Below, piece by piece: positions 1 through 35,543 of a stretch of 35,543 bases of DNA. Position numbers and translations under genes: made by a program. Under the pieces are notes generated by a model, which saw only the letters and a program-made list of their open reading frames with translations, made no database searches and had not been told where the DNA came from. The DNA comes from Nitrososphaerota archaeon (lineage in GTDB: Archaea > Thermoproteota > Nitrososphaeria > Nitrososphaerales > Nitrosopumilaceae): assembly GCA_018668425.1 (NCBI GenBank), contig JABJDB010000090.1, positions 1 to 35,543 of the forward strand. The letters run 5' to 3'. How positions within the stretch are numbered: the stretch's first letter is position 1; each line of letters opens with the position of its first letter.

Positions 1-354
1 ATCTAAGGATACAAGTTTTGACTTGTATTTTTCATGAATCAATTCAGCATCTGCTTTCATATCATCATTTTCAGAAACTATGTCAATCAATGCTTTTAGA
101 CGACGTAGAGTTAGTTGTTTTTCACGAATGAGTCTTTGTGAGTCGAGTCTCCATTTTGGAATAAAAATAACTACATCGCCTTGAAGTACAAGTTGCTCAA
201 ATTGGATTTGCTGTAATCCTTGAGAACCGCAATCAATGCCGACGGATTGAATACTTCCATCAATGTCAGTTATTGTTCCTGCGACTTTACCCATGAATGT
301 TCCGTACATGTCTTTGACGTTTTTTCCGATAATTTCGGTTTCGTCTTGGGTCAT
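1..354 (-). CDS. cdvA: CdvA-like cell division protein (partial, C-terminus outside window)
   Basis: The reading frame starts at an ATG at 354 and runs leftward off the window, giving 118 codons. The N-terminal ~70 residues look like a PRC-barrel-type beta domain (motif GKNVKDMYGTFMGKVAGTI). From about residue 75 a charged helical segment follows (RLDSQRLIREKQLTLRRL), as expected for the coiled coil of CdvA. In the Cdv system CdvA binds DNA and membrane and recruits ESCRT-III-like CdvB to the division site. The order of the two domains and the archaeal context support the call. The C-terminal CdvB-binding region is not visible, so another PRC-barrel coiled-coil protein cannot be excluded. Confidence 0.68.
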   Translation of the reverse strand, partial: MTQDETEIIGKNVKDMYGTFMGKVAGTITDIDGSIQSVGIDCGSQGLQQIQFEQLVLQGDVVIFIPKWRLDSQRLIREKQLTLRRLKALIDIVSENDDMKADAELIHEKYKSKLVSLD

Positions 355-487
355 GTGTGCTAATTATGAGATTTGTATAACCGACAAAGTGTAAGAAATT
401 GTTTTAGTTTAGGTAAGATTATTTTCACCTAGTCAAAATTAGATTTTTTAGAGTAATTTTAAAATTCAGTGACAAAATAGTAGGCTC

Positions 488-781
488 ATGATTCAAAGAG
501 AAGAGTTGGAACAAATTTTGCAATTTGTTGCAAGTAGATGGGTGGATACGGCAAGAGATCCAAAGAACAAAAACATGGAAAATCTACCAAGTGAGTTTTG
601 GATGAATTCAGTTGGAGGTAAAACTGCCAATAAAGGATATTGGATCACATCTCTAATGTATACAGAAAATGAAGCAGATGCTGCAGCATTCAAAGAAGTG
701 TTAATGAGATGGCAAGCTAAAGGTCAAGATACAAACAGAGACAAAGGTCCCGATCTAATTCAAATTGGAAAAAAGAAATAG
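488..781 (+). CDS. Conserved hypothetical protein, 97 aa
   Basis: This is a soluble protein of 97 residues with no signal peptide, membrane segment or Cys/His cluster. It is helical at the N-terminus (EELEQILQFVASRW), has a Gly/Trp-containing middle (GGKTANKGYWITSLMYTEN) and a charged C-terminus. I do not recognise the family. It is divergent from the cdvA-like gene (134-base gap) and lies 32 bases upstream of the ThyX-like gene on the same strand, so the two could be co-transcribed. Codon use matches its neighbours and the ATG start is the only good one. Confidence 0.75.
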   Translation: MIQREELEQILQFVASRWVDTARDPKNKNMENLPSEFWMNSVGGKTANKGYWITSLMYTENEADAAAFKEVLMRWQAKGQDTNRDKGPDLIQIGKKK

Positions 782-813
782 ACTATTAATAATTGTGAAA
801 CTGCAAATAATTA

Positions 814-2430
814 TTGTCAGAATTTTCAAGTAATGAAAAAAAGATTCTTTCAGATCACTTTTCAAATACAGATGGTAACGTATTTGCAATAATTACACCA
901 AGACAAGTAGACAGAGGAGCACTCATGTCAAGATATAGTAGAACAGACAAAAGCATGAGAAGAATTTTCCTTGATGAATTTCTAAAAAATAAAAATAGAG
1001 GTGCAGAATTTTATGACAGAGTATTATTAGAATATGGAGATGATTCAGTTGCAGAGTTAGGAGAAGCTCAAATTGCAGTTGAAGGATTATCAAACATAGC
1101 AGTTAAGAAAATAGAAGACAGAAGAATAGGGTTATCATATTTAGAAAAATCATCACGGTATGTTGCATGGAATAAAAAAGAAAATGGAAAGTACAGATTT
1201 TACAGAGATGAAGAAATTAAAAAATCAAAATTTTCAGATTTGTATGAAGAAACATGTAATTTTTCATTTGATGTTTATTCTAAAAATATTGAACCAATGG
1301 TAAACTATGTTAGAGAAAAATATCCAATTGAAAAATATAGTTTCAAAGATTCAAAAGATAATAAAGAAAAATTATTTTCTAAATTAAAAAATGAATCAGA
1401 TATAAAATCTACAAATATGATTTACAGAGGATCAACTAAAGCAAAAGCACTAGACATTCTAAGAGGCCTATTACCGGCATCAACGCTTACCAATGTTGGG
1501 ATAACAGGAAATGGAAGAGCCTTTGAATATTTGCTTACAGTTTTAGGCTCATCAGAACTAAAAGAAGAGCAAGAATTAGCCTCAAAAATCAAAAAAGAGC
1601 TTGACACCACAATAAAGTCATTTGTTAGAAGAGCAGATGACAAATACGGAAAAGCATTTCAAAAATATCTCAAAGATGTAAAAAGTAAAACAAAAGTAAT
1701 TACTTCAAAAAAAATAAAATCAAATCCAACTAAAGGAACTAGTACAAAACTAGTAGACTATGAATCAGAAAAAAATTCTATTGATAAAATTATTACCAGT
1801 ATTATGTATGAACAGTCACCAAGTACATCATATCAAAATATTTTCTCACAAGTAAAAAAAATATCAAAAGAAGAAAAAAACAAAATAATTAAAGAATTTA
1901 CAAAATTACGAACAAACAGACGTCATAGACCATCAAGAGCATTTGAAAATGTATACTATACATTTGATTTGTGTAATAATTTTGGAATGTTTAGAGATTT
2001 TCATAGACACAGAGCGTTGACTCTAGAAAGACAGTTACTTACAACAGACCACGGATATAACATGCCAAATGAAATCAAAATTTTAGGAATTGAAAAAGAT
2101 TTCAAAGATGCTATGAACAAAACTAAAGAAACGTTTGATAAAATGAGAAAGAAGTATCCAGAACAGTCACAATACGTTGTGAATTTTGCATATAATTATC
2201 CATATTTTATGAAATTCAATTTAAGAGAAGCATGTCATTTAATTGAATTGCGAACAGTACCTCAAGGACATGTAGATTATAGACGAGTTGCACAACAAAT
2301 GTTCCAACAAATTAGCAAAGTACATCCAGTATTAAGTGAAATAATGAAGTTTGTAGATATGAAAGAATATGATCTAGAAAGATTTGAATCTGAAAAAAGA
2401 ACCGAAGAGAAGAGAAAAAAATTAAAATAA
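814..2430 (+). CDS. thyX: ThyX-family protein with two tandem ThyX-like domains
   Basis: The protein has 538 residues, about twice a normal ThyX (FAD-dependent thymidylate synthase, dUMP to dTMP with methylene-tetrahydrofolate). The N-terminal half carries a degenerate signature around residues 101-117 ([17 protein letters not shown]), where RHR would be expected but the SxRY end is kept. A following segment with LPAST and NGRAFEYLL resembles the ThyX substrate region. The C-terminal half has an intact HRHR at residues 397-400, followed by ALTLERQLL and, near the end, [23 protein letters not shown]. The start is TTG; the next candidate is ATG at 925. This is a known long archaeal/bacterial variant, but catalytic function is inferred, and a non-synthase role is possible. 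Confidence 0.8.
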
Positions 2431-2459
2431 AAAATCACATTACACTAAACAAATAGAAA

Positions 2460-2876
2460 ATGACTGAAATCAAAAAAACACCTGAAGAATGGAAAAAAGA
2501 ACTAACACCAGAACAATATGAAATTTGTATTAATCATGGAACAGAGCCAGCATTTTCTGGCAAATATGATCAAAGTAAACTTGAAGGATCATTCAAGTGT
2601 ACATGCTGTGGAGAAGAGTTATTCTCATCAGATGCAAAATTTGATTCTGGCTCAGGCTGGCCAAGTTTTTGGAAGCCAATAGATGATGAGAAAATAGAAT
2701 ACATATCTGATTCATCATATGGAATGGTTCGTACAGAAGTAAACTGTAAAAAATGTGGAGCACATCTAGGGCATGTTTTTGATGATGGACCAAAGCCGAC
2801 AAATTCGAGATATTGTATTAATTCAATTTCATTGCAACATGAGAAAGATATTGAAAAAGAAGCCTCAAATGTATAA
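2460..2876 (+). CDS. msrB: Peptide-methionine (R)-S-oxide reductase MsrB
   Basis: MsrB reduces methionine-R-sulfoxide in oxidised proteins, with electrons usually from thioredoxin; a thioredoxin reductase is encoded at 30313. The 138-residue length is normal. Two CxxC pairs (C47/C50 and C96/C99) form the structural zinc site. The nucleophile is C119 in RYCINS, and the motifs GSGWPSF and GAHLGHVFDDGP are typical. There is no signal peptide, so it should act in the cytoplasm. It lies 29 bases downstream of the ThyX-like gene on the same strand. It is likely part of the oxidative-damage defence of an aerobic archaeon. Confidence 0.96.
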   Translation: MTEIKKTPEEWKKELTPEQYEICINHGTEPAFSGKYDQSKLEGSFKCTCCGEELFSSDAKFDSGSGWPSFWKPIDDEKIEYISDSSYGMVRTEVNCKKCGAHLGHVFDDGPKPTNSRYCINSISLQHEKDIEKEASNV

Positions 2877-2967
2877 CAAAGCGTATTTAATTAACAGAGT
2901 TAATGATAAAAAAATCAAGAGGAAATAAAATGAATTACAAATACAAAACAAAAAGGAATGAAATGAA

Positions 2968-3978
2968 TTGAGAATAATTCTATGTGGATTTGGCGTTGTT
3001 GGTCAAAGTTTAGTTAAATTATTTGATTCAAGATCAGAGGATCTTTATGCAAAATATGGCCTAAAACCAAGAGTTGTAGGGGTCTTTGATAGTAAAGGTA
3101 GTGCAGTTGATTCATCAGGATTAGATTTACAAAAACTGATAGAAGCAAAGAAAAAATCAGGAACTGTAAAAAATTATTCAGATACAAAAAATTCAATGTC
3201 AGGAATAGAGATGTTAAAACATGTAGAAGCAGATATTCTAATTGAAACTACTGCAAGTAATTACAAAGATGCAGAACCAGGAATGTCACACATTACTACT
3301 GCAATGAAAAAAGGCATGCATGTAATTTCAGTCAACAAAGGCCCTCTAGCATTAGCATTTCCATCATTAATGGAGCTTGCAGTATACAATCAAGTGATGT
3401 TTAAATTCAGCGGTACTGTTGGAGGAGGAACACCAATTTTGGATTATGCAAAAAATAGTCTTAGTGGTGAGAGAATAACATCATTTGCAGGAATTCTCAA
3501 TGGAACAACTAACTACATTTTATCAAACATGTCTACAGGTTTGTCCTTTGATAGTGCCCTAAAAGACGCACAAAGTAAAGGGTATGTGGAAGCAGACGAG
3601 TCACTAGATTTAGACGGTTTAGACGCTGCAGCAAAACTTGTAATTCTTGCAAACTGGGTAATGGGAATGAAAGTTACATTGCCAGATATTGATTGTACAG
3701 GAATTAGAAAAGTAACAACTGACGATATTAAAAAAGCAGACAAAAATAATTGTTCAGTAAAATTGATTGCGTCTTGTGATGGTAAATTAGTTGTAGGTCC
3801 AAAAGAAATATCAAATGACGATCCATTATGCGTAAATGGTACACTTAATGCAATTGCATTTACATCAGAACATTCAGGAACTCAGACAATTATTGGTAGA
3901 GGTGCTGGAGGAATAGAAACAGCTAGTTCAATTTTAAGAGATTTGTTAGACATAAGACAAGAGATTGCAAGAACTTGA
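2968..3978 (+). CDS. hom: Homoserine dehydrogenase
   Basis: This enzyme reduces aspartate semialdehyde to homoserine for threonine and methionine synthesis. The N-terminal Rossmann motif GFGVVG lies at residues 7-12. The catalytic domain shows SVNKGPLAL, GTVGGGTPIL and GILNGTTNYIL, followed by the DGLDAAAKLVILA signature. At 336 residues it lacks the regulatory ACT domain found in long bacterial forms, so allosteric threonine feedback by an ACT domain is not expected. The start is TTG at 2968, which places MRIILCGFG at the N-terminus. A short 13-codon frame (2930-2971) overlaps this start. The stop overlaps the next gene in a TTGA quadruplet, which implies translational coupling. Confidence 0.95.
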   Translation: MRIILCGFGVVGQSLVKLFDSRSEDLYAKYGLKPRVVGVFDSKGSAVDSSGLDLQKLIEAKKKSGTVKNYSDTKNSMSGIEMLKHVEADILIETTASNYKDAEPGMSHITTAMKKGMHVISVNKGPLALAFPSLMELAVYNQVMFKFSGTVGGGTPILDYAKNSLSGERITSFAGILNGTTNYILSNMSTGLSFDSALKDAQSKGYVEADESLDLDGLDAAAKLVILANWVMGMKVTLPDIDCTGIRKVTTDDIKKADKNNCSVKLIASCDGKLVVGPKEISNDDPLCVNGTLNAIAFTSEHSGTQTIIGRGAGGIETASSILRDLLDIRQEIART

Positions 3979-4451
3979 AATCAAATCTCATATCAAAGAG
4001 TGAAACTAACGTTCTAGTGAAAACAATAACTGAACAATGGGGAATGGAATTTCCAAAAATAAAAAATCTCAAAGTTCATGAAATTGAAAATGATGCACAA
4101 ATCATTACAGGAAATGGAATAAAAATTCTAAAAATTGAAAATGATTATTTACCATTTTTGTCTGAAATTGAAACACTGAAAAAATTCCCAAACGTTACAG
4201 TAGATATGGGTGCAGTGAAATTCATGTGTAAAGGCGCAAATTTGATGAGACCAGGAATTAAAAAATTCACGGAATTTGAAAAAGACAAACTGGTTTGTAT
4301 TGTAGAGGAATCTCAACAAAAATTCCTAGCTGTTGGAAAGTCAACAGTATCAAGTGAAGAATTAGAAAAAATGGATAAAGGAGAAGTGATAAAAAATCTT
4401 CATTATATCTCAGATAAGTTTTGGGAAACTGGAAAAACGATTTACGATTAA
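3975..4451 (+). CDS. PUA-domain RNA-binding protein (MCT-1/Tma20-like)
   Basis: The 158-residue protein has an N-terminal helical/pre-PUA region and a C-terminal PUA domain of about residues 75-150. This domain contains VDMGAVKFMCKGANLMRPGI and LVCIVEESQQKFLAVGKS, which match archaeal PUA proteins related to eukaryotic MCT-1/Tma20 and to the C-terminus of archaeosine tRNA transglycosylase. Its likely role is binding tRNA or the small ribosomal subunit; the precise target is unknown. The TTG start overlaps the stop of hom by four bases, so translation is probably coupled even though the functions differ. The gene ends two bases before the convergent proteasome gene. Confidence 0.82.
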   Translation: MKSNLISKSETNVLVKTITEQWGMEFPKIKNLKVHEIENDAQIITGNGIKILKIENDYLPFLSEIETLKKFPNVTVDMGAVKFMCKGANLMRPGIKKFTEFEKDKLVCIVEESQQKFLAVGKSTVSSEELEKMDKGEVIKNLHYISDKFWETGKTIYD

Positions 4452-4453
4452 AT

Positions 4454-5050
4454 TTATTTTATTTCTTCAGAGAATTCTTCAGTACCATCTTTAGTGATTA
4501 CAAGTACATCTAATCCATCACCACTTGCAGAATCTCTTAATGCGGCTGAACGAACTGCACGTTTTGCTAAATCAATTGCCTCATCTTTAGTCATATTTGG
4601 TTTGAATTGTGGATCTAAAACACCCAATGCCATTTCAGCTCCTGTTCCAACTGCAGCATAATCATCAGGGAGAACAGAACCTAAAGGATCAAGAGTATAC
4701 ATGATTGGTTTATCGACAACGCCTCCAACAATTACTTGAGTCAATAACGGAAAGTAACGTCTTTCATACATCATATTTGACATCATTTTTGCAACAGTGT
4801 TTGGTGGAACATCTCTTTTTAGTTCCATTTTTCTAATTTTAGCGAGAGCAGTAATTTGTAATGATAAAATCTGCATATCAGCCACAAGACCAGCACAAGT
4901 TGCACCGACTTTGGGAGTAATAGGAAATGTTTTCTTTGTGGATTTGCTTACAAGAAAGTTTCCAAATGCGATCCTTTTCTCACTGGCAAAAACTACACCA
5001 CCATCAAAAGTAATTCCAACAGCAGTTGCTCCTGGCATATACATTGACAT
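4454..5050 (-). CDS. psmB: 20S proteasome beta-type subunit lacking the Thr1 nucleophile
   Basis: The 198-residue protein aligns along its length with archaeal beta subunits. Counting from the usual mature N-terminus, E17 (ASEKR), K33 (STKKTF), and the Asp/Ser of RDSASG are present. The N-terminus reads MPG-ATAVGI, so Ala occupies the position of the catalytic Thr1 in the usual G-TTTVGI, with the first Thr one place later. I recall the same ATAVG pattern in a second, non-catalytic beta subunit of Sulfolobales. It is probably a structural beta-ring partner of an active paralogue elsewhere. The ATG at 5050 lies about 25 bases below a TATA-like element at 5071-5078. Confidence 0.93.
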   Translation of the reverse strand: MSMYMPGATAVGITFDGGVVFASEKRIAFGNFLVSKSTKKTFPITPKVGATCAGLVADMQILSLQITALAKIRKMELKRDVPPNTVAKMMSNMMYERRYFPLLTQVIVGGVVDKPIMYTLDPLGSVLPDDYAAVGTGAEMALGVLDPQFKPNMTKDEAIDLAKRAVRSAALRDSASGDGLDVLVITKDGTEEFSEEIK

Positions 5051-5070
5051 ATTTCAAATAATTTTGCAGC

Positions 5071-5078
5071 ATAATAAA
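5071..5078 (-). promoter_or_regulatory. TATA box for the proteasome beta gene
   Basis: On the minus strand this reads ATTTATTAT-like, T-rich sequence centred about 25 bases before the ATG at 5050. That spacing fits an archaeal TATA box producing a leaderless mRNA. It shares a 94-base divergent region with the DoxX gene promoter. Confidence 0.45.
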
Positions 5079-5114
5079 GGGCTTTCTACATTTTATGCCT
5101 AGACAATGGATAAA

Positions 5115-5124
5115 ATAATTATAC
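5115..5124 (+). promoter_or_regulatory. TATA box for the DoxX gene
   Basis: The sequence ATAATTATAC is centred about 25 bases upstream of the ATG at 5145. This matches the archaeal TATA-to-start spacing of leaderless transcripts. It forms a divergent promoter pair with the proteasome gene. Confidence 0.45.
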
Positions 5125-5144
5125 TGAAAAAAAAGTAGGTCAGT

Positions 5145-5561
5145 ATGGCTACAAGTGAGATTAGAGAAAAAATACTCAACGATGTAGTGTTTATGGGTTT
5201 AAGATCAGCATTAGGAATAATTTTTGTCCTTCACGGAATAAGTAAATTTGATCCAGGATTTGCAGGTGCTCTTCCAAACATGGGATTACCAGCAGAAATG
5301 CAAATTCCAATAGCATTAGCAGAATTAGTTCCAGGCATCCTACTAATCATAGGAGTGTTAAGCAGATTATCAGCAGCGCTGATTTCAATAATTATGTTAG
5401 GTGCAATTTTCATGATAAAAGGTGCAAGTAGCATAACAGGAAAAGGAGGAGTAGAATTAGATTTGATTTTACTTGCATCAGCATTAGTAATTATGATTGT
5501 AGGTCCAGGAAGAATTGCATTAGCACAAGGTATTAAGAAAATACCAAGATGCCTACACTAA
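5145..5561 (+). CDS. DoxX-family membrane protein
   Basis: This 138-residue protein has four predicted membrane helices: about residues 15-33, 50-68, 72-92 and 105-125. DoxX-family features include RSALGIIFVLHGISKF with its LxxGxxKF pattern and AELVPGILLIIGVLSRLSA. Members are associated with thiosulfate:quinone oxidoreductase or other membrane redox systems, but most are uncharacterised. It sits alone between the divergent proteasome gene and the convergent M20 peptidase gene, whose 3' end it overlaps by four bases. The substrate cannot be predicted from the sequence. Confidence 0.85.
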   Translation: MATSEIREKILNDVVFMGLRSALGIIFVLHGISKFDPGFAGALPNMGLPAEMQIPIALAELVPGILLIIGVLSRLSAALISIIMLGAIFMIKGASSITGKGGVELDLILLASALVIMIVGPGRIALAQGIKKIPRCLH

Positions 5562-6910
5562 AATTTTCCAAAATTTTCCATTATAAGACACATACATTTT
5601 GTAGTCTTTTTTAACAAATCAACTCTTGCAAATTCATTTGGAGAATGGATTCTAGAAAACATGTAGGTACTTCCAATTGAGATACAAGGGGATTTTAGAA
5701 TGTCAACAAAGGGATACATCGGACCAGTTCCAGCATTGGATACGTTAAGAATAGATTTTCCAAAAGATTTGTCAGCTGCCATCTTTACTTGATTTACAAA
5801 GGGATCAGAGGAATTGGTTCTGGCAGCAGCCTCCCCATGAAAAACTTTGATTTTAACATCAGAGAATCCTTTTGATTTTAAATGATTTTTCAATCGAGTG
5901 ATTTGTTTTTTTGGCACCATTTTAGGAATCAATCTAAAATCAATTTTTACAAGAGACTTTCCAGGTAAGACAGTTTTTGCACCATCCCCAGTATATCCTG
6001 AAACAAATCCAGCAATATTGCAAGTTGCACCTCCTACCATTGCTTTTTTTGCATCCATTCCTTTTTTCCCACCAACAAATGACTTGATTCCAAATTCTTT
6101 TTTGAAGACATTTTCATCAAAAGGCTCTTTTTTGATCAATTCCAAATCTTTTTTTGAAAATGGTGTAACTTCTTTGTACCAATCTTTGATGAGGATTTTT
6201 CCATTGGAATCCCGCAGAGTTTTGATTGCATCAATTAATCGCCATGCAGGATTATTTATCAAAACAGCCAAACTAGAATGAGCATCTCTGATGGATTCAG
6301 TAACAGATAACTCAACAAACAACAATCCTTTCATTCCAAGACCAATTATCGGCCTATTTTTTGCATCAACATATCCAAATTCCCAAATAACACCATCACA
6401 TGCAAATTTCTTTTTGAATTTTTTTAAATAATCTTCAATGTGAGCACTTCCAGTTTCTTCTTCACCTTCAATTACAAATTTGATATTACATGGGACATCC
6501 CCAGTTGTTTTAAGAGATGCCTCAACTGCTTTGATTCGAGTAATTAATTCACCCTTATCATCAGTTGCACCTCTTCCAAAAATTTTGTTTCCCTTTTGGG
6601 TTCCACTAAATGGCGGATAATCCCATAAATCAAAAGGTTCAGCAGGTTGAACATCATAATGGTTGTAAAACATCAAGGTTTTGTTCGGATTTTGTTTTGA
6701 TTTTATCTCACCATAAACAATCGGTGCAACGTTTTTTTTTAATCTTAGAATTTCAGAATGGATTCCAGATTTTTTTAATATTTTTTGTACTAATTTTGCA
6801 CATTCTTCAATACCTTCATTTTTTGCAGAAACACTTGGTTGTCTAATTAACATTTGAAGATCAAATACTAAATCATCAAGATGAGAATCAACATAGTTTA
6901 GGGAATTCAT
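5558..6910 (-). CDS. M20-family metallopeptidase (dipeptidase-like)
   Basis: The 450-residue protein has the M20 two-domain layout. Metal-site motifs are FYNHYDVQPAEP (His ligand near residue 84), GRGATDDKGE (bridging Asp) and EGEEETGS (catalytic and ligand Glu). A dimerisation/lid domain follows at about residues 190-320. The second half of the metallo-domain returns with GTGPMYPFVD and a late His in SRIHSPNEF. Such enzymes cleave dipeptides or acylated amino acids in the cytoplasm; the substrate cannot be fixed here. The gene follows nnrD by five bases on the same strand, so they probably form an operon. Confidence 0.92.
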   Translation of the reverse strand: MNSLNYVDSHLDDLVFDLQMLIRQPSVSAKNEGIEECAKLVQKILKKSGIHSEILRLKKNVAPIVYGEIKSKQNPNKTLMFYNHYDVQPAEPFDLWDYPPFSGTQKGNKIFGRGATDDKGELITRIKAVEASLKTTGDVPCNIKFVIEGEEETGSAHIEDYLKKFKKKFACDGVIWEFGYVDAKNRPIIGLGMKGLLFVELSVTESIRDAHSSLAVLINNPAWRLIDAIKTLRDSNGKILIKDWYKEVTPFSKKDLELIKKEPFDENVFKKEFGIKSFVGGKKGMDAKKAMVGGATCNIAGFVSGYTGDGAKTVLPGKSLVKIDFRLIPKMVPKKQITRLKNHLKSKGFSDVKIKVFHGEAAARTNSSDPFVNQVKMAADKSFGKSILNVSNAGTGPMYPFVDILKSPCISIGSTYMFSRIHSPNEFARVDLLKKTTKCMCLIMENFGKF

Positions 6911-6915
6911 GTTAG

Positions 6916-7779
6916 TTACACAATTTTATCAAAAGGTTTCATCACACTTGGAATTTCATCTAAAAGATCCATAGAAGTCATATGCAAACCTAATTTCTTT
7001 TGAACTGCTTTTCCAGCTAATCCATTGATAAAAGCAGCACATGCTGCAGACTCTAGTGTGTTTCTGCTCTTAGATAACATACCTGCAACCAATCCTGAAA
7101 GAACATCACCAGTTCCACCCACAGTCATTGCAGGTATTTTTTTCTCGTAAAGATAGGTGGTTTTTCCATTAGAAATCACATCAGTTGGACCTTTCAGTAA
7201 AATAGTCACACCGTATTCTTTTGCATTTTTTTCAACTAATTTGATTCGTTGAGTTTTTGAATTTGGTGGAACTTCACCAAATAGTCGTTTGAATTCTCCT
7301 GCATGTGGCGTAACTACAACATTTTTGTTTTTGAGTAATGGTAAGACTTCAGGAACCAACGCACTTGCATCTAAAGACAAACGAACATCTCTATCCAAAA
7401 GGGATTGTACTAGTAATAACAAAGAGTTTCTTTCTTGAATTGCAAGACCCATTCCAATAGTTGCAGAATCAAGATTTCGAGGTAATGCTCCAACCAGTTT
7501 GTTTACAGCACCACGAGTTAATTTTTGATCAACTAAAGGAATTACAATAAGATTTGGAGAAATTGCACGTGTTGGAGTTACATTGATTTTCGGGACACAT
7601 GTGTAAACTAAATCAGTTCCACAACGCAATGCAGCAATAGATGATAAAATAGGGGCACCATGGTAAATGTAACTACCGCCAACAACCAAAACAATTCCAT
7701 TATCACCCTTTCTTGAAGAAGATTTTCTTGAAGGAATGAATTTTTTTACAAGAGGAACTGAAAGATTTTTTGCAACCAT
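6916..7779 (-). CDS. nnrD: ADP-dependent NAD(P)H-hydrate dehydratase
   Basis: This ribokinase-like enzyme repairs damaged hydrated NAD(P)H. The 287-residue protein shows an early glycine-rich loop (IVLVVGGSYIYHGAP, about residue 29 on), VVTPHAGEFKRLF near residue 155 and the nucleotide-binding GGTGDVLSGL with catalytic Asp at about 225. Many homologues are fused to an N-terminal NnrE epimerase domain. Here that domain is absent, so an epimerase would have to be encoded elsewhere. The M20 peptidase gene follows five bases downstream. Confidence 0.93.
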   Translation of the reverse strand: MVAKNLSVPLVKKFIPSRKSSSRKGDNGIVLVVGGSYIYHGAPILSSIAALRCGTDLVYTCVPKINVTPTRAISPNLIVIPLVDQKLTRGAVNKLVGALPRNLDSATIGMGLAIQERNSLLLLVQSLLDRDVRLSLDASALVPEVLPLLKNKNVVVTPHAGEFKRLFGEVPPNSKTQRIKLVEKNAKEYGVTILLKGPTDVISNGKTTYLYEKKIPAMTVGGTGDVLSGLVAGMLSKSRNTLESAACAAFINGLAGKAVQKKLGLHMTSMDLLDEIPSVMKPFDKIV

Positions 7780-7842
7780 TACGATATGTATTAAAAAATC
7801 GATGAATAAATCTTATTTTAAAGAATCAAGAAGAAATTGAGA

Positions 7843-8721
7843 CTATTTTTCGGAGGCTTTCTTGGTTTTTGTAGTTTTTGTTGTTTTTTTGGTTTTTGTA
7901 GTTTTAGAGGTAGTTGTTTTTTTGATAGGTTTTTTGGCACCTCTATCAAAAAATGCTTTTCTTGCAAAACACAAGTAAGTAGTATGTCCTATCCCTTGGA
8001 AAGAATGTCTAGTTTTTCCTTCTCTAGCTTCAATTGTACGTATAATGTGTTCAGTTGATTCTATATCAGTAAACTCATTTTCAACTAGAGCCATAGTTAA
8101 TTTCTCTAACTGATTCATTGTAGGACAAATTGCAAAAATACAACCACTGCCTTTGAGCATTTGCCTTACTTGTGGAATTACAACCCATGGATCACCCAAG
8201 TCAATTAATGCCACATCCATATCTGTAAGAGGTACTTTCTTTGCAACTTTCAAATCCAAATTATGTTGAGTAACATACTTTGACATTCCAGCTTTTTTGA
8301 TATTTTTTTCTGCAATTTTCATGAAATTTTCATCAACATCAAAAGTATAGACATGTCCACGTGGCTTTACTACACTTGCAACAAAAGATGTTAAAGAACC
8401 ACTACCAGTTCCAATTTCCAAAATTTTCTGACCATCGCCAATTCCAGCTCGAGCAATAATGTAGCCTATATCTTTAGGATATACGATTTGGGTACCATGT
8501 TGGATTTTCATTACATAGTCATACATCGTTGGCTTGAGAAGATAGACATACTTGTCCTTGTTTGTAATTAATCTAGAACCATATTCTTTTCCTATAGCAT
8601 CAGAATGTTTGATAATGCCAATATGAGTATGAAATGACTCTTTTTTTGAAATTTTCATCAACCATTTTTTAGAGTGGTTAAAGTAGAATAATACAGGAGA
8701 ATTATTCTTTATTTTTTCCAT
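7843..8721 (-). CDS. trmI: TrmI-type tRNA (adenine-N1)-methyltransferase with Lys/Thr tail
   Basis: This protein is a class I SAM-dependent methyltransferase. Motif I is KILEIGTGSGSLT at about residues 99-111, with FDVDENFMKIAEKN following and an NPPY-like position in LIDLGDPW. The upstream sequence with a GTQIVYPKDIGYII motif is typical of the TrmI family, which makes m1A at positions 57/58 of tRNA. The last ~35 residues (after FARKAFFDRG) are an unusual tail of almost only Lys and Thr plus Ser and Ala, likely disordered and nucleic-acid binding. The ATG at 8721 follows an A/T-rich promoter region. Confidence 0.93.
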   Translation of the reverse strand: MEKIKNNSPVLFYFNHSKKWLMKISKKESFHTHIGIIKHSDAIGKEYGSRLITNKDKYVYLLKPTMYDYVMKIQHGTQIVYPKDIGYIIARAGIGDGQKILEIGTGSGSLTSFVASVVKPRGHVYTFDVDENFMKIAEKNIKKAGMSKYVTQHNLDLKVAKKVPLTDMDVALIDLGDPWVVIPQVRQMLKGSGCIFAICPTMNQLEKLTMALVENEFTDIESTEHIIRTIEAREGKTRHSFQGIGHTTYLCFARKAFFDRGAKKPIKKTTTSKTTKTKKTTKTTKTKKASEK

Positions 8722-8848
8722 GATTTTTTTTAGAAATTTTAGATAAGAATCTACTGATTAATTGTGGTAAATACAGTTAATTTTTTTTTGCTTTTAGTAC
8801 AAAGTTTATGATCTATTGGAATAATGAACGAAAAATGTCATTTAACAC

Positions 8849-8935
8849 ATGGAAGATTCAAGATGCGAGCATTACTGGGCTCCAAACGGATCTTATTTTT
8901 GCATACACTGTGGTACAGATATCAACAAACAATAA
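8849..8935 (+). CDS. 28-residue zinc-ribbon microprotein
   Basis: This short frame starts with ATG and stops with TAA. It contains a CxxH pair (C6, H8 or nearby) followed by FCIHCG (C18, H20 and C21), a compact potential metal site of CEH...CIHC form. The protein is rich in aromatic residues around it (YW, YF). The same CIHCG motif appears in the next gene on the opposite strand. A second ATG at 8824 is in another frame. Function is unknown; small zinc-binding proteins are common in this group. Confidence 0.5.
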   Translation: MEDSRCEHYWAPNGSYFCIHCGTDINKQ

Positions 8936-8963
8936 AAAAATAAAATTTCAGAGTAATTTTTGA

Positions 8964-9059
8964 TTAATTGGTTTCTTCATGACCACAATGAATACATCTT
9001 TTTGAAGATAATATTTCAAACCATGCAAAATGATGAATAAATCCTTCTTTACAACTCAT
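8964..9059 (-). CDS. 31-residue zinc-ribbon microprotein
   Basis: The frame reads from an ATG at 9059 to a TAA at 8964. It has C3, H9 and H10, then C22-I-H-C25-G, then H27. The RCIHCGHEE motif mirrors the CIHCG of the 28-residue neighbour, with which it is convergent (28 bases apart). This shared motif on opposite strands is the main evidence that both are real. It has no recognisable larger domain. Function is unknown. Confidence 0.5.
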   Translation of the reverse strand: MSCKEGFIHHFAWFEILSSKRCIHCGHEETN

Positions 9060-9219
9060 AGGGTATTAGTTTTTCAAACAGGGATTCAAAGATGATGGTC
9101 AAAAACAGTATCGATCTTAAAATCTAATTTTAAACTAGAGGTTATTTACAAATTTGAAGCAAATTTTTGAATATTTCATACAAATGATATTTTAATGAGA
9201 CAAAAAGTATCATTGTAAA

Positions 9220-9570
9220 TTGACTGAGCAAAAATTAGAAGGATCAGGAGGATACGTTATAGCAGATATCACTGAAGCTCAGACTAAAAATGCAGATTTA
9301 GGAGTAGGAAAATTATTTTTAGGCAAGGCAGGAAAATTAGAGGCAGAAAAAATGTCAAAGCATTACTGTAAAAAATGTGAGACAGAATTCAACAATCCTC
9401 CAAAAATTCACCTTGAACAAAATACAGATGAACAAGTTGCAGATAATCTAGTATTGATTGAAAGAGGTCAGTACACATGTGAAAAATGTGATTCAATCAT
9501 TGGGGAATACAGAGTTTTCAAAAAGAATGACGAATCAAGTGAGGCAGGAAATGCCAAACCAGCACAGTAA
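9220..9570 (+). CDS. Zinc-ribbon hypothetical protein, 116 aa
   Basis: Two CxxC pairs, in HYCKKCETEF (about residues 49-52) and YTCEKCDSIIG (about 86-89), form a split zinc ribbon. They are separated by a 33-residue acidic insert. The N-terminal ~45 residues (YVIADITEAQTKNADLGVGK) are probably a folded lead-in. The C-terminus is polar and disordered. The start is TTG at 9220. It has no DNA-binding helix I recognise. It may bind zinc in transcription or translation, but the family is unknown to me. Confidence 0.75.
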   Translation: MTEQKLEGSGGYVIADITEAQTKNADLGVGKLFLGKAGKLEAEKMSKHYCKKCETEFNNPPKIHLEQNTDEQVADNLVLIERGQYTCEKCDSIIGEYRVFKKNDESSEAGNAKPAQ

Positions 9571-9617
9571 TTGATTTGACACATATTCAATAAATAGGGT
9601 AATTTTCTAAAAGATAC

Positions 9618-9755
9618 ATGGCAAATCAAAAATGCGTATCATGTGGAATTAGTTTCTTTTCTCCAATGGGTAAAGACAAATGTTCCAAATGTGATGGACA
9701 AGAATCACAAGGACACGAAGGTCATGATTCTTGTGGTTGTGGACACAGCCATTAA
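9618..9755 (+). CDS. 45-residue zinc ribbon with a His/Cys metal-binding tail
   Basis: The frame encodes a zinc ribbon with CVSCG (C6/C9) and CSKCDG (C22/C25). A C-terminal tail reads HEGHDSCGCGHSH, containing four His and two Cys within 13 residues, and could bind further Zn, Cu or Ni. The ATG at 9618 lies 47 bases beyond the stop of the 116-residue zinc-ribbon gene on the same strand. The amino-acid pattern makes chance unlikely. Function is unknown; metal buffering or sensing is an inference. Confidence 0.7.
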   Translation: MANQKCVSCGISFFSPMGKDKCSKCDGQESQGHEGHDSCGCGHSH

Positions 9756-9804
9756 TTCATTTTTTTTATAACATGCATATATTGAGCAAAAAAGTATCAA
9801 AATC

Positions 9805-10314
9805 ATGGTAAAGACATCTGTCCAAATGAAAGAAATGATAGAAGAATTTATCAAAATTACCAAAATCAATTATGAAGATCAGACAGAAAAAATTAGAGAA
9901 AAAAGTCAAGCGATTGAATGGCAATTCAGAGTGGGGGCAAACGTAATTGTCAGTAAAAATTCAAACAGAGATGACAGAGTTCACCTTAATGTAAATATGA
10001 GATTCCCACCAAATGATGCAAAATTACTAGTTATGAAGAATCCATCATTTTCAAAAGCAATAATGGAGATTAGTGAGATTTGTGCAATTTGTAATGTAGG
10101 TCATCAGTGGATTAAAGATAAAGAAAACATTGCAGGATTGGCTATTTTTTCACATGTAGATGAACTGAATTTAGATAGAATATCATTTCACAACACATGG
10201 GATAATGTAGCCAGGGTTTCAGGACACGTTCAAAAAATATTACGTTCAAATTTCAGCGGATTTTCATCTCAGGGCAATCAGGGTGAAACAACTGAAAAAT
10301 CAATGTATGGATAA
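9805..10314 (+). CDS. Conserved hypothetical protein, 169 aa (DUF2299-like?)
   Basis: The protein is soluble, without signal peptide or membrane segment. A mixed alpha/beta domain includes QAIEWQFRVGANVIVSKN and DRVHLNVNMRFPP, followed by a helical C-terminal half with two Cys (EICAICNVG). The shape resembles the archaeal DUF2299 group, but I am not sure of that assignment. It is the last gene before the left 18-bp repeat at 10353-10370. On the empty-site model it would be convergent with argS. Confidence 0.75.
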   Translation: MVKTSVQMKEMIEEFIKITKINYEDQTEKIREKSQAIEWQFRVGANVIVSKNSNRDDRVHLNVNMRFPPNDAKLLVMKNPSFSKAIMEISEICAICNVGHQWIKDKENIAGLAIFSHVDELNLDRISFHNTWDNVARVSGHVQKILRSNFSGFSSQGNQGETTEKSMYG

Positions 10315-10352
10315 AATTCCAAAGATTTATGAGCCATTTGTATTAATTTTAC

Positions 10353-10370
10353 AGTAATTGGTTTGCACGC
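10353..10370 (+). repeat. Left copy of 18-bp direct repeat (candidate attL)
   Basis: The sequence AGTAATTGGTTTGCACGC occurs here and again, exactly, at 16050-16067. Similarity continues weakly outside (TTT upstream, one mismatch then AA downstream). It is in the intergenic space 38 bases after the stop of the 169-residue hypothetical protein. The second copy lies 45 bases from the start of a tyrosine recombinase gene, which is the arrangement of attachment sites. Confidence 0.6.
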
Positions 10371-10496
10371 TAATTATTGTTGATTAAAAGTTGGCCAGTC
10401 GTAAAAATTATTCATCTAATACAGATTAGACAAACTCAAGATTATCTACAATTCCAACATGTTCGATATTTAGTCTCATAATCGATGTCAATTTCA

Positions 10497-10736
10497 TCAA
10501 TTTTCATTATTCTGTATCTCTTCTATTTTTTCTTCTTCTTCAAACATAACTCGTTCAAACTCTTTTCTTAAATGATCACATTTTGTTTGTTTTTCATCTT
10601 CATCCATTTTTGAGAATCGGATGTTCCTAATTTCATCCACAATTGCAGAAATTTTAGCATTTGTTTCAAACATTATGTCATCAATCTTTTTCTGTGTATC
10701 TGAATCCATAGTCATATCATAAGAAATGCTCCACAT
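10497..10736 (-). CDS. Small acidic coiled-coil protein, 79 aa
   Basis: Almost the whole protein is predicted helix, with heptad-like spacing (KKIDDIMFETNAKISAIVDEIRNI) and a strongly acidic C-terminal half (FEEEEKIEEIQ). There is no membrane segment and only one Cys. The given ATG at 10736 could be replaced by in-frame Met codons at residues 8 or 10. It is the first gene inside the left repeat. I do not recognise a family; protein-protein interaction is the only reasonable suggestion. Confidence 0.6.
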   Translation of the reverse strand: MWSISYDMTMDSDTQKKIDDIMFETNAKISAIVDEIRNIRFSKMDEDEKQTKCDHLRKEFERVMFEEEEKIEEIQNNEN

Positions 10737-10881
10737 TAGGATTATCTTGATTTTTATTTCTGATAATCAAGGATTTTCTTTTAATTGTAAGATAATGAAC
10801 AACATGTAAAAATTATAAAATATGATACAAACAAGATTTACAGAATTTCATCAAACATACAAAAGAATAGAGTAGATTAAT

Positions 10882-11538
10882 CTATTTTTTACCAAATTTT
10901 CCTAACAAAGGAACAAAAACATAATTAGATTGATTTTTGATTTCAATATTTCCCACAGATGTTTTTTTTAGTAAAATTAACGATTGTGAAGTATCACCAA
11001 CTGGTGCAAGTAAAAGTCCATTTTCCTTTAATTGTTCAAGTAAAGGTAAAGGAATTTCTGTGCATGCAGCAGTAATTATTATTCTATCATAAGGAGATGC
11101 TTTTAGATATCCAAGGCTACCATCACCCAAAATAACATGAACATTTTTTATTTTTAAACTTCTTAGATTCACTTGAGCAAATTTTACTAACTCTGGATGT
11201 AGTTCAACAGAATAAACAGTTCCTTCTCCTACCAAATAAGAAAGAATTCCACTTTGCCAACCGGAACCAGTACCAATCTCAAGAATATTTTGTCCATTTT
11301 TAACATCCAACCATTCAGTCATTCTAGATACAACACCAGGTTGAGAGATAGTTTGATTTTTCATAATTGGTAGTGGTTCATTGTAATATGCATAATCTAG
11401 TTCAGATTTTGGAACGAATTTGTGCCTCGGGATATTTCTAAATGCCAATTCTACGTTATGGTTGGTTAGATATCTAGAATTTTTCAGATAGGAAATTAAA
11501 TCGTTTAGTGCTATATGATATTTTTTTTCTATCTTCAT
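10882..11538 (-). CDS. pcm: Protein-L-isoaspartate O-methyltransferase
   Basis: PIMT methylates isoaspartyl residues in aged proteins with SAM, starting their repair. The 218-residue length is standard. Visible motifs are the substrate-binding region with FVPKSELDYAYYNEPLPI and TISQPGVVSRM, then motif I NILEIGTGSGWQSGIL near residue 85, VYSVELHPELVKFA, and the later GDGSLGYLKASPYDRIIITAA. There is no signal peptide. It lies inside the candidate island, 19 bases downstream of a UspA gene on the same strand, which fits a stress/repair cargo. Confidence 0.95.
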   Translation of the reverse strand: MKIEKKYHIALNDLISYLKNSRYLTNHNVELAFRNIPRHKFVPKSELDYAYYNEPLPIMKNQTISQPGVVSRMTEWLDVKNGQNILEIGTGSGWQSGILSYLVGEGTVYSVELHPELVKFAQVNLRSLKIKNVHVILGDGSLGYLKASPYDRIIITAACTEIPLPLLEQLKENGLLLAPVGDTSQSLILLKKTSVGNIEIKNQSNYVFVPLLGKFGKK

Positions 11539-11557
11539 TTGGATTAATCTCCAACAA

Positions 11558-11983
11558 TTATTTTACAATCATAACTGGAATTGTAGATTTATGAAGTACG
11601 TGATTTGATGTGCTACCAAAAAACATCTCTTTTGCAGAACCCATTCCTCTTGAACCAATTACTATAAGATCAAAATTTTTTTTCTCAGCAATATCTACAA
11701 TTCTTTTCCCACTATCACCATAAGAAACCCTATCTGAAAATAAAATTCCATTTTGTGCTGACCTTAATTTAGCTTTTTTCATGATTTGTTCTGCATGTTT
11801 TAACAACATTTTTTCTAATGATGATATTGGCTCACTTGTTTGAGGTTTAACCATACCTAATACATACACCCCAGTAATCATAGCTTGGCATTGTCTTGCC
11901 ACATTAATTGCAGTATCAAGACCACGAAAAGAATTAGGAGAACCATCTAAAGGAACAAGAATTTTTTTAATTTTAGGTAGCAC
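11558..11983 (-). CDS. Universal stress protein (UspA family), 141 aa
   Basis: This is a single-domain Usp of 141 residues. The N-terminal strand and loop read KKILVPLDGSPNS. The ATP-binding signature GX2GX9G(S/T) is complete as GSRGMGSAKEMFFGSTSN, so an ATP-binding type is expected. It is one of three Usp genes in a row inside the candidate island, and it ends 19 bases before pcm. It is closest in its C-terminal motif to the 12103 and 29361 paralogues (GMG...KE.FFGSTSN.VLHK). The signal sensed is unknown. Confidence 0.93.
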   Translation of the reverse strand: MLPKIKKILVPLDGSPNSFRGLDTAINVARQCQAMITGVYVLGMVKPQTSEPISSLEKMLLKHAEQIMKKAKLRSAQNGILFSDRVSYGDSGKRIVDIAEKKNFDLIVIGSRGMGSAKEMFFGSTSNHVLHKSTIPVMIVK

Positions 11984-12102
11984 GTAATAAAATAAACTAC
12001 TTTGAAGTTTAAAGACTACTGTTATTACCTTAGTTGATTTTCAATAATGATAATTTCTAAATTTAAAATTTTTACAATTAATATTCAAAAACAGAATTAT
12101 AA

Positions 12103-12543
12103 TTATTTGATAATGGTTACTGGAGCCTTTGCTTTATGTAAAACAAAATTTGATGTACTTCCAAAAAATAATTCCTTTGGAAATCCCATTCCTCTTGAAC
12201 CTATAACAATTTGATCAATCTTATTTTTGGGATTATTAGCAAATGTGGTCAAGTCTATACCTGAAGAATGACCACCAATAACCACTCTTTCAAATTCAAT
12301 GCTATTTTTTTCTACTTTTTTCTTTGCAATATTCATTAATGCTTTAGATTCTTTTTTCCATTTTTTCTCTGGAAGTATAGGTGCACGAACAGCAGAAAAT
12401 GCACTAAAGCTTGTATCACTATGAACACCAATAATTATAGCGTCAGATTGTTTTGCAAATGAAATTGCCTTATCTAATCCTCTAAGAGAATTTTTTGATC
12501 CATCCAAACAAACCATAATTTTCTTATTATTCATACAAAACAA
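12103..12543 (-). CDS. Universal stress protein (UspA family), 146 aa
   Basis: The start of the fold reads KKIMVCLDGSKNSLRGLDKAI and the ATP-binding motif GSRGMGFPKELFFGSTSN is intact. Between them lies a His-containing loop (GVHSDTSF and VIGGHSSGIDLTT) that differs from the 11558 paralogue. The gene is separated by about 120 bases from its downstream Usp neighbour, room for an independent promoter. Its similarity to the 11558 and 29361 proteins points to gene duplication in this lineage. Confidence 0.92.
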   Translation of the reverse strand: MFCMNNKKIMVCLDGSKNSLRGLDKAISFAKQSDAIIIGVHSDTSFSAFSAVRAPILPEKKWKKESKALMNIAKKKVEKNSIEFERVVIGGHSSGIDLTTFANNPKNKIDQIVIGSRGMGFPKELFFGSTSNFVLHKAKAPVTIIK

Positions 12544-12643
12544 GAGATATACTTCCTATTTATTTCAAAAGATAATCGTTAATTTTGAAAACAAGTATTC
12601 ATACATGATTAAAAAGAATATTCTAATTAATCATGATTTTTAA

Positions 12644-13084
12644 TCATTTTGTCAATAATACAGGAGATTTAGCTTGTTGTGACACACTATTTGCTACACT
12701 ACCTAACAATAACTTGTTAAATCCTGTTCTACCATGAGAACCCATTACAATAAGATCCATTTTGTTAGTTTTTGCAAATGCTACTATTTGATTTGCTATA
12801 GCATATGTTGGAATTATTTTACTTTTGATTAATACATTTGATTTATTTTTTGTATTATTTACTAATTTTGTAATATTTTCTTTGGCAACTTTTTCTTCTT
12901 TTTTTAATATTGCTTTAGTATAACGTGAATCATAATACCATACACCACGATATACTGGTTTTAGAAGACATGCAAGAATTGTTATTTTTGAGTCATATTT
13001 TTCAGCCATATCTAATGCAGTCTTAAATGCATGAAGAGAATATTTTGAGCCATCATACGGAACTAAGATATTTTTAAAAATCAT
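12644..13084 (-). CDS. Universal stress protein (UspA family), divergent, 146 aa
   Basis: This Usp belongs to another subgroup than its two neighbours. Its N-terminus is FKNILVPYDGSKYSLHAFKTAL and its ATP-binding motif is GSHGRTGFNKLLLGSVANSV, the RTG...LLLGSVA form common in bacteria and archaea. It contains a Lys-rich middle with VKAYR-like variation (PVYRGVWYYDSRY) unlike the other copies. It starts the Usp run in the transcriptional direction, after a 184-base gap from the small membrane protein. No domain other than Usp is seen. Confidence 0.93.
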   Translation of the reverse strand: MIFKNILVPYDGSKYSLHAFKTALDMAEKYDSKITILACLLKPVYRGVWYYDSRYTKAILKKEEKVAKENITKLVNNTKNKSNVLIKSKIIPTYAIANQIVAFAKTNKMDLIVMGSHGRTGFNKLLLGSVANSVSQQAKSPVLLTK

Positions 13085-13267
13085 AAATGTTCATAGTGTC
13101 TAAATCATTAAAAGTGTATATCATATTTTTCAAAGATGAAAATCAAATTACATTTTTGTTGATATGTTTTATTTTCTATAGATATTTCCATAATTCAAAC
13201 TGATTCTATTCATGACTTTATTTTCTTAAAGGGTACAAAGTAAACCCAATATTCTAATTTTTGAAAA

Positions 13268-13342
13268 TTACGTAAATAAGATAGCTATAGAAATAACAAT
13301 CAATGTAATTCCTGCCACAATTATTACACCTTTAAAGAACAT
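13268..13342 (-). CDS. 24-residue single-span membrane microprotein
   Basis: From an ATG at 13342 the frame encodes MFFKGVIIVAGITLIVISIA and four more residues, that is one membrane helix after a short FFKG lead. It starts 26 bases after the stop of the cupredoxin gene on the same strand, so it may be translated from the same transcript. Such a clean hydrophobic frame is suggestive, but 24 codons can arise by chance in A/T-rich DNA. Confidence 0.4.
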   Translation of the reverse strand: MFFKGVIIVAGITLIVISIAILFT

Positions 13343-13368
13343 TTTTAGTCATCAAATATTTCCCTATA

Positions 13369-13953
13369 TTACTTTACAGTAACTGAAGCTTTTGCCCAAG
13401 GATGAATCATACAAAAGTAAGAATATTTTCCTGTGTCATCAAATTTATGTGAAAATGTTTCATTTGATTTTATTAATCCGCTATTAAATTCCCCATCAGG
13501 ACCAGAAATAATATTTCCACTTGTTACTGTATGTACTGAAGAATCATCATTTTTCCATATTACTTCACCACCTTTGAAAATTATCAATGATGGTGGATCA
13601 TAACATTTGTCTACTTCACATCCTGGAACTGACGTACCTTTTGGAATACCAACTAGTCTTGCAGGAAGTTTGGAAGTGGTTAATTCCTTAGTGGTTTCTA
13701 TTACTTCTTCAGCTGATTGTTTTCCCTTCTCAATTACTTGTTCAGTTTTTTCTGCTGCATGTTTTGCATCTTCTATTGTTTGTTTAGTAACTAACATTTC
13801 AAATTCTATTTCTTTTTTTCCATTTTCTATTGAAATTTCATTAGAAGGTAATGAAACATCAGATACAAAATTAGAGTTAATTCCAGCAAATCCAACCCCT
13901 ATTGCTACTATTACAATAGATACAGCAATTCCTGCTTTATCCATAGAAGTCAT
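13369..13953 (-). CDS. Membrane-anchored plastocyanin-like cupredoxin
   Basis: Residues 8-25 form an N-terminal membrane anchor or signal peptide. A charged helical stalk follows at about 52-95, then a cupredoxin domain from about 100 to 194, facing outside the cell. Type 1 copper ligands are H141 (SSVHTVTSG), C181 and H184 (YFCMIHPW). The usual axial Met after HPW is Ala187. An extra Cys pair, C112 and C117, may form a disulfide. Such proteins carry electrons in the copper-based respiration and ammonia oxidation of this group. The cupredoxin-like gene at 14012 is upstream on the same strand. Confidence 0.92.
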   Translation of the reverse strand: MTSMDKAGIAVSIVIVAIGVGFAGINSNFVSDVSLPSNEISIENGKKEIEFEMLVTKQTIEDAKHAAEKTEQVIEKGKQSAEEVIETTKELTTSKLPARLVGIPKGTSVPGCEVDKCYDPPSLIIFKGGEVIWKNDDSSVHTVTSGNIISGPDGEFNSGLIKSNETFSHKFDDTGKYSYFCMIHPWAKASVTVK

Positions 13954-14011
13954 AAAGTAAAATTGCTATCTTGTACTAATAAATAGAAAATAGAATATTC
14001 AGATTTGAAAA

Positions 14012-14503
14012 TCATATCAAATCATTCCAAATACCTGTAAATTCATCACTAGGTACAACAGTTCTTACTTCTAGAAATCCTAAATGTTCAAGCCATTGTC
14101 TTTTATCAAAATATTTGTAGACTCCTTCTTTGTTAGGATAAATAGTAAGGGTTTCTTGTTCTCCAATCTCTAAAAGATCTGTTTGGATATCTAATCCATC
14201 AATGTATAATCGATGTTCTGTATCACCATTATTTATGACAGTTAACAAATACGCAAAATTAGTTCTAGTAATAAGATGAGGGTTAGGTTCTCCACCTATA
14301 CCTATAATTCCTCGGAGTTGAACTTGTCCATCTACATCTTCAAAGACAACAGTTTGTTCAACACGTTCTTGCCAAAAAATGGAAACATGTCGTACATTTC
14401 CTTGACCAATAAACCCAATTATTACTGCCAAAGATACAACACCGATTAAAATTGCAGCAAGTATCAGTGTTTTATCCTTTGAGATCATAATTTGAATTAC
14501 CAT
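14012..14503 (-). CDS. Membrane-anchored cupredoxin-like protein without copper cysteine
   Basis: One N-terminal membrane helix (about residues 10-32, ILAAILIGVVSLAVIIGFI) is followed by an extracellular beta domain. The latter part has the rhythm of a cupredoxin: NNGDTEHRLYIDGL, LEIGEQETLTIYPNKEGVYKYF, then EHLGFLEVRTV where the metal-binding loop would be. The Cys of a type 1 or CuA site is absent, although several His remain. It could be a structural partner of the cupredoxin encoded downstream on the same strand. The cupredoxin-fold assignment is a pattern judgement. A later Met at residue 6 is another possible start. Confidence 0.65.
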   Translation of the reverse strand: MVIQIMISKDKTLILAAILIGVVSLAVIIGFIGQGNVRHVSIFWQERVEQTVVFEDVDGQVQLRGIIGIGGEPNPHLITRTNFAYLLTVINNGDTEHRLYIDGLDIQTDLLEIGEQETLTIYPNKEGVYKYFDKRQWLEHLGFLEVRTVVPSDEFTGIWNDLI

Positions 14504-14539
14504 TGTAAGAATAAAAAATAATGTTAAAAAATAAGAGAA

Positions 14540-14743
14540 TTAACTTGTTGGGTTCATTGCAGCAGCACGATCTTTTACTTTTTGATCAACTAAAGCATCA
14601 ACATATTGACCTGGTTGGGCATTACAATCACCAATGTTAACTGAAAAACCATCAAAGGTTTCTCCAATACAGCCTTCATCTGTAATTGCTATTATTTTGA
14701 CTAACTCCATATTTGTTTCAGGTGCAGTATAGAACATCATCAA
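14540..14743 (-). CDS. Small exported-looking hypothetical protein, 67 aa
   Basis: The predicted protein has two Cys (DEGCIGETF and NIGDCNAQPG) that could form a disulfide, and an acidic middle. The assigned start is TTG at 14743, with ATG codons following immediately. In frame upstream of the start the sequence encodes about 13 more residues that are hydrophobic (QKSILLVIL), which would complete a signal peptide with the MMFYTAPETN segment. No ATG, GTG or TTG was found there to begin it. The true start is therefore uncertain. Gene neighbours on the same strand encode exported copper-type proteins. Confidence 0.55.
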   Translation of the reverse strand: MMMFYTAPETNMELVKIIAITDEGCIGETFDGFSVNIGDCNAQPGQYVDALVDQKVKDRAAAMNPTS

Positions 14744-14778
14744 TATAACTAATAATATTGATTTTTGTAAATTCTTGA

Positions 14779-15222
14779 TTAAGGATTTGTGGATTGTAAA
14801 TGTTTTTCAATTTTCTCCAATAGTTTTTGTTTTAATTCGGGATCATCAACTGTATGTTCAAGCAAGTCTTTCATTAGTAGATGGTGTCTATCCATTTCAT
14901 CCATTACTTGTTGCTTCATCATAGGATCATTAATTCCAGACATCATCATGTCATGCATTGAAGTATGTTGAGACATACCACTCATCATACCTGTCATGTT
15001 TCCCATCATGTCTGAATCCATCATGTTGTTTCCCATCATACCTGAATCCATCCATTGTTGTGACATTCTAGGATTATTTGACATCATTTGATCAAACAAT
15101 TCTTGATTTTGAAATTTCATAGACATTGGATTATACGTATTTGCAAAATAAGCATAACTTACACCAATTCCTACAATGAAAACAGCAATTACAATTGCAA
15201 TCAAAATATACTGATTAACCAT
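14779..15222 (-). CDS. Methionine/histidine-rich membrane-anchored protein (putative copper binder)
   Basis: The protein has a membrane anchor at residues 5-27 and then an extracytoplasmic region very rich in Met (about 26 of 147 residues). Repeats of MM, GMM and SGMSQH-type motifs occupy roughly residues 45-105, followed by a helix with HH and several Glu/Lys. Met-rich segments bind Cu(I) in other proteins, so periplasmic-side copper binding or delivery is inferred. It is the first gene of a same-strand run with the cupredoxins. It is not a recognised named family. Confidence 0.72.
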   Translation of the reverse strand: MVNQYILIAIVIAVFIVGIGVSYAYFANTYNPMSMKFQNQELFDQMMSNNPRMSQQWMDSGMMGNNMMDSDMMGNMTGMMSGMSQHTSMHDMMMSGINDPMMKQQVMDEMDRHHLLMKDLLEHTVDDPELKQKLLEKIEKHLQSTNP

Positions 15223-15306
15223 ATGAAATTATCAAAATAATTTTCAATATAATTAATAAGCATGATTTTCAGTGATGGTTTTTAAAAATGGTTTTGTATG
15301 TTTTCT

Positions 15307-15314
15307 CTATATAG
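15307..15314 (+). promoter_or_regulatory. TATA box for small membrane protein
   Basis: CTATATAG is centred 24 bases before the ATG at 15335. This fits an archaeal promoter whose transcript starts at or near the start codon, and it argues for that ATG rather than earlier in-frame ones. Confidence 0.5.
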
Positions 15315-15334
15315 GACATCCCATACTCATACGT

Positions 15335-15499
15335 ATGATTCGAGGATCTCCAAGATATGTCATGATAGCATTTTTTGCATTAGGAGTATTACTTGTAGGA
15401 TTTTCATTATGGGCATTATATTTAACAGATATTCCACAAGAACAATTCTTAGAGGATCCAATTGTTTCATCAGAATCTGCATACAGTAAAATAGCATAA
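15335..15499 (+). CDS. Small single-span membrane protein, 54 aa
   Basis: The protein starts MIRGSPRYVM and has one membrane helix of about residues 9-30 (IAFFALGVLLVGFSLWALYL). A short acidic tail, DIPQEQFLEDPIVSSES, follows. It is the only gene on the plus strand within the candidate island. Its 3' end overlaps the truncated recombinase on the other strand, so either its tail or the recombinase end was created by a rearrangement. A longer frame from 15272 exists, but the TATA box position favours this start. Function is unknown. Confidence 0.5.
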   Translation: MIRGSPRYVMIAFFALGVLLVGFSLWALYLTDIPQEQFLEDPIVSSESAYSKIA

Positions 15500-16049
15500 C
15501 ACCCATGTCCATTCCATTCCATCATAGTGAGATGTTTCATAAGTAATGGATGATCATGGACTCCAATTCGGGCGCCAGTTGATGCTTGAAAATGAATTAA
15601 TGCTTTGTTTCTCAAATATGGAGTGTATTCAATCATCAATGCAATTTGTTCTGTAGTCCATGCCTTGAAACCAGAACGTTTGACTTCTTTTGGAAATAAT
15701 GCCTCAAGTGGCTTCCATTTTATGTCATTTTCACGATAATTGGAGTTTAGTAGCCATTTGATTCCTCGAAACATTTTGGGAACAGTGTTTGCAGATAGAT
15801 CATTGTTGTTCACTCGTTTTATCAAATGTCTGGTATATGAAACCAAAATTTTCTGCAATTCATCAGTGGGACAATCAATTAGTTCATCGTCTGACTTTAT
15901 TGGAGAGAGTTTGTAGAATTGAGATAATCGGAAATTGTAATCATTTTTGGTGGCAGTAGAAAAATTTGATTCAGATATAGTAATTTTATCAGCTAACTCA
16001 GACATTTAATGAAAAGTAAGGTTTATTGGCTTAAAACAATTCGTTTAAG

Positions 16050-16067
16050 AGTAATTGGTTTGCACGC
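16050..16067 (+). repeat. Right copy of 18-bp direct repeat (candidate attR)
   Basis: This is an exact second copy of AGTAATTGGTTTGCACGC, 5697 bases from the first at 10353-10370. It lies between the integrase start (16005) and the argS terminator. It does not resemble a tRNA 3' end, so the attachment site would be intergenic. Confidence 0.6.
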
Positions 16068-16104
16068 CAAGGTATTTTTGAAGAGTTTCGACTCATCAAA
16101 TACC

Positions 16105-16133
16105 CCTAGAGAGAGACTTGTTTTCTCTCTAGG
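16105..16133 (-). terminator. Hairpin after argS
   Basis: A perfect 10-bp stem, CCTAGAGAGA paired with TCTCTCTAGG around a 10-base loop, lies three bases beyond the argS stop. A weaker GAGT-TTCG-ACTC hairpin follows. This is likely a transcription or processing end for argS. It lies outside the candidate island. Confidence 0.5.
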
Positions 16134-16136
16134 ACA

Positions 16137-18020
16137 TTACATTCTACTAGGAGTATCAATACCTAACAAATCAAGTGCATTCTCAAGTGTCATCTTAAAT
16201 GAATTAACTAGACACAATCTAGTATCTTCTAATTTTTCATCATCAAGACCAAGCACCTTATTTTTCTCATAAAAAGAATTGAAAGAAACAGCTAGATCAT
16301 GGCAATATTTGGCAACTACTTTTGGAGACAGATTATTTGCAGCATCCCTTACATGGATTCCAAACAAACCAATTGTTTTTACTAAATCTAATTCAGATTT
16401 TTCAACAAGTAAGGAATAATCAACATCAATAGAAGGTGTTCGTCCAGATTTTTCCAAAATTCTTGATGCACGTGCAAAAGTGTATTGGATGTATGGTGCA
16501 GTATCACCTTCCAAGCTAAGTGATTTTGTTAAATCAAATGTAATTATTTTATCCAAATCTTGCTTTATCATTTCATAACGTAATGTTCCAACTGAAACAT
16601 TATGGGCAATAGTTTCAATCTCAGAAGAGTCAATTTCAGGTCGCCTCTTAGTAGTTTCTGCAATAACTCTCTCCCTTAGTAACTCATAAACAGAATCTGC
16701 ACTAACGTAGAGTCCTTTTCTTCCAGACATCTGAGCTTGTTTTCCATCAGTTTCCAACCCCAATGTCTTTGCAGTATCAGAACTCAAAGTTACAGACTCA
16801 TAACCCAAATGAACATATGCATCAGGAGCAGACTTGAATTTCCCCATCAAATCAGTTACAATTTTTTGAAGTCTTGCTTGACGAGAATCAATTACAGTAA
16901 TTACTTTTTGCCCTGTAAAATTTTCTTTAGAATTATTAGGATTCAGAGTTGTTTGCCATAATTCATGAGCACCAGATTGAGATGTAGTATATTTTTCATA
17001 GTAAAATGGATCTTCTACAAGACCTAATTTCCAGGCAGCGTATGGAATGTCTTTTGCAACATAAGTTGCAACTCCGTTACTTCTCACAATTACCTTATCT
17101 TCTTCTTTTCCATCTCCACGAATAACCCAGCACCCAGCATTTTTTCCATCATTTTCAAATTCTACTAATTTCATGTCTTTGAGTTTTTCAAAGATTTTAG
17201 ACCACAACCCAGAACGAATTATTTGAGATTCAAAATTAAGGCAATCATAAGTTACAGAAAGATTCCAACAAGTTTTCAATTGATTTGTAAGGACTTTTCT
17301 TGTGACAATATCTGCAAGTTTTGCAATATCTGATGATTCATCTTCAAGATCTTTTAAAATACTCTTTCTTATTTCTTCAAGACTAGAATCTTCTTCATAT
17401 TTTTGAGTTGTCTTAACGTAAACATCATCTCCGCAATAATGATCAAACTTTTTTCCATCAGGAGGTTCTTGAGAAAATCCAAGATGAGTAAAACCTAATA
17501 AAATATCTGCTACTTGTAATCCAGAATCATCAATATAGTTTAGAACATTAACACGGTAATCGGCTTTTCGTAGTATTCTAGAAATAGTATCACCAATTAT
17601 GATATTTCTAATATGACCAATGTGTAATGCTTTGTTTGGATTTACACTTGTATGTTCAACAACAATTGTAGATTTGTTTCCCAATTCAACAAAGCCAAAT
17701 GTGTCTAAATTTGATTCAGATAAAATTAACTGACTTAATTTTTCCCAATTTGCAAAAAAGTTAAGGTATCCAGAGGGATGTGCCTCAGATTTTGTAACCA
17801 ATGTATTTACAGATTTATTATAATGCTCAGAGAATAGTTCTGCGATATCTTTAGGACTTTTCTTGAGTTGTTTTGCAAGTAAAAATGCAATATTGGAACT
17901 AACATCTCCAAATCCAGGTTTTGCAGGCTCTACAGAAAAACTAACATCAGAAATATTCATCTCAGAGAGAATTCTATTGAGATTGTTTTGAACCTCATCT
18001 AAAATAGATTGGAAAGTCAT
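16137..18020 (-). CDS. argS: Arginyl-tRNA synthetase
   Basis: This class I synthetase charges tRNA-Arg with arginine. The 627-residue length is normal. An N-terminal ArgRS-specific domain (about residues 5-90, with GFGDVSSNIAFLLAKQLKK) precedes the HIGH motif at 133-136 (HTSVNPNKALHIGH). The KMSK equivalent is the altered MSGRKG near residue 430. The C-terminal DALR anticodon-binding domain (TLRYEMIKQDLDKIITF to YTFARASRIL) is complete. The start is two bases after the phosphoglycolate phosphatase stop, so they form an operon. A hairpin follows its stop. Confidence 0.97.
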   Translation of the reverse strand: MTFQSILDEVQNNLNRILSEMNISDVSFSVEPAKPGFGDVSSNIAFLLAKQLKKSPKDIAELFSEHYNKSVNTLVTKSEAHPSGYLNFFANWEKLSQLILSESNLDTFGFVELGNKSTIVVEHTSVNPNKALHIGHIRNIIIGDTISRILRKADYRVNVLNYIDDSGLQVADILLGFTHLGFSQEPPDGKKFDHYCGDDVYVKTTQKYEEDSSLEEIRKSILKDLEDESSDIAKLADIVTRKVLTNQLKTCWNLSVTYDCLNFESQIIRSGLWSKIFEKLKDMKLVEFENDGKNAGCWVIRGDGKEEDKVIVRSNGVATYVAKDIPYAAWKLGLVEDPFYYEKYTTSQSGAHELWQTTLNPNNSKENFTGQKVITVIDSRQARLQKIVTDLMGKFKSAPDAYVHLGYESVTLSSDTAKTLGLETDGKQAQMSGRKGLYVSADSVYELLRERVIAETTKRRPEIDSSEIETIAHNVSVGTLRYEMIKQDLDKIITFDLTKSLSLEGDTAPYIQYTFARASRILEKSGRTPSIDVDYSLLVEKSELDLVKTIGLFGIHVRDAANNLSPKVVAKYCHDLAVSFNSFYEKNKVLGLDDEKLEDTRLCLVNSFKMTLENALDLLGIDTPSRM

Positions 18021-18022
18021 TA

Positions 18023-18718
18023 CTATATCTCAGATAATTTAGGTGCTAATTTATCTAATGCTTCAAGAACTCCATCCCCAGCATTTGCAGAAACAGTCAT
18101 TGTTGCTTCAGATTTTACATCTTCTGAAGCATTACCCAATGCAATACTAGTTTTTGCAACTTTGAAGAGAGGAACATCAGTAGCACTATCTCCAATTGCA
18201 ATCACATCATCAGAAGAAATAGAAAACTTGTCCATTATTTTTGAAAATCCCGTACCCTTGTCAATTCCAGGAGAATTAATGTGGAAAGCATATTGACTGT
18301 CAGATAATTTTACATCGATGTTTTGTTCAGATAAAATTTTTCTTGCAAAATCTAAATCAAATGTTCTCTCAAGTACAACTTCAGTCATTCGAGGAAAAAC
18401 AGGTTTTTCCACTACACCGTCAATATTTTTTTTAATGACTTCAAAAGCATTTTTGCATTCTTTAATATCGCCAAGTAAAAGATGATCATCAGAATCAAGG
18501 GCAATACAACCACCATTTTCACCTACTGCGATTTTTTTGGTACCGCCAAACACCGAGAGAAGATATGCCTCAACTGAAGAGCGTCCAGTAACATAAATCA
18601 CATCATGACCCATATTTGTAAGACGTCTAAGTGCTTCAAGTGCATCTAAATGAATTCTACCTCCGCCATTTTCAGTGATAGTTCCATCAATATCGACTGC
18701 AAATGTTCTCTTTTTCAC
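18023..18718 (-). CDS. Phosphoglycolate phosphatase-type HAD phosphatase
   Basis: This is a Cof-type HAD hydrolase of the archaeal PGPase family (231 residues with this start). Motif I is FAVDIDGTIT (both catalytic Asp), motif II is VIYVTGRSS, and motif IV is DDVIAIGDSATDVPLF, with a Lys in GIDKGTGF as motif III. It would hydrolyse 2-phosphoglycolate or a similar small phosphate. I chose the GTG at 18718 (VKKRTFAVDID). A longer frame upstream to 18886 would run over the DRG gene and its promoter. It is followed directly by argS. Confidence 0.9.
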   Translation of the reverse strand: MKKRTFAVDIDGTITENGGGRIHLDALEALRRLTNMGHDVIYVTGRSSVEAYLLSVFGGTKKIAVGENGGCIALDSDDHLLLGDIKECKNAFEVIKKNIDGVVEKPVFPRMTEVVLERTFDLDFARKILSEQNIDVKLSDSQYAFHINSPGIDKGTGFSKIMDKFSISSDDVIAIGDSATDVPLFKVAKTSIALGNASEDVKSEATMTVSANAGDGVLEALDKLAPKLSEI

Positions 18719-18808
18719 AAGAATTGTTTTCTGAACCGAATAATATTTGCTGCGTAAGAAAAGTAATACGGTTTTATTTGAATGAAAAGTTGCAGGAATT
18801 GAACAGTA

Positions 18809-19918
18809 TTGGGAATTCCTGAAAAAATTAAAGCCATTCAAGATGAAATGGCAAAGACTCAGATCAACAAAGCTACTGAGAAACATTTGGGTTTACTCAA
18901 AGCAAAAATCGCCAAACTCAAAAGAGAGCAAGAAGACGACGTCACAAAAAAATCAGGAATGAAACAAGATGGGTTTGATGTTAGAAGAAGTGGAGATGCA
19001 ACGGTGGTGTTTATCGGATTACCCAGTGTTGGAAAATCCACATTACTAAATAAAATGACAGGAGCAAACTCAACCATAGGAGCATTTCAATTTACCACAT
19101 TAACAGTAGTTCCAGGAATGATGGAATACAGAGGTGCAAAAATCCAACTATTAGATCTTCCAGGAATTATCAAAGGAGCATCTACAGGTAAAGGGTTGGG
19201 AAAAAGAATATTGTCAGTTGCAAGAACTGCAGATTTAGTATTACTTGTTTTAGATGTGTTCCAACCATATCACGAAGATGTGTTGGTTAATGAATTGGGA
19301 AATATAGGAATTAGATTAAATCAATTACCACCAAATTTAACAATTGAAAAAGCATCAATGGGTGGAATAGCAGTTGCCCAACAAGTAAAACTTACAAAAA
19401 TTTCAGTAGATCATCTCAAAGATATTTTACATCTTTATGGAATTGTCAGTGCTCGTGTTGTAGTAAGAGAAGATGTAACATCAGAACAGTTGGCAGATCA
19501 CATTGCAGGAAATATTAGTTATTCCAAAGCACTAACGATTTTAAATAAAATTGACTTGGTAGACAAAGAATTTTTAAAAAATTTAAAAACAAAAATAAAA
19601 TCAGACGTAATTGAAGTTTCTGCAAATTCAGATGTAAATATTGAATTATTAAAAGAAAAAATTTATGGGAAATTAAAATTCATCAGAATTTACATGAGGC
19701 CAAAAGGAGGGGAAACAGATTTCAAAGAACCGTTAATTGCAAGAGAAGGAGATACAGTTGAAGATATTTGTAACAAACTTCACCGAAGATTGAAAAGAGA
19801 ATTCAGATATAGTTTAGTTTGGGGTAAAAGTGTAAAGTTTGGCGGTCAAAGAGTAGGATTAAACCATATTTTAATAGATGAAGACGTGTTAACGATTATT
19901 AAAAAACGTGGAACATAA
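18809..19918 (+). CDS. DRG-family GTP-binding protein with TGS domain
   Basis: The 369-residue protein belongs to the DRG/OBG-related GTPases that act in translation and ribosome function. The N-terminus is a basic helical segment, KATEKHLGLLKAKIAKLKRE. Then come G1 GLPSVGKSTLL (about residues 70-80), G3 DLPGI (116-120) and G4 NKID (about 246-249). A C-terminal TGS domain occupies about residues 290-369. The start is TTG at 18809, matching the conserved beginning of DRG proteins. It is divergent from the PGPase gene, with 90 bases between starts. Confidence 0.95.
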   Translation: MGIPEKIKAIQDEMAKTQINKATEKHLGLLKAKIAKLKREQEDDVTKKSGMKQDGFDVRRSGDATVVFIGLPSVGKSTLLNKMTGANSTIGAFQFTTLTVVPGMMEYRGAKIQLLDLPGIIKGASTGKGLGKRILSVARTADLVLLVLDVFQPYHEDVLVNELGNIGIRLNQLPPNLTIEKASMGGIAVAQQVKLTKISVDHLKDILHLYGIVSARVVVREDVTSEQLADHIAGNISYSKALTILNKIDLVDKEFLKNLKTKIKSDVIEVSANSDVNIELLKEKIYGKLKFIRIYMRPKGGETDFKEPLIAREGDTVEDICNKLHRRLKREFRYSLVWGKSVKFGGQRVGLNHILIDEDVLTIIKKRGT

Positions 19919-20213
19919 TTAAAAAAATAATTTTAATTTAGATCAAAAAATAATTTAAAAAAATAACTTTTAGAAGAGTAAAACAAAATAAAAAGAAATT
20001 ATTACAAATAATCTTACAATACATGCGTAAAAGATCGATTTCTAAAATTATTAGAGATGTGTAACTTATAGATCAAGATTTGAAAGTATTTTTTGAAAGT
20101 TTTACGATCAAATAATTAAAAAAATTAGAAAAAACTACTTGACAAATAGTGATCAGTTTGTGTAACTTTGTTTAGTTTAACCACTGAAAAACAATGAAAA
20201 TGCCGTCTCAACT

Positions 20214-20489
20214 ATGGCTACAAAAAGAAAAGCTGCAACTAAACGTAGATCAACTACAAAAAAAGCAGCTCCTAAAAGAAAAGCTACAAGAAAAACTGCA
20301 ACTAAAAAAGCAGCTCCAAAGAGAAAGGCAGCAACTAAACGCAAAGCCGCTCCAAAGAGAAAGGCAGCTCCAAAGAGAAAGGCAGCTCCAAAGAGAAAGG
20401 CAGCAACTAAACGCAAAGCCGCTCCAAAGAGAAAAGCAGCAGTTAAACGTAGAGCAGCTCCTAAAAGAAGAGCAGCAAAAAGACGATAA
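20214..20489 (+). CDS. Lys/Ala/Pro-rich histone-H1-tail-like protein, 91 aa
   Basis: Nearly every residue is Lys, Arg, Ala, Thr or Pro, arranged in repeats of AAPKRK, ATKRKAA and TKKAAPKR. The pattern resembles the C-terminal tail of linker histone H1 or the Hc1-like proteins of bacteria. There is no globular domain. It should be a disordered polycation that binds DNA or RNA. The ATG at 20214 follows a 295-base gap. Because the DNA is repetitive, other frames are also open, but only this one gives a familiar composition. A hairpin follows the stop. Confidence 0.75.
   Translation: MATKRKAATKRRSTTKKAAPKRKATRKTATKKAAPKRKAATKRKAAPKRKAAPKRKAAPKRKAATKRKAAPKRKAAVKRRAAPKRRAAKRR
20349..20402 (+). repeat. 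Three perfect 18-bp tandem repeats within the H1-like gene
   Basis: GCTCCAAAGAGAAAGGCA occurs three times in a row, with diverged copies on both sides. It encodes APKRKA. The array suggests that the gene length can change by slippage or unequal crossover in 18-base steps. Confidence 0.9.
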
Positions 20490-20502
20490 TCTCGTCAAAC
20501 TA

Positions 20503-20540
20503 ACAATCGTCATTTAGACGACGAATTGTTTTCTATTTTT
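20503..20540 (+). terminator. Possible terminator after the H1-like gene
   Basis: An imperfect hairpin (ACAA-TCGTC, loop ATTTA, GACGA, bulge, TTGT) is followed by a T-rich run TTTCTATTTTT. It is 14 bases after the stop codon. Archaeal termination needs mainly the T-run, so this is a moderate call. Confidence 0.4.
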
Positions 20541-20672
20541 AAATTTTAAAACAGTGTTAACTGTAAACAAAACATTGTCAAATTATTTTTAAAAAAAATA
20601 TTTTTAAAAATGTAAAATGAAAATACCATAACATAAAAAATAGTTTAGAAAATAATTTTTTGAAAAATTTAA

Positions 20673-22313
20673 TCAATAAAGATAACTCATGAGTTTAATT
20701 TGTTCTTCAGTTGAAATAATATTTTTTGTTGTAAGTATCTCTAACAAATCTTTGAAAATTGCTTTTTGTTCTGAAGACATTCCACCAGATGGACCTTTTT
20801 CTCCAGGTGGACCAGGTGGACCTCTTGGACCAGGTGGACCGATTGGACCTTGTTCTCCAACACCACCTTGTTCTCCAATTGATCCTATTGGACCAGTTGG
20901 ACCACGTTCACCTTGTGGACCTTGAATTCCTTGTGGACCTTGTGGACCTTTTTCTCCAGAAGGACCAGTTGTTCCACGTTCACCTTGTGAACCTTGTGGA
21001 CCTTGTGGACCTTTTTCTCCAGGTGTTCCGATTGGACCAGTTGGACCTTTTTCTCCAACAGACCCAATTGTGCCTTTTTCACCTTTTTCTCCTTGAGGAC
21101 CAGGAACTCCAGTTAGGCCTTTAGAGCCTGCAGGACCTTGTGGACCTTGTGGACCTTTTTCTCCGATTGGACCTTCACGACCTTTGTTACCTTTGTCACC
21201 AAGGGGACCAGGTGGACCGATTGGACCTTTGTCACCAACATGACCTAAAGGACCAGTAACTCCTTTGTCACCAAGTGGTCCAGGTGGACCGATTGGACCT
21301 TTGTCACCAAGTAAACCTTGTGGACCTTTTTCTCCAATTGGACCCGGAGTGCCTTGAATTCCTTTTTCACCTTGAATTCCAGATTGACCAGTTGGACCTT
21401 TTTCTCCAGAAGTTCCAACAGGACCAGTTAGACCTTTGTCACCAGGTGGACCAGAAGGACCTTTGTCACCAAGTAAACCTGGCGGGCCCCGTAATCCAGA
21501 AGAACCTTTGTCACCAGGAGCACCAGTTGGACCTTTGTCTCCTTTGTCACCAAGGGGACCTTTTAATCCAGAAGAACCTTTGTCACCGATACCACCAGTT
21601 GGTCCTTTTTCACCTTTGTCGCCAGGTGGACCGGTAACTCCTTTGTCACCTTTATCTCCTTTATCACCAGTAATTCCTTTTTCTCCAGTTAAACCACGTT
21701 CTCCAGAAATTCCTTTGTCACCAGGTGTACCTTTGTCACCAGTTGGTCCTTTGTCACCAGTTTGTCCAACAGAACCATCTTTACCTTTTATTCCAAGGGG
21801 ACCTTGTTGTCCAGGTGGACCAGGTGGACCTTTGTCACCAGGAGCACCTTGAATTCCAGAAGAACCTTTGTCACCAGGAGCACCTTGAATTCCAGAAGAA
21901 CCAACAGTTTTTGGAGTACGTTTTGGTTTTGGAATTTCAGTTTTAGTTTCAGTTTTAGTTTCAGTTTTAGTTTCAGTTTTAGTTTCTTTTTTTGGAGATG
22001 ATACAGATGGTTTTGCTAAAGTTACATCAAAAACAGAATGTAATGAGGAAAATAGATCAGTGACAACAATCCAAATGGTACTAAGTTCAGTTACAGAAGT
22101 AGGTAAAGGGTTTTCAGGAGAACCAATAGTTTCAGAAAATAATCCATCTTTTACACGAAGATGAAATGTTCCTCGCCATAAAGAAGAAAATCGTTTTGTT
22201 CGAAGTGCATCCTCAGAAGGTTTAGAATCAGTAATTGCAATTTGAGCTTCATAAACACCAGATTGTCGAAATGGAGACTGTCCTTGAACTTCTAATCGTG
22301 ACTGAGATGACAT
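20673..22313 (-). CDS. Collagen-like protein with long Gly-X-Y domain
   Basis: The 546-residue protein (ATG start) has a non-repetitive N-terminal domain of about 100 residues, a Lys-Thr-Glu-Thr repeat linker (about residues 110-130), and then about 120 Gly-X-Y triplets (about residues 138-511). The triplets are rich in GDKG, GEKG and GPP. A 35-residue helical tail closes it ([15 protein letters not shown]). No signal peptide or membrane helix is visible, so location is unclear. A TTG at 22334 could start it, but it lies only 9 bases from the TATA box, while the ATG fits. Trimeric triple helix is inferred from the repeats. Confidence 0.88.
20785..21905 (-). repeat. Gly-X-Y coding repeat tract
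   Basis: The tract encodes uninterrupted Gly-X-Y triplets of the collagen-like protein, using mainly GGA/GGT for Gly. Nine-base and 18-base units such as GGAGACAAAGGT-like blocks recur on the minus strand. The coordinates are approximate at each edge. Confidence 0.85.
21941..21986 (-). repeat. 12-bp tandem repeat encoding (ETKT)n
   Basis: TTTTAGTTTCAG is repeated almost four times on the plus strand, which gives ETKT repeats in the collagen-like protein linker. It is identical copy to copy, so it is likely young or slippage-prone. Confidence 0.85.
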
Positions 22314-22342
22314 ATTCGTTGGTGTTATTTTCAACTATTTCT

Positions 22343-22350
22343 GTATTTAG
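22343..22350 (-). promoter_or_regulatory. TATA box for the collagen-like gene
   Basis: CTAAATAC on the minus strand lies about 34 bases upstream of the ATG at 22313, which fits a start site with a leader of roughly ten bases. The TTG at 22334 would lie upstream of the expected transcript start, which favours the ATG. Confidence 0.45.
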
Positions 22351-22435
22351 ATCGCATAAGTAGATGTCATGAAAAAAATACCAAAGTTAGGCTCAGTAAG
22401 ATGGTATTTATCTAGAGAAAAGTGCATTTGAGCTA

Positions 22436-23557
22436 TTGAAGAAACCTTTTGGGAAAAAAGCAAAGGAAGTAGAAAAAGTAGAATCAGAAAAGATAGTCAA
22501 AAAAGAAACTAGTCTAGTTGATGCAGATTATAATCGTAAAAAATTATTCAAGCAAGGGATCAACAGAATGGCAGATGAAAAATTAGAAGAAGCTATCGTC
22601 TGTTTTCAACAAGCACTAAGAATTGATCCTAACAGTGTAGAGACATTAATGAAATTAGGATATGCCAGATTTCATGTAGACGAATACAGTGAAGCACTAA
22701 AAGTGTATGATAAAATTTTAGATATTGATGTTACAAATCCAGAAGCTTGGAATCTTAAAGCACTGGTACATTATGAGCAAAAAAAATATGCTCAAGCATT
22801 AGATGCAGTTGAAAAAGCAGTAGAGTCAGACCCAACATATGGAATGGCATGGTACAACAAAGCATGTTTCTTATCATTGTTAAATCAAGTACCAGAATCA
22901 TTAGAATCATTAAAACGCTCAATTGAGATTGATGTTAAAAATGCAAGAAAATCAATTAGAGATAAAGATTTTGCAAATGTTCGTATTGAAGATGCATTCA
23001 AAAGAATTGAAGAAGTTGTTGTGTTAGAATCAGTAAGACAAGGATACCATACACTGGGCGCAATTGTTTGGACAACATTTTTGGATAAAGTTGATGCAGA
23101 AACAGCATTAAGAAAATTATTAGAGAAAGGATTACTTGTACAAAACGAAAAACGTGACGGTCTATCAAAAATTCCAATTTATGATCTGGCACCAAATGTT
23201 TCAGAGAAAATGGGTAAAGAAAAGAAAGGTTTGTTTGGAATTACAAGAAAAACATTACCAAAACCAATCAAGCATCTAAAAGAACTCAGTCAATCAATTC
23301 AATCAGTAAAAGAAGCAATAGAAGAAAATGATGCAGAAAAGACAATTGGTTTGTTTGAAGAGTTTATTGATCCTGCAAAATCAGGAGAACAAATGATTGA
23401 AAATTTCTTTGATGAACACAGAGAAATTAGATTATGGAAGATTAGATTAAAAGATAGAGGAGACGATTACATTATTGAAAATAAAGAAAAGATGTTACTG
23501 CTCTTTGATAATATCGAAGTAACAATTACAAAAAAACTTAGAAACGAAATTTCTTAA
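22436..23557 (+). CDS. TPR-repeat protein with C-terminal winged-helix-like region
   Basis: The 373-residue protein begins with a Lys-rich leader, then has about four tetratricopeptide repeats (about residues 35-165). Examples are NRMADEKLEEAIVCFQQAL and AWNLKALVHYEQKKYAQAL. A middle segment near residues 200-250 resembles a winged helix (YHTLGAIVWTTFLDK...LRKLLEKGLL). The last third is charged helix. It is a protein-binding scaffold, cytoplasmic, with no membrane segment. The TTG start at 22436 is divergent from the collagen-like gene. The partners are unknown. Confidence 0.85.
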   Translation: MKKPFGKKAKEVEKVESEKIVKKETSLVDADYNRKKLFKQGINRMADEKLEEAIVCFQQALRIDPNSVETLMKLGYARFHVDEYSEALKVYDKILDIDVTNPEAWNLKALVHYEQKKYAQALDAVEKAVESDPTYGMAWYNKACFLSLLNQVPESLESLKRSIEIDVKNARKSIRDKDFANVRIEDAFKRIEEVVVLESVRQGYHTLGAIVWTTFLDKVDAETALRKLLEKGLLVQNEKRDGLSKIPIYDLAPNVSEKMGKEKKGLFGITRKTLPKPIKHLKELSQSIQSVKEAIEENDAEKTIGLFEEFIDPAKSGEQMIENFFDEHREIRLWKIRLKDRGDDYIIENKEKMLLLFDNIEVTITKKLRNEIS

Positions 23558-24364
23558 TTATTCAGCAGACAAGTCCCAGTAACTTGCATCTTCTTGTTTT
23601 TCAGTAGGTTTTTGAAGATTTTTCCATTCTTTAAAAGAACGAACATACAGTTTTGTGTTTGGTAATCCCACAGATTTTAAAGCATAATATGCCAAGCCTG
23701 AAAGAGTTCCGACACTGCCACAATAAGTAATAATTTCTGAATCAGCAGTTACACCGCGATTATCCAATAATCGTTTCATGTCTTCTTTTGGGCGTAAAAT
23801 CTTGTCTGCAGATGCCAGTGTTCGATATGGAAGGCTAATTGCACCAGGTATGTGTTGTTCTAAGAAATTCAGTCTTTCTCTATTGTCTATCAAAACAACA
23901 TTATCTCTTGTTTTTGCAGTTTCCAAATAATCAGATGTTGCTAAAATATCAGATTTTAAATTCATAGAATGTTCTTTGTTTTGAATGTCAGGGATTTGAG
24001 AGTCATTTTCCAATCCAAGGGATTTCCAATTACTATAAGTTGTTTCAAGTAAAGAAACATCAGAATGTCCAAGGTATTCCAAAGTCCATGCAACTCTAGA
24101 TGCTAATGCACCAAACGTATCATCATATACAACAACAGATGTTTCATCATCAATGCCCATAGAATTTACAAGTTTTAAAACTCGTTCAGGACTATCATCA
24201 GATAGTAAAGTTGCTAAAGGTAAGTTAACAGCTGATGGAATATGATCTTGTTTGTAATCAGATTCACGTCTTACATCAATTACTCTAACACTTTTGTCTC
24301 TTATTTCTGAACGAAGTGAATCGATATCAGTTGTAATTTTAATAGATTGGGTCAAGCAGCACAT
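23558..24364 (-). CDS. Two-domain sulfurtransferase (thiosulfate/3-mercaptopyruvate type)
   Basis: The 268-residue protein has two rhodanese domains, about residues 10-115 and 135-255. The N-terminal domain is inactive-type, with DD in VVVYDDTFG where the Cys loop would be. The C-terminal domain carries the active Cys 215 in ITYCGSVGT. It moves sulfane sulfur from thiosulfate or mercaptopyruvate to cyanide or thiol acceptors. The ATG at 24364 overlaps the sulfite reductase gene by 13 bases, so they are translationally coupled. The link with sulfite reduction suggests a shared sulfur-assimilation or sulfite-detoxification role. Confidence 0.93.
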   Translation of the reverse strand: MCCLTQSIKITTDIDSLRSEIRDKSVRVIDVRRESDYKQDHIPSAVNLPLATLLSDDSPERVLKLVNSMGIDDETSVVVYDDTFGALASRVAWTLEYLGHSDVSLLETTYSNWKSLGLENDSQIPDIQNKEHSMNLKSDILATSDYLETAKTRDNVVLIDNRERLNFLEQHIPGAISLPYRTLASADKILRPKEDMKRLLDNRGVTADSEIITYCGSVGTLSGLAYYALKSVGLPNTKLYVRSFKEWKNLQKPTEKQEDASYWDLSAE

Positions 24365-26151
24365 TCACCTTTTCCAGTTTTTGTGTGGTAGCTTGTATCG
24401 CTTCCATAATCAAGATAAAAGTCAGGATCATCTTCTTTAGTTGGAGGAGCAACTAGAGGTTCAAGAATTTTTTTAAGATCATTTAATGATTTAATGTTTG
24501 AGTTTTCATTTCCAGCAATAATTCTATGAATCCAAGATTTCAAAGTATCATCAGGTTTTTTATTTTCTTTAAACACATCAATGATTTTTAAAATTACAGA
24601 GATTACTCTTTTTGCAGGAACTCTAAGAGTTATTTCACCAAGTGTTGTCTCACCATCAGAACGTCCACCCAAAGACATTTGATAATTTGCATACATTTCT
24701 TTTCCATGACGTGCACCACCACCAAAGAAACCAATAGTTGCAATACCATGTTGACCACATGAATTAGGACAACCACTTATCTTAATTGTAGAATCACTAA
24801 GATCATCATCTTCATCTAGTTTAAGTTCAAGGAATTTTCTTTGAATCTCTTTTGCCAACCTATGAGAGTTAGTTAATGCTAGATTACAAGAGGTAGTTCC
24901 AGAACAGCCAATAGGAGCAGTCATAGTTAATGCACCAGATTTTGCCAATCCCACTTGAAGTAGTTTAGAATACAAACGGGGTAAATCATCTTCATGTACA
25001 AATCGAATAGCCACATTTTGAACAAAGCCAGTTCTAGCCTTACCTTCTGCTGAAAATTCACGAATAAAGTCAGCTAATGCAGTTAATTGGTTAGAAGTTA
25101 TGTCACCTGCTTCAAGAGTGATAAAGACAGAATAGTAATCAGATTGTTTTTGTTTGAGAGTGTTTGTTTTGAGCCATCGTGCATATCCATCAGGGGATGA
25201 CTCTCCACTTTCATCAGAAATTCTAATTGGTCGTTTTATCTCAGTAGGAGTTGTGTCAACTTTTAATTTTGTAATAACTGATTGAGTTGCCCTTACAACA
25301 GCTCTTTCTTTTAGAACCAAATTTTGGAATTTTTCCCAACCCATTTCATTTACAAGATAACGCATTCGGTTTCTTGCAAGATTTGTTCTATCTCCCAATC
25401 TATCAAATAATTTTACTACTGCAATTGAGGTATACAAAATATCTTCTTCAGGAGTGAATTCTTCTAATTGATGTCCAACAAATGATTTGTTTCCCAAACC
25501 ACCACCAAGGAAAATTTTGAATCCTCGTTGAATTTCACCATCCACTTCCCTTGTTTGTGGAATTAATCCAACATCAACAATTCTTGCCATACCATGTTTT
25601 TCACAGCAAGTAAAAGTGAATTTGAATTTACGTGGAAGGTTTTGAGACATTGGATTTCTTAAAAAGAATTTTGCAGTTGCAAGTGCATATGGAGTAGAAT
25701 CAAATTTTTCGTCAGGACAAACACCAGCCATTGGACTACACATTACATTTCTAACACTATTACCACATGCTTCACGAGAAGTCATGCCAACTTCAGCAAG
25801 ACTACGAAGCATTTCTGAAACATCTTCAAGAATTACCCAATGTAGTTGAATACTTTCTCTAGTTGTAAAGTGTGCATTACCAATAGAGTATTGTTCACTT
25901 AGTTGAGAAAGTCGTTCAAATTGATGAGGATAAATTTCTCCTGCAGGAAGTTTTATTCGAACCATTGCATAATCATTAGTCATTCTAGTACCGTAAGCAC
26001 CATGTTGAAGTCTGAATCGTCTAAAACTATCAGCATCATACCAACCTTGACGGAATAATTTTACAGTTTTTGCAAAATTGTCTGCCTCCTCATTTCTAGC
26101 CCAATTGGTTTTAGGTTTTACAGGTTTAGCAGTCTGTTTAAGATTAGTCAA
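24352..26151 (-). CDS. Ferredoxin-type sulfite/nitrite reductase (siroheme, 4Fe-4S)
   Basis: The 599-residue protein has the two-fold repeat of siroheme reductases. The cofactor-binding Cys are C416 and C422 (GCSGTTSC) and C461 and C465 (GCPNSCG), the standard C-x5-C...C-x3-C. Substrate-site Arg candidates lie in the FTTRESIQLHW segment. It makes sulfide from sulfite or ammonia from nitrite with six electrons from ferredoxin. Sequence alone does not decide between them. The overlap with a rhodanese gene and the nearby Thi4 and cysteine-synthase genes favour a sulfur role. It starts at ATG 26151 and is divergent from thi4. Confidence 0.93.
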   Translation of the reverse strand: MTNLKQTAKPVKPKTNWARNEEADNFAKTVKLFRQGWYDADSFRRFRLQHGAYGTRMTNDYAMVRIKLPAGEIYPHQFERLSQLSEQYSIGNAHFTTRESIQLHWVILEDVSEMLRSLAEVGMTSREACGNSVRNVMCSPMAGVCPDEKFDSTPYALATAKFFLRNPMSQNLPRKFKFTFTCCEKHGMARIVDVGLIPQTREVDGEIQRGFKIFLGGGLGNKSFVGHQLEEFTPEEDILYTSIAVVKLFDRLGDRTNLARNRMRYLVNEMGWEKFQNLVLKERAVVRATQSVITKLKVDTTPTEIKRPIRISDESGESSPDGYARWLKTNTLKQKQSDYYSVFITLEAGDITSNQLTALADFIREFSAEGKARTGFVQNVAIRFVHEDDLPRLYSKLLQVGLAKSGALTMTAPIGCSGTTSCNLALTNSHRLAKEIQRKFLELKLDEDDDLSDSTIKISGCPNSCGQHGIATIGFFGGGARHGKEMYANYQMSLGGRSDGETTLGEITLRVPAKRVISVILKIIDVFKENKKPDDTLKSWIHRIIAGNENSNIKSLNDLKKILEPLVAPPTKEDDPDFYLDYGSDTSYHTKTGKGECAA

Positions 26152-26325
26152 TACAAAGAAAATTCGAGTTATTTAGATATAAATTTTTGATATATGGGAG
26201 GTTTAGGAGAGAAATTTTCAACAAAGTACAATTTTTTCCTATTTTTTCTTAGTAAATTTTTCAAAATTTTTAAAATTAGTTTTGCCTAATTTTTGTAAAT
26301 TGTGGGAAAGTATTAATTGTAAAGC

Positions 26326-26332
26326 AAAGGAG
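26326..26332 (+). promoter_or_regulatory. Strong Shine-Dalgarno site of thi4
   Basis: AAAGGAG lies 8 bases before the ATG at 26341. Most first genes here appear leaderless, so this one likely has a 5' leader within the 189-base gap. I found no thiamine-riboswitch pattern in it. Confidence 0.55.
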
Positions 26333-26340
26333 TCATCGAC

Positions 26341-27159
26341 ATGCAAGAAGCAACTGTTGCAGAGCAATCATCTAAAATTTTTACAGATGTACGTGAAGTA
26401 GAAATCACACGTGCTATTGCAAATGAATTTCATGATGTATTAATTGACAGAGCAGAATCAGATGTAATAATTATTGGTGCAGGACCTGCAGGATTAACTG
26501 CAAGTCGTGAACTTTCAAATTTAGGATACAAAGTTTTAGTCATTGAACAAAATAACTACCTAGGCGGAGGTTATTGGTTAGGAGGATACATGATGAATCC
26601 TGTAACAGTTAGAGAACCAGCACAAAAAATTTGGGATGAATTAGGAGTTCCGTACAAAAAAGTTCAAGAAGGATTATACTTGACACCAGGCCCACATGCA
26701 GTTTCAAAATTAATTGCAGGTGCATGTGATGCAGGGGTTAAATTTCTACAATTAACAAAGTTTGATGATTTAGTGTTAAAGAACGGTAGAGTTTCAGGTA
26801 TTGTTGTTAATTGGATGCCAGTATCAGCATTACCACGTAACATCACATGTGTTGATCCAGTAGCTTTTGAATGTAAAATTCTCATTGATGCATCAGGGCA
26901 TGATTCTGTTGGAGTTAAGAGACTAGTTGATAGAGGATTAGCAAAATGGAAAGGAATGGAGCCAATGCATGTTAATGATGGAGAAGAACACGTTGTTCAC
27001 AAAACAGGCGAAGTGTATCCAGGACTAATTGCAGCTGGAATGTCAGTTACAGAAACACATGGTTTAGCAAGAATGGGGCCAACATTTGGTTCAATGTTAT
27101 ACTCTGGAAAACGTGCAGCAGAAATTGCAGCAGAAAAAATCAAAGAGTTAGAAAGATAA
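26341..27159 (+). CDS. thi4: Thi4 thiazole synthase, cysteine (suicide) type
   Basis: Thi4 builds the thiazole precursor of thiamine from NAD, glycine and a sulfur source. The 272-residue protein has the FAD/NAD-type GAGPAG at residues 46-51, EQNNYLGGGYWLGGY around 69-83 and a GMxxxExHGLARMGPTFGSML-like C-terminus. At the sulfur-donor position it has Cys170 (ITCVDP). Yeast Thi4 uses that Cys and is inactivated after one turnover. Sulfide-dependent archaeal Thi4 (Methanococcus) has His there. A suicide or Cys-relay reaction is therefore predicted. It has a strong Shine-Dalgarno site and lies opposite the sulfite reductase gene. Confidence 0.95.
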   Translation: MQEATVAEQSSKIFTDVREVEITRAIANEFHDVLIDRAESDVIIIGAGPAGLTASRELSNLGYKVLVIEQNNYLGGGYWLGGYMMNPVTVREPAQKIWDELGVPYKKVQEGLYLTPGPHAVSKLIAGACDAGVKFLQLTKFDDLVLKNGRVSGIVVNWMPVSALPRNITCVDPVAFECKILIDASGHDSVGVKRLVDRGLAKWKGMEPMHVNDGEEHVVHKTGEVYPGLIAAGMSVTETHGLARMGPTFGSMLYSGKRAAEIAAEKIKELER

Positions 27160-27183
27160 GCTATCAAAATCATAGTTATCTTA

Positions 27184-27948
27184 TTGAAAATATCTAAAAT
27201 TATTCTATATGATGAACCTACAGTTCCTCAAATTCAATTAAAAAAATTAGAAAAATTTATTTCTGAAACATTTCCAATCAAAGTTGAAACAAGAGAAAAT
27301 TTTTTTCAAGATTTGAATGAAAGTGATTACAAAGAGATTGCAAATACGAGAATTTTTGATTTAAAAAAATCATTTCAAATACACAATCCGACAGTAGATG
27401 AAATTAATATTGAAAATCAAAATAAAGATATGTCAAATAAAGAAGAAATGACTCTTTATGATGGATTTGAATTACTAAAAACAATTTCAAGAATTATTAC
27501 AACAGACGAAAAGGCACTACACATAATTTTTACAAATAAACTAACATGTACGTTTGATGAAAATGATTTTAGATATCATGCAAGAGTTTTGATAGGTTCA
27601 AACCCTGTAATAATTTCGACTACAGGGGCAGTTGAAGCTCCTGCAAAACCAAAACAATACTATCTTGATTTGATGACAGATTTCAACAAAGAACGAATTG
27701 ATGAAATTAAAAAAAAATACAAGGGAGAATTTTTAGAATATGATGATTCAAGACTATCAGAAGTAATTGAAGGATACTTGCTACAGGCAATTATGTACTA
27801 TGAAACAGGAGATGCGTTTTGTGAGCACAAAAAATGTCGATTATTTAATGCACATTGGCAAAAAGATCTTTTCTTTTCACAAATAGAAAACAAAAAACTT
27901 TGCAATAAACATCAAAAAATCATCAAAGAATTAACAAATCAAGTCTGA
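27184..27948 (+). CDS. Hypothetical protein, DUF6775-like (putative metallopeptidase relative)
   Basis: The 254-residue protein resembles the archaeal DUF6775 group, which is related to archaemetzincin. It ends with a Cys/His-rich stretch of about residues 218-247 (AFCEHKKCRLFNAHW to LCNKHQKII). Its two Cys, another Cys and several His could bind zinc. The HExxHxxGxxH catalytic motif of true archaemetzincins is absent, so peptidase activity is doubtful. The start is TTG at 27184, 24 bases after thi4, so it may be in the same operon. Its end overlaps the convergent dehydrogenase gene. Confidence 0.7.
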   Translation: MKISKIILYDEPTVPQIQLKKLEKFISETFPIKVETRENFFQDLNESDYKEIANTRIFDLKKSFQIHNPTVDEINIENQNKDMSNKEEMTLYDGFELLKTISRIITTDEKALHIIFTNKLTCTFDENDFRYHARVLIGSNPVIISTTGAVEAPAKPKQYYLDLMTDFNKERIDEIKKKYKGEFLEYDDSRLSEVIEGYLLQAIMYYETGDAFCEHKKCRLFNAHWQKDLFFSQIENKKLCNKHQKIIKELTNQV

Positions 27949-28841
27949 ACAGACTGAATATAATTACGAATTTTTTCCGATGATTTTTTCAAAGACGAAG
28001 ATTCAGTATCATCAAGTTTCACATGTTGTATTTCTGAAATTCCATTATGATCAATTTTTACTGGTACGCCCATAGCAACATCAGATTCCCCATATTCACC
28101 CTCAAGAACAACAGATGCAGGAAGAAGAATTTCATTTTTATTCAAAATTGCATCAATAACATCAAAAGTATTTTTTGCAATACCAAATTGAGATCTGCTC
28201 TTAAAATTTCTTAATTTTTTCCAATAATTTCGCACATCATCAGTTATAGAATCCCTACTATCAATCATAGAAAAAAGAGGATTACCCCCAACAGAAACGC
28301 CAGAAAAAATAGGAACCATTGAATCACCGTGTTCTCCTAAAACAAGTGCATTAGAAATTGAAGATTGTGGAACAGATAATGTTTCAGAAATATAATAACG
28401 AAATCTACTAGTGTCAAGATTAGACGCAATACCAATTACTTTGAATCGAGGAAGAGAACTTTCTTTTTGGAAAAAATAAGTCAAAACATCAAGAGGGTTT
28501 GAAACTAGTAAAATTATTGCAGAGGGACAATATTGTTTAATTTTTGCAGCAATTTCTTTAATCATATTTACTTGTAATGCCATATTTTCAGTCCTGTCTT
28601 TCATATAGATGCCAACACTTGCAGTTATTACAACAATTTTAGAACCAGAAATTTCTGAATAATCATCAGTGCCACGAATTGAGAATTTGGAGTGAGATGG
28701 GATTGCACTTGCAATGTCAAGAGCCTCTCCGATTGCTTTTTCTTTTGAACGATTTACTAATAATACATCATCTAATGCATTTGATACACAAAGAAATGCA
28801 ATAGATGAGCCGACTCTACCAGTCCCAACAATAGAAATCAA
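27939..28841 (-). CDS. Malate/lactate dehydrogenase family enzyme
   Basis: The 300-residue protein has the Rossmann start VGTGRVGSS (residues 5-13). The active-site His171 is in LGEHGDSM, and the Asp/Arg pair is in ASNLDTSRFR (D143 and R147). The substrate loop reads SVGIYMKDRTEN, which lacks the GVPRKPGM pattern of malate dehydrogenases and the QxxGE pattern of lactate dehydrogenases. The residue after the second beta strand is Asn-Arg (VNRSKEK), not Asp, which favours NADP(H). The substrate is therefore uncertain. It overlaps the DUF6775-like gene by 10 bases at the 3' ends. Confidence 0.87.
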   Translation of the reverse strand: MISIVGTGRVGSSIAFLCVSNALDDVLLVNRSKEKAIGEALDIASAIPSHSKFSIRGTDDYSEISGSKIVVITASVGIYMKDRTENMALQVNMIKEIAAKIKQYCPSAIILLVSNPLDVLTYFFQKESSLPRFKVIGIASNLDTSRFRYYISETLSVPQSSISNALVLGEHGDSMVPIFSGVSVGGNPLFSMIDSRDSITDDVRNYWKKLRNFKSRSQFGIAKNTFDVIDAILNKNEILLPASVVLEGEYGESDVAMGVPVKIDHNGISEIQHVKLDDTESSSLKKSSEKIRNYIQSVQT

Positions 28842-28868
28842 GTTAACTAGTAATAGTTTGAAATGATT

Positions 28869-29210
28869 TTAAGCACTTCTTTTACGAACACTGTCTCTTT
28901 GTCGTTGGTCATCATGTTTAGTTAATTCACCTTCTAGTTTTCGAGACAAGTTATCAGCAATTTTGAGTAGATCCCAACCTTCATCAGTATAGATCAATTG
29001 TTTTTTAGAAGTAATAACAGTAAATGTTGCATCATAATGAGTTCTCGAACCTTCAGGGTTTTGAGATTTTACAGAAATCTTTGCCTCAATTAAGTCAGAA
29101 AGTACACTTTTAGCTTTTTCTAATGAACCACCTAGTTTTGACATGACAAGTTCAGTAGCAGGATCTTCTTTTGCTAAACCTATTTCATACAAAGGTACTT
29201 TTTGAGACAT
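28869..29210 (-). CDS. Small HPF/RaiA-like ribosome-associated protein (tentative)
   Basis: With the ATG at 29210 the protein has 113 residues. The first half holds a predicted beta-alpha-beta domain (KISVKSQNPEGSRTHYDATFTVI). A helix follows (GWDLLKIADNLSRKLEGELTKH), and the protein closes with a basic RQRDSVRKRSA tail. That layout is like HPF/RaiA hibernation factors, but the similarity is weak. A longer frame to 29258 exists. A TATA-like TTTTAATT at 29231-29238, centred 25 bases before ATG 29210, favours the shorter form. It precedes the dehydrogenase gene on the same strand. Confidence 0.65.
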   Translation of the reverse strand: MSQKVPLYEIGLAKEDPATELVMSKLGGSLEKAKSVLSDLIEAKISVKSQNPEGSRTHYDATFTVITSKKQLIYTDEGWDLLKIADNLSRKLEGELTKHDDQRQRDSVRKRSA

Positions 29211-29230
29211 ATTATTACTAATCACTTCTG

Positions 29231-29238
29231 AATTAAAA
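29231..29238 (-). promoter_or_regulatory. TATA box for the HPF-like gene
   Basis: TTTTAATT on the minus strand is centred about 25 bases before the ATG at 29210. It supports that start and leaderless transcription. Confidence 0.42.
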
Positions 29239-29295
29239 GGCAATATAACAATTTTCAATCATGATTTTCAAAATCGATATTATCAATCACGTTTT

Positions 29296-29360
29296 TTAAG
29301 AAATTTTAGAACCATCAAGAGGAACGAGTGTTTTAGAAAAGATAGATTTCTTTTGAGTAC
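29296..29360 (-). pseudogene. Remnant of a UspA gene (5' fragment)
   Basis: On the minus strand this stretch reads ...FSKTLVPLDGSKIS then a stop. LVPLDGSK is the opening strand and loop of the UspA protein encoded immediately before it at 29361-29792. A 26-base block at 29304-29329 is identical to 29744-29769 in that gene. The rest of a Usp domain is absent. It looks like the leftover of a tandem duplication. Confidence 0.65.
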
Positions 29361-29792
29361 TTATTTCACAATCAATACAGGTTTTTTAGATTTATGCAAA
29401 ACATAATTTGATGTACTGCCAAGAAAAATCTCTTTAGCAGAGCCCATTCCACGAGCTCCAATCACCACTAGATCAATTTTATTTTTGGAATTATTTGCAA
29501 ATTTTGCAATATCATAACCAGGATCTCCTGCAATAGATTTTCCAATTAATTGAATGCCTTTTTTTGCAGCTTTAGTTTTTGCAGAATCCAATATTTTTTT
29601 TACTTCCTTCATGTTGTTAAAATCAAGGAAACCAAGAGGATGTAGTGCATAAATTCCAGGCACAGTTTTTACGCTTAAAGCAACAATAGTTCCATGAGAT
29701 TGTCTTGCCAAATGAATTGCCATATCCAAACCACGAAGGGAATTTTTAGAACCATCAAGAGGAACGAGTATTTTTTTAGTTTTCACTACCAT
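29361..29792 (-). CDS. Universal stress protein (UspA family), 143 aa
   Basis: This Usp resembles the 11558 and 12103 copies: it starts KKILVPLDGSKNSLRGLDMAI and has the complete ATP motif GARGMGSAKEIFLGSTSN. It lies outside the candidate island, 13 kb away, which suggests that the island copies and this one share ancestry. The segment around residues 40-50 (VPGIYALHPLGFLDF) replaces the loops seen in the others. Its stop is followed by a fragment of another Usp. The partner signal is unknown. Confidence 0.93.
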   Translation of the reverse strand: MVVKTKKILVPLDGSKNSLRGLDMAIHLARQSHGTIVALSVKTVPGIYALHPLGFLDFNNMKEVKKILDSAKTKAAKKGIQLIGKSIAGDPGYDIAKFANNSKNKIDLVVIGARGMGSAKEIFLGSTSNYVLHKSKKPVLIVK

Positions 29793-29875
29793 ATTTTATA
29801 TTAAATTTTCAAATTAAAAAACCATATAGTGATTATCTTAATTGATTTTCATTGACAATAATTTAAGATACCAGA

Positions 29876-29986
29876 TTAATTCACTCTATCACGTAATTGA
29901 TGACAATCACAATTGCAACCTTTTTTACATTTCATTCGTTTACAATCAGAACATTGATCACTATTCCAATAAGGAGCAGTGTTCAC
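29876..29986 (-). CDS. 36-residue Cys-rich microprotein
   Basis: The GTG start at 29986 lies one base after the stop of the membrane protein at 29988-30218 (TGA-G-GTG), so translation is coupled. The protein contains CSDCKRMKCKKGCNCDCHQ-type spacing: six Cys in 17 residues plus a His. It could bind a metal ion or a metal cluster. The downstream stop is TAA at 29876. The density of Cys makes a chance frame unlikely. Function is unknown. Confidence 0.55.
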   Translation of the reverse strand: MNTAPYWNSDQCSDCKRMKCKKGCNCDCHQLRDRVN

Positions 29987-29987
29987 C

Positions 29988-30218
29988 TCAATACCTTGGA
30001 GTTAACCTATATCGGCCTCTTCTCATTAAAAATATTATTCTTAACAGAAAGATAGACCAAATCCCCAGTAACAAAAAATAAAGAATATTGCCATTAGGTT
30101 CTTCAGAAATAGCATCTTCGTGTAACTCATCAGGTAAATCAAAAGGGGAAACATATGCAATTCCAAGAAAAATTGGAATTGAGATCAATACTATCAGAGG
30201 AATAACCATGATAATCAT
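29988..30218 (-). CDS. Small two-span membrane protein, 76 aa
   Basis: Two membrane helices are visible: about residues 3-24 (IMVIPLIVLISIPIFLGIAYV) and 46-64 (ILYFLLLGIWSIFLLRIIF). A short acidic loop (DELHEDAISEE) joins them and an Arg-rich end (RRGRYRLTPRY) follows. A Cys-rich 36-residue protein follows directly. The pair could form a membrane metal-handling unit, but that is only inferred from position. I do not recognise the family. Confidence 0.65.
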   Translation of the reverse strand: MIIMVIPLIVLISIPIFLGIAYVSPFDLPDELHEDAISEEPNGNILYFLLLGIWSIFLLRIIFLMRRGRYRLTPRY

Positions 30219-30312
30219 TAATCGTATGTACTATAATTTGAAAATATCTTTACAACAGAATGAAAGTACTGGGATATTCACTTAAATTATTGAAATTCAG
30301 AGAAACGACATC

Positions 30313-31314
30313 ATGATGTCAGTAGATTCAGGGGCAGCAGTATTAGAAACTGAAGGCAATAATCCTAAAGCAGCAGACAAAAAGAAAACAAAATTTGATG
30401 TGATAATTATTGGTGCAGGTCCATCAGGATATACAGCTGGAATTTATTGTTCTAGAGCAGGATATGATACTTTAATTCTATCAGGAGTATTACCTGGAGG
30501 ACAGTTAGTAAATACAACTGAAGTAGAAAATTTCCCAGGATTTGAAAATGGAATCATGGGTCCAGATTTAATGATAGATATGAGAAAACAATCTCAAAGA
30601 ATGGGTACAACAATTGTTGATGATGAAGTAGTAGATGTAGATTTTAGACGTAAACCACTCAAAGTACTAACAGCATCTGAAGAATATGAAGGACGTGCAG
30701 TAATTATTGCAACAGGTGCAAATCCAAGAAAAATAGGATTAGAAGGAGAAGAAACGTTTGGAGGTAAAGGAGTATCATATTGTGCAACATGTGATGGTCC
30801 ATTTTTTAGAAATCAAGACATTGTGGTTGTAGGTGGTGGAGATTCTGCAATTGAAGAGGCATCATTTTTAACAAAATTTGCAAGTAAAGTCCATCTAGTA
30901 CATAGACGAGCAGAATTACGTGCAAGTAAAGTCATGCAAGAAAGAGCATTAAACAATAGTAAAATAGAATTTCATTGGGATTCAGCAGTAGTAGATATCA
31001 AAGGAGAACAAAAAGTAACTCAAGCAGTATTAAAAAATATAAAAACAAATGAAGAGACGTCATTAGACATAGGAGGTCTCTTTGTTGCAATAGGACATGT
31101 GCCTAATACAAAAATATTCAAAAATCAAATCGACTTAGACGATGAAGGATACATTGTATTGAAAAATAAGACACACACAAATGTTGATGGAGTTTTTGCT
31201 GCAGGTGATGTTCATGATAGAAATTATAGGCAAGCAATTACAGCTGCTGCATTCGGATGTATGGCAGCAATAGATGTAGACAAATACATTGCAGAATCTT
31301 CAGATAGTCAATAA
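30313..31314 (+). CDS. trxB: Thioredoxin reductase
   Basis: This flavoprotein reduces thioredoxin with NADPH. The 333-residue protein has the FAD motif GAGPSGYTAG (residues 34-43), the redox-active pair C157 and C160 in CATCDG, the NADPH motif GGGDSAIEEA (about 174-183) and a final FAD-contact GVFAAGDVHD. The N-terminal ~25 residues are a polar extension. It would supply MsrB and other thiol enzymes with electrons. A TATA-like CTTAAATTA lies roughly 28 bases upstream. The stop overlaps the start of the next gene (TAATG). Confidence 0.96.
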   Translation: MMSVDSGAAVLETEGNNPKAADKKKTKFDVIIIGAGPSGYTAGIYCSRAGYDTLILSGVLPGGQLVNTTEVENFPGFENGIMGPDLMIDMRKQSQRMGTTIVDDEVVDVDFRRKPLKVLTASEEYEGRAVIIATGANPRKIGLEGEETFGGKGVSYCATCDGPFFRNQDIVVVGGGDSAIEEASFLTKFASKVHLVHRRAELRASKVMQERALNNSKIEFHWDSAVVDIKGEQKVTQAVLKNIKTNEETSLDIGGLFVAIGHVPNTKIFKNQIDLDDEGYIVLKNKTHTNVDGVFAAGDVHDRNYRQAITAAAFGCMAAIDVDKYIAESSDSQ

Positions 31315-31538
31315 TGAAAAATGCTCAATGCAAAAAATGTTTGAATAAATTTCATGAAAAAGACATTTACACAATACAGCAATTTCAATATAGAGAAGAA
31401 CCACCATACAGATGGTCACTAGAATTTTTTAAAAAATCAAACATAGATGAATGGGATTCATTTTGTGAAAAATGCCTAATGGAGTATTCAAAAAATTCAA
31501 AAGAGATTTGGGATGAATCAAAAAATTCAAAAGACTAG
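31314..31538 (+). CDS. Small zinc-ribbon protein, 74 aa
   Basis: CxxC pairs occur at C6/C9 (CKKC) and in FCEKC near residue 52-55, so a zinc ribbon is likely. A Trp/Tyr-rich middle and a Lys/Ser-rich end with a repeated KNSK motif surround them. Its ATG overlaps the trxB stop by one base (TAATG), which indicates coupling, although a functional link to thioredoxin reductase is unproven. The family is unknown. Confidence 0.72.
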   Translation: MKNAQCKKCLNKFHEKDIYTIQQFQYREEPPYRWSLEFFKKSNIDEWDSFCEKCLMEYSKNSKEIWDESKNSKD

Positions 31539-31568
31539 AGAGTAAGCAAAAATAACAGGTGAAGTATT

Positions 31569-32039
31569 TTGAGTAAAAATCCAGAAGAATTAAAAAAAAT
31601 AGTTAAAGAATACAATGAAAAATTAGCCAAATTAGGCACAGAATTAGCTAAAAGTCAATTTAGCTACAAAGTTGAAGAGAAGACAGATGAAAAATACTGG
31701 ATACAAAGAATTGCAAATTTTAAAAAACATAATGAAAAAAGTTTAGAATATTATAATGAAGTTTATTCAATGATAAAGGAAGTAAAAGAAGATGAAGCAG
31801 AGATATTTCTTTTAGGGATTGCAAAATTTAGACAGACAGGTGTGGAGTTACTAAACACCATGACAAAAATTATAGAAAATCCATCAATCATCAAATCAAA
31901 AGATACCCAACAAAGTCAATGGAGTAAAGACATTAGGAAAAAACTGACAGAACAAAGTGACGAATGTCTTCGCTTTGAAAAAGAGATCAACACTTCATTT
32001 AGAGAATTTTACGATAAATTTGTTAAAGTTATGAATTAA
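31569..32039 (+). CDS. Helical hypothetical protein, 156 aa
   Basis: The protein is predicted to be almost wholly helical, with many Lys and Glu and no Cys, signal or membrane segment. Long helices include EELKKIVKEYNEKLAKLGTE, and then a C-terminal helix with CLRFEKEINTSFREF (one Cys at that point). The start is TTG at 31569. It lies 30 bases after the zinc-ribbon gene and overlaps the convergent cysteine-synthase gene by four bases. I do not recognise it; a four-helix bundle is plausible. Confidence 0.7.
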   Translation: MSKNPEELKKIVKEYNEKLAKLGTELAKSQFSYKVEEKTDEKYWIQRIANFKKHNEKSLEYYNEVYSMIKEVKEDEAEIFLLGIAKFRQTGVELLNTMTKIIENPSIIKSKDTQQSQWSKDIRKKLTEQSDECLRFEKEINTSFREFYDKFVKVMN

Positions 32040-33028
32040 TATGCCAAATCAGACATATGTTTTGCATCTTTAAGAGAATTTTCAAACTCTTCTTCACTCA
32101 TAACATTTTGTTTTGCATAAACACTTTTGAATTTTCTTCCATCATCAGCAAATATTCCAACAACACATGCATCTCCCTCAATAGGGTATTTTTTCATGCA
32201 TGCATATACTGCAGCCGATGAAGGACTGATCAAAAGTTTGTCTTTTGTAAATATTTCTTTAACAACAGAAAATGCTTCATCATTATCTGCAGAAACCCAA
32301 TCATCTACAACATCTTCACGTTTTAAAAATAAATCAGGTTTTGCAGATTCTTCAAAATTTCTCCATCCTTGAATAAGATGATTTTGTTGTGGTTGACAAC
32401 CGATAATTTTTACATTTGGATTTTTTTCTTTAAGGTATGTACCAATTCCAGTAATAGTACCACCAGTTCCGACACCGGTAAAAAAGTGAGTAACTTTACC
32501 TTCAGTTTGTTTCCAAATTTCAGGACCAGTTCCTTTGTAATGCCCCATAAAATTTGCTTCATTTGCATATTGGTTAGGAGAATAATATGTGTCAGGTCGT
32601 GAAGATGCAATAGATGTTGCAAGTGCTATACTTTGATCAGTTCCAGCCCCAACTTTAGGACAGAGGTCATCACTTGTTTCAAAAACTTTGGCACCAAGAT
32701 TTCGTATAATATCTTTAGTTTCATTACTTGCCTTTTCAGGAATTACGATTTCAACTTTGTATCCTAGTTGGTTAGCAATTCCAGTTAGTGCAATACCAGT
32801 ATTTCCAGAAGTAGGTTCTATAATGATACTTTTACCCTTTGTTAGAATTCCTTTATCCTCACCGTTTTTGATCATCCAAAATGCAGCTCTATCTTTTACA
32901 GAACCAAACGGATTATGACCCTCCAATTTTGCAAAAAATTCAGTAGTGTTATGTGAAAGAGAATCTAATTTGATTAAAGGAGTATTGCCAACACGATTCA
33001 ATACATCTGCATCATTTACAACAGTCAT
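32036..33028 (-). CDS. cysM: Cysteine synthase, possibly O-phosphoserine-dependent (CysM-like)
   Basis: This PLP enzyme makes cysteine from an activated serine and a sulfur donor. PLP Lys45 is in SVKDR, the substrate loop TSGNTG is at 73-78 and the phosphate-binding loop GTGGT is at 187-191. At the site where classical CysK has a glycine/hydrophobic loop (IQGIGAG) this protein has IQGWRNFEE with Arg223. An Arg there marks O-phosphoserine users such as mycobacterial CysM. The TusA-family gene ends 8 bases upstream, so a protein-bound sulfur donor is possible. The substrate prediction is inference. Confidence 0.92.
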   Translation of the reverse strand: MTVVNDADVLNRVGNTPLIKLDSLSHNTTEFFAKLEGHNPFGSVKDRAAFWMIKNGEDKGILTKGKSIIIEPTSGNTGIALTGIANQLGYKVEIVIPEKASNETKDIIRNLGAKVFETSDDLCPKVGAGTDQSIALATSIASSRPDTYYSPNQYANEANFMGHYKGTGPEIWKQTEGKVTHFFTGVGTGGTITGIGTYLKEKNPNVKIIGCQPQQNHLIQGWRNFEESAKPDLFLKREDVVDDWVSADNDEAFSVVKEIFTKDKLLISPSSAAVYACMKKYPIEGDACVVGIFADDGRKFKSVYAKQNVMSEEEFENSLKDAKHMSDLAY

Positions 33029-33036
33029 GATTTTAA

Positions 33037-33273
33037 TTATTTCACCTTTTTAATTTGAAAAGTGATTACTTCGCCATTTTTTGATAAATCCAATAATTCA
33101 TGTCCATTTCGAGTAACCCATCTTGAAATATCATCTTCAGCTGCAGGATCATCAGCAGAAACAGTTAGTGTTTGACCAACTTGCATTCTTTCAATCTCAA
33201 TTTTAGTTCTAAACACAGGTTCAGGACAAAATAATCCAGTTGCATCTAATTTCTTTTCGTCAGATTCAGACAT
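33037..33273 (-). CDS. tusA: TusA-family sulfurtransferase
   Basis: The 78-residue protein is a SirA/TusA-type sulfur carrier. The conserved motif around Cys16 is GLFCPEPVFR, with the expected CPxP. The rest, with VSADDPAAEDDISRWVTRNGHELL, forms the usual beta-alpha-beta fold. TusA carries persulfide sulfur to acceptor enzymes. The cysteine synthase gene starts 8 bases downstream on the same strand, so this carrier may feed it, or serve tRNA thiolation or thiamine synthesis instead. Confidence 0.93.
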   Translation of the reverse strand: MSESDEKKLDATGLFCPEPVFRTKIEIERMQVGQTLTVSADDPAAEDDISRWVTRNGHELLDLSKNGEVITFQIKKVK

Positions 33274-33356
33274 GGTATCTAAATCATCAAAAGTGATTTG
33301 TCATATTAAAATCTATTCGAGTTTATCTTGGCTTATGTTAAAAGACACACATGGTA

Positions 33357-34082
33357 TTATTTGAAAAGATCTTCAGAATCAGGACGAATTAATTTTGAAG
33401 TTAAATGTTCTTTAAAATCAAATGAATAATCACGAATTATGGCTACAGGACAATTTAGTGTTTTTCCCATAACTAATTCAGCGGCTGCAGAAAATTCATC
33501 AGCTATTGCAATTTCAGTCACACGTAAAATATTTTCAAATGAATCTTTTGTACCTGCATAATCCAATAAAGGATTAAGACCAGAAACACCAATTGCACAA
33601 TTGGTTTGTCCCATTCTAAAAGGGCGGCCAAAAGTATCAGAAATTATTATTGCAATATTTTTTCCAGTTAGTTCTTTGATTTTTTCGCGAATAGTTTTTG
33701 CAGAAACATCAGAATTTACAGGTAATAAAGTAGCATATCCATCTTTAACATTACTTTCATCAACTCCAGCATTTGCACAAATGAATCCAGAATTAGTTTG
33801 AACAATAATGATTTGATTTTTCATTCTTACAATTCGTTTTGATTCAGACAAAATTAATTCTACAATCCTAGGATCTTTCTGATAAGGAGAACTTATTCCT
33901 TCAGCAAGTAACGAAGGTGTAACAGTAGATAAATCAATGAGTCTTCCTTCTTGTTTTGAAATTATTTTTTGGGCAATTACTAAAATATCACCATCATGTA
34001 AATCAGAAGAATCAGAAATTATTTTAGATAAATCATCTAAAGGTTCAATCTCTTTGTCGATATGAATCGGTAAAACTTGCAA
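33357..34082 (-). CDS. cofE: Coenzyme F420-0:L-glutamate ligase
   Basis: CofE adds glutamate residues to F420-0. The 241-residue protein has the expected length, with DGDILVIAQKIISKQEGR and IVRMKNQIIIVQTNSGFICANAGVDESNV in the family pattern. It also has FGRPFRMGQTNCAIGVSGL near the middle, which contacts the GTP and metal ions. F420 synthesis is known in this lineage. The gene is 34 bases downstream of the SerB-like gene on the same strand, possibly co-transcribed. Confidence 0.93.
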   Translation of the reverse strand: MQVLPIHIDKEIEPLDDLSKIISDSSDLHDGDILVIAQKIISKQEGRLIDLSTVTPSLLAEGISSPYQKDPRIVELILSESKRIVRMKNQIIIVQTNSGFICANAGVDESNVKDGYATLLPVNSDVSAKTIREKIKELTGKNIAIIISDTFGRPFRMGQTNCAIGVSGLNPLLDYAGTKDSFENILRVTEIAIADEFSAAAELVMGKTLNCPVAIIRDYSFDFKEHLTSKLIRPDSEDLFK

Positions 34083-34116
34083 TTATAAGGTCTAAAAAAA
34101 GGTACTAAAAAATTGT

Positions 34117-34767
34117 TTATGCAGGAGTACTAGTTTCTAATTCTAATTTGTAGTGTTTGTTAATAATATTCAAAATTTTTGATAGATCTTTTTCTTCTAA
34201 AGTAGTAGTTGCCAAGTCTTTAACTAAGTCTTGAGCACGATATGCAATTCCTAGACCACAAATATCAAACAACTTTATATCGTTTGCACCATCCACAACA
34301 CAAACAATGTTTTCTTTCTTTTCACCCCATTCTTCAATTTTGATTTTTGCAGATTTTGCTTTGTCAGAGTCAACATTGATTGTAACTCCATCTAGTTTTC
34401 CATCTTTGAAAATTAATTCATTAGAGTAAACATAATCCAAACCTAATTCTTCTTTTAATCTACCCATCATCAACGTAAAACCACCAGATACAGCCATGAT
34501 TTTCCAACCAGCAGCCTTTAAGATTCGACAAGCCTCTTTTGCACCAGTCATGATAGGTAAAGCATCAGATACTTCTTGACAAGTTTTTTCATCAAGGCCC
34601 TTCAAAGCTTCAACTCTAGTTCTCAATCCTTCTTCCCAGTTGATTTTTCCTTGAATACCTTGTTTTGTGATTTCCCAAATTTCATCTTCTTTGTTGAGTT
34701 TTTCTGCAAGAATTGGCAAATATTCCTCATCATACAAAACACCTTCAACATCAAAAATTATCAGCAA
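34117..34767 (-). CDS. SerB-like HAD phosphatase with Glu in the DxD motif
   Basis: The 216-residue protein resembles phosphoserine phosphatases: motif II is MAVSGGF, motif III Lys is in SDKAKSAKI and motif IV is VDGANDIKLFD. Motif I reads FDVEGVLYDEE, so the second acidic residue, Glu8, replaces the usual Asp general acid/base after the nucleophile Asp6. It may release serine from phosphoserine, though a different substrate is possible. It lies upstream of cofE on the same strand. A cysteine synthase that may use phosphoserine is also in the region. Confidence 0.82.
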   Translation of the reverse strand: MLIIFDVEGVLYDEEYLPILAEKLNKEDEIWEITKQGIQGKINWEEGLRTRVEALKGLDEKTCQEVSDALPIMTGAKEACRILKAAGWKIMAVSGGFTLMMGRLKEELGLDYVYSNELIFKDGKLDGVTINVDSDKAKSAKIKIEEWGEKKENIVCVVDGANDIKLFDICGLGIAYRAQDLVKDLATTTLEEKDLSKILNIINKHYKLELETSTPA

Positions 34768-34871
34768 TTAATTTCTGATCTGGAAAAAAATTACTAATAA
34801 TATTAAAGTTTAAACGATTTTTGGATCTAAAAAACGCTAGTAATAAATCACCGTAGCATTATGAGTACATA

Positions 34872-35159
34872 ATGGCTGATGAATTAGAACATAAACACGA
34901 AGTAGAAATTTTAGAAAGAGAAGGTAGACAAAAACTACCGCAAGAAGTCAAAGATGAGTTAAAAGCATCAGGTATGATGGATGATAAAGGAAAATTAAAA
35001 CTCAAAGGCGTCAGTCCAAAAATGCTAAAAAGAATGAAACAAGAATATGTCGAGTGTCCAGTGTTAAAAGAACAAATTCATTTCATCCAGTGCTTTGTAT
35101 GTCCAAATTTCCAAAGCAGAGTTATGGGTAAAGTTCTCTGTAAAGGCGACAAATTATAA
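34872..35159 (+). CDS. Hypothetical small Cys-containing protein, 95 aa
   Basis: The N-terminal ~50 residues are charged and helical (EHKHEVEILEREGRQKLPQE). The C-terminal part has four Cys: VECPVLK, QCFVCPN and VLCKGDK, which could hold a zinc ion or Fe-S cluster. There is no membrane segment. It is 53 bases upstream of proS on the same strand and 104 bases divergent from the SerB-like gene. I do not recognise a family. Confidence 0.72.
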   Translation: MADELEHKHEVEILEREGRQKLPQEVKDELKASGMMDDKGKLKLKGVSPKMLKRMKQEYVECPVLKEQIHFIQCFVCPNFQSRVMGKVLCKGDKL

Positions 35160-35212
35160 ACAAATTTTCTCACGAAAGGCTCATTAGTTAAATTAATTCA
35201 TTAAATTTTGGT

Positions 35213-35543
35213 TTGGGTAAAGAAGACGGTATTACAGTTTCAAAAAAGGATGATTTTAGTGAATGGTATACTCAAGTAGTTCTAAAAGCAAAACTTGCAG
35301 ATTATGCCCCAGTTAAAGGATTAATCGTACTCAGACCAGATGGGTATTCCATATGGGAGTCACTAAAAAATACATTTGATAAAAAATTTGCCAAAAATGG
35401 GATTAGAAATGGATTTTTGCCAATATTGATTCCTGAATCACTATTAGGAAAAGAACAAAAACATTTTGCAGGATTTAATCCAGAAGTGTTTTGGGTTACT
35501 CATTCAGGCACAAACGAGATAGGGGACAGACTTGCACTAAGAC
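35213..35543 (+). CDS. proS: Prolyl-tRNA synthetase (partial, N-terminus)
   Basis: From a TTG at 35213 the frame encodes GKEDGITVSKKDDFSEWYTQ, then VVLKAKLADYAPVKGLIVLRP and GFLPILIPESLLGKEQKHFAGFNPEVFWVTH. These are typical of the archaeal-type class II prolyl-tRNA synthetase, which charges tRNA-Pro. The frame leaves the window after about 110 codons, so motifs 2 and 3 and the anticodon-binding domain are not seen. The neighbouring small Cys protein lies 53 bases upstream on the same strand. Confidence 0.92.
   Translation, partial: MGKEDGITVSKKDDFSEWYTQVVLKAKLADYAPVKGLIVLRPDGYSIWESLKNTFDKKFAKNGIRNGFLPILIPESLLGKEQKHFAGFNPEVFWVTHSGTNEIGDRLALR

Follow-up and report, generated by a model that had tools for sequence, protein, structure and literature searches.

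The DNA analysed here (the window, 35,543 nucleotides in length) comes from a marine ammonia-oxidising archaeon of the Nitrosopumilaceae, the genome assembly of which consists of 113 contigs. Between argS and a convergently oriented gene for a conserved hypothetical protein, the window contains a 5.7-kb segment that is bounded by two copies of an 18-base sequence and very probably represents an element remnant. The features of this locus are as follows.

9805–10314, + strand: 169-aa conserved hypothetical protein, left flanking host gene
10326–10331, + strand: TATA-like box TTTATG in host sequence, 34 bases upstream of the core GG (sequence; position conserved)
10353–10370, + strand: left 18-bp repeat, attL core (host left flank plus core); exact match
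10358–10373, + strand: left 16-bp core with one decayed base (CTAA for CCAA)
10374–10407, + strand: decayed element-side (P′) arm beside attL, matching TGTTGACCGAAAGTTGGCCACGCATGAA (matrix search)
10497–10736, − strand: 79-aa cargo protein of unknown function (62% homologue in the same hotspot of relative G032)
10882–11538, − strand: protein-L-isoaspartate O-methyltransferase (PIMT), cargo (Pfam PCMT, 4e-59)
11558–11983, − strand: universal stress protein, cargo (Pfam Usp)
12103–12543, − strand: universal stress protein, cargo (Pfam Usp)
12644–13084, − strand: universal stress protein, cargo (Pfam Usp)
13369–13953, − strand: cupredoxin of plastocyanin/azurin type, cargo (Pfam Copper-bind, NCBIfam amicyanin-like)
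14012–14503, − strand: cupredoxin-like protein, cargo (Pfam Cupredoxin_1, below cut-off)
14540–14743, − strand: 67-aa cargo protein (homologues in other elements at the same site, L040 and L047)
14779–15222, − strand: 147-aa methionine-rich membrane-anchored protein, cargo (from sequence; homologue near a cupredoxin in G108)
15335–15466, + strand: 5′ fragment of a small membrane-protein gene, marking the rearrangement that cut the integrase (homologues elsewhere in 19 relatives)
15460–16005, − strand: tyrosine recombinase (integrase), N-terminal 182 residues, C-terminal catalytic part missing (homology, 75–76%)
16022–16027, + strand: TATA-like box TTTATT within the arm of the element itself, 35 bases upstream of the GG (sequence; position conserved)
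16050–16067, + strand: right 18-bp repeat, attR core; exact match
16050–16138, + strand: predicted structured small RNA (match to covariance model R1, 47.9 bits; fold)
16055–16070, + strand: right 16-bp core, also hairpin 1 of the predicted RNA
16071–16104: hairpin 2 of the predicted RNA
16105–16133: hairpin 3 of the predicted RNA, followed by ACATT at the argS stop codon
16137–18020, − strand: argS, right flanking host gene

As the original prediction stated, the 18-mer AGTAATTGGTTTGCACGC is present exactly at 10353–10370 and 16050–16067, one copy behind the 169-aa gene and the other behind argS. No further copy was found in the entire 1.27-Mb genome with up to two mismatches allowed, and shuffled windows gave a mean of 0.04 matches with up to three mismatches permitted. 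The sequence common to both sites is better stated as a 16-bp core, TTGGTTTGCACGCCAA. The original prediction assigned the repeats to intergenic space; they do lie between ORFs, but the 18-mer is predicted to form the 5′-terminal part of a gene for a small structured RNA found across the Nitrosopumilaceae. ARAGORN detected no tRNA genes in the window, and a tRNA-targeted element was rejected because the att sequence overlaps none.

The truncated tyrosine recombinase was also confirmed: its gene begins at 16005, which is 44 bases inward of the right copy, and is directed into the segment. The protein retains 182 of approximately 380–450 residues, aligning with residues 1–182 of the intact integrases of relatives G036 (398 aa) and G066 (378 aa) at 75–76% identity and then stopping. 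The first arginine motif (GARIG) is kept, and the HGFR (HxxR) and Tyr motifs of the intact proteins are lost. The foreign sequence past the break is the start of the small membrane-protein gene; a + strand ORF of 75 aa that overlaps the integrase end was considered as a possible gene and rejected as a fragment of this gene, which is found elsewhere. The original claim of an integrated cargo element is supported, both of the checks that it proposed giving favourable results, with the qualification that the copy in the window, judged by its own integrase, which lacks catalytic residues, is a dead relic. Given the fragmented assembly, the truncation could in principle represent an assembly join.

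Close homologues of the truncated integrase (68–76% identity) were found only beside motif sites; those in G036 and G066 are intact, and those in G040 (two stops) and G092 (one stop) are broken. The G015 integrase is full length, shares 55% identity with the fragment and adjoins argS or the motif. The remaining integrases in the genus show <45% identity or are degraded remnants adjoining argS. The distance from the integrase start to the core is 49 bases in the window and G066 and 48 bases in G118. NCBIfam searches with the fragment yielded weak XerA/XerC/XerD matches across the first 147 residues, a likeness to Xer/XerA-type enzymes over the N-terminal domain; because the scores are 26–30 bits against an equivalog cut-off of 220 bits, the integrase is not an XerA orthologue. 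The G066 integrase has a C-terminal Phage_integrase match that is below the cut-off. Two other arrangements were rejected: an SSV-type (suicidal) split integrase, because the core lies upstream of the start codon and the integrase genes are whole inside the G036 and G118 elements, and an integron array, because cores are present only at element ends and each element has its own integrase.

The predicted content of stress, PIMT and copper proteins is borne out by the Pfam matches to PCMT, three Usp and two cupredoxin-like proteins. PIMT genes are patchily distributed in the genus (37 of 95 genomes) and are nearly always located elsewhere in the chromosome; therefore, acquisition of the PIMT gene by the element is probable. 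Among the elements at the argS site, Usp and cupredoxin genes recur, and the other cargo is diverse (TFIIB, an XPB-like helicase and transporters). That this cargo benefits the host is a guess.

In the 95 genomes of the genus, the 18-mer (up to one mismatch) is present in 40, mostly as a single copy and normally as one or two per genome, so that it is not a widely scattered repeat. The empty site sought by the original prediction was found in G022, G023 and G033, in which the hypothetical gene, a single motif copy and the convergent argS follow one another, with ~120–140 bp between the two genes; the element-free gene order thus keeps one copy of the motif. In other relatives, 1–31 kb of unrelated genes are inserted between the two genes, and their spacing, in genomes having both on one stretch, ranges from almost nothing to 31 kb. 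Repeat copies beside integrases are likewise present in relatives: G013 and G092 contain two motifs 15 kb and 7.9 kb apart, respectively, with integrase remnants at each. The motif at argS is missing in some lineages (G002, G046, G050 and G064).

A second locus was identified in another genus. In G118, exact cores lie 15.7 kb apart within repeats of ~21 bp, elsewhere in the chromosome than at argS, and one of the cores has beside it a full-length integrase that shares 74% identity with the G015 enzyme. In the siblings G117, G120 and G122, the RNA gene is empty and adjoins the same 107-aa gene. Because the integrase is found here together with the RNA gene at another locus, it follows the predicted RNA gene and not argS.

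The existence of an RNA gene is suggested by a TATA-like box, covarying hairpins, strand asymmetry and the absence of an Rfam match. The core can form a hairpin (stem TTGGT/GCCAA, loop TTGCAC) and is followed by one or two more hairpins and usually by GACATT, both in argS-side copies and in many copies on the element side; at the right copy in the window, two more hairpins extend as far as the stop codon of argS. Among 15 divergent copies with three hairpins, 90% of the pair cells are canonical and two-sided changes are seen in 20 of the 35 pairs, a result not approached by any shuffle or slid structure. The last hairpin is kept with different stem sequences in host-type copies of several genera; for these short copies, stems were compared one by one, the column alignment being off by one between genera. 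Hairpin 2 is missing from many argS-side copies, and thus the fold is not uniform. A known Rfam family was rejected, as no curated covariance model matched in the window or in five loci.

Strand and promoter features were analysed in 65 non-redundant copies picked for dissimilar upstream sequence. The + strand, directed toward argS, folds more stably than its complement in 57 of them, and UUCG loops are frequent on this strand; this energy comparison is free of the bias of a structure derived on the + strand, although related copies are not independent. Such a bias does affect the GU-over-AC counts (69 versus 15). A TATA-like box begins 29–36 bases before the GG in 48 of the 65 copies, and windows of the same size elsewhere contained the box in at most 11 copies unless they overlapped its true position. 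With the usual archaeal spacing between a TATA box and a transcription start, transcription would begin within the first few bases of the 18-mer.

The 16-mer (up to one mismatch) was found in 105 Nitrosopumilaceae genomes of nine genera. Outside the family, it occurred once each in 3 of 168 genomes, and a reversed control gave two matches in 400 genomes. Exact core matches in Nostoc and other bacteria were left out because their flanks are unrelated. Twelve exact core matches were found in viral contigs, with flanks unlike the RNA and no homology to the integrase or flanking genes, and a free (circular or viral) form of the element was not found among them. The RNA gene is apparently undescribed: the literature searched yielded no description of the RNA or of an argS hotspot, although other papers may contain one.

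The RNA might instead belong to the mobile elements as part of attP, with the 'empty' single copies being scars of earlier excisions or deletions. The presence of copies at several loci, and of a full-length element-type copy far from argS in G108, would be consistent with such an origin. However, single copies with their own putative promoter and body occupy one place in many species of one genus without any integrase (for example, the L294–L307 group, L311 and L313), and the argS-adjacent copy, present in two other genera as well, is common to at least three genera. We consider this explanation improbable.

It is also unlikely that an otherwise genuine element targets a conserved DNA palindrome, or a terminator shared by the convergent genes, with no RNA gene involved. 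The integrase would then exploit the dyad symmetry of the core (TTGGnnTGCAnnCCAA), and the hairpins would serve as binding sites or terminators. Near-palindromes in some element arms and the position of the argS-side hairpin, which abuts the argS stop codon, would suit this explanation, but the core is conserved in genera where it lies away from argS and has no neighbouring integrase. The box at a fixed distance despite unrelated upstream sequence and the better folding of one strand, with its frequent UUCG loops, also speak against it.

The site of exchange can be placed precisely. In G118, G127 and G128, the sequence upstream of the core at attL is host-like, as in the empty siblings, whereas downstream the host hairpin of the empty siblings is replaced by an element arm, the switch occurring at the core. 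In G034, two contigs are identical over exactly 127 bases ending at the last base of the core, after which one continues into the element arm and the other into the RNA body and argS. In G066, two contigs are identical over a stretch of exactly 141 bases that runs from argS up to the opposite edge of the core, and then branch into the intact integrase and the chromosome. The shared lengths are typical of k-mer sizes, and we infer that these contig pairs are assembly-graph forks. Occupied and empty forms thus appear to coexist in both samples, which could reflect a mixture of strains instead of excision in one strain. As the two forks lie at the two edges of the core, they place the exchange within its 16 bp. 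In the window, a matrix built from 12 arms of other genomes ranked the P′ arm first of 71,018 positions, indicating that the left repeat is a genuine attL, although a decayed one.

The broken integrase in the window, together with the many relatives that carry cargo at the argS site without an integrase remnant, could point to an island built by homologous recombination or by repeated deletion and insertion between dispersed hairpins, the integrase being uninvolved. This is very unlikely, because in G034, G066 and the G118 siblings host sequence gives way to element sequence precisely at the edges of the core, and because the conserved P′ arm and an intact integrase are present in several genomes. 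Although the assembly is in 113 contigs, chance or misassembly has a negligible probability of accounting for the repeat pair, given the low chance expectation and the recurrence of the motif, arms and integrase in dozens of independent assemblies.

We therefore regard it as highly likely that positions 10358–16070 are the remnant of a site-specific element integrated into the core of a predicted small structured RNA gene. In the proposed mechanism, a tyrosine recombinase of a distinct group would recombine the attP of the element with an attB consisting of the 16-bp core, which would be the first hairpin of the RNA gene located between argS and the convergent gene. After integration, attL (10353) would join the putative host promoter and core to the P′ arm of the element, and attR (16050) would join the TATA-like promoter and core of the element (the P arm) to the host RNA body. 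The RNA gene would thereby lose its own promoter and gain that of the element. The element box (16022, −35) occupies the same position as the host box (10326, −34), and thus the RNA gene at attR would be element-driven, with the TTTATT box as a putative replacement promoter; the transcription of the RNA, the promoter role of the box, the swap in practice and the functions of the RNA and the cargo are all inferences. Some elements carry a complete RNA body on the P′ side (e.g. L089 and L036), which would restore the gene at attL as well. In the window, a later rearrangement would have removed the catalytic half of the integrase and the P′ arm would have decayed, leaving the cargo (PIMT, three Usp proteins and cupredoxins) fixed. 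A broader proposal, which we regard as possible and put forward tentatively, is that this family-wide small RNA serves as a docking gene dedicated to an integrase lineage of its own, and that its promoter is swapped at every integration, so that the elements take control of a host regulatory RNA.

The element fits a broad category known from earlier work, that of the thaumarchaeal cryptic integrated elements, which are integrase-bearing islands of 2.6–98 kb (Krupovic et al. 2019, PMC6563490). It shares with them an integrase inside the element (truncated in the window, intact in G036, G066 and G118), direct repeats at both ends (18 bp and exact in the window, ~21 bp in G118), empty sites in relatives (G022, G023, G033 and the G118 siblings) and, by Pfam, a lack of virus structural, casposase and conjugation genes in its cargo; none of these genes was found among the 25 commonest families of 134 hotspot ORFs either. 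Thaumarchaeal elements overall have short direct repeats (median 17 bp), and UspA and plastocyanin-type cargo was reported in the same survey (PMC6563490). The targets in that survey were tRNA genes, intergenic regions and 3′ ends of protein genes, argS being unnamed in its main text (PMC6563490), whereas the target here would be the 5′ end of a predicted small RNA gene that is used repeatedly. Accordingly, the original description of the element as not yet described stands for the element, its integrase group and its target, but not for the category, which is already known (PMC6563490).

The attB of the pTN3-like archaeal integrases corresponds to the 5′ half of an RNA gene, which after recombination is expressed from a promoter of the element (PMC8371274). 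The predicted RNA-gene 5′ end as target resembles this system, and the TATA-like box of the element arm, located at a suitable distance, could act as such a promoter. However, pTN3 integrates into tRNA genes, splitting its integrase gene in the process, whereas the predicted RNA here is not a tRNA and the integrase gene is whole inside the element, 48–49 bases from the core. The tRNA-targeting tyrosine integrases recognise a stem-loop core with ~6–7 bases between short arms, like an anticodon stem-loop (PMC8371274); the core described here is likewise a stem-loop with ~6–7 bases between two short arms, but the window contains no tRNA and the RNA matches no Rfam family.

In this analysis, a pair of repeats was turned into a testable system. 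The features that appear to be new are the predicted RNA family, its repeated use as a docking gene and an integrase group tied to this RNA. The results define, in abundant marine archaea, a newly predicted RNA family of fixed position and structure and an integration hotspot through which these organisms receive stress and copper cargo. The target of the integrase group tracks the RNA gene, the locus of which differs between genera. Should the promoter swap prove real, it would extend the rare RNA-gene takeover mode of the pTN3-like archaeal integrases to a non-tRNA gene.

Occupied and empty forms of the integration site appear to coexist inside a single assembly in genomes G034 and G066, as judged from the sequences of their contigs. 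Contigs C8 (loci L180/L322) and C10 (L131) of G034 have exactly 127 bases in common, contigs C38 (L084) and C34 (L321) of G066 have exactly 141, and in each pair the two sequences part ways at a boundary of the core. Locus L315 (G118:C1:944500-964400), from a genus other than that of the window, holds a complete element of 15.7 kb whose integrase is full-length and whose repeats are exact. The element also carries one gene that is Usp-like, another that is transporter-like, and ribbon-helix-helix-like proteins. Its cores are located as follows:

L315 position 2131, core
L315 position 17809, core

Locus L067 (G092:C1:1061800-1079900) contains two cores and two differing integrase remnants, and looks like a tandem integration at a single site. 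A distance of 15-25 kb separates argS from the 169-aa gene in L051 (G093) and G010:C1:564991-592185, and the two genes are co-oriented there, which suggests an inversion at the hotspot.

RNA relatives at different loci (L112-L120; G012, G059, G084, G042, G061, G038, G003, G018 and G089) retain TTTGCACGCC and differ in the 5' stem. Their position is conserved inside a clade, and no integrase homologue was seen near them. G108, from another genus, contains a full-length element-type RNA copy (L142 17984-18081) flanked by pyrE and a methionine-rich gene, with a copper ATPase close by; horizontal transfer is possible. The window encodes a methionine-rich protein adjoining cupredoxin genes:

14779-15222, methionine-rich membrane-anchored protein

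These cupredoxin neighbours, together with a similar pairing in G108, suggest a copper-handling role for this protein.
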